Part shown: positions 1 through 64,000 of the stretch, one piece after another | Layout of the letters: the number at the start of each line of letters is the position of its first letter | How positions within the stretch are numbered: the first letter of the stretch is position 1 | Source: Proluteimonas luteida | Lineage (GTDB): Bacteria; Pseudomonadota; Gammaproteobacteria; Xanthomonadales; Xanthomonadaceae | Assembly: GCF_021191695.1 (NCBI RefSeq) | Contig: NZ_JAIWPT010000002.1 | Coordinates: 62,001 to 126,000, forward strand | DNA length: 64,000 nucleotides | Direction of reading: 5' to 3' | Translations under genes and position numbers: made by a program | Notes under the pieces: model-generated | What the model saw: only the letters and a program-made list of their open reading frames with translations | Database searches by the model: none | What the model was told of the DNA's origin: nothing

Positions 1-110
1 CCACCGGAGATGGCCTGACACTTCTCCCGCCGGCGGGTATTGCGTCCTTCACGGGTGAGGGCACTTATGCACGGTGGTCGCGACTGCTGCAGAGGCGTCG
101 CGCCAACGGC

Positions 111-156
111 GGCCTCATCCGCCCTGCGGGCACCTTCTCCCGCGAGCGGGAGAAGG
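111..156. repeat. REP-like hairpin repeat, CTTCTCCCG family
   Basis: A perfect dyad (CTTCTCCCG-CGAG-CGGGAGAAG core) lies at 133-156, next to the GGCCNNATCCGCCC-type arm at 111-130. The same two-part unit recurs at 3226-3371 and in tandem at 21718-22050. I recognise it as a family of intergenic hairpins common in xanthomonads; its function is not known to me. Confidence 0.7.
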
Positions 157-212
157 AAAACCGGTTCCGCAAATGGGCGTTCTGCCTCTGGGTGCCGCAG
201 CAGAACGCCGAC

Positions 213-248
213 CCCACAAACAGGAACCGCCGCTTGCGCGGCGGTTCC
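213..248 (-). terminator. Intrinsic-like terminator of secA
   Basis: An 11-bp perfect stem (GGAACCGCCGC / GCGGCGGTTCC) with a TTGC loop occupies 223-248. On the minus strand it is followed by TGTTTGTG. It lies 17 bp past the secA stop. Confidence 0.65.
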
Positions 249-265
249 GGTGAGCATGCAGCCGG

Positions 266-3031
<2,766 letters not shown>

Positions 3032-3092
3032 TGGAGTACCGAAGTCTGGAATCGGAACGCGGCCACGGCGCAGGCGCCGGCGGCCGCAACGA

Positions 3093-3116
3093 AAAAAGGG
3101 CGCCGGGCGCCCTTTC
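3093..3116 (-). terminator. Terminator between M23 peptidase and secA
   Basis: The stem AAAGGGCGCC/GGCGCCCTTT has a short loop and is followed on the minus strand by TTTTTTCG, the clearest U-tract in the window. It should end transcription coming from the M23 gene before secA. Confidence 0.7.
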
Positions 3117-3225
3117 GATTGGCAACGCGCATTGTAGCTTGGGGCGAGGGGCGCCGTTCACAAGGCATTGCCTTGTGGCGCCCCGAGCGCCCGAAGCGGC
3201 TGTGCCGCGCAGGGCCGGAACGAGG

Positions 3226-3371
3226 AAGCCGCCCTCACCCGACGCGCTGCGCGCGTCGACCTCTCCCGTAAACGGGAGAGGTGGGGTGGGATTGTCGCGC
3301 GCCTGGGGCTCCAAGCGGATTCAACGCTGTCCCCTCTCCCGCTGGCGGGAGAGGGTGCCGAAGGCGGGTGA
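3226..3371. repeat. Two REP-like hairpin repeats, CTCTCCCG family
   Basis: Dyads CCTCTCCCG-TAAA-CGGGAGAGG (3260-3281) and CCTCTCCCGC-TG-GCGGGAGAGG (3332-3353) lie about 70 bp apart in the same layout as the copies at 111-156 and 21718-22050. Confidence 0.7.
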
Positions 3372-3394
3372 GGGGCTTTTCGCGACGCGCCGGA

Positions 3395-4306
3395 TTACTG
3401 CCGGCTCACGCCCATGTCGCCGAGGAACTGGCGCGGGTTCTGCACGCGGCCGTTCTCCCACACCTCGAAATGCACGTGGGCGCCGGTCGAGCGGCCGGTG
3501 GAGCCGGCCTTGGCGATCTCCTGCCCCGCGCGGACCAGGTCGCCGACCCTGGCGACATTGCGCGAGTTGTGCGCATAGCGGGTCACGTAGCCGTTGCCGT
3601 GGTCGACCTCGACCACGTTGCCGTAGCCGCCGCGCACGCCCGAATAGCTGACCACGCCGTCGGCGACGGCCATCACCGGGTCGCCGGTGCGGGCGTCGAA
3701 GTCGATGCCGCGATGGAACTGGCCGCCACCGCCGAACGGGTCGGCGCGATAGCCGTAGCCCGAGGTCATGAAGCTGCTGGCGACCGGGGAGCGCGACGGC
3801 ATGGCGCTCTGCTCCAGCTTGCGGTCGAACAGCAGGGCCTCGAGTACCGACAGCTGCTGGCCGGAATGCGCCAGGTCGACGTCGAGCGCCTGCATGCCGT
3901 CGGTCAGCTTGCGCGCCGGCATGTCGCTGACCGGCTCGGTACCGCCGAGGCCGACCGGCCGGTCGAAATCGAACTCGCCGCCGTCGAGGCCCGCGCCGCG
4001 CGCCAGGCGGTCGCCCAGCGCGTTGAGGCGGTTGGCCTGGGCCTGCAGCTCGCCCATGCGCGCGGCCAGCGCGTTGATCTCGCGCTGCGCCTCGCGGCGG
4101 GTCTGTTCGAGGCTGGCTTCATGCGCCGCGGCCACGTCCTGCAGGCGCGCCATCTCGGCTGCGTTCATCGCGCCGGCGGCGAACATGCCGGCGGCGGCAA
4201 TGACGATGGCCATCGAGACCGGCTTCTCGGCCGCACGTGCGCGGGTGCCGCGGGCCACTTGCGCCAGGCGGCCACGCATATCATTCAACAAGGTCTGTAC
4301 AGTCAT
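3395..4306 (-). CDS. Membrane-anchored M23 family metallopeptidase (LytM domain)
   Basis: 303 aa. There is one N-terminal membrane segment (about 30-50), then a coiled coil rich in Ala, Arg and Gln (about 52-105), then a LytM/M23 domain (180-295). Zinc ligands are visible as HRGID (H198, D202) and HVHFE (H277, H279). Such proteins are zinc endopeptidases that cut peptidoglycan cross-links or, if degenerate, activate amidases; here all usual ligands are present. The ATG at 4306 gives a start before the membrane segment, and longer upstream frames run into the opposite gene. In related genomes a protein of this type sits between lpxC/dciA and secA. Which peptidoglycan bond it cuts cannot be told from sequence. 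Confidence 0.9.
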   Translation of the reverse strand: MTVQTLLNDMRGRLAQVARGTRARAAEKPVSMAIVIAAAGMFAAGAMNAAEMARLQDVAAAHEASLEQTRREAQREINALAARMGELQAQANRLNALGDRLARGAGLDGGEFDFDRPVGLGGTEPVSDMPARKLTDGMQALDVDLAHSGQQLSVLEALLFDRKLEQSAMPSRSPVASSFMTSGYGYRADPFGGGGQFHRGIDFDARTGDPVMAVADGVVSYSGVRGGYGNVVEVDHGNGYVTRYAHNSRNVARVGDLVRAGQEIAKAGSTGRSTGAHVHFEVWENGRVQNPRQFLGDMGVSRQ

Positions 4307-4313
4307 GGTTCCA

Positions 4314-4778
4314 ATGTCTGATTTCCGGTCCAAACCCCAGCCGTCCCGCATCGGCGCTCCCACGGCGGCGCTCGACGCATTGCTGGATGGCGCGTCGGCG
4401 GATCCGATCCGTCGCGCCATCTGGCTCGACGCACTGGACCGCCGCCTCGTTCCCCTGTTGCCGCCGGCGCTGGCGCCGCATGCGCGGCTGGCCAATGTCG
4501 ACCGCAACAGGCTGGTGTTCCTCGTCGATTCGCCCATCTGGCACGCCAGGCTGCGCCTGTCGGCCGACGTGCTGCTCGACGCCGCCCGGTCCATCGGGCT
4601 GGATGTCAGCGACATCGTGGTCAGGACCGCCACCGCGCCGTTGCGACCCACCGACGGTGGGCGGCATCCGGCACCTGCCGCCGCGCCATCGCCGGTCGCC
4701 CGCGAAGCCTTGCGGGCGGCATTGGCGTCGCTGCGGACGCCGGACGATGGATCGACACCAGACCCGGAAGGATCCTGA
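4314..4778 (+). CDS. dciA: DUF721/DciA family protein, likely replicative helicase loader
   Basis: 154 aa. It has an N-terminal KH-like DUF721 domain (residues about 15-105, with the family pattern RLVFLVDSPIWHARLR) and a disordered Ala/Pro-rich tail. DciA is the ancestral loader of DnaB in bacteria lacking DnaC, and the gene is often found by lpxC and secA as here. It is read divergently from the M23 gene, with only 7 bp between the two start codons, so each promoter must lie inside the other gene. The assignment to DUF721 rests on pattern and location and is fairly sure. The loader function is inherited from the family. Confidence 0.8.
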   Translation: MSDFRSKPQPSRIGAPTAALDALLDGASADPIRRAIWLDALDRRLVPLLPPALAPHARLANVDRNRLVFLVDSPIWHARLRLSADVLLDAARSIGLDVSDIVVRTATAPLRPTDGGRHPAPAAAPSPVAREALRAALASLRTPDDGSTPDPEGS

Positions 4779-5136
4779 TCTCCGGCGGCCATTCGACGAC
4801 GTCAAGGCGTCGTGAAGGCCGCGCGAAGCAGGCATCCTACTTGCCATGGGCGCCGGGGAAGTTAACTCGCAATTAATTCTGCGGGGTTGAATTGTTAATT
4901 TTTCGATAAATCCGGATTGGTGTCACGCCATGAGGCGGGTATCGGTCCGGACCACGAACACCGACCGCAGGAGCGGCCCATGGCCGCGAACGGGCGCGCG
5001 GCGGCGAGAAGTCGCAGGGAGATCGTCTGCGGGTCGCGCCCAAAGGGGGCGCTCCTACGTTGCATCCCGTGCGGTGCGCAGGGCCGGGAGGGATCGCAGG
5101 GAAACGGCGCGCACGCCGCCGGGAGTGCCCGCGGAT
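4779..5136. other. Convergent intergenic region between dciA and lpxC
   Basis: 358 bp without a gene. The notable part is an AT-rich patch at about 4860-4920, unusual against its surroundings. I see no strong terminator stem with a U-tract for either gene. Confidence 0.4.
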
Positions 5137-6045
5137 TCAGGCGGCGGCGGGCACGCCGTAGACGACCGGCGACGGCGCCTGTTGGTCGAAGCTGACCTGC
5201 TCCCACGCGTCCTGCTCGGCGAGCAGCGCGCGGACCAGCTTGTTGTTGAGCGCGTGGCCGGACTTGTAGCCCTTGAACAGGCCGAGGATCGGGTGGCCGG
5301 CCAGGTACAGGTCGCCGACCGCGTCGAGGATCTTGTGGCGCACGAATTCGTTGGCGTAGCGCAGGCCGTCGTCGTTGAGCACGCGGAACTCGTCGAGCAC
5401 GATCGCGTTGTCCATCGAGCCGCCGAGGCCCAGATTGCGCTCGCGCATGTATTCGAGGTCGCGCATGAAGCCGAACGTGCGCGCGCGGCTGACTTCGCGG
5501 ATGTAGGCGTCGGTCGAGAACTCGACCTCGGCGCGCGACTGGCCGACGGGAATCGCCGGATGGTCGAAGGCGATGGTGAAGTCGAGCTTGAAACCGTCGT
5601 AGGGCTCGAAACGGGCGATCTTGTCGCCCTCGCGCACCTCGATCGGCCGCAGGATGCGGATGAAGCGCTTGGGCGCGTCCTGCTCGACGATGCCGGCCGA
5701 CTGCAGCAGGAACACGAACGGGCCCGAGGAGCCGTCCATGATCGGCACTTCGGCCGCGGACAGCTCCACGTGGATGTTGTCGATGCCGAGGCCGGCCAGC
5801 GCCGACATCAGGTGCTCGACGGTCTGCACGTGCGCCTCGCCGCGGCTCAGGCCGGTGCACAGCGTGGTCTCGGTGACCAGGCGGCCGTCGGCGGGGACGT
5901 CGACCACCGGGTCGAGATCGACGCGGCGGAACACGATGCCGGTGTCCGGCGGCGCAGGGCGCAGGGTCAGGAACACTTTCTCGCCGCTGTGCAGGCCGAC
6001 GCCTGTCGCGCGGATCACGTTCTTGATGGTGCGTTGCCGGGGCAT
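5137..6045 (-). CDS. lpxC: UDP-3-O-acyl-N-acetylglucosamine deacetylase
   Basis: Zinc amidase of the first committed step of lipid A synthesis, cytoplasmic. At 302 aa it has the normal length (E. coli 305). It shows the start [17 protein letters not shown], the zinc-binding TVEHLMSAL helix, the second-domain [13 protein letters not shown] stretch with the catalytic histidine, and the conserved GSSGPFVF loop. It lies downstream of ftsZ, as is usual in gammaproteobacteria, after a 430-bp gap. A GATAAT hexamer on the minus strand at 6159-6164 could be a -10, but no good -35 is seen. Confidence 0.98.
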
Positions 6046-6235
6046 CGGGATGGGATCCGCAGGAATGGGGGAACTGCAAGGCGAAATGCGGCGGAACCCG
6101 CCACGGGCGGGGCCGTCAGGCCGTTTTTGCAGGCGCCTGTGTGACGGGCGCGTTGCAGATTATCACGGCATCCGCTGAACCTGAATGAAAGCGTCTCCGT
6201 TCGCCGGAGTCGCGCCGACCGCCGTGCGGCGCGGT

Positions 6236-6271
6236 CGAAAACTGTCCACCGGGCCGGTTGGCGCGGTGGAC
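6236..6271 (-). terminator. Terminator-like hairpin after ftsZ
   Basis: On the minus strand GTCCACCG pairs with CGGTGGAC across a roughly 12-nt loop, followed by AGTTTTCG. The stem is short and the U-tract interrupted. Confidence 0.45.
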
Positions 6272-6332
6272 GAAAACGACGATGCGCGGACGACGCGTCG
6301 CCGGATGTTGCGAGGACGGAACGGACCGCGGC

Positions 6333-6354
6333 TCAGTCGGCCTGCCGGCGCAGG
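6333..6354 (-). repeat. 22-bp duplicate of the ftsZ 3' end
   Basis: These 22 bases are identical to 6476-6497, the stop codon and last codons (LRRQAD) of ftsZ, in the same orientation and 143 bp downstream. The copy is not in frame with ftsZ and has no upstream coding sequence, so it is a remnant rather than a gene. Confidence 0.8.
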
Positions 6355-6475
6355 GCGAGCGCCGCGCTCGCGAGGCACTGCCTCGCGCGGCGGGGAGCGC
6401 CCGGCCATGGATGGACGGGCCGGGCAGCCCGAAGCATCGATCGTTGCGCCAGGGACGGCCGCACGATACGCGCCA

Positions 6476-7744
6476 TCAGTCGGCCTGCCGGCGCAGGAAC
6501 GCCGGAATGTCGAGATAGCTGCTGTCGCTGCCGAAATCCGCGACCTTCGGCGCATCGCCGGCATCGCTGCCGCGCGTCGCCGCCTGGCCGCCGCCCTGCG
6601 CGTGCCCGCGCAGCGACGCGGCGATGCTGTGGCCCGGGCTGTGCGGGGCCACGGCGTCGCCTTCGTCGATGAACATGCCGGTGGTGCCGTCGCGCACGCC
6701 GCGGGTGTTGTTGCTGATCAGCTGCACCTGCGGCTTGCCGCGGCCGGCGCTGTCGCCGTTGTAGCCGCTGCCGCGCACCGAGGCCTGGTTCAGGCCGGTG
6801 GCGACGACGGTCACGCGGACCTCGTCCTGCATGTCCGGGTCGAGCACGGTGCCGATGACGATGGTGGCGTCCTCGCTGGCGAAGTTCTCGACGGTGCGGC
6901 CGACCTCGTCGAACTCGGCCATCGTGAAGTCCGCGCCGGCGGTGATGTTGACCAGGATGCCGTTGGCGCCGGCCAGGTTGACGTCGTCGAGCAGCGGGTT
7001 CTGGATCGCCGACTCGGCCGCGGCCTGCGCGCGGTCGTCGCCGCGGGCGTTGCCGGTGCCCATCATCGCCAGGCCCATCTCCGACATCACGGTGCGCACG
7101 TCGGCGAAGTCGACGTTGATCAGGCCCGGACGCACGATCAGGTCGGCGATGCCCTGCACGGCGCCCAGCAGCACGTCGTTGGCGGCGCGGAAGGCCTGGA
7201 TCATGGTCGCGTTGCGGCCGAGCACGGTGATCAGCTTCTCGTTGGGGATGGTGATCAGCGAGTCGCAGTGCTGGCTCATCTCCTCGATGCCCTTGAGCGC
7301 GACCTGCATGCGGCGGCGACCCTCGAACGGGAACGGCTTGGTGACCACGGCGACGGTCAGGATGCCCATCTCCTTGGCCAGCTGCGCGACCACCGGCGCG
7401 GCGCCGGTGCCGGTGCCGCCGCCCATGCCGGCGGTGATGAAGACCATGTCGGCGCCCTGCAGCGCGTCCATGATGATTTCGCGATCCTCGAGCGCGGCCT
7501 GGCGGCCGACCTCGGGGTTGGCGCCCGCGCCCAGGCCCTTTGTGACGCTGGTGCCGAGCTGCAGCTGCAGCTTGGCGCCGCAGTTCTTGATCGCCTGCGC
7601 GTCGGTGTTGGCGGTGATGAACTCAACGCCGTCGACGCTGTTGTTGACCATGTGCGCGACCGCGTTGCCGCCGCCGCCGCCGACGCCGATGACCTTGATC
7701 ACCGCGTTTGGAGCCATTTTCTCGACCAGTTCGAAATGTGCCAT
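6476..7744 (-). CDS. ftsZ: Cell division tubulin homologue FtsZ
   Basis: GTPase that polymerises into the division ring at midcell. 422 aa: the GTPase domain carries the tubulin signature GGGTGTG, the nucleotide-binding GVGGGGGNAV loop near residue 20 and the T7-loop region NVDFADVRTVM. A Gly/Ala/His-rich linker follows (about 320-400), then the C-terminal peptide DIPAFLRRQAD that binds FtsA and ZipA. The start is preceded by an AGGA-type ribosome site about 8 nt away. It is last in the dcw cluster and is separated from ftsA by about 217 bp of repeat sequence, so it may have its own promoter inside ftsA. Confidence 0.98.
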   Translation of the reverse strand: MAHFELVEKMAPNAVIKVIGVGGGGGNAVAHMVNNSVDGVEFITANTDAQAIKNCGAKLQLQLGTSVTKGLGAGANPEVGRQAALEDREIIMDALQGADMVFITAGMGGGTGTGAAPVVAQLAKEMGILTVAVVTKPFPFEGRRRMQVALKGIEEMSQHCDSLITIPNEKLITVLGRNATMIQAFRAANDVLLGAVQGIADLIVRPGLINVDFADVRTVMSEMGLAMMGTGNARGDDRAQAAAESAIQNPLLDDVNLAGANGILVNITAGADFTMAEFDEVGRTVENFASEDATIVIGTVLDPDMQDEVRVTVVATGLNQASVRGSGYNGDSAGRGKPQVQLISNNTRGVRDGTTGMFIDEGDAVAPHSPGHSIAASLRGHAQGGGQAATRGSDAGDAPKVADFGSDSSYLDIPAFLRRQAD

Positions 7745-7760
7745 GTCCGTGTCCTCGTTG

Positions 7761-7950
7761 TGGGGCCGGGGGCCGGAAGCCAGAGGCCAGGGAAAAGCTC
7801 CTGGCAGGCCGTCGGTTCCACCGGCGATTTCTAGTTGTGTATTGCCTTGCCGCCTTGCCGCCTTGTCGCTTCGCTTGCCTCTGCCTCGCCTGCTTTCCGT
7901 CCTTGGAACCCTCGCCTTTCCCTGATCTCTGGCCCCTGGCCCCCGACCTC
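7761..7950. repeat. Inverted-repeat element between ftsA and ftsZ
   Basis: A GGGGCCGGGGGCCGGAAGCC-type arm at about 7761-7793 and a TCTGGCCCCTGGCCCCCGAC-type arm at about 7927-7949 are roughly complementary. Between them lies CTTGCCGCCTTGCCGCC-type microrepeat sequence (about 7850-7870). The arms resemble those at 9203-9238 and 9324-9361 inside ftsQ. It looks like a small non-autonomous repeat element. Confidence 0.6.
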
Positions 7951-7961
7951 CGGCGAGTTCG

Positions 7962-9197
7962 TCAGAACTCGCCGTTGAACCACGTCTTCAACTTCTTCAG
8001 CAGTCCGCCGGCGCGGCCGGTGGAGATCACCGGGCGCCGCGGATGTTCGATCTGGCTGCCCATCAGCAGCAGGCCCACGCCGGTGGCGTGGACCGGGTTG
8101 CCGACCACCTCGCCCAGGCCGGTGACGTGCTGCGGGATGCCCACGCGCACCGGCATCTGCAGCATTTCCTCGGCCAGCTCGACGACGCCTTCCATCTTCG
8201 AGGCGCCGCCGGTGAGCACCATGCCGGCGCGCACGTGCTGCTCGAAGCCCGAGCGGCGCAGTTCGGCCTGCACCATCTCGAAGATCTCCTCGTAGCGCGC
8301 CTGCACCGCCTGCGCCAGCGACTGCCGCGGCAGCCGCCGCGGCGGCCGGTCGCCGACGCTCGGCACCTGGATCGACTCTTCCGAGGTCGCCAGCTGCGCC
8401 AGCGCGCAGGCGTAGCGGACCTTGATCTGCTCGGCCTCGGGCGTGGGCGTGCGCAGCATGTGCGCGATGTCCTCGGTGACCTTGTCGCCGGCGATCGGCA
8501 GCGACGCGGTGTGGCAGATCGCGCCCTGCACGAACACCGCCAGGTCCGTCGTGCCCGCGCCCATGTCGACCAGCACGACGCCCAGTTCGCGCTCGTCGCT
8601 GGTCAGCACCGCGGTGCTCGAGGCCAGCGACGACAGGATCAGGTCGTCGATCGCGAGGCCGCAGCGCTGCACGCACTTGCTGATGTTGGCGGCGGCCGAC
8701 TGCGCGCAGACGACCAGGTGCGCGTGCACCTCCAGGCGCACGCCGGTCATGCCGACCGGGTTGCGGATGCCTTCCTGCGAGTCGTCGAGCACGTACTCGC
8801 GCGGGATTGCGTGCAGGATCTTCTGGTCGGCCGGGATCGCCACCGCCTTGGCCGCGTCGAGCACGCGGTCGAGGTCCGCCCAGGTCACCTCGTTGTCGCG
8901 GATCGGCACGATGCCCGGCGAGTTGCGGCACTGCACGTGGTTGCCGGAGATCGACGCGTAGACCGAGCGGATCTCGCAGCCGGCCATCAGCTCGGCTTCC
9001 TCGATCGCGCGCTGGATCGACTGCACGGTCGACTCGATGTCCACGACCACGCCGCGCTTGAGCCCGCGCGATTCGTGGCTGCCGATGCCGATGACTTCGA
9101 TCGGATTGCCGGGCGAGTACTCGCCGACCAGCGCCACCACTTTCGAGGTGCCGATGTCGAGTCCGACGATGAGGGTCTTGTCGCCTTTGCGGTTCAT
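7962..9197 (-). CDS. ftsA: Cell division protein FtsA
   Basis: Actin-like ATPase that tethers FtsZ to the membrane and recruits later divisome proteins. 411 aa from the ATG at 9197. It begins with the phosphate-1 actin motif LIVGLDIGTSKV, shows the FtsA-specific 1C domain (SHESRGLKRG onward), the VVLVDMGAGTTDLAVF phosphate-2 motif and the TGGASKMEG adenosine motif. It ends in the amphipathic membrane helix LLKKLKTWFNGEF. The start overlaps the ftsQ stop (ATGA), which argues for this start over a 58-residue upstream extension that would be encoded by repeat DNA. Confidence 0.97.
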   Translation of the reverse strand: MNRKGDKTLIVGLDIGTSKVVALVGEYSPGNPIEVIGIGSHESRGLKRGVVVDIESTVQSIQRAIEEAELMAGCEIRSVYASISGNHVQCRNSPGIVPIRDNEVTWADLDRVLDAAKAVAIPADQKILHAIPREYVLDDSQEGIRNPVGMTGVRLEVHAHLVVCAQSAAANISKCVQRCGLAIDDLILSSLASSTAVLTSDERELGVVLVDMGAGTTDLAVFVQGAICHTASLPIAGDKVTEDIAHMLRTPTPEAEQIKVRYACALAQLATSEESIQVPSVGDRPPRRLPRQSLAQAVQARYEEIFEMVQAELRRSGFEQHVRAGMVLTGGASKMEGVVELAEEMLQMPVRVGIPQHVTGLGEVVGNPVHATGVGLLLMGSQIEHPRRPVISTGRAGGLLKKLKTWFNGEF

Positions 9198-10066
9198 GCG
9201 GGGATGGGGTCCAGGGGCCGGAGGCCAGGGGCCGGGAGGGAATGACGAGGGTGCGAATGTGTTGCCGGGACGGCGAGTGGGCTGGGAACCGGTGCCCGTG
9301 CGGCGATCGACCGGACTGCGGCACTCCCTGGCCCCTGCCCCCCGGTCTCGGGCCCCTGCCGTTCGCCCCACACCAAGGCGAAGCCATTCGTGTAGCGCAG
9401 GTCCGCGCGTTCGAGCGGCTGCGGCTTCTGCGCCAGCAGGCGCGGCAGCATCCGCGCGAAACGCGCCAGCCGCAGCCGCGCCTCATGGCTGCCGACGACG
9501 ATGTCGACGCCGTTGGACAGGCGCAGCGACCAGCTGCCGCGTTCGTCGAGGGTGACGCTGGCGACCTCGAAGCCGCCGGGCGCGAACAGCTCGCGCGATT
9601 CGTTGTACAGCGCGACCACGTCCTGGACCCGGCTGTCGGGGCCGTGCAGCCGCGGCATGCCCGCCGGCGCATCGATGCCCTCGGCCGAGAACAGCCGCCC
9701 CTGGTCGGACAGCAGGCGGTCCTCACCCCAGTACGCGAACGGCCGGTGCTCGTCGATGCGTACTTCCAGCACGTCGGGCCAGTGCTTGCGCACGTCGGCG
9801 CCGGCGACCCACGGCAGGCGCGCGACGTCGCGCTGGGCGTCGGCCAGGCGCACCGCGAAGAAGCCGCGCTGCGCATGCGGCAGCACGGTCTCGCGCAGGC
9901 GCGCGGTGTCGACCTGCTGCAGCCCGTCGTTGACCCGCAGCACGCGCAACGGCCAGCGCTCGGCGCCGATCCAGCCGTTGACGACCGCGATCACCGGCAG
10001 CGCCACCAGCGCGATCGCCAGCAGCCAGGTCAGTACCCGCAATGTCGCGCCCAAGGCCTGGCTCAT
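9194..10066 (-). CDS. ftsQ: Cell division protein FtsQ with repeat-encoded C-terminal tail
   Basis: Bitopic divisome protein that links FtsB/FtsL to FtsK and FtsI. 290 aa: one membrane segment (10-30), a periplasmic POTRA domain (about 40-110), then the beta domain to about residue 235. The last ~54 residues ([10 protein letters not shown] onward, Pro/Ala/Ser-rich) are encoded by the GGGCCGGAGGCCAGG-type repeat. They look like read-through of an element inserted at the gene's 3' end. Even so, the frame ends exactly at an ATGA overlap with ftsA, so coupling is preserved. The start overlaps the ddlB stop (ATGA). Confidence 0.9.
9203..9361. repeat. Repeat element inside the 3' end of ftsQ
   Basis: The arms CCAGGGGCCGGAGGCCAGGG (about 9210-9229) and CTCCCTGGCCCCTGCCCCCC (about 9325-9344) form an imperfect inverted pair like the one between ftsA and ftsZ. 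Here the element is translated as the FtsQ tail. Confidence 0.6.
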
Positions 10067-11022
10067 CGCGTGATCACCTCCGCCGGCACGGTGGATTCGA
10101 GTACCCGCCAGCACAGCCCGGCGTAGTCGAGCCCGACCTGCGCCGCCGCCTTGGGCACCAGCGAGTGGCCGGTCATGCCCGGCGCGGTGTTGACCTCGAT
10201 CAGCTGGTAGCCGCGCTCGACGTCGCGCATCAGGTCGACCCGGCCCCAGCCTTCGCAGCCGGCGGCGCGGAAGGCGGCCAGCGACAGCGCGCCGATCTCC
10301 GCCTCGTCCGCCGGCGACAGGCCCGGGCACAGGTACTGGGTGTCGTCGGCGATGTACTTGGCGTGGTAGTCGTACCACTCGCCCGCGGGCACGATCCGGA
10401 TCGACGGCAGTGCGACGTCGCCGAGGATGCCGACGGTGAGCTCGTCGCCCTGAACCATCTGCTCCATCAGCAGCTCGCCGGCGTAGCCGGCGGCGAACTC
10501 GATCGCCGGTGGCAGGTCGTCGGCCGCCAGCACCCGGAACACGCCGACGCTGGAACCCTCGCATGCCGGCTTGACGAACACCGGATAGCCCAGCGTCTCG
10601 GCCGCGGCGCGCAGGTCGGCGCCGGCGGGCAGCCGCTCGAACCGCGGCGTCGGCAGGCCGGCGGCCATCCACACCTGCTTGGTGCGGATCTTGTCCATCG
10701 TCAGCGCGGAGCCGAGCACGCCGGAACCGGTGCAGGGGATGCCGAAGGCCTGCAGCAGGCCCTGCACCACCCCGTTCTCGCCGTCGCCGCCGTGCAGGAT
10801 GTTGAACACGCGGTCGAAGCGGCCGGCGACGATCTCGCGCGCGAGCGCGGGCACGCCATCCACGGCGTGCGCGTCGACGCCACGCGAGCGCAGCGCGGCG
10901 AGTACGCCGTTGCCGGAATCCAGCGAGACCTCGCGCTCGGAACCGGGACCGCCGAGCAGCACGGCGACGCGCCCGAACACGGCCGGATCGGTGAAGCGCG
11001 GCGGCGGCAGCACGGCGCTCAT
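10063..11022 (-). CDS. ddlB: D-alanine--D-alanine ligase B
   Basis: ATP-grasp ligase making the D-Ala-D-Ala dipeptide for peptidoglycan. 319 aa, normal for DdlB. It carries the N-terminal [16 protein letters not shown], the ATP-grasp [11 protein letters not shown] loop, the GWGRVDLM strand and the metal/substrate-binding [19 protein letters not shown] motif. The start overlaps the murC stop (ATGA) and the stop overlaps the ftsQ start. Confidence 0.98.
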
Positions 11023-12467
11023 CGCGGCGCCTCCGCGAAGCCCTGCGCGACCAGCTGCTGCACGGTCGCGCCGATGTCGCCGGCGCCCATCATCAGCAGC
11101 AGGTCGCCGTCGCGCAGGATGTCGGGCAGCACACCGGCCAGCTCGTCGGGCCGGTTGACGACCACCGGGTCGATGCGGCCGCGCGCGCGGATCGCCCGCG
11201 CCAGCGACTTGGCGTCGGCGCCTGCGATCGGTGCCTCGCCGGCCGGATAGACCTCGGTCAGCACCAGCGCGTCGACGTCCGACAGCACGCCGGCGAAATC
11301 GTCGAACAGGTCGCGGGTGCGGCTGTAGCGGTGCGGCTGGAACGCGACGACCAGGCGCCGGTCGCCCCAGCCGCCGCGCGCGGCGGAGAACACCGCCGCC
11401 AGTTCCTTCGGGTGATGGCCGTAGTCGTCGACCAGCTGCACGCGCGCGCCCTGCGGGGTGACGATCTCGCCGAGCAGGTTGAAGCGGCGGCCGATGCCCT
11501 CGAAGCTACCGAGCGCGGCGACGATCGCCTCCGGTGCGACGCCGAGCTGCCAGCCGACGGCGGCCGCGGCCAGCGCGTTGAGCACGTTGTGGTGGCCGGG
11601 CAGCGCAAGGCGCGCCTCGATCCGGGTGTTCTCCGGCAGGCACAGCGTGAACTGCATCGCCGCGCCGTCCTGGCGGATGTTCTCGGCACGGATGTCGGCC
11701 TCGTCGGACAGGCCGTAGGTCATCACGTGGCGCGGCAGGTCGACGGTCAGCCTCGCCACCTCCGGGTCGTCGATGCACAGCACGGCCAGGCCGTAGAACG
11801 GCAGCCGCAGCAGGAACTCGGAGAACGCCGCCTGCACCCGGGCGAAGTCGCCGCCGTAGTTTTCCAGGTGGTCGGCGTCGATGTTGGTGACCACCGCGAT
11901 CAGCGGATTCAGGCGCAGGAAGCTGCCGTCGCTCTCGTCGGCCTCGGCCACCAGCCAGTCGCCGCTGCCCAGGCGCGCGTTGGCGCCGGCGGCGAGCAAC
12001 TGGCCACCGACGACGAACGTCGGGTCCATGCCGCCTTCGGCCAGCACGCTGGCGGTCAGCGACGTGGTCGTGGTCTTGCCGTGGGTACCGGCGACGGCGA
12101 TGCCGCGGCGGAAGCGCATCAGCTCGGCCAGCATCTCGGCGCGCGGCACGATCGGGATGCGCTGCGCGCGCGCCTCCATCAGTTCCGGGTTGTCGTGGCG
12201 GATCGCGCTGGAGACGACCACGCAGTCGGTGCCCAGCACGTTGGCCGCGGCATGGCCGCGATGCACGGTCGCGCCGAGCCGGACCAGGCGCCGGGTGGCC
12301 GCGCTGTCGGCGGTATCCGAGCCCGACACCTTGTAGCCCAGCGTGCACAGCACCTCGGCGATGCCGCTCATGCCGGTGCCGCCGATGCCGACGAAATGGA
12401 CCCGCGAGAAGACCTTGGCGAAGTCCTCCTTCGACAGGCCACGGGTCTGGTGCAGGCGGCGGATCAT
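11019..12467 (-). CDS. murC: UDP-N-acetylmuramate--L-alanine ligase
   Basis: Cytoplasmic Mur ligase adding the first amino acid of the stem peptide. 482 aa. It begins with a Rossmann [15 protein letters not shown] motif, then the ATP-binding [12 protein letters not shown] loop, the ADESDGSFL motif, [11 protein letters not shown], and GRRFNLLGE plus VDDYGHHP near the third domain. The ATG at 12467 overlaps the ftsW stop by ATGA, so no room is left for murG. The frame is open much further upstream, but that part is antisense to nothing useful and lies inside ftsW. Confidence 0.98.
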
Positions 12468-13783
12468 GCGGAACTCCCTGTGCCGAACGTCGGTTCGGCG
12501 CGCTGGCGCAGGCGGCTGGTGCCGCGGCGGTTGTCGGTGGGCAGCGGCGGCTGCGCGGTCGGCGGCGGCGGGCCGGCGGCCGGTTCGGCCGGCTGCGCTT
12601 CGCCGCGCAGGCGCGCGACCTGGCGCTGGGCGCGGTCGAGCTCGTAGGACACGCGCAGCAGCAGGCCGATGGCGACGCAGGTCATCATCACGCTGGAGCC
12701 GCCCGACGACACCAGCGGCAGGGTCAGGCCCTTGGTCGGCAGCAGGCCGAGGTTGACGCCGATCGACACCAGGCTCTGCAGGCCGATCATCAGCGCCACG
12801 CCGAACGCGCAGTAGCCGGCGAAATGGCGCCGCATCTCCACGCATTTCAGGCCGACCCACAGCGCGCGCCCGACCAGCGCGACGAACAGGCCGACCACCA
12901 GGCAGACGCCGACGAAGCCCAGCTCCTCGGCCAGCACCGAGAAGATGAAGTCGGTATGCGCCTCGGGCAGGTACGACAGCTTCTGCACCGACGCGCCCAG
13001 GCCGACGCCCGAGAACTCGCCGCGGCCCACCGCCATCAGCGCGTTGCTGAGCTGGTAGCCGGCGCCGAGCTGGTCATCCCACGGATCCATGAACGAGGTG
13101 ATGCGGCGCAGCCGGTAGGGCTCGAGGATCGCGACGAACGCGAACAGCGGCAGGCCGATGACCACCGGCGCGGCCATGCGCGGCAGGTGCACGCCGCCGA
13201 GCACCAGCATGCCGGCGGTCACCGCCAGCAGCAGCGAGGCCGAGCCGAAGTCCGGTTGCAGCAGCAGCAGCGCGACCAGCACGATCGCCACGCCCAGCGG
13301 CTTGATCATCGCCGGCCACGTCGCGTTGACCTCGTCGCGGAAGCGCACCAGGTAGCTCGCCAGCCAGACGATGTAGATGACCTTGACCGCCTCGACGACC
13401 TGGAAGTTGGACACGCCCAGGTTGATCCAGCGGTGCGCGCCGTTGACCGTACGGCCGAGCCCGGGCACGAATACGAGCAGCAGCAGGGCGACGCAGGCGA
13501 CCAGCGCCAGGCGGTCGTACTTCTCGATGGTCCTGAGCTCGGTGCGCATGACCAGCGCGGCGAGCACGATGCCGGCCGCCAGGAACACCAGGTGGCGGCT
13601 GAGGAAGTAGTAGCGGCCGACGCCCATGTCCTCGCCGATCGCGATCGAGCTCGACGCGACCATGACGATGCCCAGCGTGGCGATGGCGATGGCGACGCCG
13701 ACCAGCCACGGGTCGAAGCGCCCATGGATGTCGTCCAGGCGGGTGGCCTGGCGGACGCCGCTGCTGTCCCAGGTCGTCGCCAT
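12464..13783 (-). CDS. ftsW: SEDS-family glycan polymerase FtsW
   Basis: Polytopic septal peptidoglycan polymerase that works with FtsI. 439 aa with about ten membrane segments. Family motifs are NGAHRWINLG, LLQPDFGSA (with the conserved Asp of the periplasmic loop), YQLSNALMAVGRGEFSGVGLG, EAHTDFIFSVLAEELGF and the end motif KGLTLPLVSSGGSS. After the last helix there is an unusually long Pro-rich cytoplasmic tail (about residues 385-439) that I do not recognise. The start shares one base with the mraY stop. Confidence 0.97.
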   Translation of the reverse strand: MATTWDSSGVRQATRLDDIHGRFDPWLVGVAIAIATLGIVMVASSSIAIGEDMGVGRYYFLSRHLVFLAAGIVLAALVMRTELRTIEKYDRLALVACVALLLLVFVPGLGRTVNGAHRWINLGVSNFQVVEAVKVIYIVWLASYLVRFRDEVNATWPAMIKPLGVAIVLVALLLLQPDFGSASLLLAVTAGMLVLGGVHLPRMAAPVVIGLPLFAFVAILEPYRLRRITSFMDPWDDQLGAGYQLSNALMAVGRGEFSGVGLGASVQKLSYLPEAHTDFIFSVLAEELGFVGVCLVVGLFVALVGRALWVGLKCVEMRRHFAGYCAFGVALMIGLQSLVSIGVNLGLLPTKGLTLPLVSSGGSSVMMTCVAIGLLLRVSYELDRAQRQVARLRGEAQPAEPAAGPPPPTAQPPLPTDNRRGTSRLRQRAEPTFGTGSSA

Positions 13784-14868
13784 CAGCGCACCTTCAACGT
13801 GGCCAGGCCGACCAGCACGAGGATCACCGAGATGATCCAGAAGCGCACGATCACGCGCGGCTCCGGCCAGCCCTTGAGCTCGAAGTGGTGGTGGATCGGC
13901 GCCATCCGGAACACGCGCTTGCCGGTCAGCTTGAACGACGCGACCTGGATCATCACCGACAGCGTCTCGATGACGAAGATGCCACCCATGATCACCAGCA
14001 CCAGTTCCTGGCGCACGATCACCGCGATCGTGCCGAGCACCGCGCCCAGCGCCAGCGCGCCGATGTCGCCCATGAACACCATCGCCGGATAGGTGTTGAA
14101 CCACAGGAAGCCGAGCCCGGCGCCGGCGATCGCCGCGCAGATGATCACCAGCTCGCCGGCGCCCGGCACCTGCGGGATCTGCAGGTAGCTGGAGAACACC
14201 GCGTTGCCCGAGGCGTAGGCGAACACGCCCAGCGCACAGGCCACCAGCACCGTGGGCATGATCGCCAGGCCGTCGAGGCCGTCGGTCAGGTTGACCGCGT
14301 TGGAGAAGCCGACGATCCAGAAATAGGCGATCGCCACGAACGTCACCGAGACCAGCGGCAGCGCCACCGCCTTGAACAAGGGAATGTAGAACGTGGTCGC
14401 GGCGGGCACGTCGGCGGTGTGGAACAGGAACAGGCCCGCGGCCAGGCCGAACACCGACTGCAGCAGATACTTCCAGCGCGACTTCAGGCCGTTGGGGTCG
14501 CGGCGCACGATCTTGATCCAGTCGTCGTACCAGCCGATCGCGCCGAAGGCGATCATCACCGCCAGCACCACCCACACGTACTTGTTGCGCAGGTCGCCCC
14601 ACAGCAGCACCGTCAGCAGCACCGTGATCAGGATCAGCGCGCCGCCCATGGTCGGCGTGCCGGCCTTGGAGAAGTGCGACTGGGGCCCGTCCTGGCGGAT
14701 CGGCTGGCCGCCCTTGAGCTGGCCCAGGCGCCGGATCACCGCCGGCCCCAGCCACAGCGACAGCAGCAGCGAGGTCAGCGCGGCCAGGATGCCCCGGAAG
14801 GTGATGTACTGGAACAGTCCGAAAAAGTCGTCCAGTCCCTGCAGCCAGCGGGCGAGTTCAAGCAGCAT
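13783..14868 (-). CDS. mraY: Phospho-N-acetylmuramoyl-pentapeptide transferase
   Basis: Inner-membrane enzyme making lipid I from UDP-MurNAc-pentapeptide and undecaprenyl phosphate. 361 aa, normal length, about ten membrane helices. It shows the family signatures [12 protein letters not shown] near residue 65, [13 protein letters not shown] with the catalytic Asp residues, and the C-terminal [16 protein letters not shown] with the His cluster. Its start lies 11 bp inside the murF 3' end. Confidence 0.98.
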
Positions 14869-16276
14869 CGTGTGTTGTTCCTTCCGCTTCGAGCAGCGCG
14901 GTGACGATCCGGTCCATCGCGCTGCCGCGGGAGCCCTTGATCAAAACCGTGATTGGGGATTCGTGATTCGGGATTGGAGAAAGCACTCCGGCTGACAGGT
15001 CGCTGGCGAGTTCGGCGATCAGTTCGTCATGGGTTTCGAAATGACGCGCGCCCTCGCCGAAGGCATCGGCGGCGTACGCGCTCAGCGGACCGAGCGCGTA
15101 CAGCCGGGTGATGCCGGCGGCCTTCGCGCGCACGCCGGCCTGGGCGTGCATCGCGGCGCCGTCGCTGCCGAGCTCGCGCATGTCGCCGAGCACCAGCCAG
15201 CGCTCGCCGCCGGCCGCGGCCAGCGTGTCGATCGCCGCGTGCAGCGAGCCGGGATTGGCGTTGTAGCTGTCGTCGATCAGCAGCGCGCCGTTGCCGAGGC
15301 GGTGGCGCGCCAGCCGTCCGGCGACCGCTTCGGCCGAGGACAGGCCGGCGACGATGGTCGCCAGCGGCACGCCGGCCGCCAGCGCGATCGCGGTCGCGGC
15401 CAGCGCGTTGCGTACGTTGTGGCGGCCCGGCAACGGCAGCGCGACGTCGGCCTCGCCCGCCGGCGTGACCAGCCGGAAGCGCGTGTCGCCGTCGCCGCCG
15501 CGGACGTCGCGCGCGGCGATGTCGGCGGTCGCGTCGATGCCGAAGCGCAGCAGCCGGCGGCCATGCGCGCGCTCGGCAAAGTACGGGGCGAAGGCATCGT
15601 CGGCGTTGATGACCGCGGTGCCGTCGGCCGGCAGCGCGTCGTAGATCGCGGCCTTGGTGTCGGCGATGCCGAGCAGGCTGCCCATGCGCGCCATGTGCGC
15701 CGGCGCGATGTTGTTGACCAGGGCGATGCGCGGCCGCGCGATCGCGGTCAGGTACGCGATGTCGCCGGGCTTGCCCGCGCCCATCTCGTAGACCGCGTAG
15801 CGCGCGTCTTCGGGCGCATCGAGCACCGACAGCGGCAGGCCGATCTCGTTGTTGAGGTTGCCGGGGTTGAAACAGGTCGGCGCGTGGCGCGACAGGATCG
15901 ACGCCACCAGCTGCTTGACGCTGGTCTTGCCGTTGCTGCCGGTGATGCCGATGACCAGTGCTTCGCGCGCGCCCTGTACCGACGCGGCCAGCGCGCCCAG
16001 CGCCTGTTCGGTATCGGCGACGACGATCTGCGGCAGCGCCACGTCCAGCGGCCGCGCGACCAGTGCCGCGGCGACGCCGGCTTGCGCCGCGCGCGCGACG
16101 TGGTCGTGGCCGTCGAAGCGCTCGCCCTGCAGGGCGACGAACAGCAGGCCGCGCGGATCGGCGGCATCGAGCCTGCGGGTGTCGGTGACGACCGCATCGA
16201 TGCGCACGTCGTCGCCCGCGCCGTGCAGGCGGCCGCCGACCCGTTGCGCGATCCGCGCCAGCGACAGCGGGGTCAC
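14858..16276 (-). CDS. murF: UDP-MurNAc-tripeptide--D-Ala-D-Ala ligase
   Basis: Mur ligase adding D-Ala-D-Ala to complete the stem peptide. 472 aa with a GTG start that overlaps the murE stop (GTGA). It shows the ATP loop [28 protein letters not shown], the [12 protein letters not shown] motif and [11 protein letters not shown]. Near the C-terminus about ten residues ([10 protein letters not shown], around 431-442) are encoded by a GATTCG-type repeat. They sit just before the conserved VLIKGSRG segment, an in-frame insertion that should fall in a surface loop. Confidence 0.97.
14951..14977. repeat. GATTCG-type repeat inside murF
   Basis: GATTGGGGATTCGTGATTCG and the following GGATTGG consist of the same unit as the repeat inside the ABC-F gene (49388-49451). 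It is translated in frame without breaking murF. Confidence 0.7.
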
Positions 16277-17820
16277 GGCCGCTCCTCCGCATCCTGCGGT
16301 CGCGGCCCTTGCACATCCCTGTGCGGCGTCGCAGCGCCCTCCCCGTCTCCGCGCGCATCCAGCGCGGCCTGCGCGACCAGGCGGTCGTCGAACGCATGCC
16401 GCACGCCGTCGATCTCCTGGTAGGGCTCGTGGCCCTTGCCGGCGATCAGCACGATGTCGCCCGGCTTCGCCGCGGCGATGGCATCGGCGATCGCGCGGCC
16501 GCGGTCGCGCTCGACCGTGACGCGTTCGGGATGGGCGAAGCCGGCCATGATGCCGGCGACGATCGCGTCGCCGTCCTCGCGCCGCGGGTTGTCGTCGGTG
16601 ACGACGACGCGGTCGGCCTGGGCCTCGGCGATCGCCGCCATCTGCGGCCGCTTGCCGGTGTCGCGCTCGCCGCCGCAGCCGAACACCACGACCAGTTCGC
16701 CGCGCAGGTGGCCACGCAGCGACTGCAGCGCCTGCTGCAGCGGGTCGGGCTTGTGCGAGTAGTCGACGACCACCAGCGGCTGCGTTTCGCCGCCGCCGAG
16801 GCGGTTCATGCGCCCCGGGATCGGCTGCAGCGTCGCCAGCACGCGCGCGATCGTCGCGGCGTCGTGCTCCAGCGCATCCAGCACGCCGGCGGCGACCAGC
16901 AGGTTGTCGACGTTGAAGCGGCCGAGCAGCGGCGAGCGCACCGGCAGCGACTGCCCGTGGATGCGCAGCGTGAACGCCAAGCCGTGATCGCCGAGCACGA
17001 TGTCGTGCGCGGCGACGTCCGCGGCGTCGCGGCCCGAGGCACTGACGGTGATCGCGCGCACGCCGGTGGCCAGTTGCGCCGGCAGCGTCGCGCCGAACGC
17101 ATCGTCGGTGTTGATGACCGCCGCGCGCAGGCCGTCGCGTGCGAACAGCTTCGCCTTCGCGGCACCGTAGCCGGCCATGTCGCCGTGGTAGTCGAGATGG
17201 TCGCGGGTGAGGTTGCTGAACACCGCGACGTCGAAGTGCACCGCGTCCACGCGGCCCTGGTCGAGCGCGTGCGAGCTGACTTCCATCGCCACCGCCTGCG
17301 CGCCTGCATCGCGCAGCCGTGCCAGCAGCTCATGGGTCTGCAGCACCAGCGGCGTGGTGAACCCGTTGGGCTCGAGCGCGCCATGCAGGCCCGCGCCGAG
17401 CGTGCCGATGGTGCCTGCGCGACGGCCGACGGCCTCCAGCGCCTGCGCCAGCAGCTGCACGGTGGAGGTCTTGCCGCTGGTGCCGGTGACGCCGACCATC
17501 GCCATCGCCCGCGAGGGCCGGTCGTGGAATGCGTCGGCCATCGCGCCCATGCGCGCGCGCAGGCCGGGCACGGCGATCGCATCGGCCGGCGGCGCCGGCA
17601 CGTCGGCGGGCACCGGCGGCTCGAACAGGATCGCGCCGACGCCGGCGGCCCGGGCCTGCTCGACGAAATGCAGGCCGTGGGTGCCGAAGCCGCCGATCGC
17701 CACGAAGGCGTCGCCGGGTCGCACCGCGCGACTGTCCTGCACCAGGCCGGTGACCGCCAGGTCGACCGGCACCACGGTGACATCGGGCAGCAGCTCGGAC
17801 AGCAGCATCGCGCGGTTCAT
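16273..17820 (-). CDS. murE: UDP-MurNAc-L-Ala-D-Glu--meso-diaminopimelate ligase
   Basis: Mur ligase adding the third residue. 515 aa. It has the N-terminal [18 protein letters not shown], the ATP loop [14 protein letters not shown], the carbamylated-lysine region and the DDNPRRED motif. DNPR marks meso-diaminopimelate rather than lysine specificity, so the cell wall is of the usual Gram-negative type. The start overlaps the ftsI stop (ATGA) and the stop overlaps the murF GTG. Downstream of the DNPR motif lies the conserved [12 protein letters not shown] ending. Confidence 0.98.
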
Positions 17821-19628
17821 CGGGCGGCTCCCGGCTGCGCGGCGGTGGCCGGACGCGGATTGGCGCGCGCCTGGCGCGCCTCGGCCGCGGCCTGCGCGGC
17901 CAGCCAGGTCTCGATGTCGTCCGGCGGCACGTCCATCAGCCGCAGCGCGCCGTCCATCACCCGCTGGAACACCGGAGCGGACACGTAGCCGCCGCCGTAG
18001 GTCGAACCGCCCTTGGAGGTGTCCGGATCGTCGATGACCACGGCCATCGCGAATCGCGGGTTCTCCACCGGCACCAGGCCGGCGAAGAACGCGACGTAGC
18101 GACGCGCGTAGCCGCCGCCGCTGGCCTTGCGCGCGGTGCCCGACTTGCCGGCGACGTGGTAGCCCAGGATCGCCGCGCGCGTGCCCGTGCCGCCCGGTTC
18201 GGTGACGGTCTGCATCATCCGCACCACCTCGTCGGCGACCTCGGGCGACAGCACCTGGCGCGCCTCGCCGGTGCCGCCCTTGACGAAGGTCGGCGGCAAC
18301 GCGCGGCCGTGGTTGCCGAGCGTGGCGTAGGCGCGCGCGATCTGCATCGGCGTGACCGACAGGCCGTAGCCGTAGGACATGCCCTGCTTGCTGGTGCCGC
18401 TCCAGCGCGAAGGGTCCGGGAACAGCCCGGCGGCCTCGCCCGGGAATCCGCTGCCGGTGCTCTGCCCGTAGCCGAAGCTGCGCACGAATTCGTAGAAGTA
18501 CCGGTTGTCGAGCTTGTGCACGATCATCGCCGAGCCCACGTTGGAGCTCTTGGTGATGATGCCGGTGGTGTCGAGCACGCCGTAGTTGCGGAAATCGCTG
18601 GTCCGGAAGCGACCGTTCGGAATCCAGCCGGGGCTGGTGTTGAACGTGCTCGTCGGCGTGATCACGCCCTTCTCCAGCGCGGCGGCGACGGTGATCGGCT
18701 TCATCGTCGAGCCCGGCTCGAGCAGGTCGGTCACCGCCCGGTTGCGGTGCGCGTCGCGGTTCTCGCCGGTGACGCGGTTGTTGTTGTAGGTCGGCAGGTT
18801 GGCCATCGCCAGCACCTCGCCGGTCGCGACTTCCAGCACCACGATCGAGCCGGCGCTGGCGCCGGTCTCCTCCAGCGCGCGGCGCAGCTCGCGATGGGCC
18901 AGGAACTGGATGCGACGGTCGATGCTCAGCACCAGGTCCTTGCCCGGCTCGGCGGCGCGCACCAGGCTGACGTGCTCGACGATGCGGCCGTGGCGGTCGC
19001 GGATCACGTTCTGCGCGCCGGGCCTGCCGGTCAGCCAGTCGTCGAACGCCAGCTCGACGCCTTCCTGGCCGCGGTCGTCGATGTTGGTGAAGCCCAGCAC
19101 GTGCGCCATCGCCTCGCCCTGCGGGTAGAAGCGCCGGTACTCGCGCTGCGAGAACACGCCGGGCACGCCGAGGTCGAGGATGCGCTTGGCCGCCGCCGGA
19201 CTGATGCGGCGGTGGCGCGGGATGTACATGAACTCCTTGTCGGCGCGCTGCGACACCGCGCGCGACAGGTCGTCCAACGGCACGCCGATGGCCTCGGCCA
19301 GTTCCGGCAGGCGGTCGGGATGCTTGCTCAGTTCCTGCGGATTGGCCCACAGCGATTCGACCGGCGAGGAGATCGCCAGCGGCTCGCCGTTGCGGTCGGT
19401 GATCATGCCGCGCGAGGCCGGGATCGGCACTTCGCGGCGGAAGCGCGCGTCGGCCTTCTGCTGGTAGAAGGCATTGTCGATCAGCTGCAGGTCGACCGCG
19501 CGCACCACCAGCGCCGCCGCGCCCAGGCCCAGCGCGCCGGCGACCAGCGCCAGGCGCTTGCGCAGGTCGAACTGCGCGCGCTTGCGCGGCTTCTTGGCGT
19601 GACCGCCGCGGGCCCGGACGAACTTCAT
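17817..19628 (-). CDS. ftsI: Septal peptidoglycan transpeptidase FtsI (PBP3)
   Basis: Class B penicillin-binding protein cross-linking septal peptidoglycan, partner of FtsW. 603 aa: a short basic cytoplasmic tail, one membrane helix (about 27-48), a dimerisation domain, and a transpeptidase domain. The domain carries the SxxK motif STMK in EPGSTMKP, the SxN motif SSN in TKSSNVGS, and KSGT in [10 protein letters not shown]. The start overlaps the ftsL stop (ATGA). Confidence 0.98.
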
Positions 19629-19894
19629 GGCCGCACCACCACGATCTCGGCGGTCTCGGGGAAGCGCATGCCAAGGCGCTCGCGCGCGACCTGGTCGACG
19701 CGGTTGCTCATCGCCACCGTCGCCTGTTCGAGCTGCAGCCGGCCGAACTCGATGTTGAGCTCGTCGCGCGCGCGCTCGAGCCGGGTCAGCTCGATGTACA
19801 GCTGCCGGTAGTCGTGGCGCGCGTAGACCACGCCGATCGCGGTGATGACGTTGGCGATCAGCAGCACGGCGAAGACCAGGTGGCGCAGTTTCAT
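19625..19894 (-). CDS. ftsL: Cell division protein FtsL
   Basis: Small bitopic divisome protein that pairs with FtsB and is bound by FtsQ. 89 aa: one membrane segment (about 5-24) and a periplasmic coiled coil with leucine heptads (about 32-65). Both ends overlap their neighbours by ATGA. The call rests on position between rsmH and ftsI and on topology; the family is too variable for strong motifs. Confidence 0.93.
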
Positions 19895-20856
19895 GCGGCG
19901 GCCTCCAGGTCGAGCTTCTCGGCCACCCGCAGCACCGCGCTGCGCGCGCGGGGATTGGCCTGCAGTTCGGCGTCGTCGGCCTTCCGCGCGTCGCCGACGC
20001 TGCGCAGCAGCGGCCGGAAGCCGGTGATCTCCGGCAGGCGGCGATTGCCGGCCGGCGCCTTCGCATGGCCGGCGATGAAGCGCTTGACGATGCGGTCCTC
20101 CAGCGAGTGGAAGCTGATCACCGCGAGCCGGCCGCCCGGCCGCAGCGCGGCGAGGGCGGCGTCGAGACCGGTTTCCAGGTCCGACAGCTCGCGGTTGACG
20201 TGGATGCGGATCGCCTGGAACGAACGCGTCGCCGGGTGCGTCTCCTTGCGCCCGGGCTTGCCGCGCGGCACGACGCCGGCGATCACCGCCGCCAGGTCCG
20301 CGGTGCGTTCGAACGGCGCCTCGGCCCGGCGCGCGACGATCGCCCGGGCGATGCGCCGGCTCAGGCGCTCCTCGCCCCAGGTCCACAGCACGTCGGCGAT
20401 TTCCGCCTCGGACGCACGTGCCAGCCACTGTGCCGCGCTCTCGCCGCTGTCGGGGTCCATGCGCATGTCGAGCGGGCCGTCCTTGCCGAAGCTGAAGCCG
20501 CGGCCGGCGACGTCGAGCTGCGGCGACGACACGCCCAGGTCGAACAGCACGCCGTCCAGGCCGGCCTCGGCGACGGCGTCCCAGTGCGCGAGGTCGGCGA
20601 AACTGCCGCGACGGATCGAGACCCGCGGGTCGGTCCCGAAGGTCTGCGCAGCCACCGCGATCGCGTCCGGGTCCTTGTCCATCAGCAGCAACCGGCCTCC
20701 AGGCCCAAGCCGTTCCAGCACGCCACGCGCGTGCCCGCCGCGCCCGAACGTGCCATCGAGATAGCGACCACCCTCGCGCACACGCAGTCCGTCGATGACC
20801 TGCGTGTACAGCACCGGGAGGTGGCCGGACGGGGCATCCGCGCCACCGCCCGTCAC
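19891..20856 (-). CDS. rsmH: 16S rRNA (cytosine-1402-N4)-methyltransferase
   Basis: Modifies C1402 in the ribosomal decoding centre together with RsmI, which lies about 1.8 kb away. 321 aa from a GTG start that overlaps the mraZ stop as GTGA. The frame is open well upstream, but the extension lies wholly within mraZ. SAM-binding motif [14 protein letters not shown], the catalytic-region [25 protein letters not shown], and the C-terminal [13 protein letters not shown] are all visible. Confidence 0.97.
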
Positions 20857-21302
20857 AGTTGCAATCCGACGAGGTCGTCGCCGTCCATGTCGGCGTCGCT
20901 GAGCGTCTGCCGGATCTGCGCCTGGTGGGCCTGCTCGCTCCACAGTTCGAACTTCTCGCCCATGCCGACCAGCACCGCCTTGCGCTCGATGCCCACGGTG
21001 TTGCGCTGGCTGGCGGGGATGCCGATGCGGCCGCTGCCGTCGGGCTCGACGACCATCGCCGCGCCGACCAGCTTGAGCTGCAGCGTGCGGTTGGTGGAGC
21101 GGGTGCGCGGCAGCGCGTTGACCTTGTCGCGGATGCCTTCCCAGACCGATTCCGGATACAGGTAGAGGCTGCCCGCGTCGAACGGGTTGTAGGTCAGGAC
21201 CAGGCGGTTCCCGCATTCACGCGCGACGACGTCCCGGTAGGCGGTCGGAATCGCCAGCCGGCCCTTGTCGTCGATGGTGATGGCGGTCTCGCCCTGGAAC
21301 AC
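20853..21302 (-). CDS. mraZ: Transcriptional regulator MraZ
   Basis: AbrB-fold DNA-binding protein that in other species binds TGGG-type boxes in its own leader and controls the dcw cluster. 149 aa, with the usual GTG start giving [19 protein letters not shown]. Two swapped-hairpin repeats are visible, the second containing [13 protein letters not shown]. It heads the cluster. Candidate TGGG boxes lie in and just after its promoter, on the minus strand at about 21370-21400. Confidence 0.96.
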
Positions 21303-21384
21303 GTCCGTCCTGCCTGGGTTACCCGTCTTCGGCGGGCTTCAGCGCTGGAAAACCACAAAATTCCCGGTTTCCCCACGAGTCGCC

Positions 21385-21413
21385 ACCTTATGACCCACCC
21401 ACAGGGTTGTCAA
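21385..21413 (-). promoter_or_regulatory. Candidate sigma-70 promoter of the dcw cluster
   Basis: On the minus strand there is a perfect -35 TTGACA (21413-21408), a 17-bp spacer and a weak -10 TAAGGT (21390-21385), 83 bp before the mraZ start. The spacer and the following bases carry several TGGG/TGGC blocks (GTGGGTGGG, GGTGGC, GTGGGG), two of them 10 bp apart. That resembles MraZ boxes in other species. Confidence 0.55.
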
Positions 21414-21483
21414 CAGCTTTTTCCGGCGAATTTCGCCAGTCCCGTCAATGACTTGCGGCAATCTTCAGAGACTTGTTCAAGCT

Positions 21484-21492
21484 TTATCCACA
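21484..21492 (+). promoter_or_regulatory. DnaA box
   Basis: TTATCCACA is an exact match to the strongest DnaA-binding consensus. It lies about 70 bp upstream of the mraZ -35. A single box may be chance in 64 kb, but this lies in the only promoter of the division cluster. Confidence 0.5.
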
Positions 21493-21505
21493 AGCGTTTG
21501 TTTCG

Positions 21506-21520
21506 TCTCAAATTTTGAGA
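21506..21520. repeat. AT-rich perfect palindrome
   Basis: TCTCAAATTTTGAGA has 7-bp arms around one central base. It lies 14 bp from the DnaA box in an AT-rich stretch of an otherwise GC-rich window. It could be an operator; the protein is not known. Confidence 0.5.
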
Positions 21521-21717
21521 TTGGACACGTTTTGGACCTGAACGACGGCATCACATGGTCTTTACGGAATCGTCATGCTGCGATGCAGCATCCAGGAGGT
21601 GCGGGTTTCTGGAATCGGGCACGTATCGGTCGCGGCTGCGGGGATCGCGCGCTCCTCCGGAGCCAAGCGAGAACAGGCTGGGCTTCACCCTGCCCCCACC
21701 CGCGGGAGAGAAGGCCG

Positions 21718-22050
21718 ATCAGGCTGTGCTGGGACCAGCTTCACCCCTTCTCCCGCCCGCGGGAGAAGGTGGCCCGAAGGGCCGGATGAGGGCGCTTCAG
21801 GGCCGCCAAATCCAGCTCCTCGCAAGCGGCCGCCCCCATCCCAACCCTTCCCCCGCGAGCGGGGGAAGGGCGATCGCGCCATGCGGGACCGGCTTTGCCC
21901 TTCTCCCGCTCACGGGAGAAGGTGGCCCGAAGGGCCGGATGAGGGGGCTCCAGGGCCGGCAAATCCAGCTCAGCGCGAGCGATCGCCCCCATCCCAACCC
22001 TTCCCCCGCGAGCGGGGGAAGGGCGACGGTGCCGAGCGGGACCGGCTCCA
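21718..22050. repeat. 153-bp tandem repeat built from REP-like hairpins
   Basis: Unit 1 is 21718-21870, unit 2 is 21871-22023, and a partial third unit (GAGCGGGACCGGCTCC) ends near 22050. Each unit carries two hairpins: CTTCTCCCG-type followed by GGTGGCCCGAAGGGCCGGAT, and CTTCCCCCGCGAGCGGGGGAAG. The copies differ by scattered substitutions, so the duplication is not brand-new. Confidence 0.8.
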
Positions 22051-22103
22051 ATGACGATCATGTCGCCCGAACGGTTCCGATTCCGGAATTGTCTAAAGAA
22101 GCA

Positions 22104-22490
22104 GGGTGGCGGAGCCGGCCGGTAAGCCGGGTTCTGTCGTGGACAGTCATTCCTCTAGGCGCAGCGTCACCGCTACGCTCGAGCAACCTACCCGGACCCG
22201 ACGCGGGCAACGTCATGAGGTCCCTATTTGGTCTTGCTCCCGGTGGGGTTTGCCGTGCCGGCCTGTTGCCAGGCTCGCGGTGCGCTCTTACCGCACCATT
22301 TCACCCTTGCCTGATCCGGCCGCCCCGAAGGACGCCCGGCCATCGGCGGTATCTTTCTGTTGCACTTTCCGTCGGCTCGCGCCGCCCAGGCGTTACCTGG
22401 CACCGTGCCCTGTGGAGCCCGGACTTTCCTCGGCATCGACAGGAACCGGGGTCCCCGTGATGACGCGACTGTCTGGCCGACTCCGCCACG
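22104..22490 (-). ncRNA. rnpB: RNase P RNA (M1 RNA), class A
   Basis: Catalytic RNA that removes the 5' leader of tRNA precursors. On the minus strand the 5' end GTGGCGGAG pairs perfectly with CTCCGCCAC at the 3' end (P1 helix; + strand 22481-22489 and 22106-22114). GGCCAGACAGTCGC follows P1. The universal GAGGAAAGTCCGGGC of the P4 core lies at 22431-22417, and ACAGAACCCGGCTTACCGGC closes the 3' side. A GAGAAT hexamer at 22499-22494 fits a -10. Ends are good to a few bases. Confidence 0.96.
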
Positions 22491-22611
22491 TGCATTCTCG
22501 CACGCCCGCGCCGGAGCGGCGCAGATCCCGGGCGTCTCATCGAACAACGCCTACGAGCACGCCGCGCATGCACACTCCCCCGACGATGGATCCAGGACCG
22601 CTTGGACCGGC

Positions 22612-23493
22612 TCAGGCGTCCCCGGTTCCCGGGCTGGACCCGCCCGAGCCGTACAGGTCCTTGCGCGAGGCACCGGTCAGTTCCGCGGCGACCCGGGCGG
22701 CGGTCGACGGCGGCAGATGCGCGACCAGTGCGGCGTAGACCCGCCGGCCTTCGACGGTGCGCGCGTCGCTGTCCTCGCCCGCGCCCTGCACCAGCACCAC
22801 GAACTCGCCCTTGCGCTGGTTGGGATCGGCCAGCACCCGCGCATGCAGGTCGCCGAGGCTGCCGTCGAGCACGGTCTCGAACAGCTTGGTCAGCTCGCGC
22901 GCCAGCACCGCCGGGCGGTCGGGGCCGAACGCCTGCGCGGCGTCGGCCAGCATCGCGTCGATGCGGTGCGAGGACTCGTAGAACAGCAGCGTGCGCGGCT
23001 CGGCGGCCAGCGCCTGCAGGCGTTCGCGGCGCGCGCCGGCCTTCGCCGGCAGGAAGCCCTCGAACACGAAGCGGTCGCTGGGCAGGCCGGCCACGCTGAG
23101 CGCGGCGACCAGCGCGCTGGGCCCCGGCACCGGCGAAACCCGGATGCCCGCCGCGCGCGCCGCGCGCACCAGCCGGAATCCGGGGTCGCTGACCAGCGGG
23201 GTGCCGGCGTCGCTGACCAGCGCCAGCGATTCGCCGTCCAGCAGACGCGCGACCAGGCGCTCGGCCAGCGCGTCCTCGTTGTGCTCGTGCAGCGCCACCA
23301 GCGGCCGCTCGATGCCGAAATGGCCGAGCAGCTGGCGGGTGTGCCGGGTGTCCTCGGCGCAGATCGCGGCGACCGCGCGCAGCGTGTCCCGGGCACGCGG
23401 CGACAGGTCGCCGAGGTTGCCGATCGGCGTCGCCACGACGTGCAGGATGCCGGACGCGGCCGGTGTTGCGGGATGTGCCGACATCGTCTCCAC
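22612..23493 (-). CDS. rsmI: 16S rRNA (cytidine-1402-2'-O)-methyltransferase
   Basis: SAM-dependent methyltransferase (tetrapyrrole-methylase fold) that completes m4Cm1402 together with RsmH. 293 aa from a GTG at 23493; an in-frame ATG at 23484 is an equally possible start. Motifs [42 protein letters not shown] and FYESSHRI are all present. It is divergent from lpoA, with about 50 bp between, as is common for this pair. Confidence 0.97.
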
Positions 23494-23542
23494 GCGGGGG
23501 GAACGTTAGAATGCGGCCATTATCCTGCAGCGGAACCGCAAC

Positions 23543-24754
23543 ATGGCAGCTTCGACGTCGCGTCATCCGACCGCCCGCCTTCCGGCCGCGCGCCTCGCGC
23601 TGGGCCTGGCGCTGGCGGTGTTCGCCGCCGGCTGCGCGACGGTGCAGACCACCCGCCCGGCCGACGTCGAGACCCCGTCCGAGGCCACCGTCGATCCCGC
23701 CCGCTGGGCATTCGACGACAGCCGGCCGCCGGCCGCGAGCGACGGCTACCGGCCGCCGCGCAAGCTGGCGGTGCTGCTGCCGATGACCGGATCGCTGGCC
23801 ACCGCAGCCGCCCCGGTCCGCGACGGCCTGCTGGCCGGCTACTACGGCGAGCGCCGGACCCGCCCGGAGCTGGCGTTCTACGACACCGCCGGCACCGCGG
23901 CCGGCGCGGCCGCGGCCTATGCGCGCGCGGTGTCGGAGGGCGCCGACCAGGTGGTCGGTCCGCTCGGGCGCGACGAGGTCACGACCCTGTTCCAGTCCGC
24001 CGGCGGCGTGCCGCTGCTGGCGCTGAACCGCGGCAACGTGGCCGCGCCCGACAATGCCGCGGCGTTCTCGCTGGCACCGGAGGACGAGGGCGACGCCGCC
24101 GCGCAGTACCTGCTCGCCCGCAACGCCCGCAACGTGCTGGTGCTCAGCAACGGCGACGACAACGCGCGCCGCAGCGTGGACGCGCTGCGCGCGCGGCTGA
24201 CCCAGGAAGGCGGCGGTGTGGTCGGCATCGTCGCCATCGTCGGGGATTCGCCGGTCGACCAGACCGAGGCGCTGCGCGCGGCGGTGCTCGCCGAGTCCGG
24301 CGTCGATGCGGTGTTCCTCGCGCTGCGCGGCAACCAGGCGCGCGTGATCGCGCCGCAGCTGTCGGTCGCCGGCCTCGGCAGCCGCCTGCGCATCGGCACC
24401 TCGCAGCTGACCCTGGGCACCGGCAAGGCGGAAGAGGACCAGATCCTCGACGGCATCGTGTTCCCGACCGAAAGCTGGGCCACCGGCGCCAGCGCGCGTT
24501 CGCTGCCGCCGCTGGCCAGCGTGGCGGCGGAACTGCCGACCGCGCGCGGCCAGGCGGCGAAGCTGTTCGCCTTCGGCAACGACGCGTGGCTGCTCAGCGG
24601 CTACCTGGAGCACCTGGCGCGGCAGCCCGATTCGGCCATCGGCGGCGCCACCGGCATGCTGCGCATTGGCCCCGACGGCACGGTGCTGCGCACGCCGGCC
24701 TGGGCGACCTGGCGCGGCGGCCACGTCGTGCCGCAGACGGACGCCGGCGGTTGA
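23543..24754 (+). CDS. lpoA: LpoA/LppC-type lipoprotein activator of a penicillin-binding protein
   Basis: Outer-membrane lipoprotein that in E. coli reaches through the wall to activate PBP1A. 403 aa: lipoprotein signal ending LAVFAAGC (Cys31), a short linker, then a type-1 periplasmic-binding fold beginning [16 protein letters not shown] and running to the end. E. coli LpoA has 678 aa with an additional N-terminal TPR-like domain; that domain is absent here. The stop overlaps the yraN start. Confidence 0.88.
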
Positions 24755-25122
24755 ACACGCGCCGCCGCGACGGCGCAGCGGCGGAACGGCGGGCCTGCGC
24801 GCACCTGCAGGCGGCGGGTCTGCGGCTGCTCGCGGCCAACGTCGCCTGCCGCGGCGGCGAGATCGACCTGGTGATGCGCGACGGCGACTGCGTGGTGTTC
24901 GTCGAGGTGCGGCACCGGCGCAGCGCCGCGTTCGGCGGCGGCGCGGCGTCGGTCGATGCCGGCAAGCGCCGGCGGCTGGTGCTGGCGGCGCAGCAGTTCC
25001 TGCAGGCCGACCGCACGCTGCGCGATCGCCCCTGCCGCTTCGACGTGGTCGAGAGCAGCGGCCCGGCCGACGGCGCGACACTGCGCTGGATCCGCGACGC
25101 GTTCCGCGCCGACGACATCTGA
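24751..25122 (+). CDS. yraN: YraN/UPF0102 family protein, nuclease-like fold
   Basis: 123 aa from a TTG start that overlaps the lpoA stop (TTGA); no ATG or GTG precedes the conserved domain in this frame without running into lpoA. It has the family's restriction-endonuclease-like core: [11 protein letters not shown] (acidic pair) and [10 protein letters not shown], then [14 protein letters not shown], and it ends [11 protein letters not shown]. Function is not firmly known; family members sit beside rsmI and lpoA as here. Confidence 0.9.
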
Positions 25123-25171
25123 GCGTCGGCTTTAGGTTCTTCGCCCGAGTCCGGGAAAGACGCGCGCCTTG

Positions 25172-25320
25172 CGTAGGTCGGCCCCACGCGGCCGACGTGC
25201 GCGGTGTCCGGGGTCGAGAGGTGCGAGGCGTCCCGGCGTCGGGGGCGTTGCCCCGACCTACGACACATGGCTCCGAAGACTTCTTCCGTCCTGGCGTCGG
25301 GGACGTTGCCCCGACCTGCG
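25172..25320. repeat. GTAGGTCGGGGC-type intergenic repeat, two units
   Basis: A GTAGGTCGGCCCCACGCGGC arm starts at 25172, and GCGTCGGGGGCGTTGCCCCG with GACCTACG ends near 25263. A second right arm lies at 25294-25320. The same unit is found at 31254-31323 and 47568-47639, each time between the ends of operons. No gene lies in 25123-25397. Confidence 0.7.
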
Positions 25321-25397
25321 ACCGGGGAACCCCGGGAGTCGGAAAAGAGCTCCGCTCTGTGGCACCGGCCGGACGCGGACAGGCCGACCGCAGGTGG

Positions 25398-26021
25398 TTA
25401 CGCGGGGTCGGTATCGGGCCGGAAGCGCTTGCCGGCCAGGCGGATGCTCCAGACCAGTTCCACCATCGCCAGGTTGTTGAGCAGCGGCTCGCCGCCGGCG
25501 ATCAGCCAGTAGCCGGCGCCGTCGACCCAGAACGGCACGAACGACCAGTCCGGCACCAGCAGGTGCATGTCGGAGAAGAACGACACGTAGCGCTGCGCGC
25601 CGGTCCAGCCGCGCTGGCTCTGGCGGCGCGCGTAGGCGGCGAAGTCCGCGGCGGCGACGCTCAGCGTCTCGGCCTCGTCGAGGTCGACGCCGGAATAGCC
25701 CAGGCAGAATCCGCCATCGGACGCCAGCACCGCGCGGCGCTCGCCCGACAGCGGCGCGATCACGTGCTGGGCGAAATCGTCGAGGCGCACGTCCGGGCCC
25801 GGCACCGGCCGGCGCAGCACGCCGATCCAGTCGCGGCTGCGCGCCTCGGCCAGGATCTCCTGGTGGTGGCGGATGCCCTCGGCCCACTCGTCCTGGCGCA
25901 GCGCGTTGCGCGCCGACAGCAGTTTCTGCAACGCCAGCTGGGTCGCATCGGGCTCGGCATCGGCGAACGCGTGCAGCGTGCCCAGCGGGGTCAGCGTCAG
26001 CCAGACATCGGTCTCGGTCAT
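25398..26021 (-). CDS. Uncharacterised 207-aa protein, last gene of the Roadblock/PAS operon
   Basis: I do not recognise this family with certainty. It is a soluble protein without signal peptide or membrane segment. The middle part (about residues 93-135) has hydrophobic-strand then helix periodicity like a Roadblock/LC7 domain (VLASDGGFCLGYSGVD followed by a helix). Then comes a well-packed aromatic C-terminal half (FFSDMHLLVPDWSFVPFWVD). Its start overlaps the stop of the CxxCH gene (ATGA), so the two are probably made together. Possible role: second Roadblock-like partner; this is inference. Confidence 0.75.
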   Translation of the reverse strand: MTETDVWLTLTPLGTLHAFADAEPDATQLALQKLLSARNALRQDEWAEGIRHHQEILAEARSRDWIGVLRRPVPGPDVRLDDFAQHVIAPLSGERRAVLASDGGFCLGYSGVDLDEAETLSVAAADFAAYARRQSQRGWTGAQRYVSFFSDMHLLVPDWSFVPFWVDGAGYWLIAGGEPLLNNLAMVELVWSIRLAGKRFRPDTDPA

Positions 26022-26686
26022 CGCGGCATGTCCATCAGAAGGAATCCCTGCCCCGGCGTCGCGTCTGGCTGCGCGTCGCCGAAGCTGTCGTGCTGGGCGA
26101 GCCAGGCCGATACCCGCTCCCAGCGCTCGTCGACGACGATGTCGGCGCGGCGCAGGTCGCGCATCGCCAGCATGAAGGCGAGCTTGTCGTGGCAGGAGAT
26201 GCAATGGTCGAGGAAGCGCTGCTCGATCCGCGCGGCCTCCGTCGGCTCGCCTTCGTACAGCGCCTCGAACACCTCGCGCGCCAGTCGCCGCGAATCGTCG
26301 GAATTGCCGCGGCGCCGGCGCGTCGGCACTTCGGCCGACGGCTGCGCCAGCACGCTCCAGCGCGTGGCCAGCGGGGTGATCCGGAACACCCGCGGCCCGC
26401 GCACCGCGCGCGCGAACGCCTGCAGCACGTAGGGATTGAGCCGCGCGCCGACCATCTGCAGCGCGCTGTCGCAGACCGTCGGCTCGTCGCGCGACAGGCC
26501 GACGAAGAGGTCGGCCAGCACGCCCTGCACCGGCTCCTCGCCGGGCAGGCGCAGCGCCGCGTGCAGCCGCGCCAGGTGCGCGCCGGCATCCTTCGGGCGC
26601 CTGGCGACCTCGCGGGTATGGCTGCGCAGCGTCGCGCGGACGTCGGCGTCGGCAGCGCGCTGGTCGTGGTCGGCGGGCGTTCGCAT
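26018..26686 (-). CDS. Uncharacterised 222-aa protein with a CxxCH motif
   Basis: Family not recognised. It is mostly helical and Arg-rich, with no signal peptide or membrane segment. A single CISCH (Cys162, Cys165, His166) has the form of a c-type haem attachment site. However, a protein without export signal would not meet the periplasmic haem ligation machinery, so a metal or redox role of the cysteine pair is equally likely. Its stop overlaps the next gene's start (ATGA), and 3 bp separate it from the PhnD-like gene upstream. Confidence 0.75.
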   Translation of the reverse strand: MRTPADHDQRAADADVRATLRSHTREVARRPKDAGAHLARLHAALRLPGEEPVQGVLADLFVGLSRDEPTVCDSALQMVGARLNPYVLQAFARAVRGPRVFRITPLATRWSVLAQPSAEVPTRRRRGNSDDSRRLAREVFEALYEGEPTEAARIEQRFLDHCISCHDKLAFMLAMRDLRRADIVVDERWERVSAWLAQHDSFGDAQPDATPGQGFLLMDMPR

Positions 26687-26689
26687 CGA

Positions 26690-27451
26690 TCAGTCCAGCA
26701 GGGTGTCCATGAGGTCGATCATGAACTCGACGTCCTCGTCGTCCATCGCCTCGAAGCCCTGCGGCAGGCCAAGCGCCTCGAGCACCGCGGCATCGCCGGC
26801 CGGATTGGCCGAAGCGCGGCCCACGCCCAGCAGCGCGTCGCGCAGCGCCGGCAGGTCGTCGCCGATGCGCGGATGCGCCAGCAGCACGTGGCTGATGTCG
26901 CACAGCCGGCTCTCGACCAGCACGTGCAGGCGTTCGCGGGTCAGCCGCGACAGCGCGTGGTAGGCGTCGGCGAGGAAGAACCCGGCGTCGGCGTCGCCGG
27001 CCAGCAGCTGGCGCGCGAGCGCCGGCCAGCTGTCGGCATGCAGCCACTGCAGGTCGGCATCGGCCAGGTCGGCCGGCTCGAGCAGGCGCAGGCCGATCAG
27101 GCGCACGTCGCGGTTGTCGGTCGCGGCGATGCGGGCGCCGGGCCGGAGGTCCTCGACCACGCGTAGCGGCGAATCCGCGCGGGTGGCGATGACCATCTCG
27201 TCGGAGCGGCCGACCGGGCGCGCGAACGCGCGGTAGCCCTGACCGCGCACCAGCGCGGTGGCATCGAAGGGATTGGCGTAGATCAGGTCGGGCGCGTCGC
27301 CGGCCACCAGCTCGGCCTGCTCGCGGGTATCGGCCGGCATCTGCAGGTGCAGGCCGATGCCCGAGCGGCGCTGCAGCAGGGTGTTGAGCATGTACCAGCC
27401 GGGGAACGCACCGGGCGGGAAATCCGGCGCGACCATGAAATTGAAGGTCAT
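26690..27451 (-). CDS. PhnD-like substrate-binding-fold protein without signal peptide
   Basis: 253 aa that resemble the phosphate/phosphonate-binding periplasmic proteins (PhnD superfamily). Features are the start MVAPDFPPGAFPGWYMLNTL, ANPFDATALVRGQGY, the RSDEMVIATRADSPL strand and the DADAGFFLADAYHAL region in the second lobe. There is no signal peptide at the chosen ATG (27451, overlapping the PAS gene stop), and the longer frame does not add one. There are no permease or ATPase genes nearby. It is therefore likely a cytoplasmic ligand-sensing domain protein rather than a transporter part. Confidence 0.78.
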   Translation of the reverse strand: MTFNFMVAPDFPPGAFPGWYMLNTLLQRRSGIGLHLQMPADTREQAELVAGDAPDLIYANPFDATALVRGQGYRAFARPVGRSDEMVIATRADSPLRVVEDLRPGARIAATDNRDVRLIGLRLLEPADLADADLQWLHADSWPALARQLLAGDADAGFFLADAYHALSRLTRERLHVLVESRLCDISHVLLAHPRIGDDLPALRDALLGVGRASANPAGDAAVLEALGLPQGFEAMDDEDVEFMIDLMDTLLD

Positions 27452-27966
27452 GCGGCAGCCTCCGGCAGCGCCGGCCTGCCCGCGGCTTCGGCGTCCAGCC
27501 ATTGCCGGTACAGCGGCAGCACCGCCTCGATGCGCGCGCGCGACGGTTTGCGCCGGACCGAGGTGTAGCCGACCACGCGGCCGTCGCGGATATTCGGCAG
27601 CGCGGTCGCGTAGACCCAGTAGTACGCGCCGTCACGGCGCAGGTTCTTGACGTAGCCGTGCCATTTGCCGCCGGCCTGCACGGTCTCCCACAACTGCCGG
27701 AATGCCTCGCGCGGCATGTCGGGGTGGCGCAGGATGCTGTGCGGCGCGCCGATCAGCATCTCGCGCGGATAACCGCTGATCTCGACGAATGCGGCATTGG
27801 CATGGGTCAGCACGCCATCGAGGTCGGTCCGCGAGACGATCAGGCGCCCGTCGGGATACGGCACTTCGCGTTCGGTCCAGTAGACCAGGCGTTCGCTGCC
27901 GTCGTGGTAGCGCATGCGCATGGACCGGTGCGGCGCCGTGGGCATTTCCATGTCGGGAAGTCGCAT
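27448..27966 (-). CDS. Stand-alone Aer-type PAS domain protein
   Basis: 172 aa. Residues about 40-145 form a PAS domain with the pattern of the aerotaxis receptor Aer: FVEISGYPREMLIGAPHSI, LRHPDMPREAFRQLWETV, WHGYVKNLRRDGAYYWVYA. In Aer this domain binds FAD and reads cellular redox state. Here there is no membrane, HAMP or methyl-accepting domain, so the signal must pass by protein contact, probably to operon neighbours. The stop overlaps the PhnD-like gene (ATGA). Ligand binding is inferred from family. Confidence 0.88.
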   Translation of the reverse strand: MRLPDMEMPTAPHRSMRMRYHDGSERLVYWTEREVPYPDGRLIVSRTDLDGVLTHANAAFVEISGYPREMLIGAPHSILRHPDMPREAFRQLWETVQAGGKWHGYVKNLRRDGAYYWVYATALPNIRDGRVVGYTSVRRKPSRARIEAVLPLYRQWLDAEAAGRPALPEAAA

Positions 27967-27976
27967 CGCCGCCCCC

Positions 27977-28339
27977 TCAGATGATCTTCGCGAGCGCGGC
28001 GGCCGCGCGCTTGATGTCGAGGAACACCAGGCCGAGCCGGGCGTTGCCGCGCGCGAGCACGGTCAGCACCGCCTCCGGACCGGCCGCGGACATGATCACG
28101 TAGCCGTCCTCGCCCTGCACCAGCACGCGTTCGAGCTTGCCGCGCGCCAGTTCGCGCGCGGTGCGCTCGCCCAGCGCCAGCAGCGCGGCGGACATCGCGC
28201 CGACGCGGTCCTCGTCCATGCCCTGCGGCATCGCCGAGGACATCATCAGGCCGTCGACCGAGATCAGCGCCGACGCCTCGATGTCCGCGGTGGAGCCGTT
28301 GAGGTCGGCGAGGATGTTCTGGAACTGGTCGGTGCGCAT
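27977..28339 (-). CDS. Roadblock/LC7 domain protein
   Basis: 120 aa comprising a single Roadblock/LC7 domain. The first helix is FQNILADLNGSTADIEAS, the strand ALISVDGLMM, the long helix with ALLALGERTARELARG, and the strands ERVLVQGEDGYVIM and LTVLARGNARLGLVFLDI. Such proteins (MglB-like) dimerise and often regulate small Ras-like GTPases; no GTPase gene lies in this window. It is the first gene of a five-gene operon, 10 bp before the PAS gene. The start is 61 bp downstream of an FNR-type box. Confidence 0.9.
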   Translation of the reverse strand: MRTDQFQNILADLNGSTADIEASALISVDGLMMSSAMPQGMDEDRVGAMSAALLALGERTARELARGKLERVLVQGEDGYVIMSAAGPEAVLTVLARGNARLGLVFLDIKRAAAALAKII

Positions 28340-28399
28340 GACGATGGAAACCCGCAGGAAGAATGCGACGTATTGGACGCGCCGGGCCGCGTGGCTGCG

Positions 28400-28413
28400 T
28401 TGATCTGGATCAA
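28400..28413. promoter_or_regulatory. Perfect FNR/ANR-family binding site
   Basis: TTGATCTGGATCAA equals the consensus TTGAT-N4-ATCAA. Its centre is about 43 bp from the start predicted by a CAATAC -10 at 28375-28370 on the minus strand. That is close to the -41.5 position of activating FNR sites and points to the Roadblock operon as target. The divergent thioredoxin gene starts 220 bp away on the other side. Confidence 0.75.
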
Positions 28414-28633
28414 TGCAGCGGCCGGCGGCCCGGAAACCCGTGGATGCCGTCGTCGATTGCGCGATGCCCATCACAGTGACGACCACCCGCGCGCACGCGC
28501 CACGACCGCGGGATGCGCGACGCGCGCTCACTCCCATTGCGGCGGGCGGCGTGCGACGATCGCCACGGGGAAGTGCCCGGTAGTCTCCGGGCCCATGGCA
28601 ACAGGGATCGCGGGGATCCCGGGGAGAACAGGG

Positions 28634-29185
28634 ATGCGGATGACTTCACTGCTGCTGGCCATCGTGCTGGCCGCGGGCAGCGGGTGGGTGCAGGCGGCCG
28701 CGGGATCGAAAGCGCCGCCGGCGGTCGGCAGCATGCCGCCGAACACGATCGGCAAGGACAACGCAGGCAACCCGGTCGACCTCGACGCGCTGCACGGCAA
28801 GGTCGTGATCGTCACCTTCTGGGCCTTGTGGTGCCCGCCGTGCCGCCAGGAACTGCCGGTGCTCGGCCACTTCCAGCAGGTGGTCGGCCGCGACGCGCTC
28901 GAGGTGGTCGCGGTGAACTTCAAGGAGCCGCGCCGCGATTTCGTCAACCTGGTCCGCAGGAACCGCGACATCGACCTGACCTGGGTCCACGATGCACGCG
29001 GCACGCTGGCCGCGCAGTACGGCGTGGAGTCGCTGCCGCACATGTTCATGCTCGACCGCGAGGGCCGCGTGGCCTTCACCCATCGCGGCTACAGCGAGGC
29101 GGCGCTGCCGGGCATCATCGACGAGGTGCTGAGCCTGCTGCCCGACGAGGTGAAGGCGCGTCCGGCGGCAGCGCCGCCGCGCTGA
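28634..29185 (+). CDS. TlpA/ResA-like periplasmic thioredoxin
   Basis: 183 aa: signal peptide (1-22, ending WVQAAA) or uncleaved anchor, then a thioredoxin fold with the active site WCPPC (Cys67, Cys70) and the cis-Pro ESLPHMF. The insert between them is typical of the TlpA/ResA group. These proteins reduce disulfides in the periplasm, for instance in cytochrome c maturation. A good GGGGAG ribosome site precedes the ATG. It is divergent from the Roadblock operon, sharing the intergenic region with the FNR box; substrate unknown. Confidence 0.9.
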   Translation: MRMTSLLLAIVLAAGSGWVQAAAGSKAPPAVGSMPPNTIGKDNAGNPVDLDALHGKVVIVTFWALWCPPCRQELPVLGHFQQVVGRDALEVVAVNFKEPRRDFVNLVRRNRDIDLTWVHDARGTLAAQYGVESLPHMFMLDREGRVAFTHRGYSEAALPGIIDEVLSLLPDEVKARPAAAPPR

Positions 29186-29223
29186 GCGCCCGGGCGCGGC
29201 GCCGGCGCCGGCGCCGATGCGGC

Positions 29224-30192
29224 TCAGCGCGCGCCGAAGTGGTCGAAGCCCGACCTGTCCGCCCGCCAAGGCATTCCCGTCGCGTCGCGCGCGTCGACGC
29301 CCTGCCCGGCCACGATGCGGCCGACACGGGTCACCGCGCAGCCGCTGCCCGCGGCCGCCCGCGCCACCGCGGCGCGGGCCTGCATCGGCGCGGCGAAGCA
29401 CAGTTCGTAGTCGTCGCCGCCGGTCGCCTGCAGGCGACGGCGCGCATCGCCGGCATGCAGTGACCGCAGCGCCGGCGACGCCGGCAGCGCATCGACATCG
29501 ATTTCGGCACCGACGCCGCCGGCCTGGCAGACATGGCCGAGATCGGCCAGCAGGCCGTCGGAGACGTCGATCGCGGCGTGCGCGATTGCGGCCAGCGATT
29601 CGCCCAGCGCGACCCGCGGGGTCGGCCGGTCGAGGCGCGCGCGCAGCCACGGGTCCGGTGCGGCATCGCCCGCGGACCACTGCATCAACGCGGCCGCGGC
29701 ATCGCCGAGCGTGCCGCTGACCCAGATGTCGTCGCCGGCCACGGCGCCGTCGCGGCGCAGCGCGCGGCCGGGCGCGACCAGGCCGTGCACGGCGACGCAG
29801 ACCGACAGCGGCCCGCGCGTGGTGTCGCCACCGACCAGGGCCACGCCGTGCTCGGCGGCGAGCGCGAGGAAGCCGTCGAGGAAACCGTCGACCCAGGCCG
29901 GATCGGAAGCCGGCAACGACAGCGACAGCGTGCACCACGCAGGCGTCGCCGCCATCGCGGCGAGGTCGGACAGGTTCACCGCCAGCGACTTCCAGCCGAT
30001 GCCGGCCGGCGCACTGCCGTCGGGAAAATGCACACCGGCGTTGAGCGTATCCATCGCGACCACCAGCTGGCGGCCGGGCGGCAACTGCACGATGGCGGCG
30101 TCGTCGCCGATGCCGAGCACCACGTCGTCGCGCGCCGCGACCCGCGCGCGGATCCGCGCGATCAGGTCGAACTCGCCGGTGCCGGCCGTCAT
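29224..30192 (-). CDS. thiL: Thiamine-monophosphate kinase
   Basis: Phosphorylates thiamine monophosphate to the active cofactor. 322 aa, normal length. It shows the N-terminal GEFDLIARI, the metal-binding GIGDDAAI and NLSDLAAMAATP motifs, ALVGGDTTRG, IDVSDGLLADLGH and ATGGDDYELCF. It is last in the ribH-nusB-thiL block, 10 bp after nusB, an arrangement conserved in gammaproteobacteria. Confidence 0.97.
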   Translation of the reverse strand: MTAGTGEFDLIARIRARVAARDDVVLGIGDDAAIVQLPPGRQLVVAMDTLNAGVHFPDGSAPAGIGWKSLAVNLSDLAAMAATPAWCTLSLSLPASDPAWVDGFLDGFLALAAEHGVALVGGDTTRGPLSVCVAVHGLVAPGRALRRDGAVAGDDIWVSGTLGDAAAALMQWSAGDAAPDPWLRARLDRPTPRVALGESLAAIAHAAIDVSDGLLADLGHVCQAGGVGAEIDVDALPASPALRSLHAGDARRRLQATGGDDYELCFAAPMQARAAVARAAAGSGCAVTRVGRIVAGQGVDARDATGMPWRADRSGFDHFGAR

Positions 30193-30202
30193 CGTCGGCC
30201 GC

Positions 30203-30667
30203 TCAGCGCGAGCGCGGGGCCCCGACCTCGGGCGCGCGCCACGCCGCGGCGGCCTGGTCCAGCACGCCGTTGACGTAGGTGTGGCCGTGTTCGGAGCCGA
30301 AGCGCTTGACCGTCTTCAGCGCCTCGTCGATGACCACGCGATAGGGCACGTCGATGCGGTGCTGCAGTTCATAGGTGGCGATCCGCAGCATCGCGCGCTC
30401 GATCGGATCGACCTCGTCGATGGCGCGGTCGAGAAACGGCTGCAGCGCGGCGTCGAGTTCCCGGTAACGCCCGCCGACACCGCGCACCAGGTCCTCGAAG
30501 TACGCCAGGTCCGCCTGCTCCTTGGCCTGCTCGTGCGCGAACTGGGCGATGATGCCGGCGACGTCCGCGCCCGAGAGCTGCATCGCGTAGACGGCCTGCA
30601 GCGCGCGGCGCCGGGCGCGCGAACGCAGAACGGGATCGACGCCGTGCTTGTTGTGGCGCTGGGTCAT
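30203..30667 (-). CDS. nusB: Transcription antitermination factor NusB
   Basis: RNA-binding all-helical protein that with NusE (S10) binds boxA in rRNA leaders. 154 aa. It has the N-terminal [60 protein letters not shown] and [10 protein letters not shown]. The ATG at 30667 overlaps the ribH stop (ATGA). Confidence 0.97.
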
Positions 30668-31155
30668 GGCAGTTCGTCCAACGGTGCGTCCAATACTCTG
30701 TCGAGCAGATTGCTCATTTCGATGGCGACGATCGCCGCTTCCTCGCCCTTGTTGCCGTGGCTGCCGCCGGCGCGCTTCTCCGCGTCGGCATAGTCCTCGA
30801 CCGCGAGCACGCCGTTGGCCACCGGCACGCCGGTGTCCAGCGCCACCCGCATCAGCGCATCGCTGCAGCCGTCGGCGACCTGCTCGTAATGCCGCGTGTC
30901 GCCGCGCACGACGCAGCCCAGCGCGAGGATCGCGGCATGGCGGCCGGCGCGTGCGACATGGCCGCAGACCAGCGGAATCTCCCATGCGCCCGGCACCCGG
31001 ATCACGTCGACGGCGTCCTCGGCGACGCCGTGGTCGCTGAACGCCTTGCGCGCACCGGCGACCAGGGTGTCGGTGATGCGCGGGTTCCAGCGGCTGGCGA
31101 TGATCGCGAAGCGCGCATTGTCGGGCGCACGCAGGTCGCCTTCGAAGTGGCTCAT
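30664..31155 (-). CDS. ribH: 6,7-dimethyl-8-ribityllumazine synthase
   Basis: Penultimate riboflavin enzyme; it joins the ribityl-pyrimidine to dihydroxybutanone phosphate. 163 aa from ATG 31155; the longer frame to 31212 lacks family similarity. It shows [17 protein letters not shown], the VPGAWEIPL loop, [12 protein letters not shown] with the catalytic His, and PVANGVLAV. The usual upstream gene ribBA is 11 kb away because the bcs operon lies between, so its transcription must start in the gap 31156-31458 or inside bcsC. Confidence 0.97.
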
Positions 31156-31458
31156 GAAGCACCAGTGCAGACCGGGGCCCGCCAGTTTAGCGTGCGCCAC
31201 TGCGCGCGGCACGCGGCAAGGGGTTTCCGCGGTTCTTCCCCCATGCGCAGGCTGCCCCGCGCGGCCGACGCGTGTGGCGTCCGGGCTCGCGAGTCGCGGC
31301 GTCGGGGGCGTGGCCCCGACCTGCCGCTGCGATCCGTGTGGTGGCGGGCCGGGACCCGCCCGACGTCCCCACCCCGGTTCGGTTCGGTACCGCGGAAGGT
31401 GCCCGTCCGCAGCCGGTCGTCACGAGCGTAACGAGGGACCTGCTTGGCGTCGGCAACC
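31156..31458. other. bcsC-ribH intergenic region
   Basis: 303 bp with no gene. It holds one unit of the GTCGGGGGCG repeat (31254-31323). This is one edge of the inserted cellulose operon. I see no clear promoter for ribH. Confidence 0.5.
31254..31323. repeat. GTAGGTCGGGGC-type repeat, one unit
   Basis: The unit runs from GCTGCCCCGCGCGGCCGACG to GTCGGGGGCGTGGCCCCGAC with the same spacing as the copy at 25181-25261. Confidence 0.7.
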
Positions 31459-34400
31459 TCATTCGCCGTCGGCGTAGGGCGTGCGCAGCGGTTGCGGCTG
31501 CCGGCCCAGCGTGCCGCCGAAGGAATCGAGCAGGAAGCGCAGGTACAGGTTGGTGTTGAACTGGCGATAGTCGCGCGCGTTGTTGAACTCGAGGCGGCCG
31601 CCGAGGAACAGTTGTGGCGACAGCTGCCATTCGCTCGCACCGGTCAGGTTGTAGGACACGCCGGTCTTCGTCTGGCCGGGGAACACCGGTTCGAAGTACT
31701 CGCTGGTCAGGCCCAGCAGCGCGGCCAGCGAGGCGGCGTCGTAGGCCGCCTGCTGCAGGTCGGGTCGGGTCGGAAAGTAGGGCGTGGGGTCCTCCTTGAA
31801 GTGCTGGACGCCGATGCTGGCGTCGACCCCCCAGGTCAGGCGACGGTTGCCGGTGCGGCCGTTCCAGCGCACCGGAAAGCCCACTTCCACGTATTCCTGT
31901 GGGCTGAAGTAGCCGCCGTGGCCGAAGGTGAAGCCGCGCAGGTTGGTGTCGTAGCGCAGCGCGGTGAGGTTGAGACCGGCGGTCAGCGACTGGTTCTGGG
32001 TCTCCAGCGCATGCACGTACATGCCCAGTCCCAGTTCCTGGTGTTCGTTGTCGGCCACGTTCTCGCCCTCCAGCCGATACCAGGCCAGGTTGCCGTAGCC
32101 GCCGATCAGTCCGTTGTCGAGCGTCGCCGAGAGCTTGCCGCCGGTGGCGGTCACTCCACCCCAGCCGATACCCGTGCGCGGGTCCTCGGTGCCCGAGAAT
32201 GACAGCAGGCTGTCGGTCACCGGGCGGCGCGAGGCCTCGGCCGACCAGGTCAGCAGTTCGCCGGCCTGGCCGCGGTAGCCCACGCCGCCGACGATGCTGG
32301 TTTCGCGGAATCCCAGCGGCGAGGTGCCGATGTCCGCGCGCAGGCCGCCGATCTCGTAGCCGATCGACACGCCCGCACCGGTCGCGCTCTGGTCGATCCG
32401 GCGCGAGCTGGCGCCGGTCGCCGCCAGCGAGTACAGCGCGGTCGAGAACCCGGTCGGAGTCTGCGCCGTCGCCACGCTGCTGTCCGACAGCGCCTTGAGC
32501 GCCGCCAGGTCGCCGGCCGACATGTCCTCGGTCATCGCCGGGTTGTTGAGCACGGCGGTGGCGATCGTGCCGATGGTCGTGTTCGCCGCCTCGATGTCGA
32601 GCAGGTAGGCGAACAGCGGCTGGCGGTAGATCGCCTCGCGGGTGTCGGCGTCGTTGCCGTACTCGGTATAGAGCCTGCTGTAGAGGCCGGTGCTGACCGC
32701 GTAGCGGTAGAACAGGTTGCGCGAGGCGTTGTTGTTGCCTTCGGTCGTCAGCAGCTGGAACAGGCTGCTGCCGATGTAGTCGTCGATGACGTTGCGGTCC
32801 GCGGCGAGGGCATCGGCCAGCGCGGCCTGTGGCCCGGCACCGAAGCGGCTGGCCGACGGATAGTCCGCGCCGAGCGTGCCGGCATCGAGGATGGTCGGCG
32901 TCACCGTGGCGCGCAGCTTGCCCTCGCCCAGTTGGAAGCGGCCTTCGAGCGGGACCGCGAGTTCGTCGAGCGCGCCGAGTCCGCCCTCGCCCGCGCGCGC
33001 GCGGTAGGCGGCGCCTGCGGCGAGGCTGCTGCTGGTTTCGCCGCGCAACTCGCGCAGTTCATCGAGGACCGGGTTGCCGCTGCCTCCCGGCGCCGGCAAT
33101 GGCGGCAGCAGCGGGGCCGATGCCACGTCCGGTCCAACGCCGGCGCGCGGCGCCGCCACCGCGGCACTGCGTTGCCCGGGAACCGGGTAGCTGGGAACAG
33201 CCGCGCCTGCCGTCACCGGTGCAGGCAGGCCGTCGTCGTCCACCAACGCAACCGGCGCTGCCGCCGCTGCGCCGGCGGGATGGGTCGACGGCAACGGCGC
33301 CCGGGTCGGCACGCGGGCCGGCAGCGGCGCCGCCGCCAGCTGGGCGGCAGCCGGCGGCATCTGCAGACCGTCGCCGCGGATCGCGCCTGCGCGCGCGCCC
33401 GGGCCGGTCAGGCCGGAGAAGGGATTGAAGGGGCGCCCACCCGCGCCTGCCAGTGCGGTACTGGCGATCGGATAGCCGCCCTCGAACTGGCCGCTCTCGC
33501 GGGCCTGGGCGGCCAGCGCGGCACGGAAATAGCGTTCGGCCTTGCGGTTGCGGCCGGCGGCACGATAGACCCGTCCGGCGGCGGCCAGCACCTCGGGCGA
33601 TTCCGGCGCCTGCGCCAGCGCGTGTTCGAGGTACTGCTCGGCGGTGCCGAGGTCGCGCATCGCCGCCGCGCTGCCTGCCGCCGCAAGCAGCGCATCGGTA
33701 TCGCCGGGCGCGAGCTGCAATTGCTGCTGGTACAGCGCAAGCGCCTGGGCGTGATCGCCTGCCGCGCTGTAGAGCCGCGCAAGCGCGGCAACATTGCCGG
33801 GGTCCTGCGGCCGTGCGGCGAGAATCGGTGCGAGCGCGTCGTACGCGCCTTCTAGGTTGCCCAGCTCGCGCAATGCGTCGACCTGGCGCAGGCTGTAGTC
33901 GGCCCGCAATCCCTCGTAGCGATCGGCCTGGGCGGCCGGCATCGGCGTGTCGCGCAGCTGCCGCAGCAGCGCGGAAAGTTCGGCGTCCTGGCCTGCGCGC
34001 AGCAGCACCGAAGCGAATTCGAGCCGGTCGTCCAGGGTCGGCGACGGGCCGTCGACCAGACGCCGGCCCAGCAGCAGTGCGCGCTGCTGGCTGCCGATGT
34101 CGGCATAGGCGCCGGCCAGTGCAGCGGCAACGGCCGGGCGCTGCAGGCCGTCGCCCAGCGCCGACTCGGCCCGTGCCAGCAGCAGCTGCGCTTCGCCTGC
34201 ACGGTTGCGCTGCATCAGCGTCCGCGCCTGTTCGCCCTGCAGATGGACCCAGGCGACATCGTGCAGCGCGGCCATTTCCGCATCGCGGGCACCGGCGGGA
34301 ATACGTTCCAGACTGGCATAGGCACCGGACCAGTCGCCGCGCTCCTGGGCATACAGGGCGTTGGCGAACAGGGCCTGCGGCGACTCGGCATCCAGCGCCA

Positions 34401-35937
34401 GCAGGCCCTCCATGATGCTGCGCGCCTGGTCCGGGCGTCCGTCGCGGCTGTACAGCCGCGCCAGTTCCAGACGGACCCAGGGGTCGCGCGGCTGGGCGAG
34501 CATGGCGTCCTCGAGCTCGATCCGGGCCACGGCGGTGTTGCCCTCGTCGAGCGCCTCCCGGGCACGCGCACGCGCGACCATTGCGCGCAGCGCATCCGCG
34601 CCGCCGGCCTGCGCCTGCTGCTCGGGGGTGAGTCTCGCGATCAACGCCGCGGCCTCGTCGGCCCGGCCCTGGCGTCCGTATAGTCCGGCGAGGCCCTGCA
34701 GCGCCGCCGCGTTGGAGGCATCGAGTTCGAGCGCGCGCCGGTAGTTGCGCTCGGCCGCAGCCGGGTCGCTGGCCACCTGCAGGTCGGCCAGCAGGGCATA
34801 GCCGGCCGGCTCGCGCGGCAGCAGTGCGACCACCTGCTGGACTTCGTCAAGCGTGTTGTCGCCCACATTGTCGCGGGCGGTCTGCAGCGTCAGCCAGTAG
34901 CGGGCGGTGTCGGCCGCCTGGCGCCATTTGGCATCCGCCGCCGCGGCCGGACGCAGCAGCTCGCGGGCCTCGGCGAAACGCTGCTGGCGCAGGCGCACGG
35001 TGCCGAGGCCGCCGCGCGCATCCGCATCGTTGGGCCGCGTGCGCAACACCTGCGCGAAACGCGACTCGGCCTGCGCCAGGTTTCCAGCATCCAGCGCGCG
35101 GAAGCCTTCGCCCAGCAGGCGCTGTTCCGGCGCGTCCTGGACGACGCGGCGCGCGGCTTGGCTGTGCAGTTCCGCAGCCTTGGCAGCGACTTCCGCGTCA
35201 TTGGCGTTGTGGTCGAGGAACGCCTGGTAGAGCGGTGCGTCGGCCGGCGCGGCATCGAGCCACAAGAGGGCCTGGCGCCAAGCGGCGGTCGCCGGCCGGC
35301 CCGTATCGGCGCGCCGGCTCAGCTCGCGCAACCGGGCGATGCCCTCGCGGCGGCTCGATTCGCGGTAGGTCATCACCTGGGCCAAGGCGAGCGCCGCCGC
35401 GGTGTCGGCCGGATCCCGGTCCACCAGCGCGCGGATGCCGTCGCGGGCACGCATCCAGCCATCACGGGTTCCGGCCAGCGCCTGGTAATACTCCAAGGCC
35501 AGGCTCGAGGGCGGGCCGCCGGAACCGAATGCCTTCTCGTAGGCGGCGACCGCCTCGGCATAGCGACCGGCCGAAGCGGCGCGCCTGGCGGCATTGAGGT
35601 CGTTGGTCGCGCCGCCTCCCATCGCGATGCGCAGGCGCGCGGTCTGCGGCGCGTCGGGATGCGCCGCCTGCAGCTGCTGCAGCCTGCGCTGCGCCTGGGC
35701 GCGGCGTCCCTGCGCGAGGTCGATCAGGCCCATGCCCAGCAAGGCGTCAGGTTGCCGCGGGTCCACCGCCAGCAGCTTGTTCCAGGTTTCGATCGCCAGA
35801 TCGTCGCGCCCCTGGTCGTGCCAGTAGTTGCCTTGGTTGATCAGCTGCTGGGTGGCGCTCGTGGACTGCGCCAGCGCCGGCGCGGCAAGCACCGACAGAC
35901 CGGCAAGGCAGATCGGTCTCAGCGATTTTCGGAACAT
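31459..35937 (-). CDS. bcsC: Cellulose synthase operon protein C, outer-membrane secretin with TPRs
   Basis: Exports the nascent glucan chain through periplasm and outer membrane. 1492 aa, longer than E. coli BcsC (1157). It has a signal peptide (1-23, ending APALA), then many TPR repeats to about residue 780, each with Ala-rich helical pairs. A long Pro/Ala-rich stretch follows (about 815-960), then a C-terminal BcsC-type beta barrel ending in aromatic strands (FNTNLYLRFLLDSFGG). The start lies 19 bp inside the bcsZ 3' end. Confidence 0.95.
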   Translation of the reverse strand: MFRKSLRPICLAGLSVLAAPALAQSTSATQQLINQGNYWHDQGRDDLAIETWNKLLAVDPRQPDALLGMGLIDLAQGRRAQAQRRLQQLQAAHPDAPQTARLRIAMGGGATNDLNAARRAASAGRYAEAVAAYEKAFGSGGPPSSLALEYYQALAGTRDGWMRARDGIRALVDRDPADTAAALALAQVMTYRESSRREGIARLRELSRRADTGRPATAAWRQALLWLDAAPADAPLYQAFLDHNANDAEVAAKAAELHSQAARRVVQDAPEQRLLGEGFRALDAGNLAQAESRFAQVLRTRPNDADARGGLGTVRLRQQRFAEARELLRPAAAADAKWRQAADTARYWLTLQTARDNVGDNTLDEVQQVVALLPREPAGYALLADLQVASDPAAAERNYRRALELDASNAAALQGLAGLYGRQGRADEAAALIARLTPEQQAQAGGADALRAMVARARAREALDEGNTAVARIELEDAMLAQPRDPWVRLELARLYSRDGRPDQARSIMEGLLALDAESPQALFANALYAQERGDWSGAYASLERIPAGARDAEMAALHDVAWVHLQGEQARTLMQRNRAGEAQLLLARAESALGDGLQRPAVAAALAGAYADIGSQQRALLLGRRLVDGPSPTLDDRLEFASVLLRAGQDAELSALLRQLRDTPMPAAQADRYEGLRADYSLRQVDALRELGNLEGAYDALAPILAARPQDPGNVAALARLYSAAGDHAQALALYQQQLQLAPGDTDALLAAAGSAAAMRDLGTAEQYLEHALAQAPESPEVLAAAGRVYRAAGRNRKAERYFRAALAAQARESGQFEGGYPIASTALAGAGGRPFNPFSGLTGPGARAGAIRGDGLQMPPAAAQLAAAPLPARVPTRAPLPSTHPAGAAAAAPVALVDDDGLPAPVTAGAAVPSYPVPGQRSAAVAAPRAGVGPDVASAPLLPPLPAPGGSGNPVLDELRELRGETSSSLAAGAAYRARAGEGGLGALDELAVPLEGRFQLGEGKLRATVTPTILDAGTLGADYPSASRFGAGPQAALADALAADRNVIDDYIGSSLFQLLTTEGNNNASRNLFYRYAVSTGLYSRLYTEYGNDADTREAIYRQPLFAYLLDIEAANTTIGTIATAVLNNPAMTEDMSAGDLAALKALSDSSVATAQTPTGFSTALYSLAATGASSRRIDQSATGAGVSIGYEIGGLRADIGTSPLGFRETSIVGGVGYRGQAGELLTWSAEASRRPVTDSLLSFSGTEDPRTGIGWGGVTATGGKLSATLDNGLIGGYGNLAWYRLEGENVADNEHQELGLGMYVHALETQNQSLTAGLNLTALRYDTNLRGFTFGHGGYFSPQEYVEVGFPVRWNGRTGNRRLTWGVDASIGVQHFKEDPTPYFPTRPDLQQAAYDAASLAALLGLTSEYFEPVFPGQTKTGVSYNLTGASEWQLSPQLFLGGRLEFNNARDYRQFNTNLYLRFLLDSFGGTLGRQPQPLRTPYADGE

Positions 35938-37082
35938 TTCGGACTCCAGGCGGGCTGCAGGCGCCCGTCTTCGGAAAAGCGGTAGCGACGATCCATCCAG
36001 CCCTTGCCGGCCAGCACCAGGCAGCGGTCGTAGTAGTGCAGCGCATCGGCCGCCGGTCCGGTCGGGATCAACGCTGCCTGGCGCCTGGCCAGGGCCGGCT
36101 CGCCCGACGCGACCAGATACGGCACCAGCGCAGCGGCAAAACCCGCCGGGGCCGGGCCGCTGGCAACGCCCTGCCGGGTATCGATCTTCTCGGCGAATGC
36201 GCCCTGCGCGGCGATCAGCCGTGCAGGGCCGGGGATGGCCGCGAGCAGCCGCTTGTGCAGCGGGTCGCGTGGACTGGTCATGCCCGCCCACAGGTAGACG
36301 CGGATGGCATCGTAGCTGCCGGTGGCCCCCTTGGTGGGCTCGGTGACGAAGCTCTGGCCATTCCACGCGACCCAGTCCGGCGCGAACCCGGCCGGCGCAC
36401 TGCCGGCGATCAACGCGACGCTGTTGTCGGCGAGCTGGCGCCATGGCCCACCCGGATCGACCGCGGCGAAACGCCTGAACACGAAAAGCGGCAAGTAGGA
36501 CGGGTTCAGCACCCAGCGGTCGGGCAGCACGAATCCCTGCACGCCCGGCAGCAGCATCAGGCCGAAGCCCGGCAGGTCGACGACCGCCAGGCGGCGGATC
36601 AGCGCCAGGATCTGCCGTCCGGCATCGACGAAGCCGGGCCGGCGCCACAGGCGTCCGGCCTCGATCAGCGCGTAGGCGATCCAAAGCTCGCCGTCCGAGG
36701 CCGTGTTTTCGTCGAGTATCCGCCAGCTGCCATCTTCCGCCCTGCCCCACAGCCACGCTGGCAGATGCAGGTCCGGCCGTCCGCGGCTGAGGTGCCGCCG
36801 GGTCCAGGCAAGGATCCGTTCGAACAGCGGCTGGTCGTTGTCCACCAGGGCGAAGAACAACGCGTAGGACTGCGACTCGGACGTGCTGCGCAGGTCCTCG
36901 TTGAAAAAATCGACGACCCGGCCATCCGCTTCGATATGCCGGCCGGCGAAAGCCTCCCATTCCGGCCAGCGCGAACAGGTGTCGTCTTCGGCGCAGGCCG
37001 GCAGTACCAGTGTCGCCAGTACCGACGCGGTCAGCGTGCGCAGTGCGCGGCGCCGTTGCGGATCATGCCTTGGACGCGCCAT
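35919..37082 (-). CDS. bcsZ: Periplasmic endo-1,4-beta-glucanase, glycoside hydrolase family 8
   Basis: Trims cellulose during export. 387 aa: an N-terminal signal with a twin-arginine stretch (RRRALRTL) and cleavage near PACAED, then a GH8 catalytic barrel. The motif ESQSYALFFAL carries the presumed acid Glu69 and ASDGELWIAYAL carries Asp130. Further repeats of the (alpha/alpha)6 barrel are visible (NPSYLPLFVFRRFA, SYDAIRVYLWAG). It lies 1 bp after bcsB and overlaps bcsC, so it is part of the operon. Confidence 0.94.
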   Translation of the reverse strand: MARPRHDPQRRRALRTLTASVLATLVLPACAEDDTCSRWPEWEAFAGRHIEADGRVVDFFNEDLRSTSESQSYALFFALVDNDQPLFERILAWTRRHLSRGRPDLHLPAWLWGRAEDGSWRILDENTASDGELWIAYALIEAGRLWRRPGFVDAGRQILALIRRLAVVDLPGFGLMLLPGVQGFVLPDRWVLNPSYLPLFVFRRFAAVDPGGPWRQLADNSVALIAGSAPAGFAPDWVAWNGQSFVTEPTKGATGSYDAIRVYLWAGMTSPRDPLHKRLLAAIPGPARLIAAQGAFAEKIDTRQGVASGPAPAGFAAALVPYLVASGEPALARRQAALIPTGPAADALHYYDRCLVLAGKGWMDRRYRFSEDGRLQPAWSPKCSENR

Positions 37083-37083
37083 C

Positions 37084-39387
37084 TCAGTCGGCCTCCCGTT
37101 CCCGGATCGCCGCCTGCCGGCGCAGCAGCCAGCCCAGCACCAGCGCCAGCAAACCGCAACCTGCCGCCACCGCCAGCGCAAGCCACAGCGGGTTGTTGGC
37201 GAAGAACCAGCGCGCCCTCACCAGTGGCGGAAGATGGCCGACATGGTAGGTCTGATTGCCCGCAAGGCTGCGGACTTTCTCGCCTTCGAGCAGGACCACG
37301 CTGCCTTGGAAGTCGCGCAGCCTGGCCGGATCCGACCAGGCCTCGAACAGCGCGCCGACGCGGGACGGCTCGTCCGCGAGGATCGCCACCACGCTACGCG
37401 AGGCCTGCAAAGGCGACTCGAAGCCCATCAGCACCACGTCGCCGGGGGCCGGCTGCACCACGACCTCGGCCGTGGTGGGCAGGTCGGTACGTCCCGCATC
37501 CGGTGACAGGAAGCCCGGGACGCGGCCGAGCAGCCAATCCGACAGCCGGAAGCGCCAGCGGCCGCCGTCGTCTCCGATCGGCAAGGCATCGGCCCACCGG
37601 GTGAACAGCGGCTGGTTGTGGCGCGAGCCGATGACCAGCAGATCGTGCCCGGCGAATTCGTCCACCTGCCGCGGCGCGATGATCCGCGTACGCAGCGCCG
37701 GATAGCCGGTCGAGGCACCCATCCGTCCCAGCAGCGTCAGGGCATTGCCGATGTCCATATCCACCGGCGACTCGGGCAGCACCAAAGCGGTTTCCGCCAG
37801 ATCGGCGAGCCGCGTGAACGGAAAACCGGCATTGCCGAACGCCGCGAGATTGGGCATGGCCATGTAGTGATGGAAGCCGCTCAGGTCGATGGACGAGTCG
37901 CCGTCGATGGCACCCGACACGTCGGCGAAGGTACTGGTACAGGCCTCGGCTTGCGGCCGGTCGAAATGGAAGTGGAAACGGAGCTGGCTGTTGGCGGAGA
38001 ACGGACCCGTGGGCAACAGCAGGTTCTGCCGGATCGGCATGCCGCCGCGCGGACCGAGGCTGTGGAGCCAGCGCATCGCGGGTGCCTGCGCGTACGGCCG
38101 GCCATCGAGCGGCAGCGTGGTCACGAAGGCGTCGTTGATGCTGATGTTGAGCCCGGAGCCGTCGTCGTTGCCAGGCAACGTATAGCGGTAGGCCAGCTTC
38201 AGTGGTATGCCGTCGCGCCGCCAGATGAACAGGTCGGGTGGCAACTGCAGTCCCACCCGGATCAGGTCCGGGCGATAGCCGCTGACATTCAGCGCGTCGG
38301 GCTGCGCCACCAGTTCGGAGAAGCGCACCGGACGGGTGCTGGAGATCCAGTTCGGGGCGTCATAGGGCTGGCGCGGCGCGGCCTCGGTGAACCCGTCGAT
38401 GGTCGCCACGCCGCCGGTCAGCGGGGTACCCAGCGCCAGTGCCATCGCGGCGATGCGCACTTCGGCATCGTCGCGTCCCGACACCAGCAGCAGCTTGCCG
38501 TAGGGATCGTTCGGGTTGGGGACCACCGCCAGGGTCGGGCCGGCCACTTCCGACAGCGCGATCCCCTGTGGCGGCTTGCGGGCGCTGGCGACCACCACCG
38601 CGTTGCCCTCGAGCGGAAGTTGGTTGAACGACGCGGGGAAGCGCGCGCCGCGATATCCGGCCAGCGCGCCGAACCATGACGACAGGATTCCGGCGGATTC
38701 GAGCAGCGATGCCTCGGGCGTATCGGCGAACACGAATGCAAGATCCAATGGCCGCACGTCCCGCGCGTCGAAGAACGGTACCGGCAGCAGCGACAGGTCG
38801 TCTGCCAGCGCCAGCGGCTGCCAGCCAAGTTCGAGGTAGCTGCTGCTGTCGATGTTCGCCCACAGGCTGGTGTGGTCGGGGTCCTCGCAGTCGCGGGTGT
38901 AGTGGCCGATCAACTGCAGGTTGATGCGGTTGTAGTCGATCACCAGCCTGGGATCGATGTCGATCCTGCGCTCCAGCACGCGGCCGGCGTCGCCGGCCGG
39001 GACCGGAAGGGTGGCCACCGTCACGTCGTTGACCGTCACGCGCAGATGGGACAGGTCCGGCAGCAGCGCGGGCGAATAGCTGTACTTCAGGTGCAAAGCG
39101 GCGCGGTCGACCATCTGGTCGGTGCGCACCGAGAACGGAATGCCGGCCGTGCCCTGGATGCCGCGCAGGGTGATCTCGTAGTCGATGCCCAGATCGCGCA
39201 GGGTCGAGCGCCGCTCCCGCTGCGCGACGGGCGGCGCCTCCGGCGTCGACTCGGCCGGCGCAGTGGCCTCCGCCGCCTCCTGGTCCTGCGCGTGGGCGGC
39301 CCCGAACAGCACCGTCACCGCGCACGCCGCGGCCATCAGCAGACACGTGTGTGACCGTGCGCGGCCACCGGAGAACTGGCACTTCAT
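37084..39387 (-). CDS. bcsB: Cellulose synthase regulatory subunit BcsB
   Basis: Periplasmic partner of BcsA that guides the glucan. 767 aa: signal peptide (1-33, ending AAHAQ), an acidic/Pro linker, two carbohydrate-binding/flavodoxin-like repeats (first with LRVTVNDVTVATLPVP, second with LNISINDAFVTTLPLD), and a C-terminal membrane anchor (about 735-757). The start overlaps the bcsA stop (ATGA). Confidence 0.96.
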   Translation of the reverse strand: MKCQFSGGRARSHTCLLMAAACAVTVLFGAAHAQDQEAAEATAPAESTPEAPPVAQRERRSTLRDLGIDYEITLRGIQGTAGIPFSVRTDQMVDRAALHLKYSYSPALLPDLSHLRVTVNDVTVATLPVPAGDAGRVLERRIDIDPRLVIDYNRINLQLIGHYTRDCEDPDHTSLWANIDSSSYLELGWQPLALADDLSLLPVPFFDARDVRPLDLAFVFADTPEASLLESAGILSSWFGALAGYRGARFPASFNQLPLEGNAVVVASARKPPQGIALSEVAGPTLAVVPNPNDPYGKLLLVSGRDDAEVRIAAMALALGTPLTGGVATIDGFTEAAPRQPYDAPNWISSTRPVRFSELVAQPDALNVSGYRPDLIRVGLQLPPDLFIWRRDGIPLKLAYRYTLPGNDDGSGLNISINDAFVTTLPLDGRPYAQAPAMRWLHSLGPRGGMPIRQNLLLPTGPFSANSQLRFHFHFDRPQAEACTSTFADVSGAIDGDSSIDLSGFHHYMAMPNLAAFGNAGFPFTRLADLAETALVLPESPVDMDIGNALTLLGRMGASTGYPALRTRIIAPRQVDEFAGHDLLVIGSRHNQPLFTRWADALPIGDDGGRWRFRLSDWLLGRVPGFLSPDAGRTDLPTTAEVVVQPAPGDVVLMGFESPLQASRSVVAILADEPSRVGALFEAWSDPARLRDFQGSVVLLEGEKVRSLAGNQTYHVGHLPPLVRARWFFANNPLWLALAVAAGCGLLALVLGWLLRRQAAIREREAD

Positions 39388-41531
39388 GCGGAATTTCCTG
39401 TCCTGGCCCCGGCGCGGAATCCCCGTCCCGCGCTGGTGGCGATGTACTTACCGAGCACCCGGAGTCCATGGGCGCTGGCGACCAGCACGCCACCAACCGA
39501 CGCCAGATAACCCTGCTGCGCGTGCCGGCCCCACTTCGAGTACCAGATGTCGGCACGTGCGAAGGTCGATGCGATCAGCCACCGCTCCTGCTTGAGGGTG
39601 AGTTCGCGGAACTGGATGCCCAGCCCCTGTTCGTCACGATCCTGCAGCACCAACGCGGGCAACCGTTCGCTCCGGTTGCGGCTGCTCAACTCGATCTCGA
39701 CCTCGGTTCCCGGCTGCACCGGCTGTCCCGTGTCCAGCCGGATCGCCATGCCGCCCATCGAGAAATCGACCGTCGTACACGGCAGCGCCTGCCCATCCGG
39801 CAGGTGCAGCACCGCCTGCATGCTGAACGTCACCCGCGGCGCGTGCCGGGTCTGCCGCCGCTCGCTGCACGTGGCGATGGTCGCCGACAGCAGGATGATG
39901 TTGTAGATGGTCCAGCCGAGATTGAGCCAGATGGTGTGGATCTCGCCGCTGCCGTCGGTGAAGAACAGCTTGAGCAGCCCCGCCACGACACCGGCCAGGT
40001 TCAGCACCAGCAGGAACAGGTAGGGCTTGGCGATGCCCGCGTCGAAATAGCTGCGCTCCACCAGGCCGCCCTTCGCGGTCACGTTGAACTTGCCGAGCCT
40101 GGGGTTGAGGACCGCCATCAGGGTCGGGCGCAGGATGTACCAGGCCAGCGTCGTCTCGTAGACCTCGTTCCACAGCAGGTAGCGGTGCCTGCCCTGCACC
40201 TTCAGGTTGGTCAGGTTGGCCTGCATGATGTGCGGGATCGCATAGGCCAGGATCATCAGCGCGGAGGCCTGGATCACGTACGCGTCGAAGAACAGGAACG
40301 CCAGCGGCGCGGTCAGGAACACGATGCGCGGCAGCCCGTAGAAGAAGTGCAGCATCGCGTTGAGGTAGCACAGCCGCTGCGCCCACCGCAGCCCGCGCCC
40401 GAACAGCGGATTGTCGATGCGGAAGATCTGCGCCATGCCGCGTGCCCAGCGGATGCGCTGGCCGACGTGCGCCGACAGGCTCTCGGTGGCGAGACCGGCC
40501 GCCTGCGGGATCGGCAGATAGGCGCTGCGATAGCCGGCGCGGTGCAGGCGCAGCGCGGTGTGCGCGTCCTCGGTCACGGTATCGATGGCCACGCCGCCCA
40601 CTTCCTGCAGCGGACCACGCCGGATCACCGCGCAGGAACCGCAGAAGAACGTCGCGTTCCAGGTGTCGTTGCCTTCCTGCAGCAGCCCGTAGAACAGTTC
40701 GCCCTCGTTGGGCACCTTGCCGAAGGTGCCGAGGTTGCGCTCGAACGGGTCGGGCGAGAAGAAGTAGTGCGGCATCTGCATCACCGCCAGCTTCCGGTCT
40801 TCCAGGAACCAGCCCATCGTGACCTGCAGGAAGGACCGCGTGGGGATGTGGTCGCAGTCGAAAATCGCCACGAATTCGCCGCTGGTCTTCTTCAGCGCCG
40901 CATTGATGTTGCCGGCCTTGGCGTGGTTGTTGTTGGTCCGGGTGACGTAGTTGACGCCGACCTCTTCGCAGAACTGGCGGAACTCCTCGCGCCTGCCATC
41001 GTCGAGCAGGTGGATGTTGAGCTTGTCGGACGGCCAGTCGAGCACGGTGGCGGCCAGCACGGTGGTCCGCACGACCGACAGCGGCTCGTTGTAGGTCGGG
41101 ATGAACACGTCCACCGTCGGCCACAGCGACTGGTCCGCGGGCAGCTGGCGCGGGCTGCGGCCGAGCGGCCACAGCACCTGGAAATAGCCCAGCACCAGCA
41201 CGACGAACGCATAGATCTCCGCCGCCACCAGCCCCAGGCCCAGTGCGAGATCGAGCGGATTGTCGAAGCCGAGCGTCTCGGTCAGGCGCCACCACATGTA
41301 GCGGGTGGACACCACGAGCGACAGTCCCATCATGGTCAGCACCACCAGCCGGCCGGCGCGCTTGCTCAGCACCACCCCGATGATGAACACCAGCGCCGAG
41401 AACACCAGCTGCTGGCCGACCTCCAGGGGCACCGTGACCACGAACGCGAGAAGCAGCAGGCCAACGACCCACACCGCCCAGAGCACGGGCCGCGGCAGCG
41501 CCGGCCATTCCTTGCTTGCATCCATTGCCAT
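39384..41531 (-). CDS. bcsA: Cellulose synthase catalytic subunit, UDP-forming
   Basis: Membrane glycosyltransferase family 2 enzyme polymerising glucose from UDP-glucose, allosterically activated by c-di-GMP. 715 aa. It has N-terminal membrane helices, the GT domain with the substrate Asp motifs (DDGRR, FDCDHIPT, TEDAHTAL) and the QRIRWARGM motif (QxxRW). Further helices follow, then a C-terminal PilZ domain with an RxxxR-type switch (RQTRHAPR) and DFSMGG. Both c-di-GMP-binding elements are intact. Confidence 0.97.
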   Translation of the reverse strand: MAMDASKEWPALPRPVLWAVWVVGLLLLAFVVTVPLEVGQQLVFSALVFIIGVVLSKRAGRLVVLTMMGLSLVVSTRYMWWRLTETLGFDNPLDLALGLGLVAAEIYAFVVLVLGYFQVLWPLGRSPRQLPADQSLWPTVDVFIPTYNEPLSVVRTTVLAATVLDWPSDKLNIHLLDDGRREEFRQFCEEVGVNYVTRTNNNHAKAGNINAALKKTSGEFVAIFDCDHIPTRSFLQVTMGWFLEDRKLAVMQMPHYFFSPDPFERNLGTFGKVPNEGELFYGLLQEGNDTWNATFFCGSCAVIRRGPLQEVGGVAIDTVTEDAHTALRLHRAGYRSAYLPIPQAAGLATESLSAHVGQRIRWARGMAQIFRIDNPLFGRGLRWAQRLCYLNAMLHFFYGLPRIVFLTAPLAFLFFDAYVIQASALMILAYAIPHIMQANLTNLKVQGRHRYLLWNEVYETTLAWYILRPTLMAVLNPRLGKFNVTAKGGLVERSYFDAGIAKPYLFLLVLNLAGVVAGLLKLFFTDGSGEIHTIWLNLGWTIYNIILLSATIATCSERRQTRHAPRVTFSMQAVLHLPDGQALPCTTVDFSMGGMAIRLDTGQPVQPGTEVEIELSSRNRSERLPALVLQDRDEQGLGIQFRELTLKQERWLIASTFARADIWYSKWGRHAQQGYLASVGGVLVASAHGLRVLGKYIATSAGRGFRAGARTGNSA

Positions 41532-41607
41532 TTGGTTCTCTTGGTAGGGGCCATGCCACGACCGGACGGGACGGGTTTGCCCCGCCCCCCGGATCAGTCG
41601 CCGCGCG

Positions 41608-42060
41608 TCAGTCGCCGCGCAGACGCACCAGCGGACTCTTTCCGGCGGCGGCGGGGCCGGCATGCGCAAGCCGCCGGAACAGCTGCTCCAGCGGCGTGAA
41701 TGTCGCCGCCGCGTTGCGGCAGTCCGCATCCCGCGCCGCCGGCAGCGGCGGCAACGGCGGTGGGGCGAGATTGTCCGGGGCCGCCGTCGCGGCAGGCGGC
41801 ACGGCCAGTGGTGCGGCGGGCACAGAGGGCACCGGACGCAGCGGCACCGGGGTCACCGGCGCCCTGTCGCCGGCACGGGGTTCCGTGGTGGCCTGCACGG
41901 GCGCTGTGCGCGCAGCCGGCACCGCGTCGCGGAGTTTGAACTCGGAGAAATCGCGGTATCCCCCGCTCTTGCCAAGCCTGCTGAACAGGCCGGCGACATC
42001 GTCGCTGCCGGAGCTCGGTGGGTTGGTTTTCAGTGTTTTCGGTGATTCGGAACGGCTCAT
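41608..42060 (-). CDS. bcsP: BcsP/BcsR-like proline-rich cellulose operon protein
   Basis: 150 aa. A short conserved N-terminal segment, DDVAGLFSRLG followed by GYRDFSEF, matches the pattern of the BcsR/BcsP accessory family. The rest is disordered and Pro/Ala-rich (about 45-130) with a short basic C-terminus. In other operons such proteins help localise or regulate BcsA. The ATG at 42060 gives the conserved start; the upstream extension of the frame runs into bcsD. Assignment rests on the short motif and the position. Confidence 0.7.
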   Translation of the reverse strand: MSRSESPKTLKTNPPSSGSDDVAGLFSRLGKSGGYRDFSEFKLRDAVPAARTAPVQATTEPRAGDRAPVTPVPLRPVPSVPAAPLAVPPAATAAPDNLAPPPLPPLPAARDADCRNAAATFTPLEQLFRRLAHAGPAAAGKSPLVRLRGD

Positions 42061-42074
42061 GGTCTCGGTAGCTA

Positions 42075-42533
42075 TCAGGAAACGCGTGAAAGAACGAAGT
42101 CGGCGACATCCGCCGATTGAGGCGCGGCCATGCGGACATCCAGCCCGGCCAGCATCCCGGCGGCACGGAACCATTCCCTGTACGCGCCTTCCAGGAACCC
42201 CGCCGCCCAGATCCGTTCACCGCCCAGGGCCGACGCGAGCGGCGAGGCGCCATGCCGGATCAGGACCCGGTCGGGCAGTTCCTCGAACACGACATACCCC
42301 CAGTTGCGCGCATTCCAGATCGCGTTGAGCGCGGCCTGCAGCGCATCCAGCGTGTCGACATCGGGAAGCGGGTGCGCCTGTGCGAAGCGTCCGCCGATCC
42401 GCGACATCAGCAGCGTCAGCTCCGCATCGGAAAGCGCGTCCTCGAACTCGTCGCCCAATGCACACAGGAACCCGCGCCATTGCAGCGGGCATGCGTGGGC
42501 CCGGTAGTAGCCAAGAAGCTCCGATGCACTCAT
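42075..42533 (-). CDS. bcsD: Cellulose synthase operon subunit D
   Basis: 152 aa, close to the acetic-acid-bacterial BcsD (about 156), a periplasmic octameric ring that bundles glucan chains. Matching segments are LLMSRIGGRFAQAHPLP, the DTLDALQAALNAIWNARNWGYV helix region, and GFLEGAYREWF. There is no signal peptide, as in known BcsD. The ATG at 42533 is chosen over an in-frame ATG at 42569 and a longer frame to 42728. Those would start at or before the transcription start predicted by the sigma-54 promoter. Confidence 0.85.
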   Translation of the reverse strand: MSASELLGYYRAHACPLQWRGFLCALGDEFEDALSDAELTLLMSRIGGRFAQAHPLPDVDTLDALQAALNAIWNARNWGYVVFEELPDRVLIRHGASPLASALGGERIWAAGFLEGAYREWFRAAGMLAGLDVRMAAPQSADVADFVLSRVS

Positions 42534-42577
42534 CTTTTTTGCGTAACTCCGAGCATCAGCCGCGCTCATGCTGGCGA

Positions 42578-42594
42578 TGCAATTTCCATGCCAA
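42578..42594 (-). promoter_or_regulatory. Sigma-54 (-24/-12) promoter of the bcs operon
   Basis: On the minus strand TTGGCATGGAAATTGCA matches the RpoN consensus YTGGCACGRNNNTTGCW at all but one defined position, with GG and GC at the right 10-bp spacing. Transcription would start near 42567, leaving a leader of about 34 nt before the bcsD ATG. Confidence 0.75.
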
Positions 42595-42654
42595 AAGATT
42601 CCGGAATCCGGCAGTACGACCACGGATTGCCGTGACGCCGCCTGGCATGCATTT

Positions 42655-42662
42655 GGGGGGGG
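42655..42662. repeat. G8 homopolymer tract upstream of bcsD
   Basis: Eight G (C on the transcribed direction) about 90 bp upstream of the predicted start. It is the longest such run I noticed in the window. It could vary in length by slippage. Confidence 0.6.
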
Positions 42663-42676
42663 AGGGCGAGAGACCC

Positions 42677-42697
42677 GGCGCCCCTTTTCGGGGCACC
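42677..42697. repeat. Inverted repeat in the bcs upstream region
   Basis: GGCGCCCC and GGGGCACC are complementary apart from one base, around a TTTTC loop. On the minus strand no U-tract follows, so it is a weak terminator candidate; it could also be a regulator site. Confidence 0.4.
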
Positions 42698-42952
42698 GAA
42701 TGACGTACCACGTCGCTACCTTACCCAATGACGGGCTTCATTCCAAAAACGGCGACGAACGCATCTGCGCGCTTCCTGCCGAGCCTGTATCGGGCAGACT
42801 GTCCACTGCTGCCTGCAAGGCACGCGCATGGGCTTTCGTGTTTCCGAACCCTCGGTCCCGGCGCAACCAACTCAATGGAGAGGTCCGTTCATCCGCACGC
42901 GTACCGGACGTCGGCCACTTCCTGCTGCGCCCGGGACGACGTGACGAACGGT

Positions 42953-44059
42953 TCATGCAACGGCCGCCTCCGGTTCCACGTACTCGACGACCTCCAGCCC
43001 GAAGCCGGCCAGCCCGATCTGCTTGCGCGGCGTGCCGAGCACGCGCAGCCTGCCGAGGCCGAGATCGGCGAGGATCTGCGCGCCGGCGCCGTTGCGCCGC
43101 CACTGCCCGACATCCCTGGCGTCGTGCTGCTCGGGCAGCTTGCGCACCCGCGCCAGCAGCGCGTCGCTGTCGCGCGGCGCCGACAGCATCACCATCACGC
43201 CGCTGCCGGCGGCGTCGATCGCGCGCAGCGCATCGGTCGCGGCAACGCCGAAATCGTCGCGCCGCCAGTGCAGCAGGTCGGCCAGCGGATTCTCGACCTG
43301 CACCCGGACCAGGGTCGGCGTCGCCGCGTCCGGCGTGCCGCGGACCAGGGCGAAATGCAGCTCGTGGGCGATGCGGTCGCGATAGGTCACCAGCCGGAAC
43401 GGGCCGAACTCGGTATCGATGTCGCGCTCGTCGACGCGCTCGACGGTGTGCTCGTTGCCGAGCCGCCAGGCGATCAGGTCCTCGATCGAGCCCATCTTCA
43501 GCCCGTGCTCGCGGGCGAACACCTCCAGCTCCGGACGCCGCGCCATCGAACCGTCGGGATTGAGGATCTCCACCAGCACGCCGGCCGGCTCCAGCCCGGC
43601 CAGCATCGCCAGGTCGACACCGGCCTCGGTATGCCCGGCACGGCTCAGCACGCCGCCCGGATGCGCCAGCAACGGGAAGATGTGGCCCGGCTGCGCCAGA
43701 TCGGACGGCTTGGCGTCCGGACGCACCGCGGTACGGATGGTATGCGCGCGGTCGTAGGCGGAAATGCCGGTGGTCACGCCCTCGGCCGCCTCGATCGAGA
43801 CGGTGAACGCGGTCTGGTACTGCGCGGTGTTGTCGCGGACCATCGGCGCCAGGCCGAGCTGCGCGCAGCGCTCGCGGGTAAGCGGCAGGCAGACCAGGCC
43901 ACGCGCGTGGGTGACCATGAAGTTGATGTCCTTCGGGGTCACCAGCTCGGCGGCCATGATCAGGTCGCCCTCGTTCTCGCGGTCCTCGTCGTCGACGATG
44001 ACGACCATGCGGCCGGCGCGGATTTCCTCGAGCAGCTCGGGGACGGGGGCGAACTTCAT
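42953..44059 (-). CDS. ribB: 3,4-dihydroxy-2-butanone 4-phosphate synthase fused to a degenerate GTP cyclohydrolase II domain (RibBX type)
   Basis: 368 aa. The N-terminal half is a complete DHBP synthase: DDEDRENEGDLI (23-34), THARGLVCLPLT and the SRAGHTEAGVDL motif. The C-terminal half is aligned with GTP cyclohydrolase II but contains no cysteine at all. It therefore lacks the three zinc-binding Cys, and the catalytic-loop motifs are gone too. This is the RibBX architecture described in proteobacteria; a separate functional RibA must be encoded elsewhere. The start overlaps the ribE stop (ATGA). Confidence 0.92.
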   Translation of the reverse strand: MKFAPVPELLEEIRAGRMVVIVDDEDRENEGDLIMAAELVTPKDINFMVTHARGLVCLPLTRERCAQLGLAPMVRDNTAQYQTAFTVSIEAAEGVTTGISAYDRAHTIRTAVRPDAKPSDLAQPGHIFPLLAHPGGVLSRAGHTEAGVDLAMLAGLEPAGVLVEILNPDGSMARRPELEVFAREHGLKMGSIEDLIAWRLGNEHTVERVDERDIDTEFGPFRLVTYRDRIAHELHFALVRGTPDAATPTLVRVQVENPLADLLHWRRDDFGVAATDALRAIDAAGSGVMVMLSAPRDSDALLARVRKLPEQHDARDVGQWRRNGAGAQILADLGLGRLRVLGTPRKQIGLAGFGLEVVEYVEPEAAVA

Positions 44060-44688
44060 GCGGAGACTCCAGTGGACGGTCCGCCGCCGGCGGACAGGTT
44101 GGCCTGCAACAGGCGCTCGACGTAGCGGGCGATCATGTCGACCTCGAGGTTGACCGGGTCGCCGGTCGCGGCCTGCGCGAACGCGGTGTGGGCGACGGTG
44201 TGCGGCACCAGCGCGACCTCGAAACCGCCGGCATCGACCACGTTGACGGTCAGGCTGACGCCGTCGACGCAGACCGAGCCCTTGTGCGCGACGTACTTCA
44301 GCAGCGCCGCCGGCGCGTCGAAGCGCCAGCGCTGCGCGCGTGCATCCTCGTGGATGGAGGCCACGCGGCCGACGCCGTCGACATGGCCGCTGACCAGGTG
44401 CCCGCCGAGGCGGTCGGTCGGCAGCATCGCGCGCTCCAGGTTCAGCGCGCGGCCCGGCACCAGCGCGCCGAGCGTGGTCAGCGCCAGGGTCTCGGTCGAG
44501 GCGTCGGCCTCGAAATGGGCGGCGTCGAACCCGACCACGGTCAGGCATACGCCGTTGACGGCGATGCTCTCGCCCATCGCCGGGTCGGTGAACGGCAACG
44601 TGCCGACCGCGATGCGCAGGCGGGCGTCGCCGCCGCGGGATTCGATCGCCTGCAGCGACCCGACGCCTTCGATCAATCCGGTGAACAT
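44056..44688 (-). CDS. ribE: Riboflavin synthase alpha chain
   Basis: Dismutates two lumazines to riboflavin. 210 aa from the ATG giving the universal start MFTGLIEGVG. Two lumazine-binding repeats are visible, each with the signature GHLVSGHVDG-type or ESIAVNGVCLTV/VCVDGVSLTV segments. It follows the FMN riboswitch by about 120 bp and is coupled to ribBX. In relatives ribD precedes it; here ribD is absent and the next gene upstream is an FmdB-type protein. Confidence 0.96.
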   Translation of the reverse strand: MFTGLIEGVGSLQAIESRGGDARLRIAVGTLPFTDPAMGESIAVNGVCLTVVGFDAAHFEADASTETLALTTLGALVPGRALNLERAMLPTDRLGGHLVSGHVDGVGRVASIHEDARAQRWRFDAPAALLKYVAHKGSVCVDGVSLTVNVVDAGGFEVALVPHTVAHTAFAQAATGDPVNLEVDMIARYVERLLQANLSAGGGPSTGVSA

Positions 44689-44770
44689 CCGCTGGGCTCC
44701 CTGACGGCGCGACGGACGCGGGCCAGGGCCCGGCACGCCGCGGTTGAATGCGACGAAATGCTTCCAGGCG

Positions 44771-44809
44771 CACGACAGCGCGCACGGCGGCGCGCCGTGC
44801 GCTGTCGTC
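44771..44809 (-). promoter_or_regulatory. Hairpin between FMN riboswitch and ribE (expression platform)
   Basis: Nearly perfect inverted repeat, ACGACAGCG...CGCTGTCGT, with about 16 bp in each arm and one 2-nt bulge, directly 3' of the riboswitch. No run of U follows, so it may act by a weak terminator or by controlling access to the leader. Confidence 0.55.
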
Positions 44810-44990
44810 TTCTTCCATCCGGACTATGACCGTCGGCCCCGGCATTGGACCGGGTCTGCTGACCTTCCACCGGCGCGCCGGTCGGAAACCGACTGCGGCC
44901 GTGGAAGCGCTCGCGGGCTCGTGCCTGGCCGGACATGCGCCCGGACCGCGACACCTACCGCCGGTGGGGAATCGCACCCCGCCCTGAAGA
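44810..44990 (-). promoter_or_regulatory. FMN riboswitch (RFN element)
   Basis: On the minus strand the sequence starts with AGGGCGGGGTGCGATTCCCC and ACCGGCGGTAG. It ends with CAGACCCGGTCCAATGCCGG, GGCCGACGGTCATAGTCCGG and ATGGAAGA, the conserved segments of RFN around its six-stem junction. A variable stem lies in between. It should lower ribE-ribBX expression when FMN is plentiful. A TAGACT hexamer at 45028-45023 is a possible -10. Confidence 0.95.
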
Positions 44991-45186
44991 CGTTTCGATG
45001 TGACCGGCGAACCGGCGGACACAGTCTACCAGTGCGCGCAGGCGCGACCGTGGCGGCGGCCGGGACGCTTCATTGCGGCAACGTGCAGGCGCACCCGGAC
45101 CGATGGGCCCGCGCCGCGCATGCGCGGCGGCAACCGGAAGGATCGATCGCCGCTGGCAACGCAGGTCGGCGCTGCGCCGCGCGCGT

Positions 45187-45513
45187 TCAATCGGCGGCCG
45201 GCTTGGCCTTGGCGGGCGCGGCATCGGCGGGTTTCGCCGCCGGCTTGCCGTCGGTTGCGGGCTTGGTCTCGGCCGGCTTGGCGTCGGAGCCGCCGCCGCT
45301 GCCTTCGACCAGGTTGCGCTTCCTGTCGCCGTCCTTCTTGAAGTCGGTCTCGTACCAGCCGCTGCCCGCCAGGCGGAACGACGGCGCCGTCACCTGGCGC
45401 TTGACCGCGGCCGCACCGCAGGCCGGACAGGTGGCGGGATCGGGATCGGACAACTTCTGCAGACGATCGAAACTGTGGCCGCATTCGGCGCACTGGAAGG
45501 CGTAGATGGGCAT
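45187..45513 (-). CDS. FmdB-family zinc ribbon protein
   Basis: 108 aa. The N-terminal zinc ribbon MPIYAFQCAECGHSFD ... CPACG has two CxxC pairs (the FmdB regulatory-protein family). Then comes an Ala/Pro/Lys-rich, probably disordered tail (about 70-108). The start gives the family's invariant MPIY. Function is not established; other members are found as single genes or beside aspS/ruvC. Here it is single, upstream of the riboswitch. Confidence 0.85.
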   Translation of the reverse strand: MPIYAFQCAECGHSFDRLQKLSDPDPATCPACGAAAVKRQVTAPSFRLAGSGWYETDFKKDGDRKRNLVEGSGGGSDAKPAETKPATDGKPAAKPADAAPAKAKPAAD

Positions 45514-45616
45514 GGCGATGGCTTGAGCAACGGGAGTAGCGGGAGAACCGGGGGGAAGCACGTCTGGTCCCGGACTTGGGGGTGCCCGTCGCCGGATCAA
45601 GATGGCGGAGCGGCGA

Positions 45617-46489
45617 TCATCGCAGATACGCGCTGGCAAGTAACGCCGCCTGGCGCAGCACGTCGTCGCGGCCGGCGGCCTCCAGCGGCGATCCCTGCAG
45701 GTAGCAGGCCAGCAGCCATGGCGGGCCGCCATCGGCCGGCCACAGCACCGCGATGTCGTTGCTGATGCCGGTCGCCGCGCCGGTCTTGTCGCCGATCCGC
45801 CAGCCGTCCGGCCAGCCGGCGCGGATGCGGCGGTCGCCGGTCTGGTTGTCGATCAGCCAGTCGCCCAGCTGCGCGCGCGCGTCCGGACGCAGCGCCTCGC
45901 CGAGCACGAACCGCCGCAGGTTGGCGGCCATCGCCGCCGGCGTGCTGGTGTCGCGTGGATCGCCGGGCACGAAGCGGTTCATCATCGGCTCGTAGCGGTC
46001 GCTGTGGGTGACCGCATCGCCGTGCGCACGCAGGAACGCGGTCAATCCCGCCGGCCCGCCGACCAGCGGCAGCAGCAGATTGGCGGCGGGGTTGTCGCTC
46101 CAGATCATCGTCGCCCGGCACAGGTCGCGGACGGTGACGTCCTTGCCGACATGGCGCCCGGTGACCGGAGCGTGGTCGATGATGTCCGCGGCGCGCACCG
46201 GCACCCGGCCGTCGAGCGACAGGCGGCCCGCATCGGCCCGCGCCAGCACGGCGGCGGCCAGCAGGTACTTGAACGTGCTGCACATCGGGAACCGTTCGTC
46301 CGCGCGGTGCCCGGCGCGGATGCCGCCGTCCGACCGCATCAGCGCCACGCCCAGGCGCCCGCCGCTGGCGGCCTCCAGCGCGGCGAAATCCGGCGCCGCC
46401 GCGCCCGCGGCACGAGCGAGCAGTGGAGCGGCGGTCGCGGACAGGGCGGCGGTGCCGGCGAATTTCAGGAACGCGCGTCGCGAGGACAT
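45617..46489 (-). CDS. Class A beta-lactamase with Tat signal
   Basis: Serine hydrolase of beta-lactam antibiotics in the periplasm. 290 aa from ATG 46489, chosen because GGAG lies 6 nt upstream; ATGs at 46495 and 46501 are alternatives. The Tat motif SRRAFLK stands at the N-terminus. Active-site elements: S71-T-F-K74, S131-D-N133, E167 in RYEPMMN, K235-T-G237. Cys70 precedes the serine as in class A carbapenemases, but the partner Cys after KTG is Ala, so their disulfide is absent. The spectrum cannot be told from sequence. The divergent LysR gene suggests inducible expression. Confidence 0.93.
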   Translation of the reverse strand: MSSRRAFLKFAGTAALSATAAPLLARAAGAAAPDFAALEAASGGRLGVALMRSDGGIRAGHRADERFPMCSTFKYLLAAAVLARADAGRLSLDGRVPVRAADIIDHAPVTGRHVGKDVTVRDLCRATMIWSDNPAANLLLPLVGGPAGLTAFLRAHGDAVTHSDRYEPMMNRFVPGDPRDTSTPAAMAANLRRFVLGEALRPDARAQLGDWLIDNQTGDRRIRAGWPDGWRIGDKTGAATGISNDIAVLWPADGGPPWLLACYLQGSPLEAAGRDDVLRQAALLASAYLR

Positions 46490-46586
46490 GGACATCTCCA
46501 TTCGGGTGTGAACGCCAGTCTTGGTGCTTCCCGGCACGGCGACCAGCGCGAAGAATCCGGGACAGCCATGAGCTGGATCGATGGCT

Positions 46587-46601
46587 CCCGGCCGATCCGG
46601 G
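46587..46601. promoter_or_regulatory. Possible LysR operator between beta-lactamase and regulator
   Basis: CCCGG-CCGAT-CCGGG is a perfect 5-bp dyad in the 166-bp divergent intergenic region. It is a weak candidate: GC dyads are frequent here and it lacks a clear T-N11-A pattern. Confidence 0.3.
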
Positions 46602-46655
46602 CCATTTCCACGCATGCGGTGCGATCATCCATCGACCTGGCTCACACCTGCGTCC

Positions 46656-47540
46656 ATGTCCCGCCCACCCCTTCCGCTCAATGCGCTGCGTGCCTTCGAG
46701 GCCGCGGCCCGCCACCAGAACTTCACCCGTGCGGCGCTGGAGCTGTGCGTGAGCCAGGCCGCGCTGAGCCACCAGATCCGCGGGCTGGAAGCGCGTCTGG
46801 GCGTGCGCCTGTTCCACCGGCTGCCGCGGGGCGTTGCGCTGACCGACGAGGCCGCGGCGCTGTACCCGGTCCTCAATGCGGCCTTCGACCGCATCGCTGC
46901 CGGCATCCACCGGGTGTCGACGGAGCAGCGCCGCCACGTGGTGACGGCCGGCGTCGTCGGCACCTTCGCCACCGGCTGGCTGCTGCCCCGGCTGCCGGCG
47001 TTCGAGGCCGCGCACCCGGACATCGAACTGCGCCTGCAGACCCACAACAACCGCATCGACCTGGCCAGCGAGGGGCTGGACGTGGCGATCCGCTTCGGCG
47101 ACGGCGACTGGCAGGGACAGGCCTGCACGCCCGTCGCGGACACGGCCTTCGCGCCGGTCTGCGCACCTGCGCTGGCCCGGCAGCTGCGCACGCCGCGGGA
47201 TCTCGCCGCGGTCCCGCTGCTGCGCTCCTTTCGCGGCGACGAATGGCCGCGCTGGCTGCAGGCCGCCGACGCACCCGCCATCGAGGCGCGGGGGCCCGTG
47301 TTCGACTCCTCGCTGGCACTCGCCAGCGCGGCCGCGTCCGGCGCCGGCGCAGCCCTGCTGCCGCTGCGCATGTTCGAGCGGGAACTGGCGGAAGGGCGCC
47401 TGCTGCAGCCCTTCCCGGTCGGCATCCGGCTCGGCCGCTACTGGTTCACGCGGCTGCGCTCGCGGCGCGAGCGCGAACCGGTCAGGCGGCTGCGGCTCTG
47501 GCTGCAGGCGCAGGACGCGCTGGACCGGACCACTTGCTGA
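46656..47540 (+). CDS. ampR: AmpR-like LysR-family regulator
   Basis: 294 aa. It has an N-terminal winged helix-turn-helix with the AmpR pattern PLNALRAFEAAARHQNFTRAA and VSQAALSHQIRGLE, then a LysR effector domain (about 90-290). In known systems AmpR senses muropeptides and turns on the divergent beta-lactamase; the geometry here is the same. The start at 46656 matches the family; a 25-residue upstream extension has no similarity. Confidence 0.88.
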   Translation: MSRPPLPLNALRAFEAAARHQNFTRAALELCVSQAALSHQIRGLEARLGVRLFHRLPRGVALTDEAAALYPVLNAAFDRIAAGIHRVSTEQRRHVVTAGVVGTFATGWLLPRLPAFEAAHPDIELRLQTHNNRIDLASEGLDVAIRFGDGDWQGQACTPVADTAFAPVCAPALARQLRTPRDLAAVPLLRSFRGDEWPRWLQAADAPAIEARGPVFDSSLALASAAASGAGAALLPLRMFERELAEGRLLQPFPVGIRLGRYWFTRLRSRREREPVRRLRLWLQAQDALDRTTC

Positions 47541-47567
47541 TCCGGCCCGCAAATACTGCGAATCGAG

Positions 47568-47639
47568 GTAGGTCGGGGCGACGCCCCCGACGCGCTGCAC
47601 GTCCAGACATGGCGCGTCGGGGGCATTGCCCCGACCTGC
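47568..47639. repeat. GTAGGTCGGGGC-type repeat, one unit
   Basis: GTAGGTCGGGGCGACGCCCC to GGGGGCATTGCCCCGACCTG, an inverted pair around about 15 bp. It sits in the convergent gap between ampR and the lipoprotein gene and may serve as a two-way terminator. Confidence 0.7.
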
Positions 47640-47667
47640 TGTTTACGGGCCGGAAATAGCGCGGCCC

Positions 47668-48360
47668 TCAGTAGCCCCAGGGCGTCGGCGGCGCGGCAAC
47701 GGTCTTCGTCAGGTCGAACTCGACCTGGAACTTGCGGCCGCCGGGGCGCGACAGCTCGTAGACGAAGCGCTGGCCGGGGTGGATCTCCATCGCCCAGACG
47801 TTGGTGACCGACGCGGCCAGCCCCTCGCGCTCGAACATCTCGATCGACTCGGCATCGACCGGGAATTCCTGGCGTTCCGCGGTGCCGGGGGTCGCGGTGT
47901 CGCCGCCGTACATCGTCACCGGGTCGTCGCTGCCGTCGGGCAGGCGGTGGTCGTGCTTCAGGCGCAGGCCGTCGTCGGTGCGGGTCAGGATCCAGGTGCG
48001 CGAGTGGTCGTCGCCGACATGGAAGGGGATGCGCAGCTCCTTCTCACGGTCGTTGCAGCCGCGCACGTGCATGACCAGGGTCTTGCCCTCGAACGGGTCG
48101 GGCGGCGCATCGGCCGCCGGCGCCGGCTCGTTGGCGACGATGCGGCCCTCGAAGGCCTCGCCGCAATGGCGGGCGATCGCGGCCAGGAATTCGTCGGCAG
48201 GCGCCTTCTGCAGCGCGGCATCGACGGCGGCCGCCGCGGCGGCGGCATCGGCGGTGGGGTTGGCGGGCGCGGGCCGGGCCGGCTCGGCCGGCTCGTTCGC
48301 ACCGCAGGCGGCGAGCGCGAGTGCGGTGGCAAGGACAGTGCAGCGGAAGGTGATGTTCAT
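47668..48360 (-). CDS. Hypothetical lipoprotein
   Basis: 230 aa with a lipoprotein signal ending LAAC (Cys19), then an Ala/Pro-rich linker to about residue 45, and a globular domain containing two further cysteines (in RHCGEAF and RGCNDRE) that may form a disulfide. I do not recognise the family. It stands alone between the repeat and the ABC-F gene. Confidence 0.8.
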   Translation of the reverse strand: MNITFRCTVLATALALAACGANEPAEPARPAPANPTADAAAAAAAVDAALQKAPADEFLAAIARHCGEAFEGRIVANEPAPAADAPPDPFEGKTLVMHVRGCNDREKELRIPFHVGDDHSRTWILTRTDDGLRLKHDHRLPDGSDDPVTMYGGDTATPGTAERQEFPVDAESIEMFEREGLAASVTNVWAMEIHPGQRFVYELSRPGGRKFQVEFDLTKTVAAPPTPWGY

Positions 48361-48471
48361 GGCCGAACCCTAACCGCAGCGGTCATGCCGCGCAAATCGC
48401 GGCGCGGCGCCGCCGGCCGTACCGGCAAGGCGCATCCCTCTACCGCTCCCCGGTTTCACGGGAGCGCGCGC

Positions 48472-50460
<1,989 letters not shown>

Positions 50461-50618
50461 GGCGTGGATTCTACCGGACCGTACGGCCGGCACTCCGGCA
50501 GCACACCCGATCCGCGGCGATTTTCGATACGGATGCAACCTTTGACCGGTTTGTTACAAATATGTTAGAGCCAAAGGGCAGCCGCTTCGCCAACCCTCCC
50601 CCATAGAAGGTAAGCCGC

Positions 50619-53003
50619 ATGTCCCGACATCCCCTGCACCTGGCCCTGGTGGCCGCACTCGTCAGCCCCGCCGTCCTCGCCCAGGACGCCCCCGCCCAGC
50701 AGGCGCCGCGCACGCTCGACACCCTGATCGTCACCGGCACCCGGATCAGCGACCGCACCGTGGCCGAGTCGCAGTCGCCGATCGACATCCTCACGCCGGA
50801 AATCCTCACCTCCACCGGCACGGTCGAGCTGGCCACCGCGCTGTCGCGCGCGCTGCCGTCGCTGAACTTCCCGCGCCCGGCGATCAACGACGGCACCGAC
50901 GCGGTGCGCCCGGCGCAGATCCGCGGCCTGTCGCCCGACCACGTGCTGGTGCTGGTCAACGGCAAGCGCTACCACTCCGGCGCGCTGGTCAACGTCAACG
51001 GCTCGCAGGGGCGCAGCTCGTCGCCGGTCGACCTCAACACCATTCCGATCTCGGCGATCGAGCGCGTCGAGGTGCTGCGCGACGGCGCCTCGGCGCAGTA
51101 CGGCTCCGACGCGATCGCCGGCGTCGTCAACATCGTGCTCAAGGGCCGTGCCGACAGCGGCGGCCTCGCGCTGCGCTACGGCCAGACGTCCGCCGGCGAC
51201 GGCGAGCAGTACCAGCTGACCACCGATATCGGTTTCGCGGTCGGCGAGGGTTTCATCCACCTCTCCGCGCAGGCCGGCCACCAGGACCAGACCGACCGCG
51301 CGCGGCCCTACATCGGCACGCCCAGCGCCACGTCGGCGCCGCTGGGCCGGGTCGTGCAGCGCCAGGGCGACCCCGAGGTCGACCACGGATCGGTGACCTA
51401 CAACACCGAACTGGATATCACCGACTACCTGACCTTCTATTCCACCGGCATCTACACCAAGCGCGACGTGCTCTCCAACGGCTTCTTCCGCCCGGCGGGC
51501 GACGCGCGCAACATTCCGGAGATCTATCCGGACGGCTTCCTGCCGCAGATCAACAACGTCTCCACCGACCACCACTTCAGCGCCGGGCTCAGGAGCTACA
51601 CCGCCGGCGGCACCAACATCGACTTCAGCTACACCTACGGCAGCAACGAGCTGACCTTCGACATCAAGAACACCCTCAACCGCAGTCTCGGGCCGACCTC
51701 GCCGACCCAGTTCCATGCCGGCGCGCTGGAGGTCAAGCAGCACGTGCTGAACCTCGACCTCAACAAGCCGCTGGACTGGGGCCTGGCCTATCCCATCACC
51801 CTGTCCTATGGCGCCGAGTGGCGCGGCGACGACTTCAAGCAGTCGGCCGGCGAGCCGCTGTCGTACGCGAACGGCGGCGTGCTCGCGCCCGGGCAGTCCA
51901 CGCCGATTCCCGGGTCGCAGGTATTCCCCGGATTCAAGGACACCGACGGCGGCAATTTCGACCGCAACGCGCTGTCGTTCTACGCCGGCCTGGAAGGCGA
52001 CCTGACCGAGAAGCTCTCGCTGGGCCTGGCCGCGCGCTACGAGGACTTCAGCGACTTCGGCGACACCGCGACCGGCAAGGTCTCGGCGCGCTACGCGTTC
52101 ACCGACGCCGTGGCGCTGCGCGGCACGGTCTCCACCGGGTTCCGCGCGCCGTCGCTGCAGCAGCAGTATTTCCAGTCCACCGCCACCAACTTCATCGGCG
52201 GCGTGCCCTACGACATCGTGACCTTCCGCGTGAACCATCCCGCCGCGCTCGCGCTCGGTGCCGAACCGCTGCAGGCCGAGGAGTCGACCAACTACAGCCT
52301 CGGCCTGGTGCTGCAGCCGGTCGACAACCTGTACGTCACCCTCGACGCCTACCGGATCGAGATCGACGACCGCATCACCCTGTCGGAGAACCTCACCAGC
52401 GATGCCGTGCGCGACTACCTCAACGCCAACGGCTTCCCCGGGGTCGGTGGCGGCCGCTACTTCACCAATGCCATCGACACCACGACCAACGGCGTCGACC
52501 TGGTCGGCACCTACAACTGGGCGCTGCCGGGCAGCACGCTGGACCTGACCCTGGGCTACAACTACAGCAAGACCAAGATCGACCGGGTCTCCGGCAATCC
52601 CGCGTCGCTGGAGGCCATCGACCCCGATGCCGTGCGTTTCGGCCGGGTCGAGCTGGGACGCTTCGAGGTCGGCGCACCGAAGGACAAGTTCCTGCTCGGC
52701 GCCATCTGGACCGTCGGCGGCTTCGAGGTATCGGCGGCGGCGACGCGCTACGGCGAGTTCAGCGTGTTGAACGCCAATCCGGCGCTCGACCAGACCTTCG
52801 GCGCGGAATGGACGCTGGATCTCGCGTTCTCCTACGCGGTCGACAAGTGGAAGTTCACGCTCGGCGGCGACAACGTGTTCAACGCCTATCCCGACGAGGT
52901 CATCTTCGCCAACTCCACCAGCGGCCAGCTGCCCTACAGCGGAAGCTCGCCGTTCGGCTTCAATGGCGCGTTCGTCTACGCCAACGCGGCCTATCGCTGG
53001 TAG
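50619..53003 (+). CDS. TonB-dependent receptor, first of a tandem pair
   Basis: Outer-membrane active transporter. 794 aa: signal peptide (1-21), TonB box DTLIV (34-38), plug domain with [12 protein letters not shown] and the block 134-171, then a 22-strand barrel ending in aromatic NAAYRW. There is no N-terminal signalling (STN) domain. The substrate is not evident, and no sigma/anti-sigma or transport genes adjoin. The upstream region has TTGACC (50542-50547) but no well-spaced -10. Its closest visible relative is the next gene. Confidence 0.93.
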
Positions 53004-53030
53004 GCCCGGCCGCGCGCTTCGCTCCACCCG

Positions 53031-53060
53031 GATGCCCCGGCCCGTGCCGGGGCATCGCTT
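53031..53060 (+). terminator. Terminator after the first TonB receptor
   Basis: The stem ATGCCCCGGC/GCCGGGGCAT with a CCGT loop is followed by CGCTTTCG. The same hairpin stem recurs after the second receptor, so it probably came along with the duplication. Confidence 0.65.
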
Positions 53061-53202
53061 TCGTGACGGGCGGCGCATGCCGGAAGCGCAGGCTATTGTC
53101 CCAATATCGAGACGATCGCATCACATTCTTGTCGAGATTGACGCCAGCGAAACAAACCAGTCCAATCCATCCGGACTTCACAGAAAACAAAGGTTTCCCC
53201 CG

Positions 53203-55608
53203 ATGCGCCTTTCCCGTCTTCCCCTCGCCACGGCCGTAGCCCTGGCCCTGACCGCACCCATGACGTTCGCCCAGGATGCCGGCAGCGATGCCCAGACCCG
53301 CACCTCGACCCTCGACACGCTGATCGTCACCGGCACCCGCGTCAGCGACCGCACCGTCGCCGAATCGCAGTCGCCGATCGACATCATCACCTCCGAGGCG
53401 CTGACCGCCACCGGCACCACCGAACTGGCGACCGCGCTGTCGCGGGCATTGCCGTCGCTGAACTTCCCGCGCCCGGCGCTGACCGACGGCACCAGTGCGA
53501 TCCGCCCGGCACAGCTGCGCGGCCTCGCGCCCGACCAGGTGCTGGTGCTGGTCAACGGCAAGCGCCGCCACACCTCGTCGCTGCTGAACCTCAACGGCAC
53601 CATCGGCCGCGGCTCGTCGCCGGTCGACCTCAACACGATTCCGATCTCGGCGATCGAGCGCGTCGAGGTGCTGCGCGACGGCGCCTCGGCCCAGTACGGT
53701 TCCGACGCCATCGCCGGCGTGGTCAACGTCGTGCTCAAGGGCGCGTCGCAGGGCGGCAGCCTGTCGGTCAACTACGGCCAGTACTCGGCCGGCGACGGCA
53801 AGCAGTCGCAGATCGCCGGCGACACCGGCATCGCGCTCGGCGACGACCGCGGCTTCCTGCACCTGTCGGCGCAGGTCGGCCAGCAGGACTCGACCAACCG
53901 CGCGCGTCCGTTCGCCGGCACGCCCGGCCCCACCCAGCCGGCGCTGGGCCAGAAGGCCTTCGTCATCGGCGAGCCGGAGGTCGACTTCGGCGCGGTCGGC
54001 TTCAACACCGATTTCGCGTTCACCGACAGCATCAGCGGCTACGCCTTCGGTACCGCCAGCAACCGCGACATCACCTCGTTCGCGTTCTTCCGCGCGCCGG
54101 CCAACCCGACCCAGAACATCCCATCGATCCATCCCGACGGCTTCCTGCCGGAGATCAACAACATCTCCAAGGACCGCTCGATCGTCGCCGGCCTGAAGGG
54201 CTACACGGCCAGCGAATGGACCTGGGACCTGAGCTACAACTACGGCTACAACCATCTCGAGTTCTATACCCGCAACACGCTCAACGCGAGCCTCGGCCCG
54301 ACCTCGCCGACCTCGTTCTACGACGGCGCGCTGGAGACTACCCAGAACATCGTCAACTTCGACGTCAGCAAGCAGCTCGACTGGGGTCTCGCCTATCCGG
54401 TGACGCTGTCGCTGGGCGCCGAGGCGCGCAACGAGAAGTGGAACCAGTCGCCCGGCGAGTACGGCTCCTACGCCGACGCCGGCAACGGCGTACCGAACGC
54501 GGGCGCCGGCGCGCAGGGCTTCGGCGGTTTCGCGCCGGAAGTCTCGGGCGCCTACGACCGCGACAGCTACGCCGTCTATGCCGGCCTGGAGGCCGACTTC
54601 ACCGAGCAGTTCTCCGCCGGCCTGGCCGCGCGCTACGAGGACTACGACGACTTCGGCAGCCAGGTCTCGGGCAAGCTGTCGGCACGCTACGCCTTCACCG
54701 ACGCGGTCGCGCTGCGCGGCACGGTGTCGAGCGGCTTCCGCGCACCGTCACTGGCGCAGCAGTACTTCCAGACCGTCAGCACGGTGTTCCTGCCAGGCGA
54801 CCCCAACCCTTACGAGATCCGCACCTTCCCCGCCAGCAGCGCGGTCGCGCAGGCCTTCGGCGCCGAGCCGCTGCAGCCCGAGGAATCGCTGTCCTACAGC
54901 CTGGGCGTGGTGCTGCAGCCGGTCGACAACCTGTACCTGACCATCGACGCCTACCAGATCGACGTCGACGACCGCATCGCGCTGTCGTCCAACCTCACCG
55001 GCGACGCGGTGCGCGCGCTGCTGGAATCGCAGGGCATCTTCGGCGTCAACGGCGGCCGCTACTTCACCAACGCCATCGACACCCGCACCCGCGGCATCGA
55101 CGTGGTCGGCAGCTACCGCTGGGACCTGGCGGCAAGCACCCTCGACCTGACCGCCGGCTACAACCACACCAAGACCGAGGTGACGCGCATCGCCGACAAC
55201 CCGCCGGAACTCGACGCGATCGGCGTCGACCTCGAGCGCATCGACCGCGTCGAGATCGGCCGCATCGAGCAGGGCTTCCCGCGCAACAAGCTGCTGCTGT
55301 CGGGCACCTGGAGCACGGCGGACTGGGCGTTCGCGCTCGCCACCACGCGCTACGGCAGCGTCGCCACCACGCCCAACAATGCCGCCAACGACCAGACCTA
55401 TGGCGCGAAGTGGCTGGTGGACGTATCGGCCAGCTACAAGCCGGGCAGCAACTGGACGCTGACGCTGGGCGCCGACAACGTGCTCAACGAGTATCCGGAC
55501 GAGAACACCCTCGCCAACTCGACCAATGGCCAGTTCCCCTACAGCAACCTGTCGCCGTTCGGCTTCGGCGGCGCATTCGGCTACGCCAAGGTCACCTACA
55601 CGTGGTGA
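53203..55608 (+). CDS. TonB-dependent receptor, second of a tandem pair
   Basis: 801 aa: signal peptide (1-23, ending TFAQ), TonB box DTLIV (38-42), plug and 22-strand barrel ending VTYTW. Residues 138-175 are identical to 134-171 of the upstream receptor, and the two align over the whole length with more divergence in the extracellular loops. They are paralogues that have probably drifted in ligand specificity. The 199-bp gap before it has a terminator and room for its own promoter. Confidence 0.93.
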   Translation: MRLSRLPLATAVALALTAPMTFAQDAGSDAQTRTSTLDTLIVTGTRVSDRTVAESQSPIDIITSEALTATGTTELATALSRALPSLNFPRPALTDGTSAIRPAQLRGLAPDQVLVLVNGKRRHTSSLLNLNGTIGRGSSPVDLNTIPISAIERVEVLRDGASAQYGSDAIAGVVNVVLKGASQGGSLSVNYGQYSAGDGKQSQIAGDTGIALGDDRGFLHLSAQVGQQDSTNRARPFAGTPGPTQPALGQKAFVIGEPEVDFGAVGFNTDFAFTDSISGYAFGTASNRDITSFAFFRAPANPTQNIPSIHPDGFLPEINNISKDRSIVAGLKGYTASEWTWDLSYNYGYNHLEFYTRNTLNASLGPTSPTSFYDGALETTQNIVNFDVSKQLDWGLAYPVTLSLGAEARNEKWNQSPGEYGSYADAGNGVPNAGAGAQGFGGFAPEVSGAYDRDSYAVYAGLEADFTEQFSAGLAARYEDYDDFGSQVSGKLSARYAFTDAVALRGTVSSGFRAPSLAQQYFQTVSTVFLPGDPNPYEIRTFPASSAVAQAFGAEPLQPEESLSYSLGVVLQPVDNLYLTIDAYQIDVDDRIALSSNLTGDAVRALLESQGIFGVNGGRYFTNAIDTRTRGIDVVGSYRWDLAASTLDLTAGYNHTKTEVTRIADNPPELDAIGVDLERIDRVEIGRIEQGFPRNKLLLSGTWSTADWAFALATTRYGSVATTPNNAANDQTYGAKWLVDVSASYKPGSNWTLTLGADNVLNEYPDENTLANSTNGQFPYSNLSPFGFGGAFGYAKVTYTW

Positions 55609-55638
55609 GCGACCGCGAGACGCGTCTGCACTGACCAG

Positions 55639-55668
55639 GATGCCCCGGTTCGCCGGGGCATTCTTCTG
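55639..55668 (+). terminator. Terminator after the second TonB receptor
   Basis: ATGCCCCGG-TTCG-CCGGGGCAT with a stable tetraloop is followed by TCTTCTGG. It matches the hairpin after the first receptor. Confidence 0.7.
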
Positions 55669-55867
55669 GTCCGTCTTCCAGCGGCGTCACCATTCCCCGC
55701 CTGCTTCCGGCGCCCGGCGAACCTCGCCGGGCCTGGCGCCACCTGCAAACCGTCGTCAAGCGCGTGGAAGCCGGACTGGGCGATGCGGGCCGCACGACGC
55801 GCGGCGCGGCTTGCCGCATGTCCACCCGTGGGCGACACTGCAACGCCTGTCCGTTGCATTTCCCCCG

Positions 55868-57592
55868 ATGCCGCATAACACCGACCTGATCAACATCATC
55901 GCCGTCGGCCTCGGCATGGCGTTCATCTTCGGCGCCCTCGCCAACCGCCTGCGGCTGTCGCCCCTGGTCGGTTACCTGGTCGCGGGCATCCTCGTCGGAC
56001 CGTTCACCCCGGGCTTCGTCGCCGACCAGGAACTGGCCAACCAGCTGGCCGAGATCGGCGTGATGCTGCTGATGTTCGGCGTCGGCCTGCATTTCTCGCT
56101 GAAGGACCTGATGGCGGTCAAGGCGATCGCCATTCCCGGCGCACTGACCCAGATCACCGTGGCCACGCTGCTCGGCTGGGGGCTGGCGGCGCTGATGGGC
56201 TGGCCCACCGTGCAGGGCATCGTGTTCGGCTTCGCCCTGGCCACCGCCAGTACCGTGGTGCTGCTGCGGGCGATGGAGGAACGCCGCCTGCTCGACACCA
56301 CGCGCGGCAAGATCGCGGTCGGCTGGCTGATCGTCGAGGACCTGGCCTGCGTCATCGCGCTGGTGCTGATGCCGGTGCTGGCCGACGTGGTGCACAGCAC
56401 CGGCGGCGAGCAGACGACGGTCGGCTCGGTGCTGCTGAGCATCGGCTGGACGCTGCTGAAGGTGGCGATGTTCGTCGCCGTGATGCTGCTGGTCGGGCGC
56501 CGGGTGATCCCGTGGGTGCTGGAACGCATCGCCGGCACCGGCTCGCGCGAGCTGTTCACGCTGTCGGTGCTGGCGATCGCGCTCGGCGTCGCGTTCGGCT
56601 CGGCGGCGATCTTCAGCGTGTCGTTCGCGCTCGGCGCGTTCTTCGCCGGCATGCTGCTCAACGAGTCGGAACTCAGCCACAAGGCCGCCAACGACTCGCT
56701 GCCGCTGCGCGACGCGTTCGCGGTACTGTTCTTCGTCTCGGTCGGCATGCTGTTCGACCCGCGCATCCTGCTGGTGCACCCGTGGCAGGTGCTGGCCACG
56801 GCGCTGATCATCATCTTCGGCAAGTCGGCCGCCGCGTTCCTGATCGTGCGCGCGTTCAGGCACCCCACCAGCACCGCGCTGACGATCTCCGCGAGCCTGG
56901 CGCAGATCGGCGAGTTCGCCTTCATCATCGCCGGACTCGGGGTCGCGCTGGAGATCCTGCCGCCCGACGGCCGATCGCTGGTGCTGGCCGGCGCGCTGAT
57001 CTCGATCATGGCCAATCCGCTGATCTTCGGGATGCTCGACCGCTGGCAGGCGAAGAAGAAGGCCGCGACCGCCGCCGCGGCGCCCGAGCCGGTGCAGCCG
57101 ATCCAGGTGATCCCGGCCGACCTGCACGGGCACGCGATCCTGGTCGGCTACGGCCGGGTCGGCCGCCAGCTGGCCGAACTACTGCAGCAGCGCGACGTGC
57201 CGCTGGTGATCGTCGAGGAGGACGCGGAGCTGGTGCGCAAGGCCCGCGACAACGGGCTGCTGGTGGTGCGCGGCAACGTCGCCTCCGAGCCGGTGATGCG
57301 CGAGGCCGCGCCCGAGCGCGCGGCGCTGGCGATCTTCGCGATCCCGCAGGTGTTCGAGGCCGGCGAGGCGATCGAGCGCATGAAGACGCTGAACCCCGCG
57401 ATCACCGTGCTGGCGCGCGCGCACAGCGACAGCGAGGTCAAGCACCTGCTGCAGCACGGCGCCGACGGCGCGATCCTGGCCGAGCGCGAACTGGCCTACT
57501 CGCTGGCCGAGATGGTGATGTCCACGCCGCCGTTCCGCCCGGTGCGGCCCGGCAGCGCCCCGCCGCCGGAGCCCGCGCCGCAGCCAGGCTGA
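55868..57592 (+). CDS. ybaL: YbaL-type monovalent cation:proton antiporter (CPA2/Kef family)
   Basis: 574 aa: about 12 membrane helices of the Na+/H+ exchanger domain (CPA2) with the LIVEDLACVIAL motif of the ion-binding helix, then a cytoplasmic RCK_N nucleotide-binding domain starting HAILVGYGRVGRQLAELL (about 420). No RCK_C domain follows; the C-terminus is Pro-rich. Probably exchanges K+ or Na+ for protons under NAD(H) or similar control. The ATG at 55868 gives the conserved start; the frame is open upstream through repeat-poor noncoding DNA. The sirtuin gene follows by 6 bp. Confidence 0.92.
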   Translation: MPHNTDLINIIAVGLGMAFIFGALANRLRLSPLVGYLVAGILVGPFTPGFVADQELANQLAEIGVMLLMFGVGLHFSLKDLMAVKAIAIPGALTQITVATLLGWGLAALMGWPTVQGIVFGFALATASTVVLLRAMEERRLLDTTRGKIAVGWLIVEDLACVIALVLMPVLADVVHSTGGEQTTVGSVLLSIGWTLLKVAMFVAVMLLVGRRVIPWVLERIAGTGSRELFTLSVLAIALGVAFGSAAIFSVSFALGAFFAGMLLNESELSHKAANDSLPLRDAFAVLFFVSVGMLFDPRILLVHPWQVLATALIIIFGKSAAAFLIVRAFRHPTSTALTISASLAQIGEFAFIIAGLGVALEILPPDGRSLVLAGALISIMANPLIFGMLDRWQAKKKAATAAAAPEPVQPIQVIPADLHGHAILVGYGRVGRQLAELLQQRDVPLVIVEEDAELVRKARDNGLLVVRGNVASEPVMREAAPERAALAIFAIPQVFEAGEAIERMKTLNPAITVLARAHSDSEVKHLLQHGADGAILAERELAYSLAEMVMSTPPFRPVRPGSAPPPEPAPQPG

Positions 57593-57598
57593 GCCGCG

Positions 57599-58357
57599 AT
57601 GCGCATCGCCGTGCTCAGCGGCGCCGGCCTGTCCGCAGACAGCGGCATCCCCACCTTCCGCGACGCGCCGGCCGGTCTGTGGGCACGCTTCGATCCCGCC
57701 GAGCTCGCGACTGCGGCGGCGTTCCGGCGCGATCCCGCGCTCGTCTGGGGCTGGTACCGTTGGCGCGCGGCGATGGTGCGCGCCGCGCGCCCGAACGCCG
57801 GCCATGCCGGCATCGCCGGACTGGCCGCGGCCGGCCACGCGGTCGACGTCGTGACCCAGAACGTCGACGACCTGCACGAGCGCGCGGGCAGCCGCGACGT
57901 CGTCCATCTGCATGGCCGCCTGCTGGCGTCGCGCTGCATCGACTGCGGCGCACGCAGCGAACCCGATCCGATGCTGGGCCCGGGCGCATCGCCCGCCACC
58001 GGCGCCCGCGAACCGCCGCCGGCCTGCGACCGCTGCGGCGGCGATTTCCGCCCGGACGTGGTGTGGTTCGGCGAACCGCTGCCCGTCGACGCATGGCGCG
58101 CCGCGCACGAGGCGATCGCCCGCTGCGCGCTGCTGGTCGTGGTCGGCACCTCGTCGCTGGTCCAGCCCGCAGCCGGCCTGCCGGACATCGCCCTCGCGGC
58201 CGGAACACCGGTGCTGGAGATCAACCCTGCGGCGACCGGGCTGTCGCCGCGCGCCGACGCGCATTGGCGCACGGGCGCCAGCGACGGCATCGCCCGGCTT
58301 GCGGCGGCGCTGGCGGCCGCGCCCGACAATGCACGGGACGCTTTGCGGTCCCGCTGA
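57599..58357 (+). CDS. cobB: NAD-dependent protein deacylase, class III sirtuin
   Basis: 252 aa. It has the Rossmann GAGLSADSGIPTFR (8-21), TQNVD (86-90) and catalytic His105 in HLHG. A four-Cys zinc site is visible (Cys113, Cys116 and CDRCG). Tyr53 and Arg56 (WYRWR) mark class III (SIRT5-like) sirtuins that remove succinyl and malonyl as well as acetyl groups. It is likely cotranscribed with ybaL and converges on the next gene with 4 bp between. Confidence 0.95.
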   Translation: MRIAVLSGAGLSADSGIPTFRDAPAGLWARFDPAELATAAAFRRDPALVWGWYRWRAAMVRAARPNAGHAGIAGLAAAGHAVDVVTQNVDDLHERAGSRDVVHLHGRLLASRCIDCGARSEPDPMLGPGASPATGAREPPPACDRCGGDFRPDVVWFGEPLPVDAWRAAHEAIARCALLVVVGTSSLVQPAAGLPDIALAAGTPVLEINPAATGLSPRADAHWRTGASDGIARLAAALAAAPDNARDALRSR

Positions 58358-58361
58358 GGCG

Positions 58362-59264
58362 TCAGCGCAGCTGCGCGTCCAGCCAGGGCCCGAGCTCGGG
58401 CCAGGCGAATACGAAACCGCTACGCTGCAGACGCGCCGGCACGACCCGCTGGCCGTCGAGCAGCAGCGTCGCCATCTCGCCGAGCGCCAGTTCCAACGCG
58501 CCGCGCGGCACCGCCAGCAGCGCCGGCCGGCGCAGTGCATGCGCCAGCGCCCTGGTGAACGCGGCGTTGTCGACGGCGACCGGCGCAGTGAGGTTGAACG
58601 CGCCCGCCGGCGGCGCCGCATCGCCTTCCAGGTGCGCCAGCAGCAGGGACATGACCGCCTCGACCCAGTCGTCGCGCGCGACCCAGCTCAGCACCTGCCG
58701 GCCGTCGCCGAGCCGGGCACCGAGCCCCAGCGAGAACGGCAGCCACAGCCGCGCCAGCATGCCGCCGTCCGGATGCAGCACCACGCCGGTGCGCAGGCGC
58801 ACCACCGGCACGCCGAGGGACTCGGCCGCGCAGGCCGCCTCTTCCCAGCGCGCACACAGGCGATGCTGGAACTCGTCGTGCGGCGGGCTGTCCTCGTCCA
58901 GGGGACGGTTGCCCTGCGCGCCGTACCAGCCGATCGCCGAACCGCTGAGCAGTACCCGTGGCCGTACCCGGGCATCGCGGATCCAGTCGACGACGACTCC
59001 GGTCGGGATCAGCCGGCTATCGAGCAGCAGGCGCTTGCGCGCGGCGCTCCAGCGGCGGTCGGCGATGCCGGCGCCGGCCAGGTTGACGACGGCATCGAAG
59101 CGGTCGTCCGACCACAGCGACGCGTAGTCGCGCACCCGCACGCCCGCGGGCGCGGCCCGGCCGGCGTCGCGCGAGAGCCAGGTCACGTCGAGGCCGAGCG
59201 ACCGCAGGCGCGTGGTCAGGGCACGACCGAGGAATCCGCTGCCGCCGGTGATTGCCACATGCAT
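58362..59264 (-). CDS. TIGR01777 family NAD-dependent epimerase-like protein
   Basis: 300 aa, extended short-chain dehydrogenase fold. Features: ITGGSGFLGRAL nucleotide motif, VVNLAGAGIADRRWSAARK (signature of the YfcH/TIGR01777 group), SGSAIGWYG with the catalytic Tyr, and a C-terminal DUF1731 segment with VPRGALELALGEMATLLLDGQ. Substrate unknown. The start gives the conserved MHVAITGG; the upstream 12 codons are noncoding. Confidence 0.92.
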   Translation of the reverse strand: MHVAITGGSGFLGRALTTRLRSLGLDVTWLSRDAGRAAPAGVRVRDYASLWSDDRFDAVVNLAGAGIADRRWSAARKRLLLDSRLIPTGVVVDWIRDARVRPRVLLSGSAIGWYGAQGNRPLDEDSPPHDEFQHRLCARWEEAACAAESLGVPVVRLRTGVVLHPDGGMLARLWLPFSLGLGARLGDGRQVLSWVARDDWVEAVMSLLLAHLEGDAAPPAGAFNLTAPVAVDNAAFTRALAHALRRPALLAVPRGALELALGEMATLLLDGQRVVPARLQRSGFVFAWPELGPWLDAQLR

Positions 59265-59366
59265 CGCGTACTCCCCCGCGTGGACCGGTCCGCGCAGCAT
59301 GGACCGGCCGGTCTCAACCCGGCGTCAACGCCCGCGCCGCGGGGCCATCGCCATGGCGGCCGGCCG

Positions 59367-59400
59367 CAAACGACAACGCCCCGCGGTTGCGGGGCGTTGC
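59367..59400 (-). terminator. Terminator of gltA
   Basis: CAACGCCCCGC/GCGGGGCGTTG is a perfect 11-bp stem with a GGTT loop, followed on the minus strand by TCGTTTGC. It is 26 bp past the gltA stop. Confidence 0.7.
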
Positions 59401-59425
59401 ACGGCGACGCGGCGGAACCGGTGGC

Positions 59426-60727
59426 TCAGCGCTGCGCGGCATCCTTGTAGTCGCGCACGTCGTAGCCGGTGTAGATCTGCCGCGGACGGCCGATCTTGGC
59501 TTCCGGATCGACCTGCTGCTCCAGCCAGTGCGCCACCCAGCCCGCGGTGCGGCCGATGGCGAACATCACCGTGAACATCTCGGTGGGGATGTTCAGCGCC
59601 TTGTAGATGATGCCGCTGTAGAAGTCGACGTTCGGGTAGAGCTTGCGCTCGACGAAGTAGTCGTCCTTGAGCGCCGCTTCCTCGAGCTTCAGCGCCACTT
59701 CCAGCAGCGGGTCGTTGACGCCCAGCTCGCCGAGGACCTTGTGGGTCATCTCGCGGATGATCTTCGCCCGTGGATCGAAGTTCTTGTAGACGCGGTGGCC
59801 GAAGCCCATCAGGCGGAACGGATCGTTCTTGTCCTTGGCCCGCGCGACCGCCTTGTCGACGTTCTCCGCATCGCCGATCTCGGCCAGCTGCTTGAGCACC
59901 GCCTCGTTGGCGCCGCCATGCGCCGGCCCCCACAGCGCGGCGATGCCGGCGGCGACCGAGGCGTAGGGATTGGCGCCGGTGGAACCGACCAGGCGCACGG
60001 TCGAGGTCGAGGCGTTCTGCTCGTGGTCGGCATGCAGGATGAACAGCAGGTCCATCGCCTTGGCGACCACCGGGTTGAGCTCCAGCGGCTCGCTCGGCAC
60101 CTCGAACATCATGTGCAGGAAGCGGTCGACGTAGCCCAGGCTGTTGCGCGGGTAGCGGATCGGGTGGCCGATCGAATAGCGGTACGCGGCCGCGGCCAGC
60201 GTCGGCACCTTGGCGATCAGGCGGATCGCGGCCAGCTGGCGCTGCTCGGGATCATTGAGGTCGAAGGTGTCGTGGTAGAACGCCGACATCGAGGCGACCG
60301 ACGCGGCCAGCATCGCCATCGGATGCGCGTCGTGGCGGAAGCCCTGCAGGAAGCTCTTCAGCGACTCGTGCATCATCGTGTGATGCGTCACCTTGTCCTC
60401 GAACTTCGCGAACTCGTCGGCGGTCGGCAGCTCGCCGTTCTGCAGCAGGTAGGCGACCTCGAGGAAGCTGGACTTCTGGGCCAGCTGCTCGATCGGATAG
60501 CCGCGGTACAGCAGCACGCCTTCGTCGCCGTCGATGTAGGTGATCGCCGACTTGCAGCTGGCGGTGGCGGTGAAGCCGGAGTCGTAGGTGAAGCAGCCGG
60601 TTTCCTTCGGCAGCTTCGAGATGTCGATGCAGGGATTGCCCAGGGTGCCGTGCAGCACGGGCAAGGTCACCGACTTGCCGGCAGCATCCAGGACGACCTG
60701 ATCGAGAGCGGAATGGGTATCAGTCAC
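59426..60727 (-). CDS. gltA: Citrate synthase, type II
   Basis: First enzyme of the TCA cycle. 433 aa (E. coli 427), NADH-sensitive hexameric type by its N-terminal beta domain ([20 protein letters not shown]). Catalytic residues lie in [28 protein letters not shown] and the NVDFYSG region. The GTG at 60727 is the start: GAGGAG lies 7 nt upstream, whereas the in-frame ATG at 60742 overlaps that ribosome site. Confidence 0.97.
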
Positions 60728-60745
60728 GCAGTGGCTCCTCATTTC

Positions 60746-60805
60746 ACCGGTCGGGGAGACCGACCGGTCTGGCGGGTGCGGCGCTGCCGCATCGCACCAA
60801 TTATC
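60746..60805 (-). promoter_or_regulatory. gltA promoter -10 and leader hairpin
   Basis: TGCGATAAT on the minus strand (60808-60800) is an extended -10 hexamer; no good -35 is seen. In the leader, ACCGGTCGG (60746-60754) and CCGACCGGT (60760-60768) are a perfect 9-bp inverted repeat, ending about 8 nt before the ribosome site. Confidence 0.45.
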
Positions 60806-60900
60806 GCATAGCCCCTCCGCCCGCGACCGTCTGTCGCATTGCACGAAAGTCGGACACGGCAACGCCTGCCGCGTAGGCGGCAGGCGTACGGGACCGGAAA

Positions 60901-60925
60901 CGAAAACGGCCGCCCGGGGGCGGCC
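60901..60925 (-). terminator. Terminator of rpmE2
   Basis: GGCCGCCC/GGGCGGCC stem followed on the minus strand by GTTTTCGTTTCC, 43 bp after the rpmE2 stop. Confidence 0.7.
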
Positions 60926-60968
60926 TGGATCCGTCGCGCCGGCAGGCGGCGCGCGGGTGCGACGCGGC

Positions 60969-61220
60969 TTACTGCTTCGCGTAGCGCTTGCGGAACTTGT
61001 CGACGCGGCCGCTGGTGTCGATGATCTTGTTCTGGCCGGTGTAGAACGGATGCGTGGCCGACGAGACGTCGATCTTGATCAGCGGGTACTCGTTGCCGTC
61101 TTCCCACTGGATCTTTTCCTTCGCGGTAGCCGCGAGGGTCGAGCGGGTCAGGAACTTGAAATCGGAAGTCACGTCCTGGAACACGACTTCGCTGTAATTC
61201 GGGTGGATGTCGGCCTTCAT
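60969..61220 (-). CDS. rpmE2: Ribosomal protein L31, type B (zinc-free)
   Basis: 83 aa, beginning [20 protein letters not shown] and containing the [21 protein letters not shown] signature. It has no cysteine, so it is the C-minus (YkgM-like) paralogue that does not need zinc. In many bacteria this form is derepressed by Zur under zinc shortage; I see no convincing Zur box here. It is a single gene with its own promoter and terminator. Confidence 0.95.
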
Positions 61221-61254
61221 GGCGGGCACCAAGGTTGCGCAAGGGAAGAGCGGC

Positions 61255-61284
61255 ATCTTAACCGGCCGACGCCCCTGGACGCAA
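61255..61284 (-). promoter_or_regulatory. Candidate sigma-70 promoter of rpmE2
   Basis: On the minus strand TTGCGT (61284-61279), an 18-bp spacer, and TAAGAT (61260-61255), 35 bp before the start codon. Confidence 0.45.
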
Positions 61285-61305
61285 GGCATCCGGACGGGCG
61301 AAATC

Positions 61306-62244
61306 TCAGCCGGCCTGCAGCGCAGCCCGGACCATCGCCTCGAAGCGCGGACGGTCGTAGCGCAGCAGGATCCGTGCGTTGTCGGCGCGGTCCAGCTGGC
61401 GCTGCCAGTCGACCAGCGTCGCGCCGCGCGCCGGGCCGTGGTCGAGCACCACGTCCATGGGCCGCCGGGTGGCCTCCAGCGCGCCGTCCGGCGCCAGCAC
61501 CCACGCCATCGCCAGCGCATCGGCGCAATGCCAGTCGTCGCCGCGGCGGTCGGCGGACCACTCGCGGGTCTTGCGCGAGATCGCCTCGTAGAACGCCGCG
61601 CGCGCGCCGCCGGCCTGCATCCATTCCACGACCGCGTCGTGCGGCAGGCCGTGGGCGACGGTCGCTTCCCAGTCCGACAGCTCGAACGCGGGGAACGCAT
61701 CGAAGACGATCTTCGCCGCTTCCGGGTCGAAGTAGACGTTGAACTCCGCGGCCGGAGTGATGTTGCCGTGCGCGGTCACCGCGCCGGCCATGCTGACGAA
61801 GCGCGCCACGCGCATCGGTAGCGACGGATCGAGCCTGAGCGCGAGCGCGATGTTGGTCAGCGGGCCGAGCGCGACCAGCACCAGCCGGCCGGCATGTTCA
61901 TGCGACAGGCGCAGGATCGCCAGCGCGGCGTGCTCCCGCTCCGCGGCGCGCGCGGCGGGCGCGTAGCCGACATCGCCGAAACCGTCGTTGCCGTGCACGT
62001 AGGCGGCATCGGGCGCGGCGTGCAGCAGCGGCGACGCGCTGCCGGGATACACGGGAATGTCGCCGCGGCCGGCGACCTCGCACAGCTTCAGCGCGTTGGC
62101 CACGGTGTGCGGCAGGCCGACGTTGCCGGCGGCGATGGTCAGGCCGACGACGTCGTGGGCGGCGTCGTTGAACGCCATCAGCAGCGCCAGCGCGTCGTCG
62201 ACGCCCGGGTCGGTATCGATCAGCAAGGGAATGGTCTGTGTCAT
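61306..62244 (-). CDS. Inosine-uridine preferring nucleoside hydrolase family protein
   Basis: 312 aa. The N-terminal calcium-binding motif [12 protein letters not shown] is exact. Other family elements are [29 protein letters not shown] with [12 protein letters not shown], and [12 protein letters not shown] with a catalytic-region His. The enzyme cleaves the N-glycosidic bond of ribonucleosides for salvage; base preference cannot be read off. Single gene between rpmE2 and recG. Confidence 0.92.
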
Positions 62245-62320
62245 CGCGCATTATTCCCATGTGGGGCGGAAGCTGTCGACGCGAGCCCCCTGACGACCGC
62301 AGGCGCAGGCACGATGCCGG

Positions 62321-64000
62321 TCACGCCGCCGCATAGCGCGCGGCGCCGCCGATCCAGCGCGCGACCAGGCGATCGGCCTGCGCGGGCGCGGTGCGCAGCA
62401 GGTCCTCGCCGAGCGCGTGGACCAGCGGCAGCAGGTCGGCGTCGCGGGCGAGGTCGGCGAGGCGGAATTCGGCCAGGCCGGTCTGGCGCGTGCCGAGCAG
62501 TTCGCCGGGACCGCGCAGTTCCAGGTCCTTCTCGGCGATGACGAAGCCGTCGCTGGTCGTGCGCATCGTGTCGAGGCGTTCGCGCGCGGTGCGCGACAGC
62601 GGCGACTGGTACAGCAGCACGCAGCTCGACGCCGCGCTGCCGCGCCCGACCCGTCCGCGCAGCTGGTGCAGTTGCGCCAGCCCCAGCCGCTCGGCGTTCT
62701 CGATGATCATCAGCGAGGCGTTGGGCACGTCGACGCCGACCTCGATGACCGTGGTCGCGACCAGCAGGTCGAGTCCGCCGGCCTTGAACGCCTGCATCGC
62801 CGCCTGCTTCTCCGCCGGCTTCATGCGCCCATGCACGAAGCCCACGCGCAGTTCGGGCAGGGCGGCCGACAGCAGTTCCCACGTGGTCTGCGCGGCCTGT
62901 GCGACGACCTCGTCGGATTCGTCGATCAGCGTGCAGACCCAGTACGCCTGCCGCCCTTGCGCGCAGGCCACGCGGATGCGTTCGACCAGCGCCTGGCGGC
63001 GCTCGGCGCTGAGCACCACGGTCTGCACCGGCGTGCGCCCGGGCGGCAGTTCGTCGATCACCGACACGTCGAGGTCGGCGTAGGCGGCCATCGCCAGCGT
63101 GCGCGGGATCGGGGTCGCGGTCATCACCAGCTGGTGCGGCACGCTGCCGCCTTCGGCGCCCTTGTCGCGCAGCGCCAGCCGCTGGTGCACGCCGAAGCGG
63201 TGCTGCTCGTCGACGATCGCCAGCGCGAGGTCGCGGAACGCCACCGCCTGCTGCATCAGTGCATGGGTGCCGACGACCATCGGCAGTTCGCCGGAGGCGA
63301 TGCCGGCCGCGGTCGCCGCGCGCGCCTTGCCGGTGACCTTGCCGGCCAGCCAGGCGACGCGCACGCCCAGCGGTTCCAGCCAGCCGCGCAGGTTGTTGAA
63401 GTGCTGCTCGGCCAGCAGCTCGGTGGGTGCCATCAGCGCCGCCTGCCGGCCGCTGTCGATCGCCGCCATCGCGGCGAGCGCGGCGACCACGGTCTTGCCG
63501 CTGCCGACGTCGCCCTGCACCAGCCGCAGCATCGGCGCGTCGCGGCCGAGGTCGCGGACGATCTCGTCCAGCACCCGCTGCTGCGCGCCGGTCAGCGCGA
63601 ACGGCAGCGACGCGCGCAGGCGCCGGACCAGCGCGCCGGGCCGCAGCGCCGGCGCGCGATGCGCCTGCAGGGCGATGCGCTGCCGGCGCAGGCTCAGGTG
63701 GTGCGCCAGCATCTCCTCCAGTACCAGGCGCCGCTGCGCGGGATGGGTGCCGGCCAGCAGCGCGCCGAGGTCGACGTCGCGCGGCGGCCGGTGCACGGTG
63801 AGCAGCGCATCGCGCAACGACGGCAGCTGCTGCGCGCGCAGCGCCGCCGCCGGCAGCAGTTCCAGGGTGTCGTCGCCGGGCAGGCGGTCGAGCGCCTGGC
63901 CGATCAGCCGCCGCAGCGTCGCCGGTCCGATGCCCTCGAGCGCGGGATAGACCGGGTCGAGCGCGTCGCCGAGGCTGTCGCCGTTCTGCGACCCGGGCGC
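62321..64000 (-). CDS. recG: ATP-dependent DNA helicase RecG (5' part beyond the window)
   Basis: Remodels stalled replication forks and Holliday junctions. 559 C-terminal residues are present; the full protein should have about 700, so the start lies beyond 64000. The N-terminal wedge domain end (YPALEGIGPATLRRLI) is visible, then Walker A RLVQGDVGSGKTVVAAL, the DEQH box (VDEQHRFG), TATPIPRTLAM, and the C-terminal QLRGRVGRG with ELRGPGELLGTRQTG. Confidence 0.97.
   Translation of the reverse strand, partial: APGSQNGDSLGDALDPVYPALEGIGPATLRRLIGQALDRLPGDDTLELLPAAALRAQQLPSLRDALLTVHRPPRDVDLGALLAGTHPAQRRLVLEEMLAHHLSLRRQRIALQAHRAPALRPGALVRRLRASLPFALTGAQQRVLDEIVRDLGRDAPMLRLVQGDVGSGKTVVAALAAMAAIDSGRQAALMAPTELLAEQHFNNLRGWLEPLGVRVAWLAGKVTGKARAATAAGIASGELPMVVGTHALMQQAVAFRDLALAIVDEQHRFGVHQRLALRDKGAEGGSVPHQLVMTATPIPRTLAMAAYADLDVSVIDELPPGRTPVQTVVLSAERRQALVERIRVACAQGRQAYWVCTLIDESDEVVAQAAQTTWELLSAALPELRVGFVHGRMKPAEKQAAMQAFKAGGLDLLVATTVIEVGVDVPNASLMIIENAERLGLAQLHQLRGRVGRGSAASSCVLLYQSPLSRTARERLDTMRTTSDGFVIAEKDLELRGPGELLGTRQTGLAEFRLADLARDADLLPLVHALGEDLLRTAPAQADRLVARWIGGAARYAAA

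Follow-up and report, generated by a model that had tools for sequence, protein, structure and literature searches.

A Roadblock, Aer-type PAS and PhnD-like gene set behind an FNR-type promoter in Proluteimonas luteida: a candidate sensor module related to Group 3 Mgl systems

What might a bacterium sense, and through which output might it respond, with an operon that joins Roadblock, PAS and PhnD-like proteins behind an FNR box? The question is raised by a 64,000-nucleotide stretch of Proluteimonas luteida DNA (contig NZ_JAIWPT010000002.1, hereafter the window), whose minus strand carries five intact open reading frames, genes 1–5, between 28339 and 25398. A reading made from the DNA letters alone (the sequence-only reading) had described them as tightly packed, and the frames and junctions are as it stated: in transcription order, a 10-bp gap, a 4-bp ATGA overlap, a 3-bp gap and a second 4-bp ATGA overlap. 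Each protein family was aligned from non-redundant picks (<80% similar) with the window protein added (A1, 24 of 26 picks used; A2, 20 of 20; A3, 23 of 24; A4, 29 of 33; A5, 6 of 7 plus three by hand); loci L001–L010, being short copies, were excluded from these picks and from the promoter-box survey described below.

Five proteins of the operon

Gene 1 (28339–27977, minus strand) encodes a 120-aa MglB-like Roadblock/LC7 protein, in agreement with the sequence-only reading. It matches Robl_LC7 in Pfam (E 7e-17), and its profile matches the Roadblock structure 7f8m (E 5e-33) and MglB (6h5b, E 3e-5) in the PDB. The 207-aa product of gene 5 (26021–25398, minus strand) is likewise present and intact, and is a second Roadblock protein by its fold. 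Pfam returned only a sub-threshold Robl_LC7 match (E 0.1); the structural model (pLDDT 86) has a Roadblock fold with an N-terminal extension of ~75 residues. The best Foldseek match is the Roadblock protein 3kye (E 1e-3), followed by MglB; VIA-align gave Z 9.3 over 108 aligned residues at rmsd 3.3. By the Group 3 criterion of one or two MglB-type Roadblock proteins, the operon thus offers gene 1, from Pfam and PDB profile matches, and gene 5, from its predicted fold. This likeness extends to Group 3 MglA/MglB systems with two MglB-type Roadblocks and to their beta/gamma-proteobacterial range (Wuichet and Sogaard-Andersen 2014, PMC4316618).

Gene 2 (27966–27448, minus strand; 172 aa) belongs to PAS_3 (E 3e-15), and its profile matches the Aer PAS structure 8dik at E 8e-46. 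Among the residues described for Aer of E. coli (PMC9668731), the equivalents of R57, H58, W70, N85 and R115 are kept in 24 of 24 aligned sequences, that of H53 in 21 and that of D60 in 20. This conservation of FAD-contact residues bears out the earlier assignment to the Aer type, and gene 2 is predicted to encode a FAD-binding redox sensor. As a stand-alone Aer-like PAS protein it resembles CetB of Campylobacter jejuni, which is separate from its transducer (PMC2628428). In contrast to CetB and Aer, as far as these are covered in the sources cited, the conserved neighbours comprise Roadblock, PhnD-like and helical genes and include no HAMP or chemoreceptor gene.

Gene 3 (27451–26690, minus strand; 253 aa) encodes a member of the PhnD-like substrate-binding-protein family, with Phosphonate-bd (E 8e-38) covering nearly its whole length. 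Its homologues share a conserved N-terminus, starting near MTxNFLIAPDF, and a conserved C-terminal MIDLMDTLLD tail; by eye, no signal peptide or hydrophobic leader was seen in the aligned sequences. We therefore take the protein to be cytoplasmic, as had been proposed. The closest PDB match is PtxB, a weak one (E 0.0014). The protein is thus similar to the phosphonate- and phosphite-binding proteins PhnD and PtxB in its Pfam family and in this weak profile match, but differs from them in that it has no visible signal peptide, that the conserved gene set contains no transporter gene, and that a TDNRDVKLIG-like sequence takes the place of the Ser/Thr-rich loop of PtxB. Phosphonate uptake was ruled out, since neither a signal peptide nor a transporter gene was seen.

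Gene 4 (26686–26018, minus strand; 222 aa) has no match in Pfam or NCBIfam. Its AlphaFold2 model (pLDDT 87.5) is all-helical, with nine helices, and has no close counterpart: the best Foldseek match has E 0.35, and the best VIA-align match is a spliceosomal protein at Z 9.0 (85 residues, rmsd 2.8), a range common for helical models. The family carries a conserved HCxxCxD-like site: its first Cys, and the Asp five positions after it, are invariant, while the second Cys and the next residue vary. A full CxxCH is present in six of 25 aligned sequences, the window protein included, so that the motif from which the protein had been named is a chance form of this site. With CxxCH not conserved and no leader seen by eye in the gene 4 sequences, a haem c protein or c-type cytochrome is unlikely.

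An FNR-type promoter

The operon sits downstream of a perfect TTGATCTGGATCAA (TTGATCCAGATCAA in the minus-strand reading, 28400–28413). The sequence-only reading had found this box but placed it about 43 bp from a start; the actual distance, from the end of the box to the ATG at 28339, is 60 bp. In class II FNR promoters, TTGAT-N4-ATCAA is centred near −41.5 and accompanied by a −10 element. Here a −10-like hexamer, TCCAAT (4/6; 28372–28377, minus strand), lies 22 bp beyond the box, which fits this geometry for a predicted transcription start; a scan for sigma-70 consensus promoters across 25000–29300 found none. Within the window, the box is the sole match to the FNR palindrome at one mismatch or fewer. 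Chance matches at that level are not rare (0.25 expected in the window; at least one in 20 of 100 shuffles), so the weight of the box rests on its perfection and its placement.

Both features recur in relatives. Across 108 relative loci (1.61 Mb), eight of 12 perfect sites lie 59–133 bp upstream of a Robl or PAS gene. In nine of the 12 promoters given, the −10 element scores best at a spacing of exactly 22 bp from the box, five of these being the window, G101, G141, Stenotrophomonas and Xanthomonas; among the 12 loci inspected, this spacing was not seen in Snodgrassella, L023 or Moraxella lacunata. The AA(T) columns of the −10 element are conserved in an alignment of 11 promoter sequences.

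The source genome holds seven perfect sites in 4.1 Mb, the operon box included, and one of the others has an fnr-like gene on one side and cydA on the other. Two further boxes precede a glyceraldehyde-3-phosphate dehydrogenase gene and an Lnb_N-domain ORF by 160–190 bp, and another is next to an ORF with a PPC domain. The genome also encodes a CRP/FNR protein with an N-terminal C-x2-C-x7-C motif and an ETVSR recognition helix, which we take to be marks of an FNR-type regulator; we call it fnr-like, as it scores under the PRK11161 family cut-off (87.8 of 228 bits). In nine genomes checked, an FNR-family match was present in all seven that carry a perfect box and absent from the two Psychrobacter genomes that do not. 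No Psychrobacter locus carries a perfect box, which argues that FNR control is not obligatory. From the box, the −10 spacing, their recurrence and the fnr-like gene, the operon has FNR-type promoter architecture, as had been suggested, and FNR would be expected to activate it.

The gene set and its GTPase in relatives

Conservation was followed in the best 80 of 218 relative loci, 53 of them from Psychrobacter. The five-gene order of the window is present in 55 of these 80 (in 53 outright, and in two where gene 4 is split); Psychrobacter accounts for 51 of the 55. Twelve further loci of the best 80 carry a receiver-like gene and a gene for a Group 3 MglA-type Ras-like GTPase before gene 5 (10 complete, two interrupted by a contig end). 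A receiver-position gene occurs in 14 of the 80, including L020 and L023, which have no linked GTPase gene. In other genomes of the class the order is CxxC-REC-GTPase-R5-Robl-PAS-PhnD, and in L013, a genome of the window's own taxonomic order, CxxC-REC-GTPase-R5 is present on a 4.1-kb contig, which makes loss the simpler history. In the window, genes 4 and 5 overlap by 4 bp, with no receiver or GTPase gene between them.

A sample of 274 genomes of the class gave a similar association. PhnD was found in 18 genomes at E ≤ 1e-10, of which the 13 with E < 1e-50 were counted as strong (G182, G185, G229, G302 and G388 were excluded); Robl was found in 39, where a cut-off of E below 1e-40 kept 28 and removed 11. 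All 13 strong-PhnD genomes have a strong Robl, and 12 have the GTPase, which occurs in 46 genomes overall; in nine of the 13, the genes for all three proteins fall in a stretch of ~3.5 kb. Kinship among the genomes inflates every p-value. Conversely, 34 of the 46 GTPase genomes lack a strong PhnD and 21 lack a strong Robl, which makes PAS and PhnD accessories rather than a fixed part of the system; G175 and G320 have the PhnD-like gene alone, without PAS. Gene 5 was found in nine of 151 genomes of the order, only four of them strongly, and is missing in the one same-genus genome listed in that search. Type IV pilus co-occurrence was uninformative, PilT being nearly universal (247 of 274 class genomes). 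The distribution of the gene set is thus patchy, yet it is conserved in several genera, as had been anticipated. The statement that no GTPase lies nearby stands for the operon itself and requires amendment for the system: in relatives, the same set includes a GTPase of the Group 3 MglA type.

This GTPase resembles Group 3 MglA as described in the available part of PMC4316618, mostly lacking the G4 lysine, having DAR in G5 and adjoining a Pfam-less protein at the position of the Group 3 receiver/winged-helix protein. The window operon departs from Group 3 MglA/MglB systems. It has neither the coupled GTPase nor the receiver gene, and it adds the Aer-type PAS, PhnD-like and helical proteins and the FNR promoter, none of which is mentioned in that part of PMC4316618. 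In Snodgrassella, a Group 3 MglA with several MglB proteins has been described from an mgl operon and an orphan mglB-3, and mutation of a 121-aa Roadblock was linked to colonisation, with motility dependent on type IV pili as the potential route (PMC11112851); the PAS and PhnD genes that we found at a separate locus in Snodgrassella L085 and L098 are not mentioned in the accessible portion of that paper. Actinobacterial conservons also combine a sensor, a Roadblock and a Ras-like GTPase in one operon; their sensor is histidine-kinase-like (PMC13343842, in part), whereas the sensors here are PAS and PhnD-like proteins and the window form has no GTPase. Among the titles and abstract starts listed from the open-licence PMC literature, none describes the gene set, and the words 'roadblock' and 'phosphonate' are absent from the available text of the N. 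gonorrhoeae FNR regulon paper (PMC1802743).

A proposed sensor module and its alternatives

Together, these genes may form an FNR-induced cytoplasmic module for sensing redox state and a ligand, which would descend from a Group 3 Mgl system and have lost that system's GTPase from the operon, a reading to which we assign a probability of about 0.6. At low oxygen, FNR would bind the box at about −41.5 and activate the operon. The stand-alone Aer-type PAS protein would bind FAD and read the respiratory chain's redox state, and the PhnD-like protein, lacking an export signal, could provide a second, small-molecule or conformational input. As the conserved gene order suggests, both may dock on a platform of the two Roadblocks and the gene 4 helical protein. 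In the ancestor, this platform would have governed which nucleotide was bound by an MglA-type GTPase working with the receiver-like protein, with type IV pili or cell polarity as a possible target. The operon of this lineage would then have lost the genes for receiver and GTPase and kept the other five, so that output would now pass either via a divergent MglA encoded on a different contig or straight through the Roadblock complex.

Possibly, the five proteins still serve a GTPase, although we consider this doubtful. The sole related GTPase found in the source genome is divergent and encoded away from the operon, on contig C48; it has PGQ in G3 and DAR in G5, and a Pfam-less ORF in receiver position and a Robl_LC7 ORF lie beside it. 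A GTPase elsewhere was also found in nine of 18 genomes without a linked one (14 of the named 80 loci plus G101, G141, G250 and G295; L020 and L023, also without a linked GTPase, were left out): in five of the 12 five-gene carriers, in all four that carry PAS-PhnD without the complete set (L078, L079, L085 and L098) and in neither G250 nor G295. In two Snodgrassella and in Stenoxybacter this GTPase lies with Robl and gene 5 homologues at a second locus. However, the C48 GTPase pairs in the tree with the one from Xanthomonas XNM01; both have long branches and fall outside the operon-linked GTPases (the deeper fork being weak), and G013, of the same family, has a related GTPase without a strong PhnD. 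Moreover, seven of the 12 five-gene genomes tested besides that of the window have neither a Group 3 GTPase by profile nor a PF03029 match (G101, G141, Stenotrophomonas L019, Psychrobacter L027, L032 and L047, and L026), so that GTPase output cannot be general; G101 and G141 are single-contig operon carriers.

The same seven genomes, which keep the gene order, favour a second tentative alternative, in which the two Roadblocks, PAS, PhnD-like and helical proteins form a self-sufficient sensor-effector complex that signals without a GTPase; it might be a low-oxygen redox and metabolite sensor that arose from an Mgl polarity switch by repeated GTPase loss, a history we hold to be equally tentative. 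G101, G141 and L019 retain the FNR promoter as well, and G250 and G295 keep both Roadblock genes without a GTPase. Against this, none of the five proteins shows a visible effector domain, and GTPase absence was judged, in some cases from draft assemblies, by the Group 3 profile and by PF03029, which is insensitive (the C48 GTPase of the source genome, G000, matched it at E 5e-4 only). That the output is gene expression, exerted through a receiver-like/winged-helix protein in the way proposed for MglA systems of Group 3, appears improbable: receiver and winged-helix folds are predicted for the Group 3 partner (Wuichet and Sogaard-Andersen, PMC4316618, in part) and relatives have a receiver-position gene between gene 4 and the GTPase gene, but neither the window operon nor any of the 55 five-gene loci among the best 80 of 218 has this gene. 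Least probable is a decaying Mgl remnant with no present function. Loss of the receiver and GTPase genes and the patchy distribution would suit such decay; set against it are five open frames, invariant residues in every gene family, the perfect and correctly spaced promoter, and the frequency of the five-gene form among those same best loci.

If the operon is indeed an FNR-induced sensor module of Group 3 descent, it touches on a gap in these systems, for which the available part of PMC4316618 gives no known input signal. The gene set supplies candidate inputs, namely regulation by FNR, a flavin sensor of the Aer type and a binding-protein fold free of an export signal, which we tie to the Roadblocks because the gene order is conserved. 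Genomes with both Roadblocks but no GTPase offer a test of whether Roadblocks are regulators of GTPases only, and what Group 3 GTPase switches sense becomes testable in ordinary laboratory bacteria.

Operon layout and predicted proteins

Genes 1–5 lie on the minus strand, gene 1 starting at 28339 and gene 5 ending at 25398, and their junctions measure +10, −4, +3 and −4 bp. They encode a Roadblock/LC7 protein (Robl, 120 aa), a PAS protein (172 aa), a Phosphonate-bd (PhnD-like) protein (253 aa), a 222-aa protein with no match in Pfam or NCBIfam, and a 207-aa protein (R5) whose Roadblock match in a Pfam/NCBIfam search fell below threshold. The five packed minus-strand genes and perfect FNR box (TTGAT-N4-ATCAA) described in a sequence-only reading were confirmed, but its box-to-start distance of about 43 bp was not: the box lies 60 bp upstream of the first ATG. 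The upstream region is shared with a divergent plus-strand redoxin/TlpA-like gene (28634–29185; Pfam Redoxin, 3e-19); because the box is 220 bp from this gene, it suits the operon better. A REP-like element downstream of the operon (25172–25322) has a 36-nt direct repeat in two copies (92%) together with an inverted repeat of 26 nt.

The best Foldseek match of an AlphaFold2 model of gene 5 (17 sequences; pLDDT 86) was the Roadblock/LC7 structure 3kye (E 1e-3), followed by Myxococcus MglB. VIA-align placed 108 residues on 3kye with Z 9.3 and rmsd 3.3 and matched the Myxococcus MglB chains with Z 8.2–8.3, both matches falling inside residues 76–198; on the basis of this segment, gene 5 is predicted to encode a second Roadblock protein. 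Gene 4 is predicted to be all-helical (model pLDDT 87.5). The CxxCH motif previously attributed to it is complete in 6 of 25 aligned sequences and incomplete in the rest; its first Cys and an Asp five residues on are invariant. Gene 3 homologues share a conserved EDAEFMIDLMDTLLD tail at the end; inspection of their alignment by eye for a leader peptide revealed none. Where PtxB has its Ser/Thr-rich, anion-binding loop, the alignment shows TDNRDVKLIG or a similar sequence, and phosphonate binding is therefore not expected.

Conservation of the gene set and its GTPase

Genome contigs were scanned with gene 3, and the best 80 of 218 relatives were taken as loci: 53 from Psychrobacter, the others from Moraxella, Neisseriaceae, Comamonadaceae, Stenotrophomonas, Xanthomonas and more. 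The closest named loci among these 80 belong to Stenotrophomonas, Xanthomonas and Accumulibacter, at 70%, 66% and 63% identity respectively. The window is probably of Xanthomonadaceae origin. All five genes occur in window order in 53 of the 80, with gene 4 split in two more; 51 of these 55 are from Psychrobacter. Co-occurrence, suggested earlier as a check, was thus found, the set being conserved in several genera. Ten of the 80 have the order Robl-PAS-PhnD-CxxC-REC-GTPase-R5 (CxxC, gene-4 homologue; REC, receiver-position gene), and another two are forms of it truncated at a contig end; two (L020, L023) have REC and no GTPase in the locus, and 11 carry a partial set, eight of them Neisseriaceae PAS-PhnD types. 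The record BMPS01000005.1 (locus L026) bears the title Streptomyces cinereus JCM 3040 and has operon flanks in common with Moraxella loci L029 and L042; its title or assembly looks wrong.

Other genomes of the class have the order CxxC-REC-GTPase-R5-Robl-PAS-PhnD. In a class sample of 274 genomes, 13 had strong gene-3 relatives; all 13 had a strong gene 1 (28 in the whole sample) and 12, all except G295, had the GTPase (46 in the whole sample). The association of gene 3 with the GTPase has a Fisher p of 2e-9, a value that relatedness inflates. GTPase, gene 1 and gene 3 lie within about 3.5 kb in nine of the 13. A strong gene-3 relative is lacking in 34 of the 46 genomes with the GTPase. The conserved gene set belongs to a GTPase system. 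Two genomes, G175 and G320, have a gene-3 relative without PAS. Roadblock loci L195 (G295) and L204 (G250) have a receiver-position ORF without GTPase, and an extra ORF of 187–221 aa lies between gene-5 and gene-1 homologues in L193 (7056–7649), L200 (6591–7154) and L204 (7029–7694).

The relatives' GTPase has a GPVGAGKT-like G1, a PGQ G3, a G4 mostly without lysine and a DAR G5, in agreement with Group 3 MglA as described in passages of PMC4316618. It is gone from the window operon; L013, from a genome of the same taxonomic order, retains CxxC-REC-GTPase-R5. The window's genome encodes one related GTPase, 38% identical to that of Polaromonas, in a separate Mgl-type locus (L105, 6866–9334; contig C48, about 152865–155333) with a Pfam-less receiver-position ORF and a Roadblock ORF. 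In a tree with long branches and a weak deeper fork, it pairs with a Xanthomonas XNM01 GTPase, apart from the operon-linked ones. Among 18 genomes without a linked GTPase, nine have a Group 3-type GTPase elsewhere, and none was found anywhere in the other nine (E 1e-8); for the 12 that carry the five-gene operon, the split is five and seven, two of the seven being single-contig. A search of the nine genomes without one with PF03029, the Pfam family best matching the GTPase, gave no match, and both positive controls were found, one only at E 5e-4.

Predicted FNR control and the Aer-type PAS protein

The 108 relative loci scanned (1.61 Mb), many of which are close relatives, contain 12 perfect FNR boxes. 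Eight of these lie 59–133 bp upstream of the Robl or PAS gene; taking 300-bp upstream stretches and ignoring relatedness, the binomial p is about 1e-11. The best −10 hexamer lies exactly 22 bp past the box in nine of 12 promoters inspected, a spacing that fits class II FNR promoter geometry. Perfect boxes are absent from the Psychrobacter loci. L016 and L018 each contain two tandem Robl-PhnD units, with a perfect box only at the PAS-bearing unit. One of seven perfect boxes in the window's genome (contig C51, 99244–99257; L224) lies between cydA (cytochrome bd oxidase subunit I) and an fnr-like gene with C-x2-C-x7-C and ETVSR. Of nine genomes tested, all seven with perfect boxes gave an FNR-family match, one above the family cut-off, and neither of the two Psychrobacter genomes without a perfect box did.

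The assignment of gene 2 as an Aer-type PAS protein held: its profile matches the Aer PAS crystal structure (E 8e-46), and FAD-binding residues, as given in portions of PMC9668731 and PMC2628428, are conserved. With Aer numbering transferred by hand on the profile alignment, equivalents of R57, H58, W70, N85 and R115 are invariant (24/24), and those of H53 and D60 occur in 21/24 and 20/24.

Possible function

Among the open-licence papers searched, no title or abstract start described Group 3 Mgl systems with PAS, PhnD-like or FNR components. The operon proteins may form a complex, sense redox state and drive an output. In Snodgrassella, according to excerpts of PMC11112851, mutation of an orphan mglB (121 aa) favoured colonisation, potentially via altered type IV pili-dependent motility. 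Type IV pili are the nearest biology.
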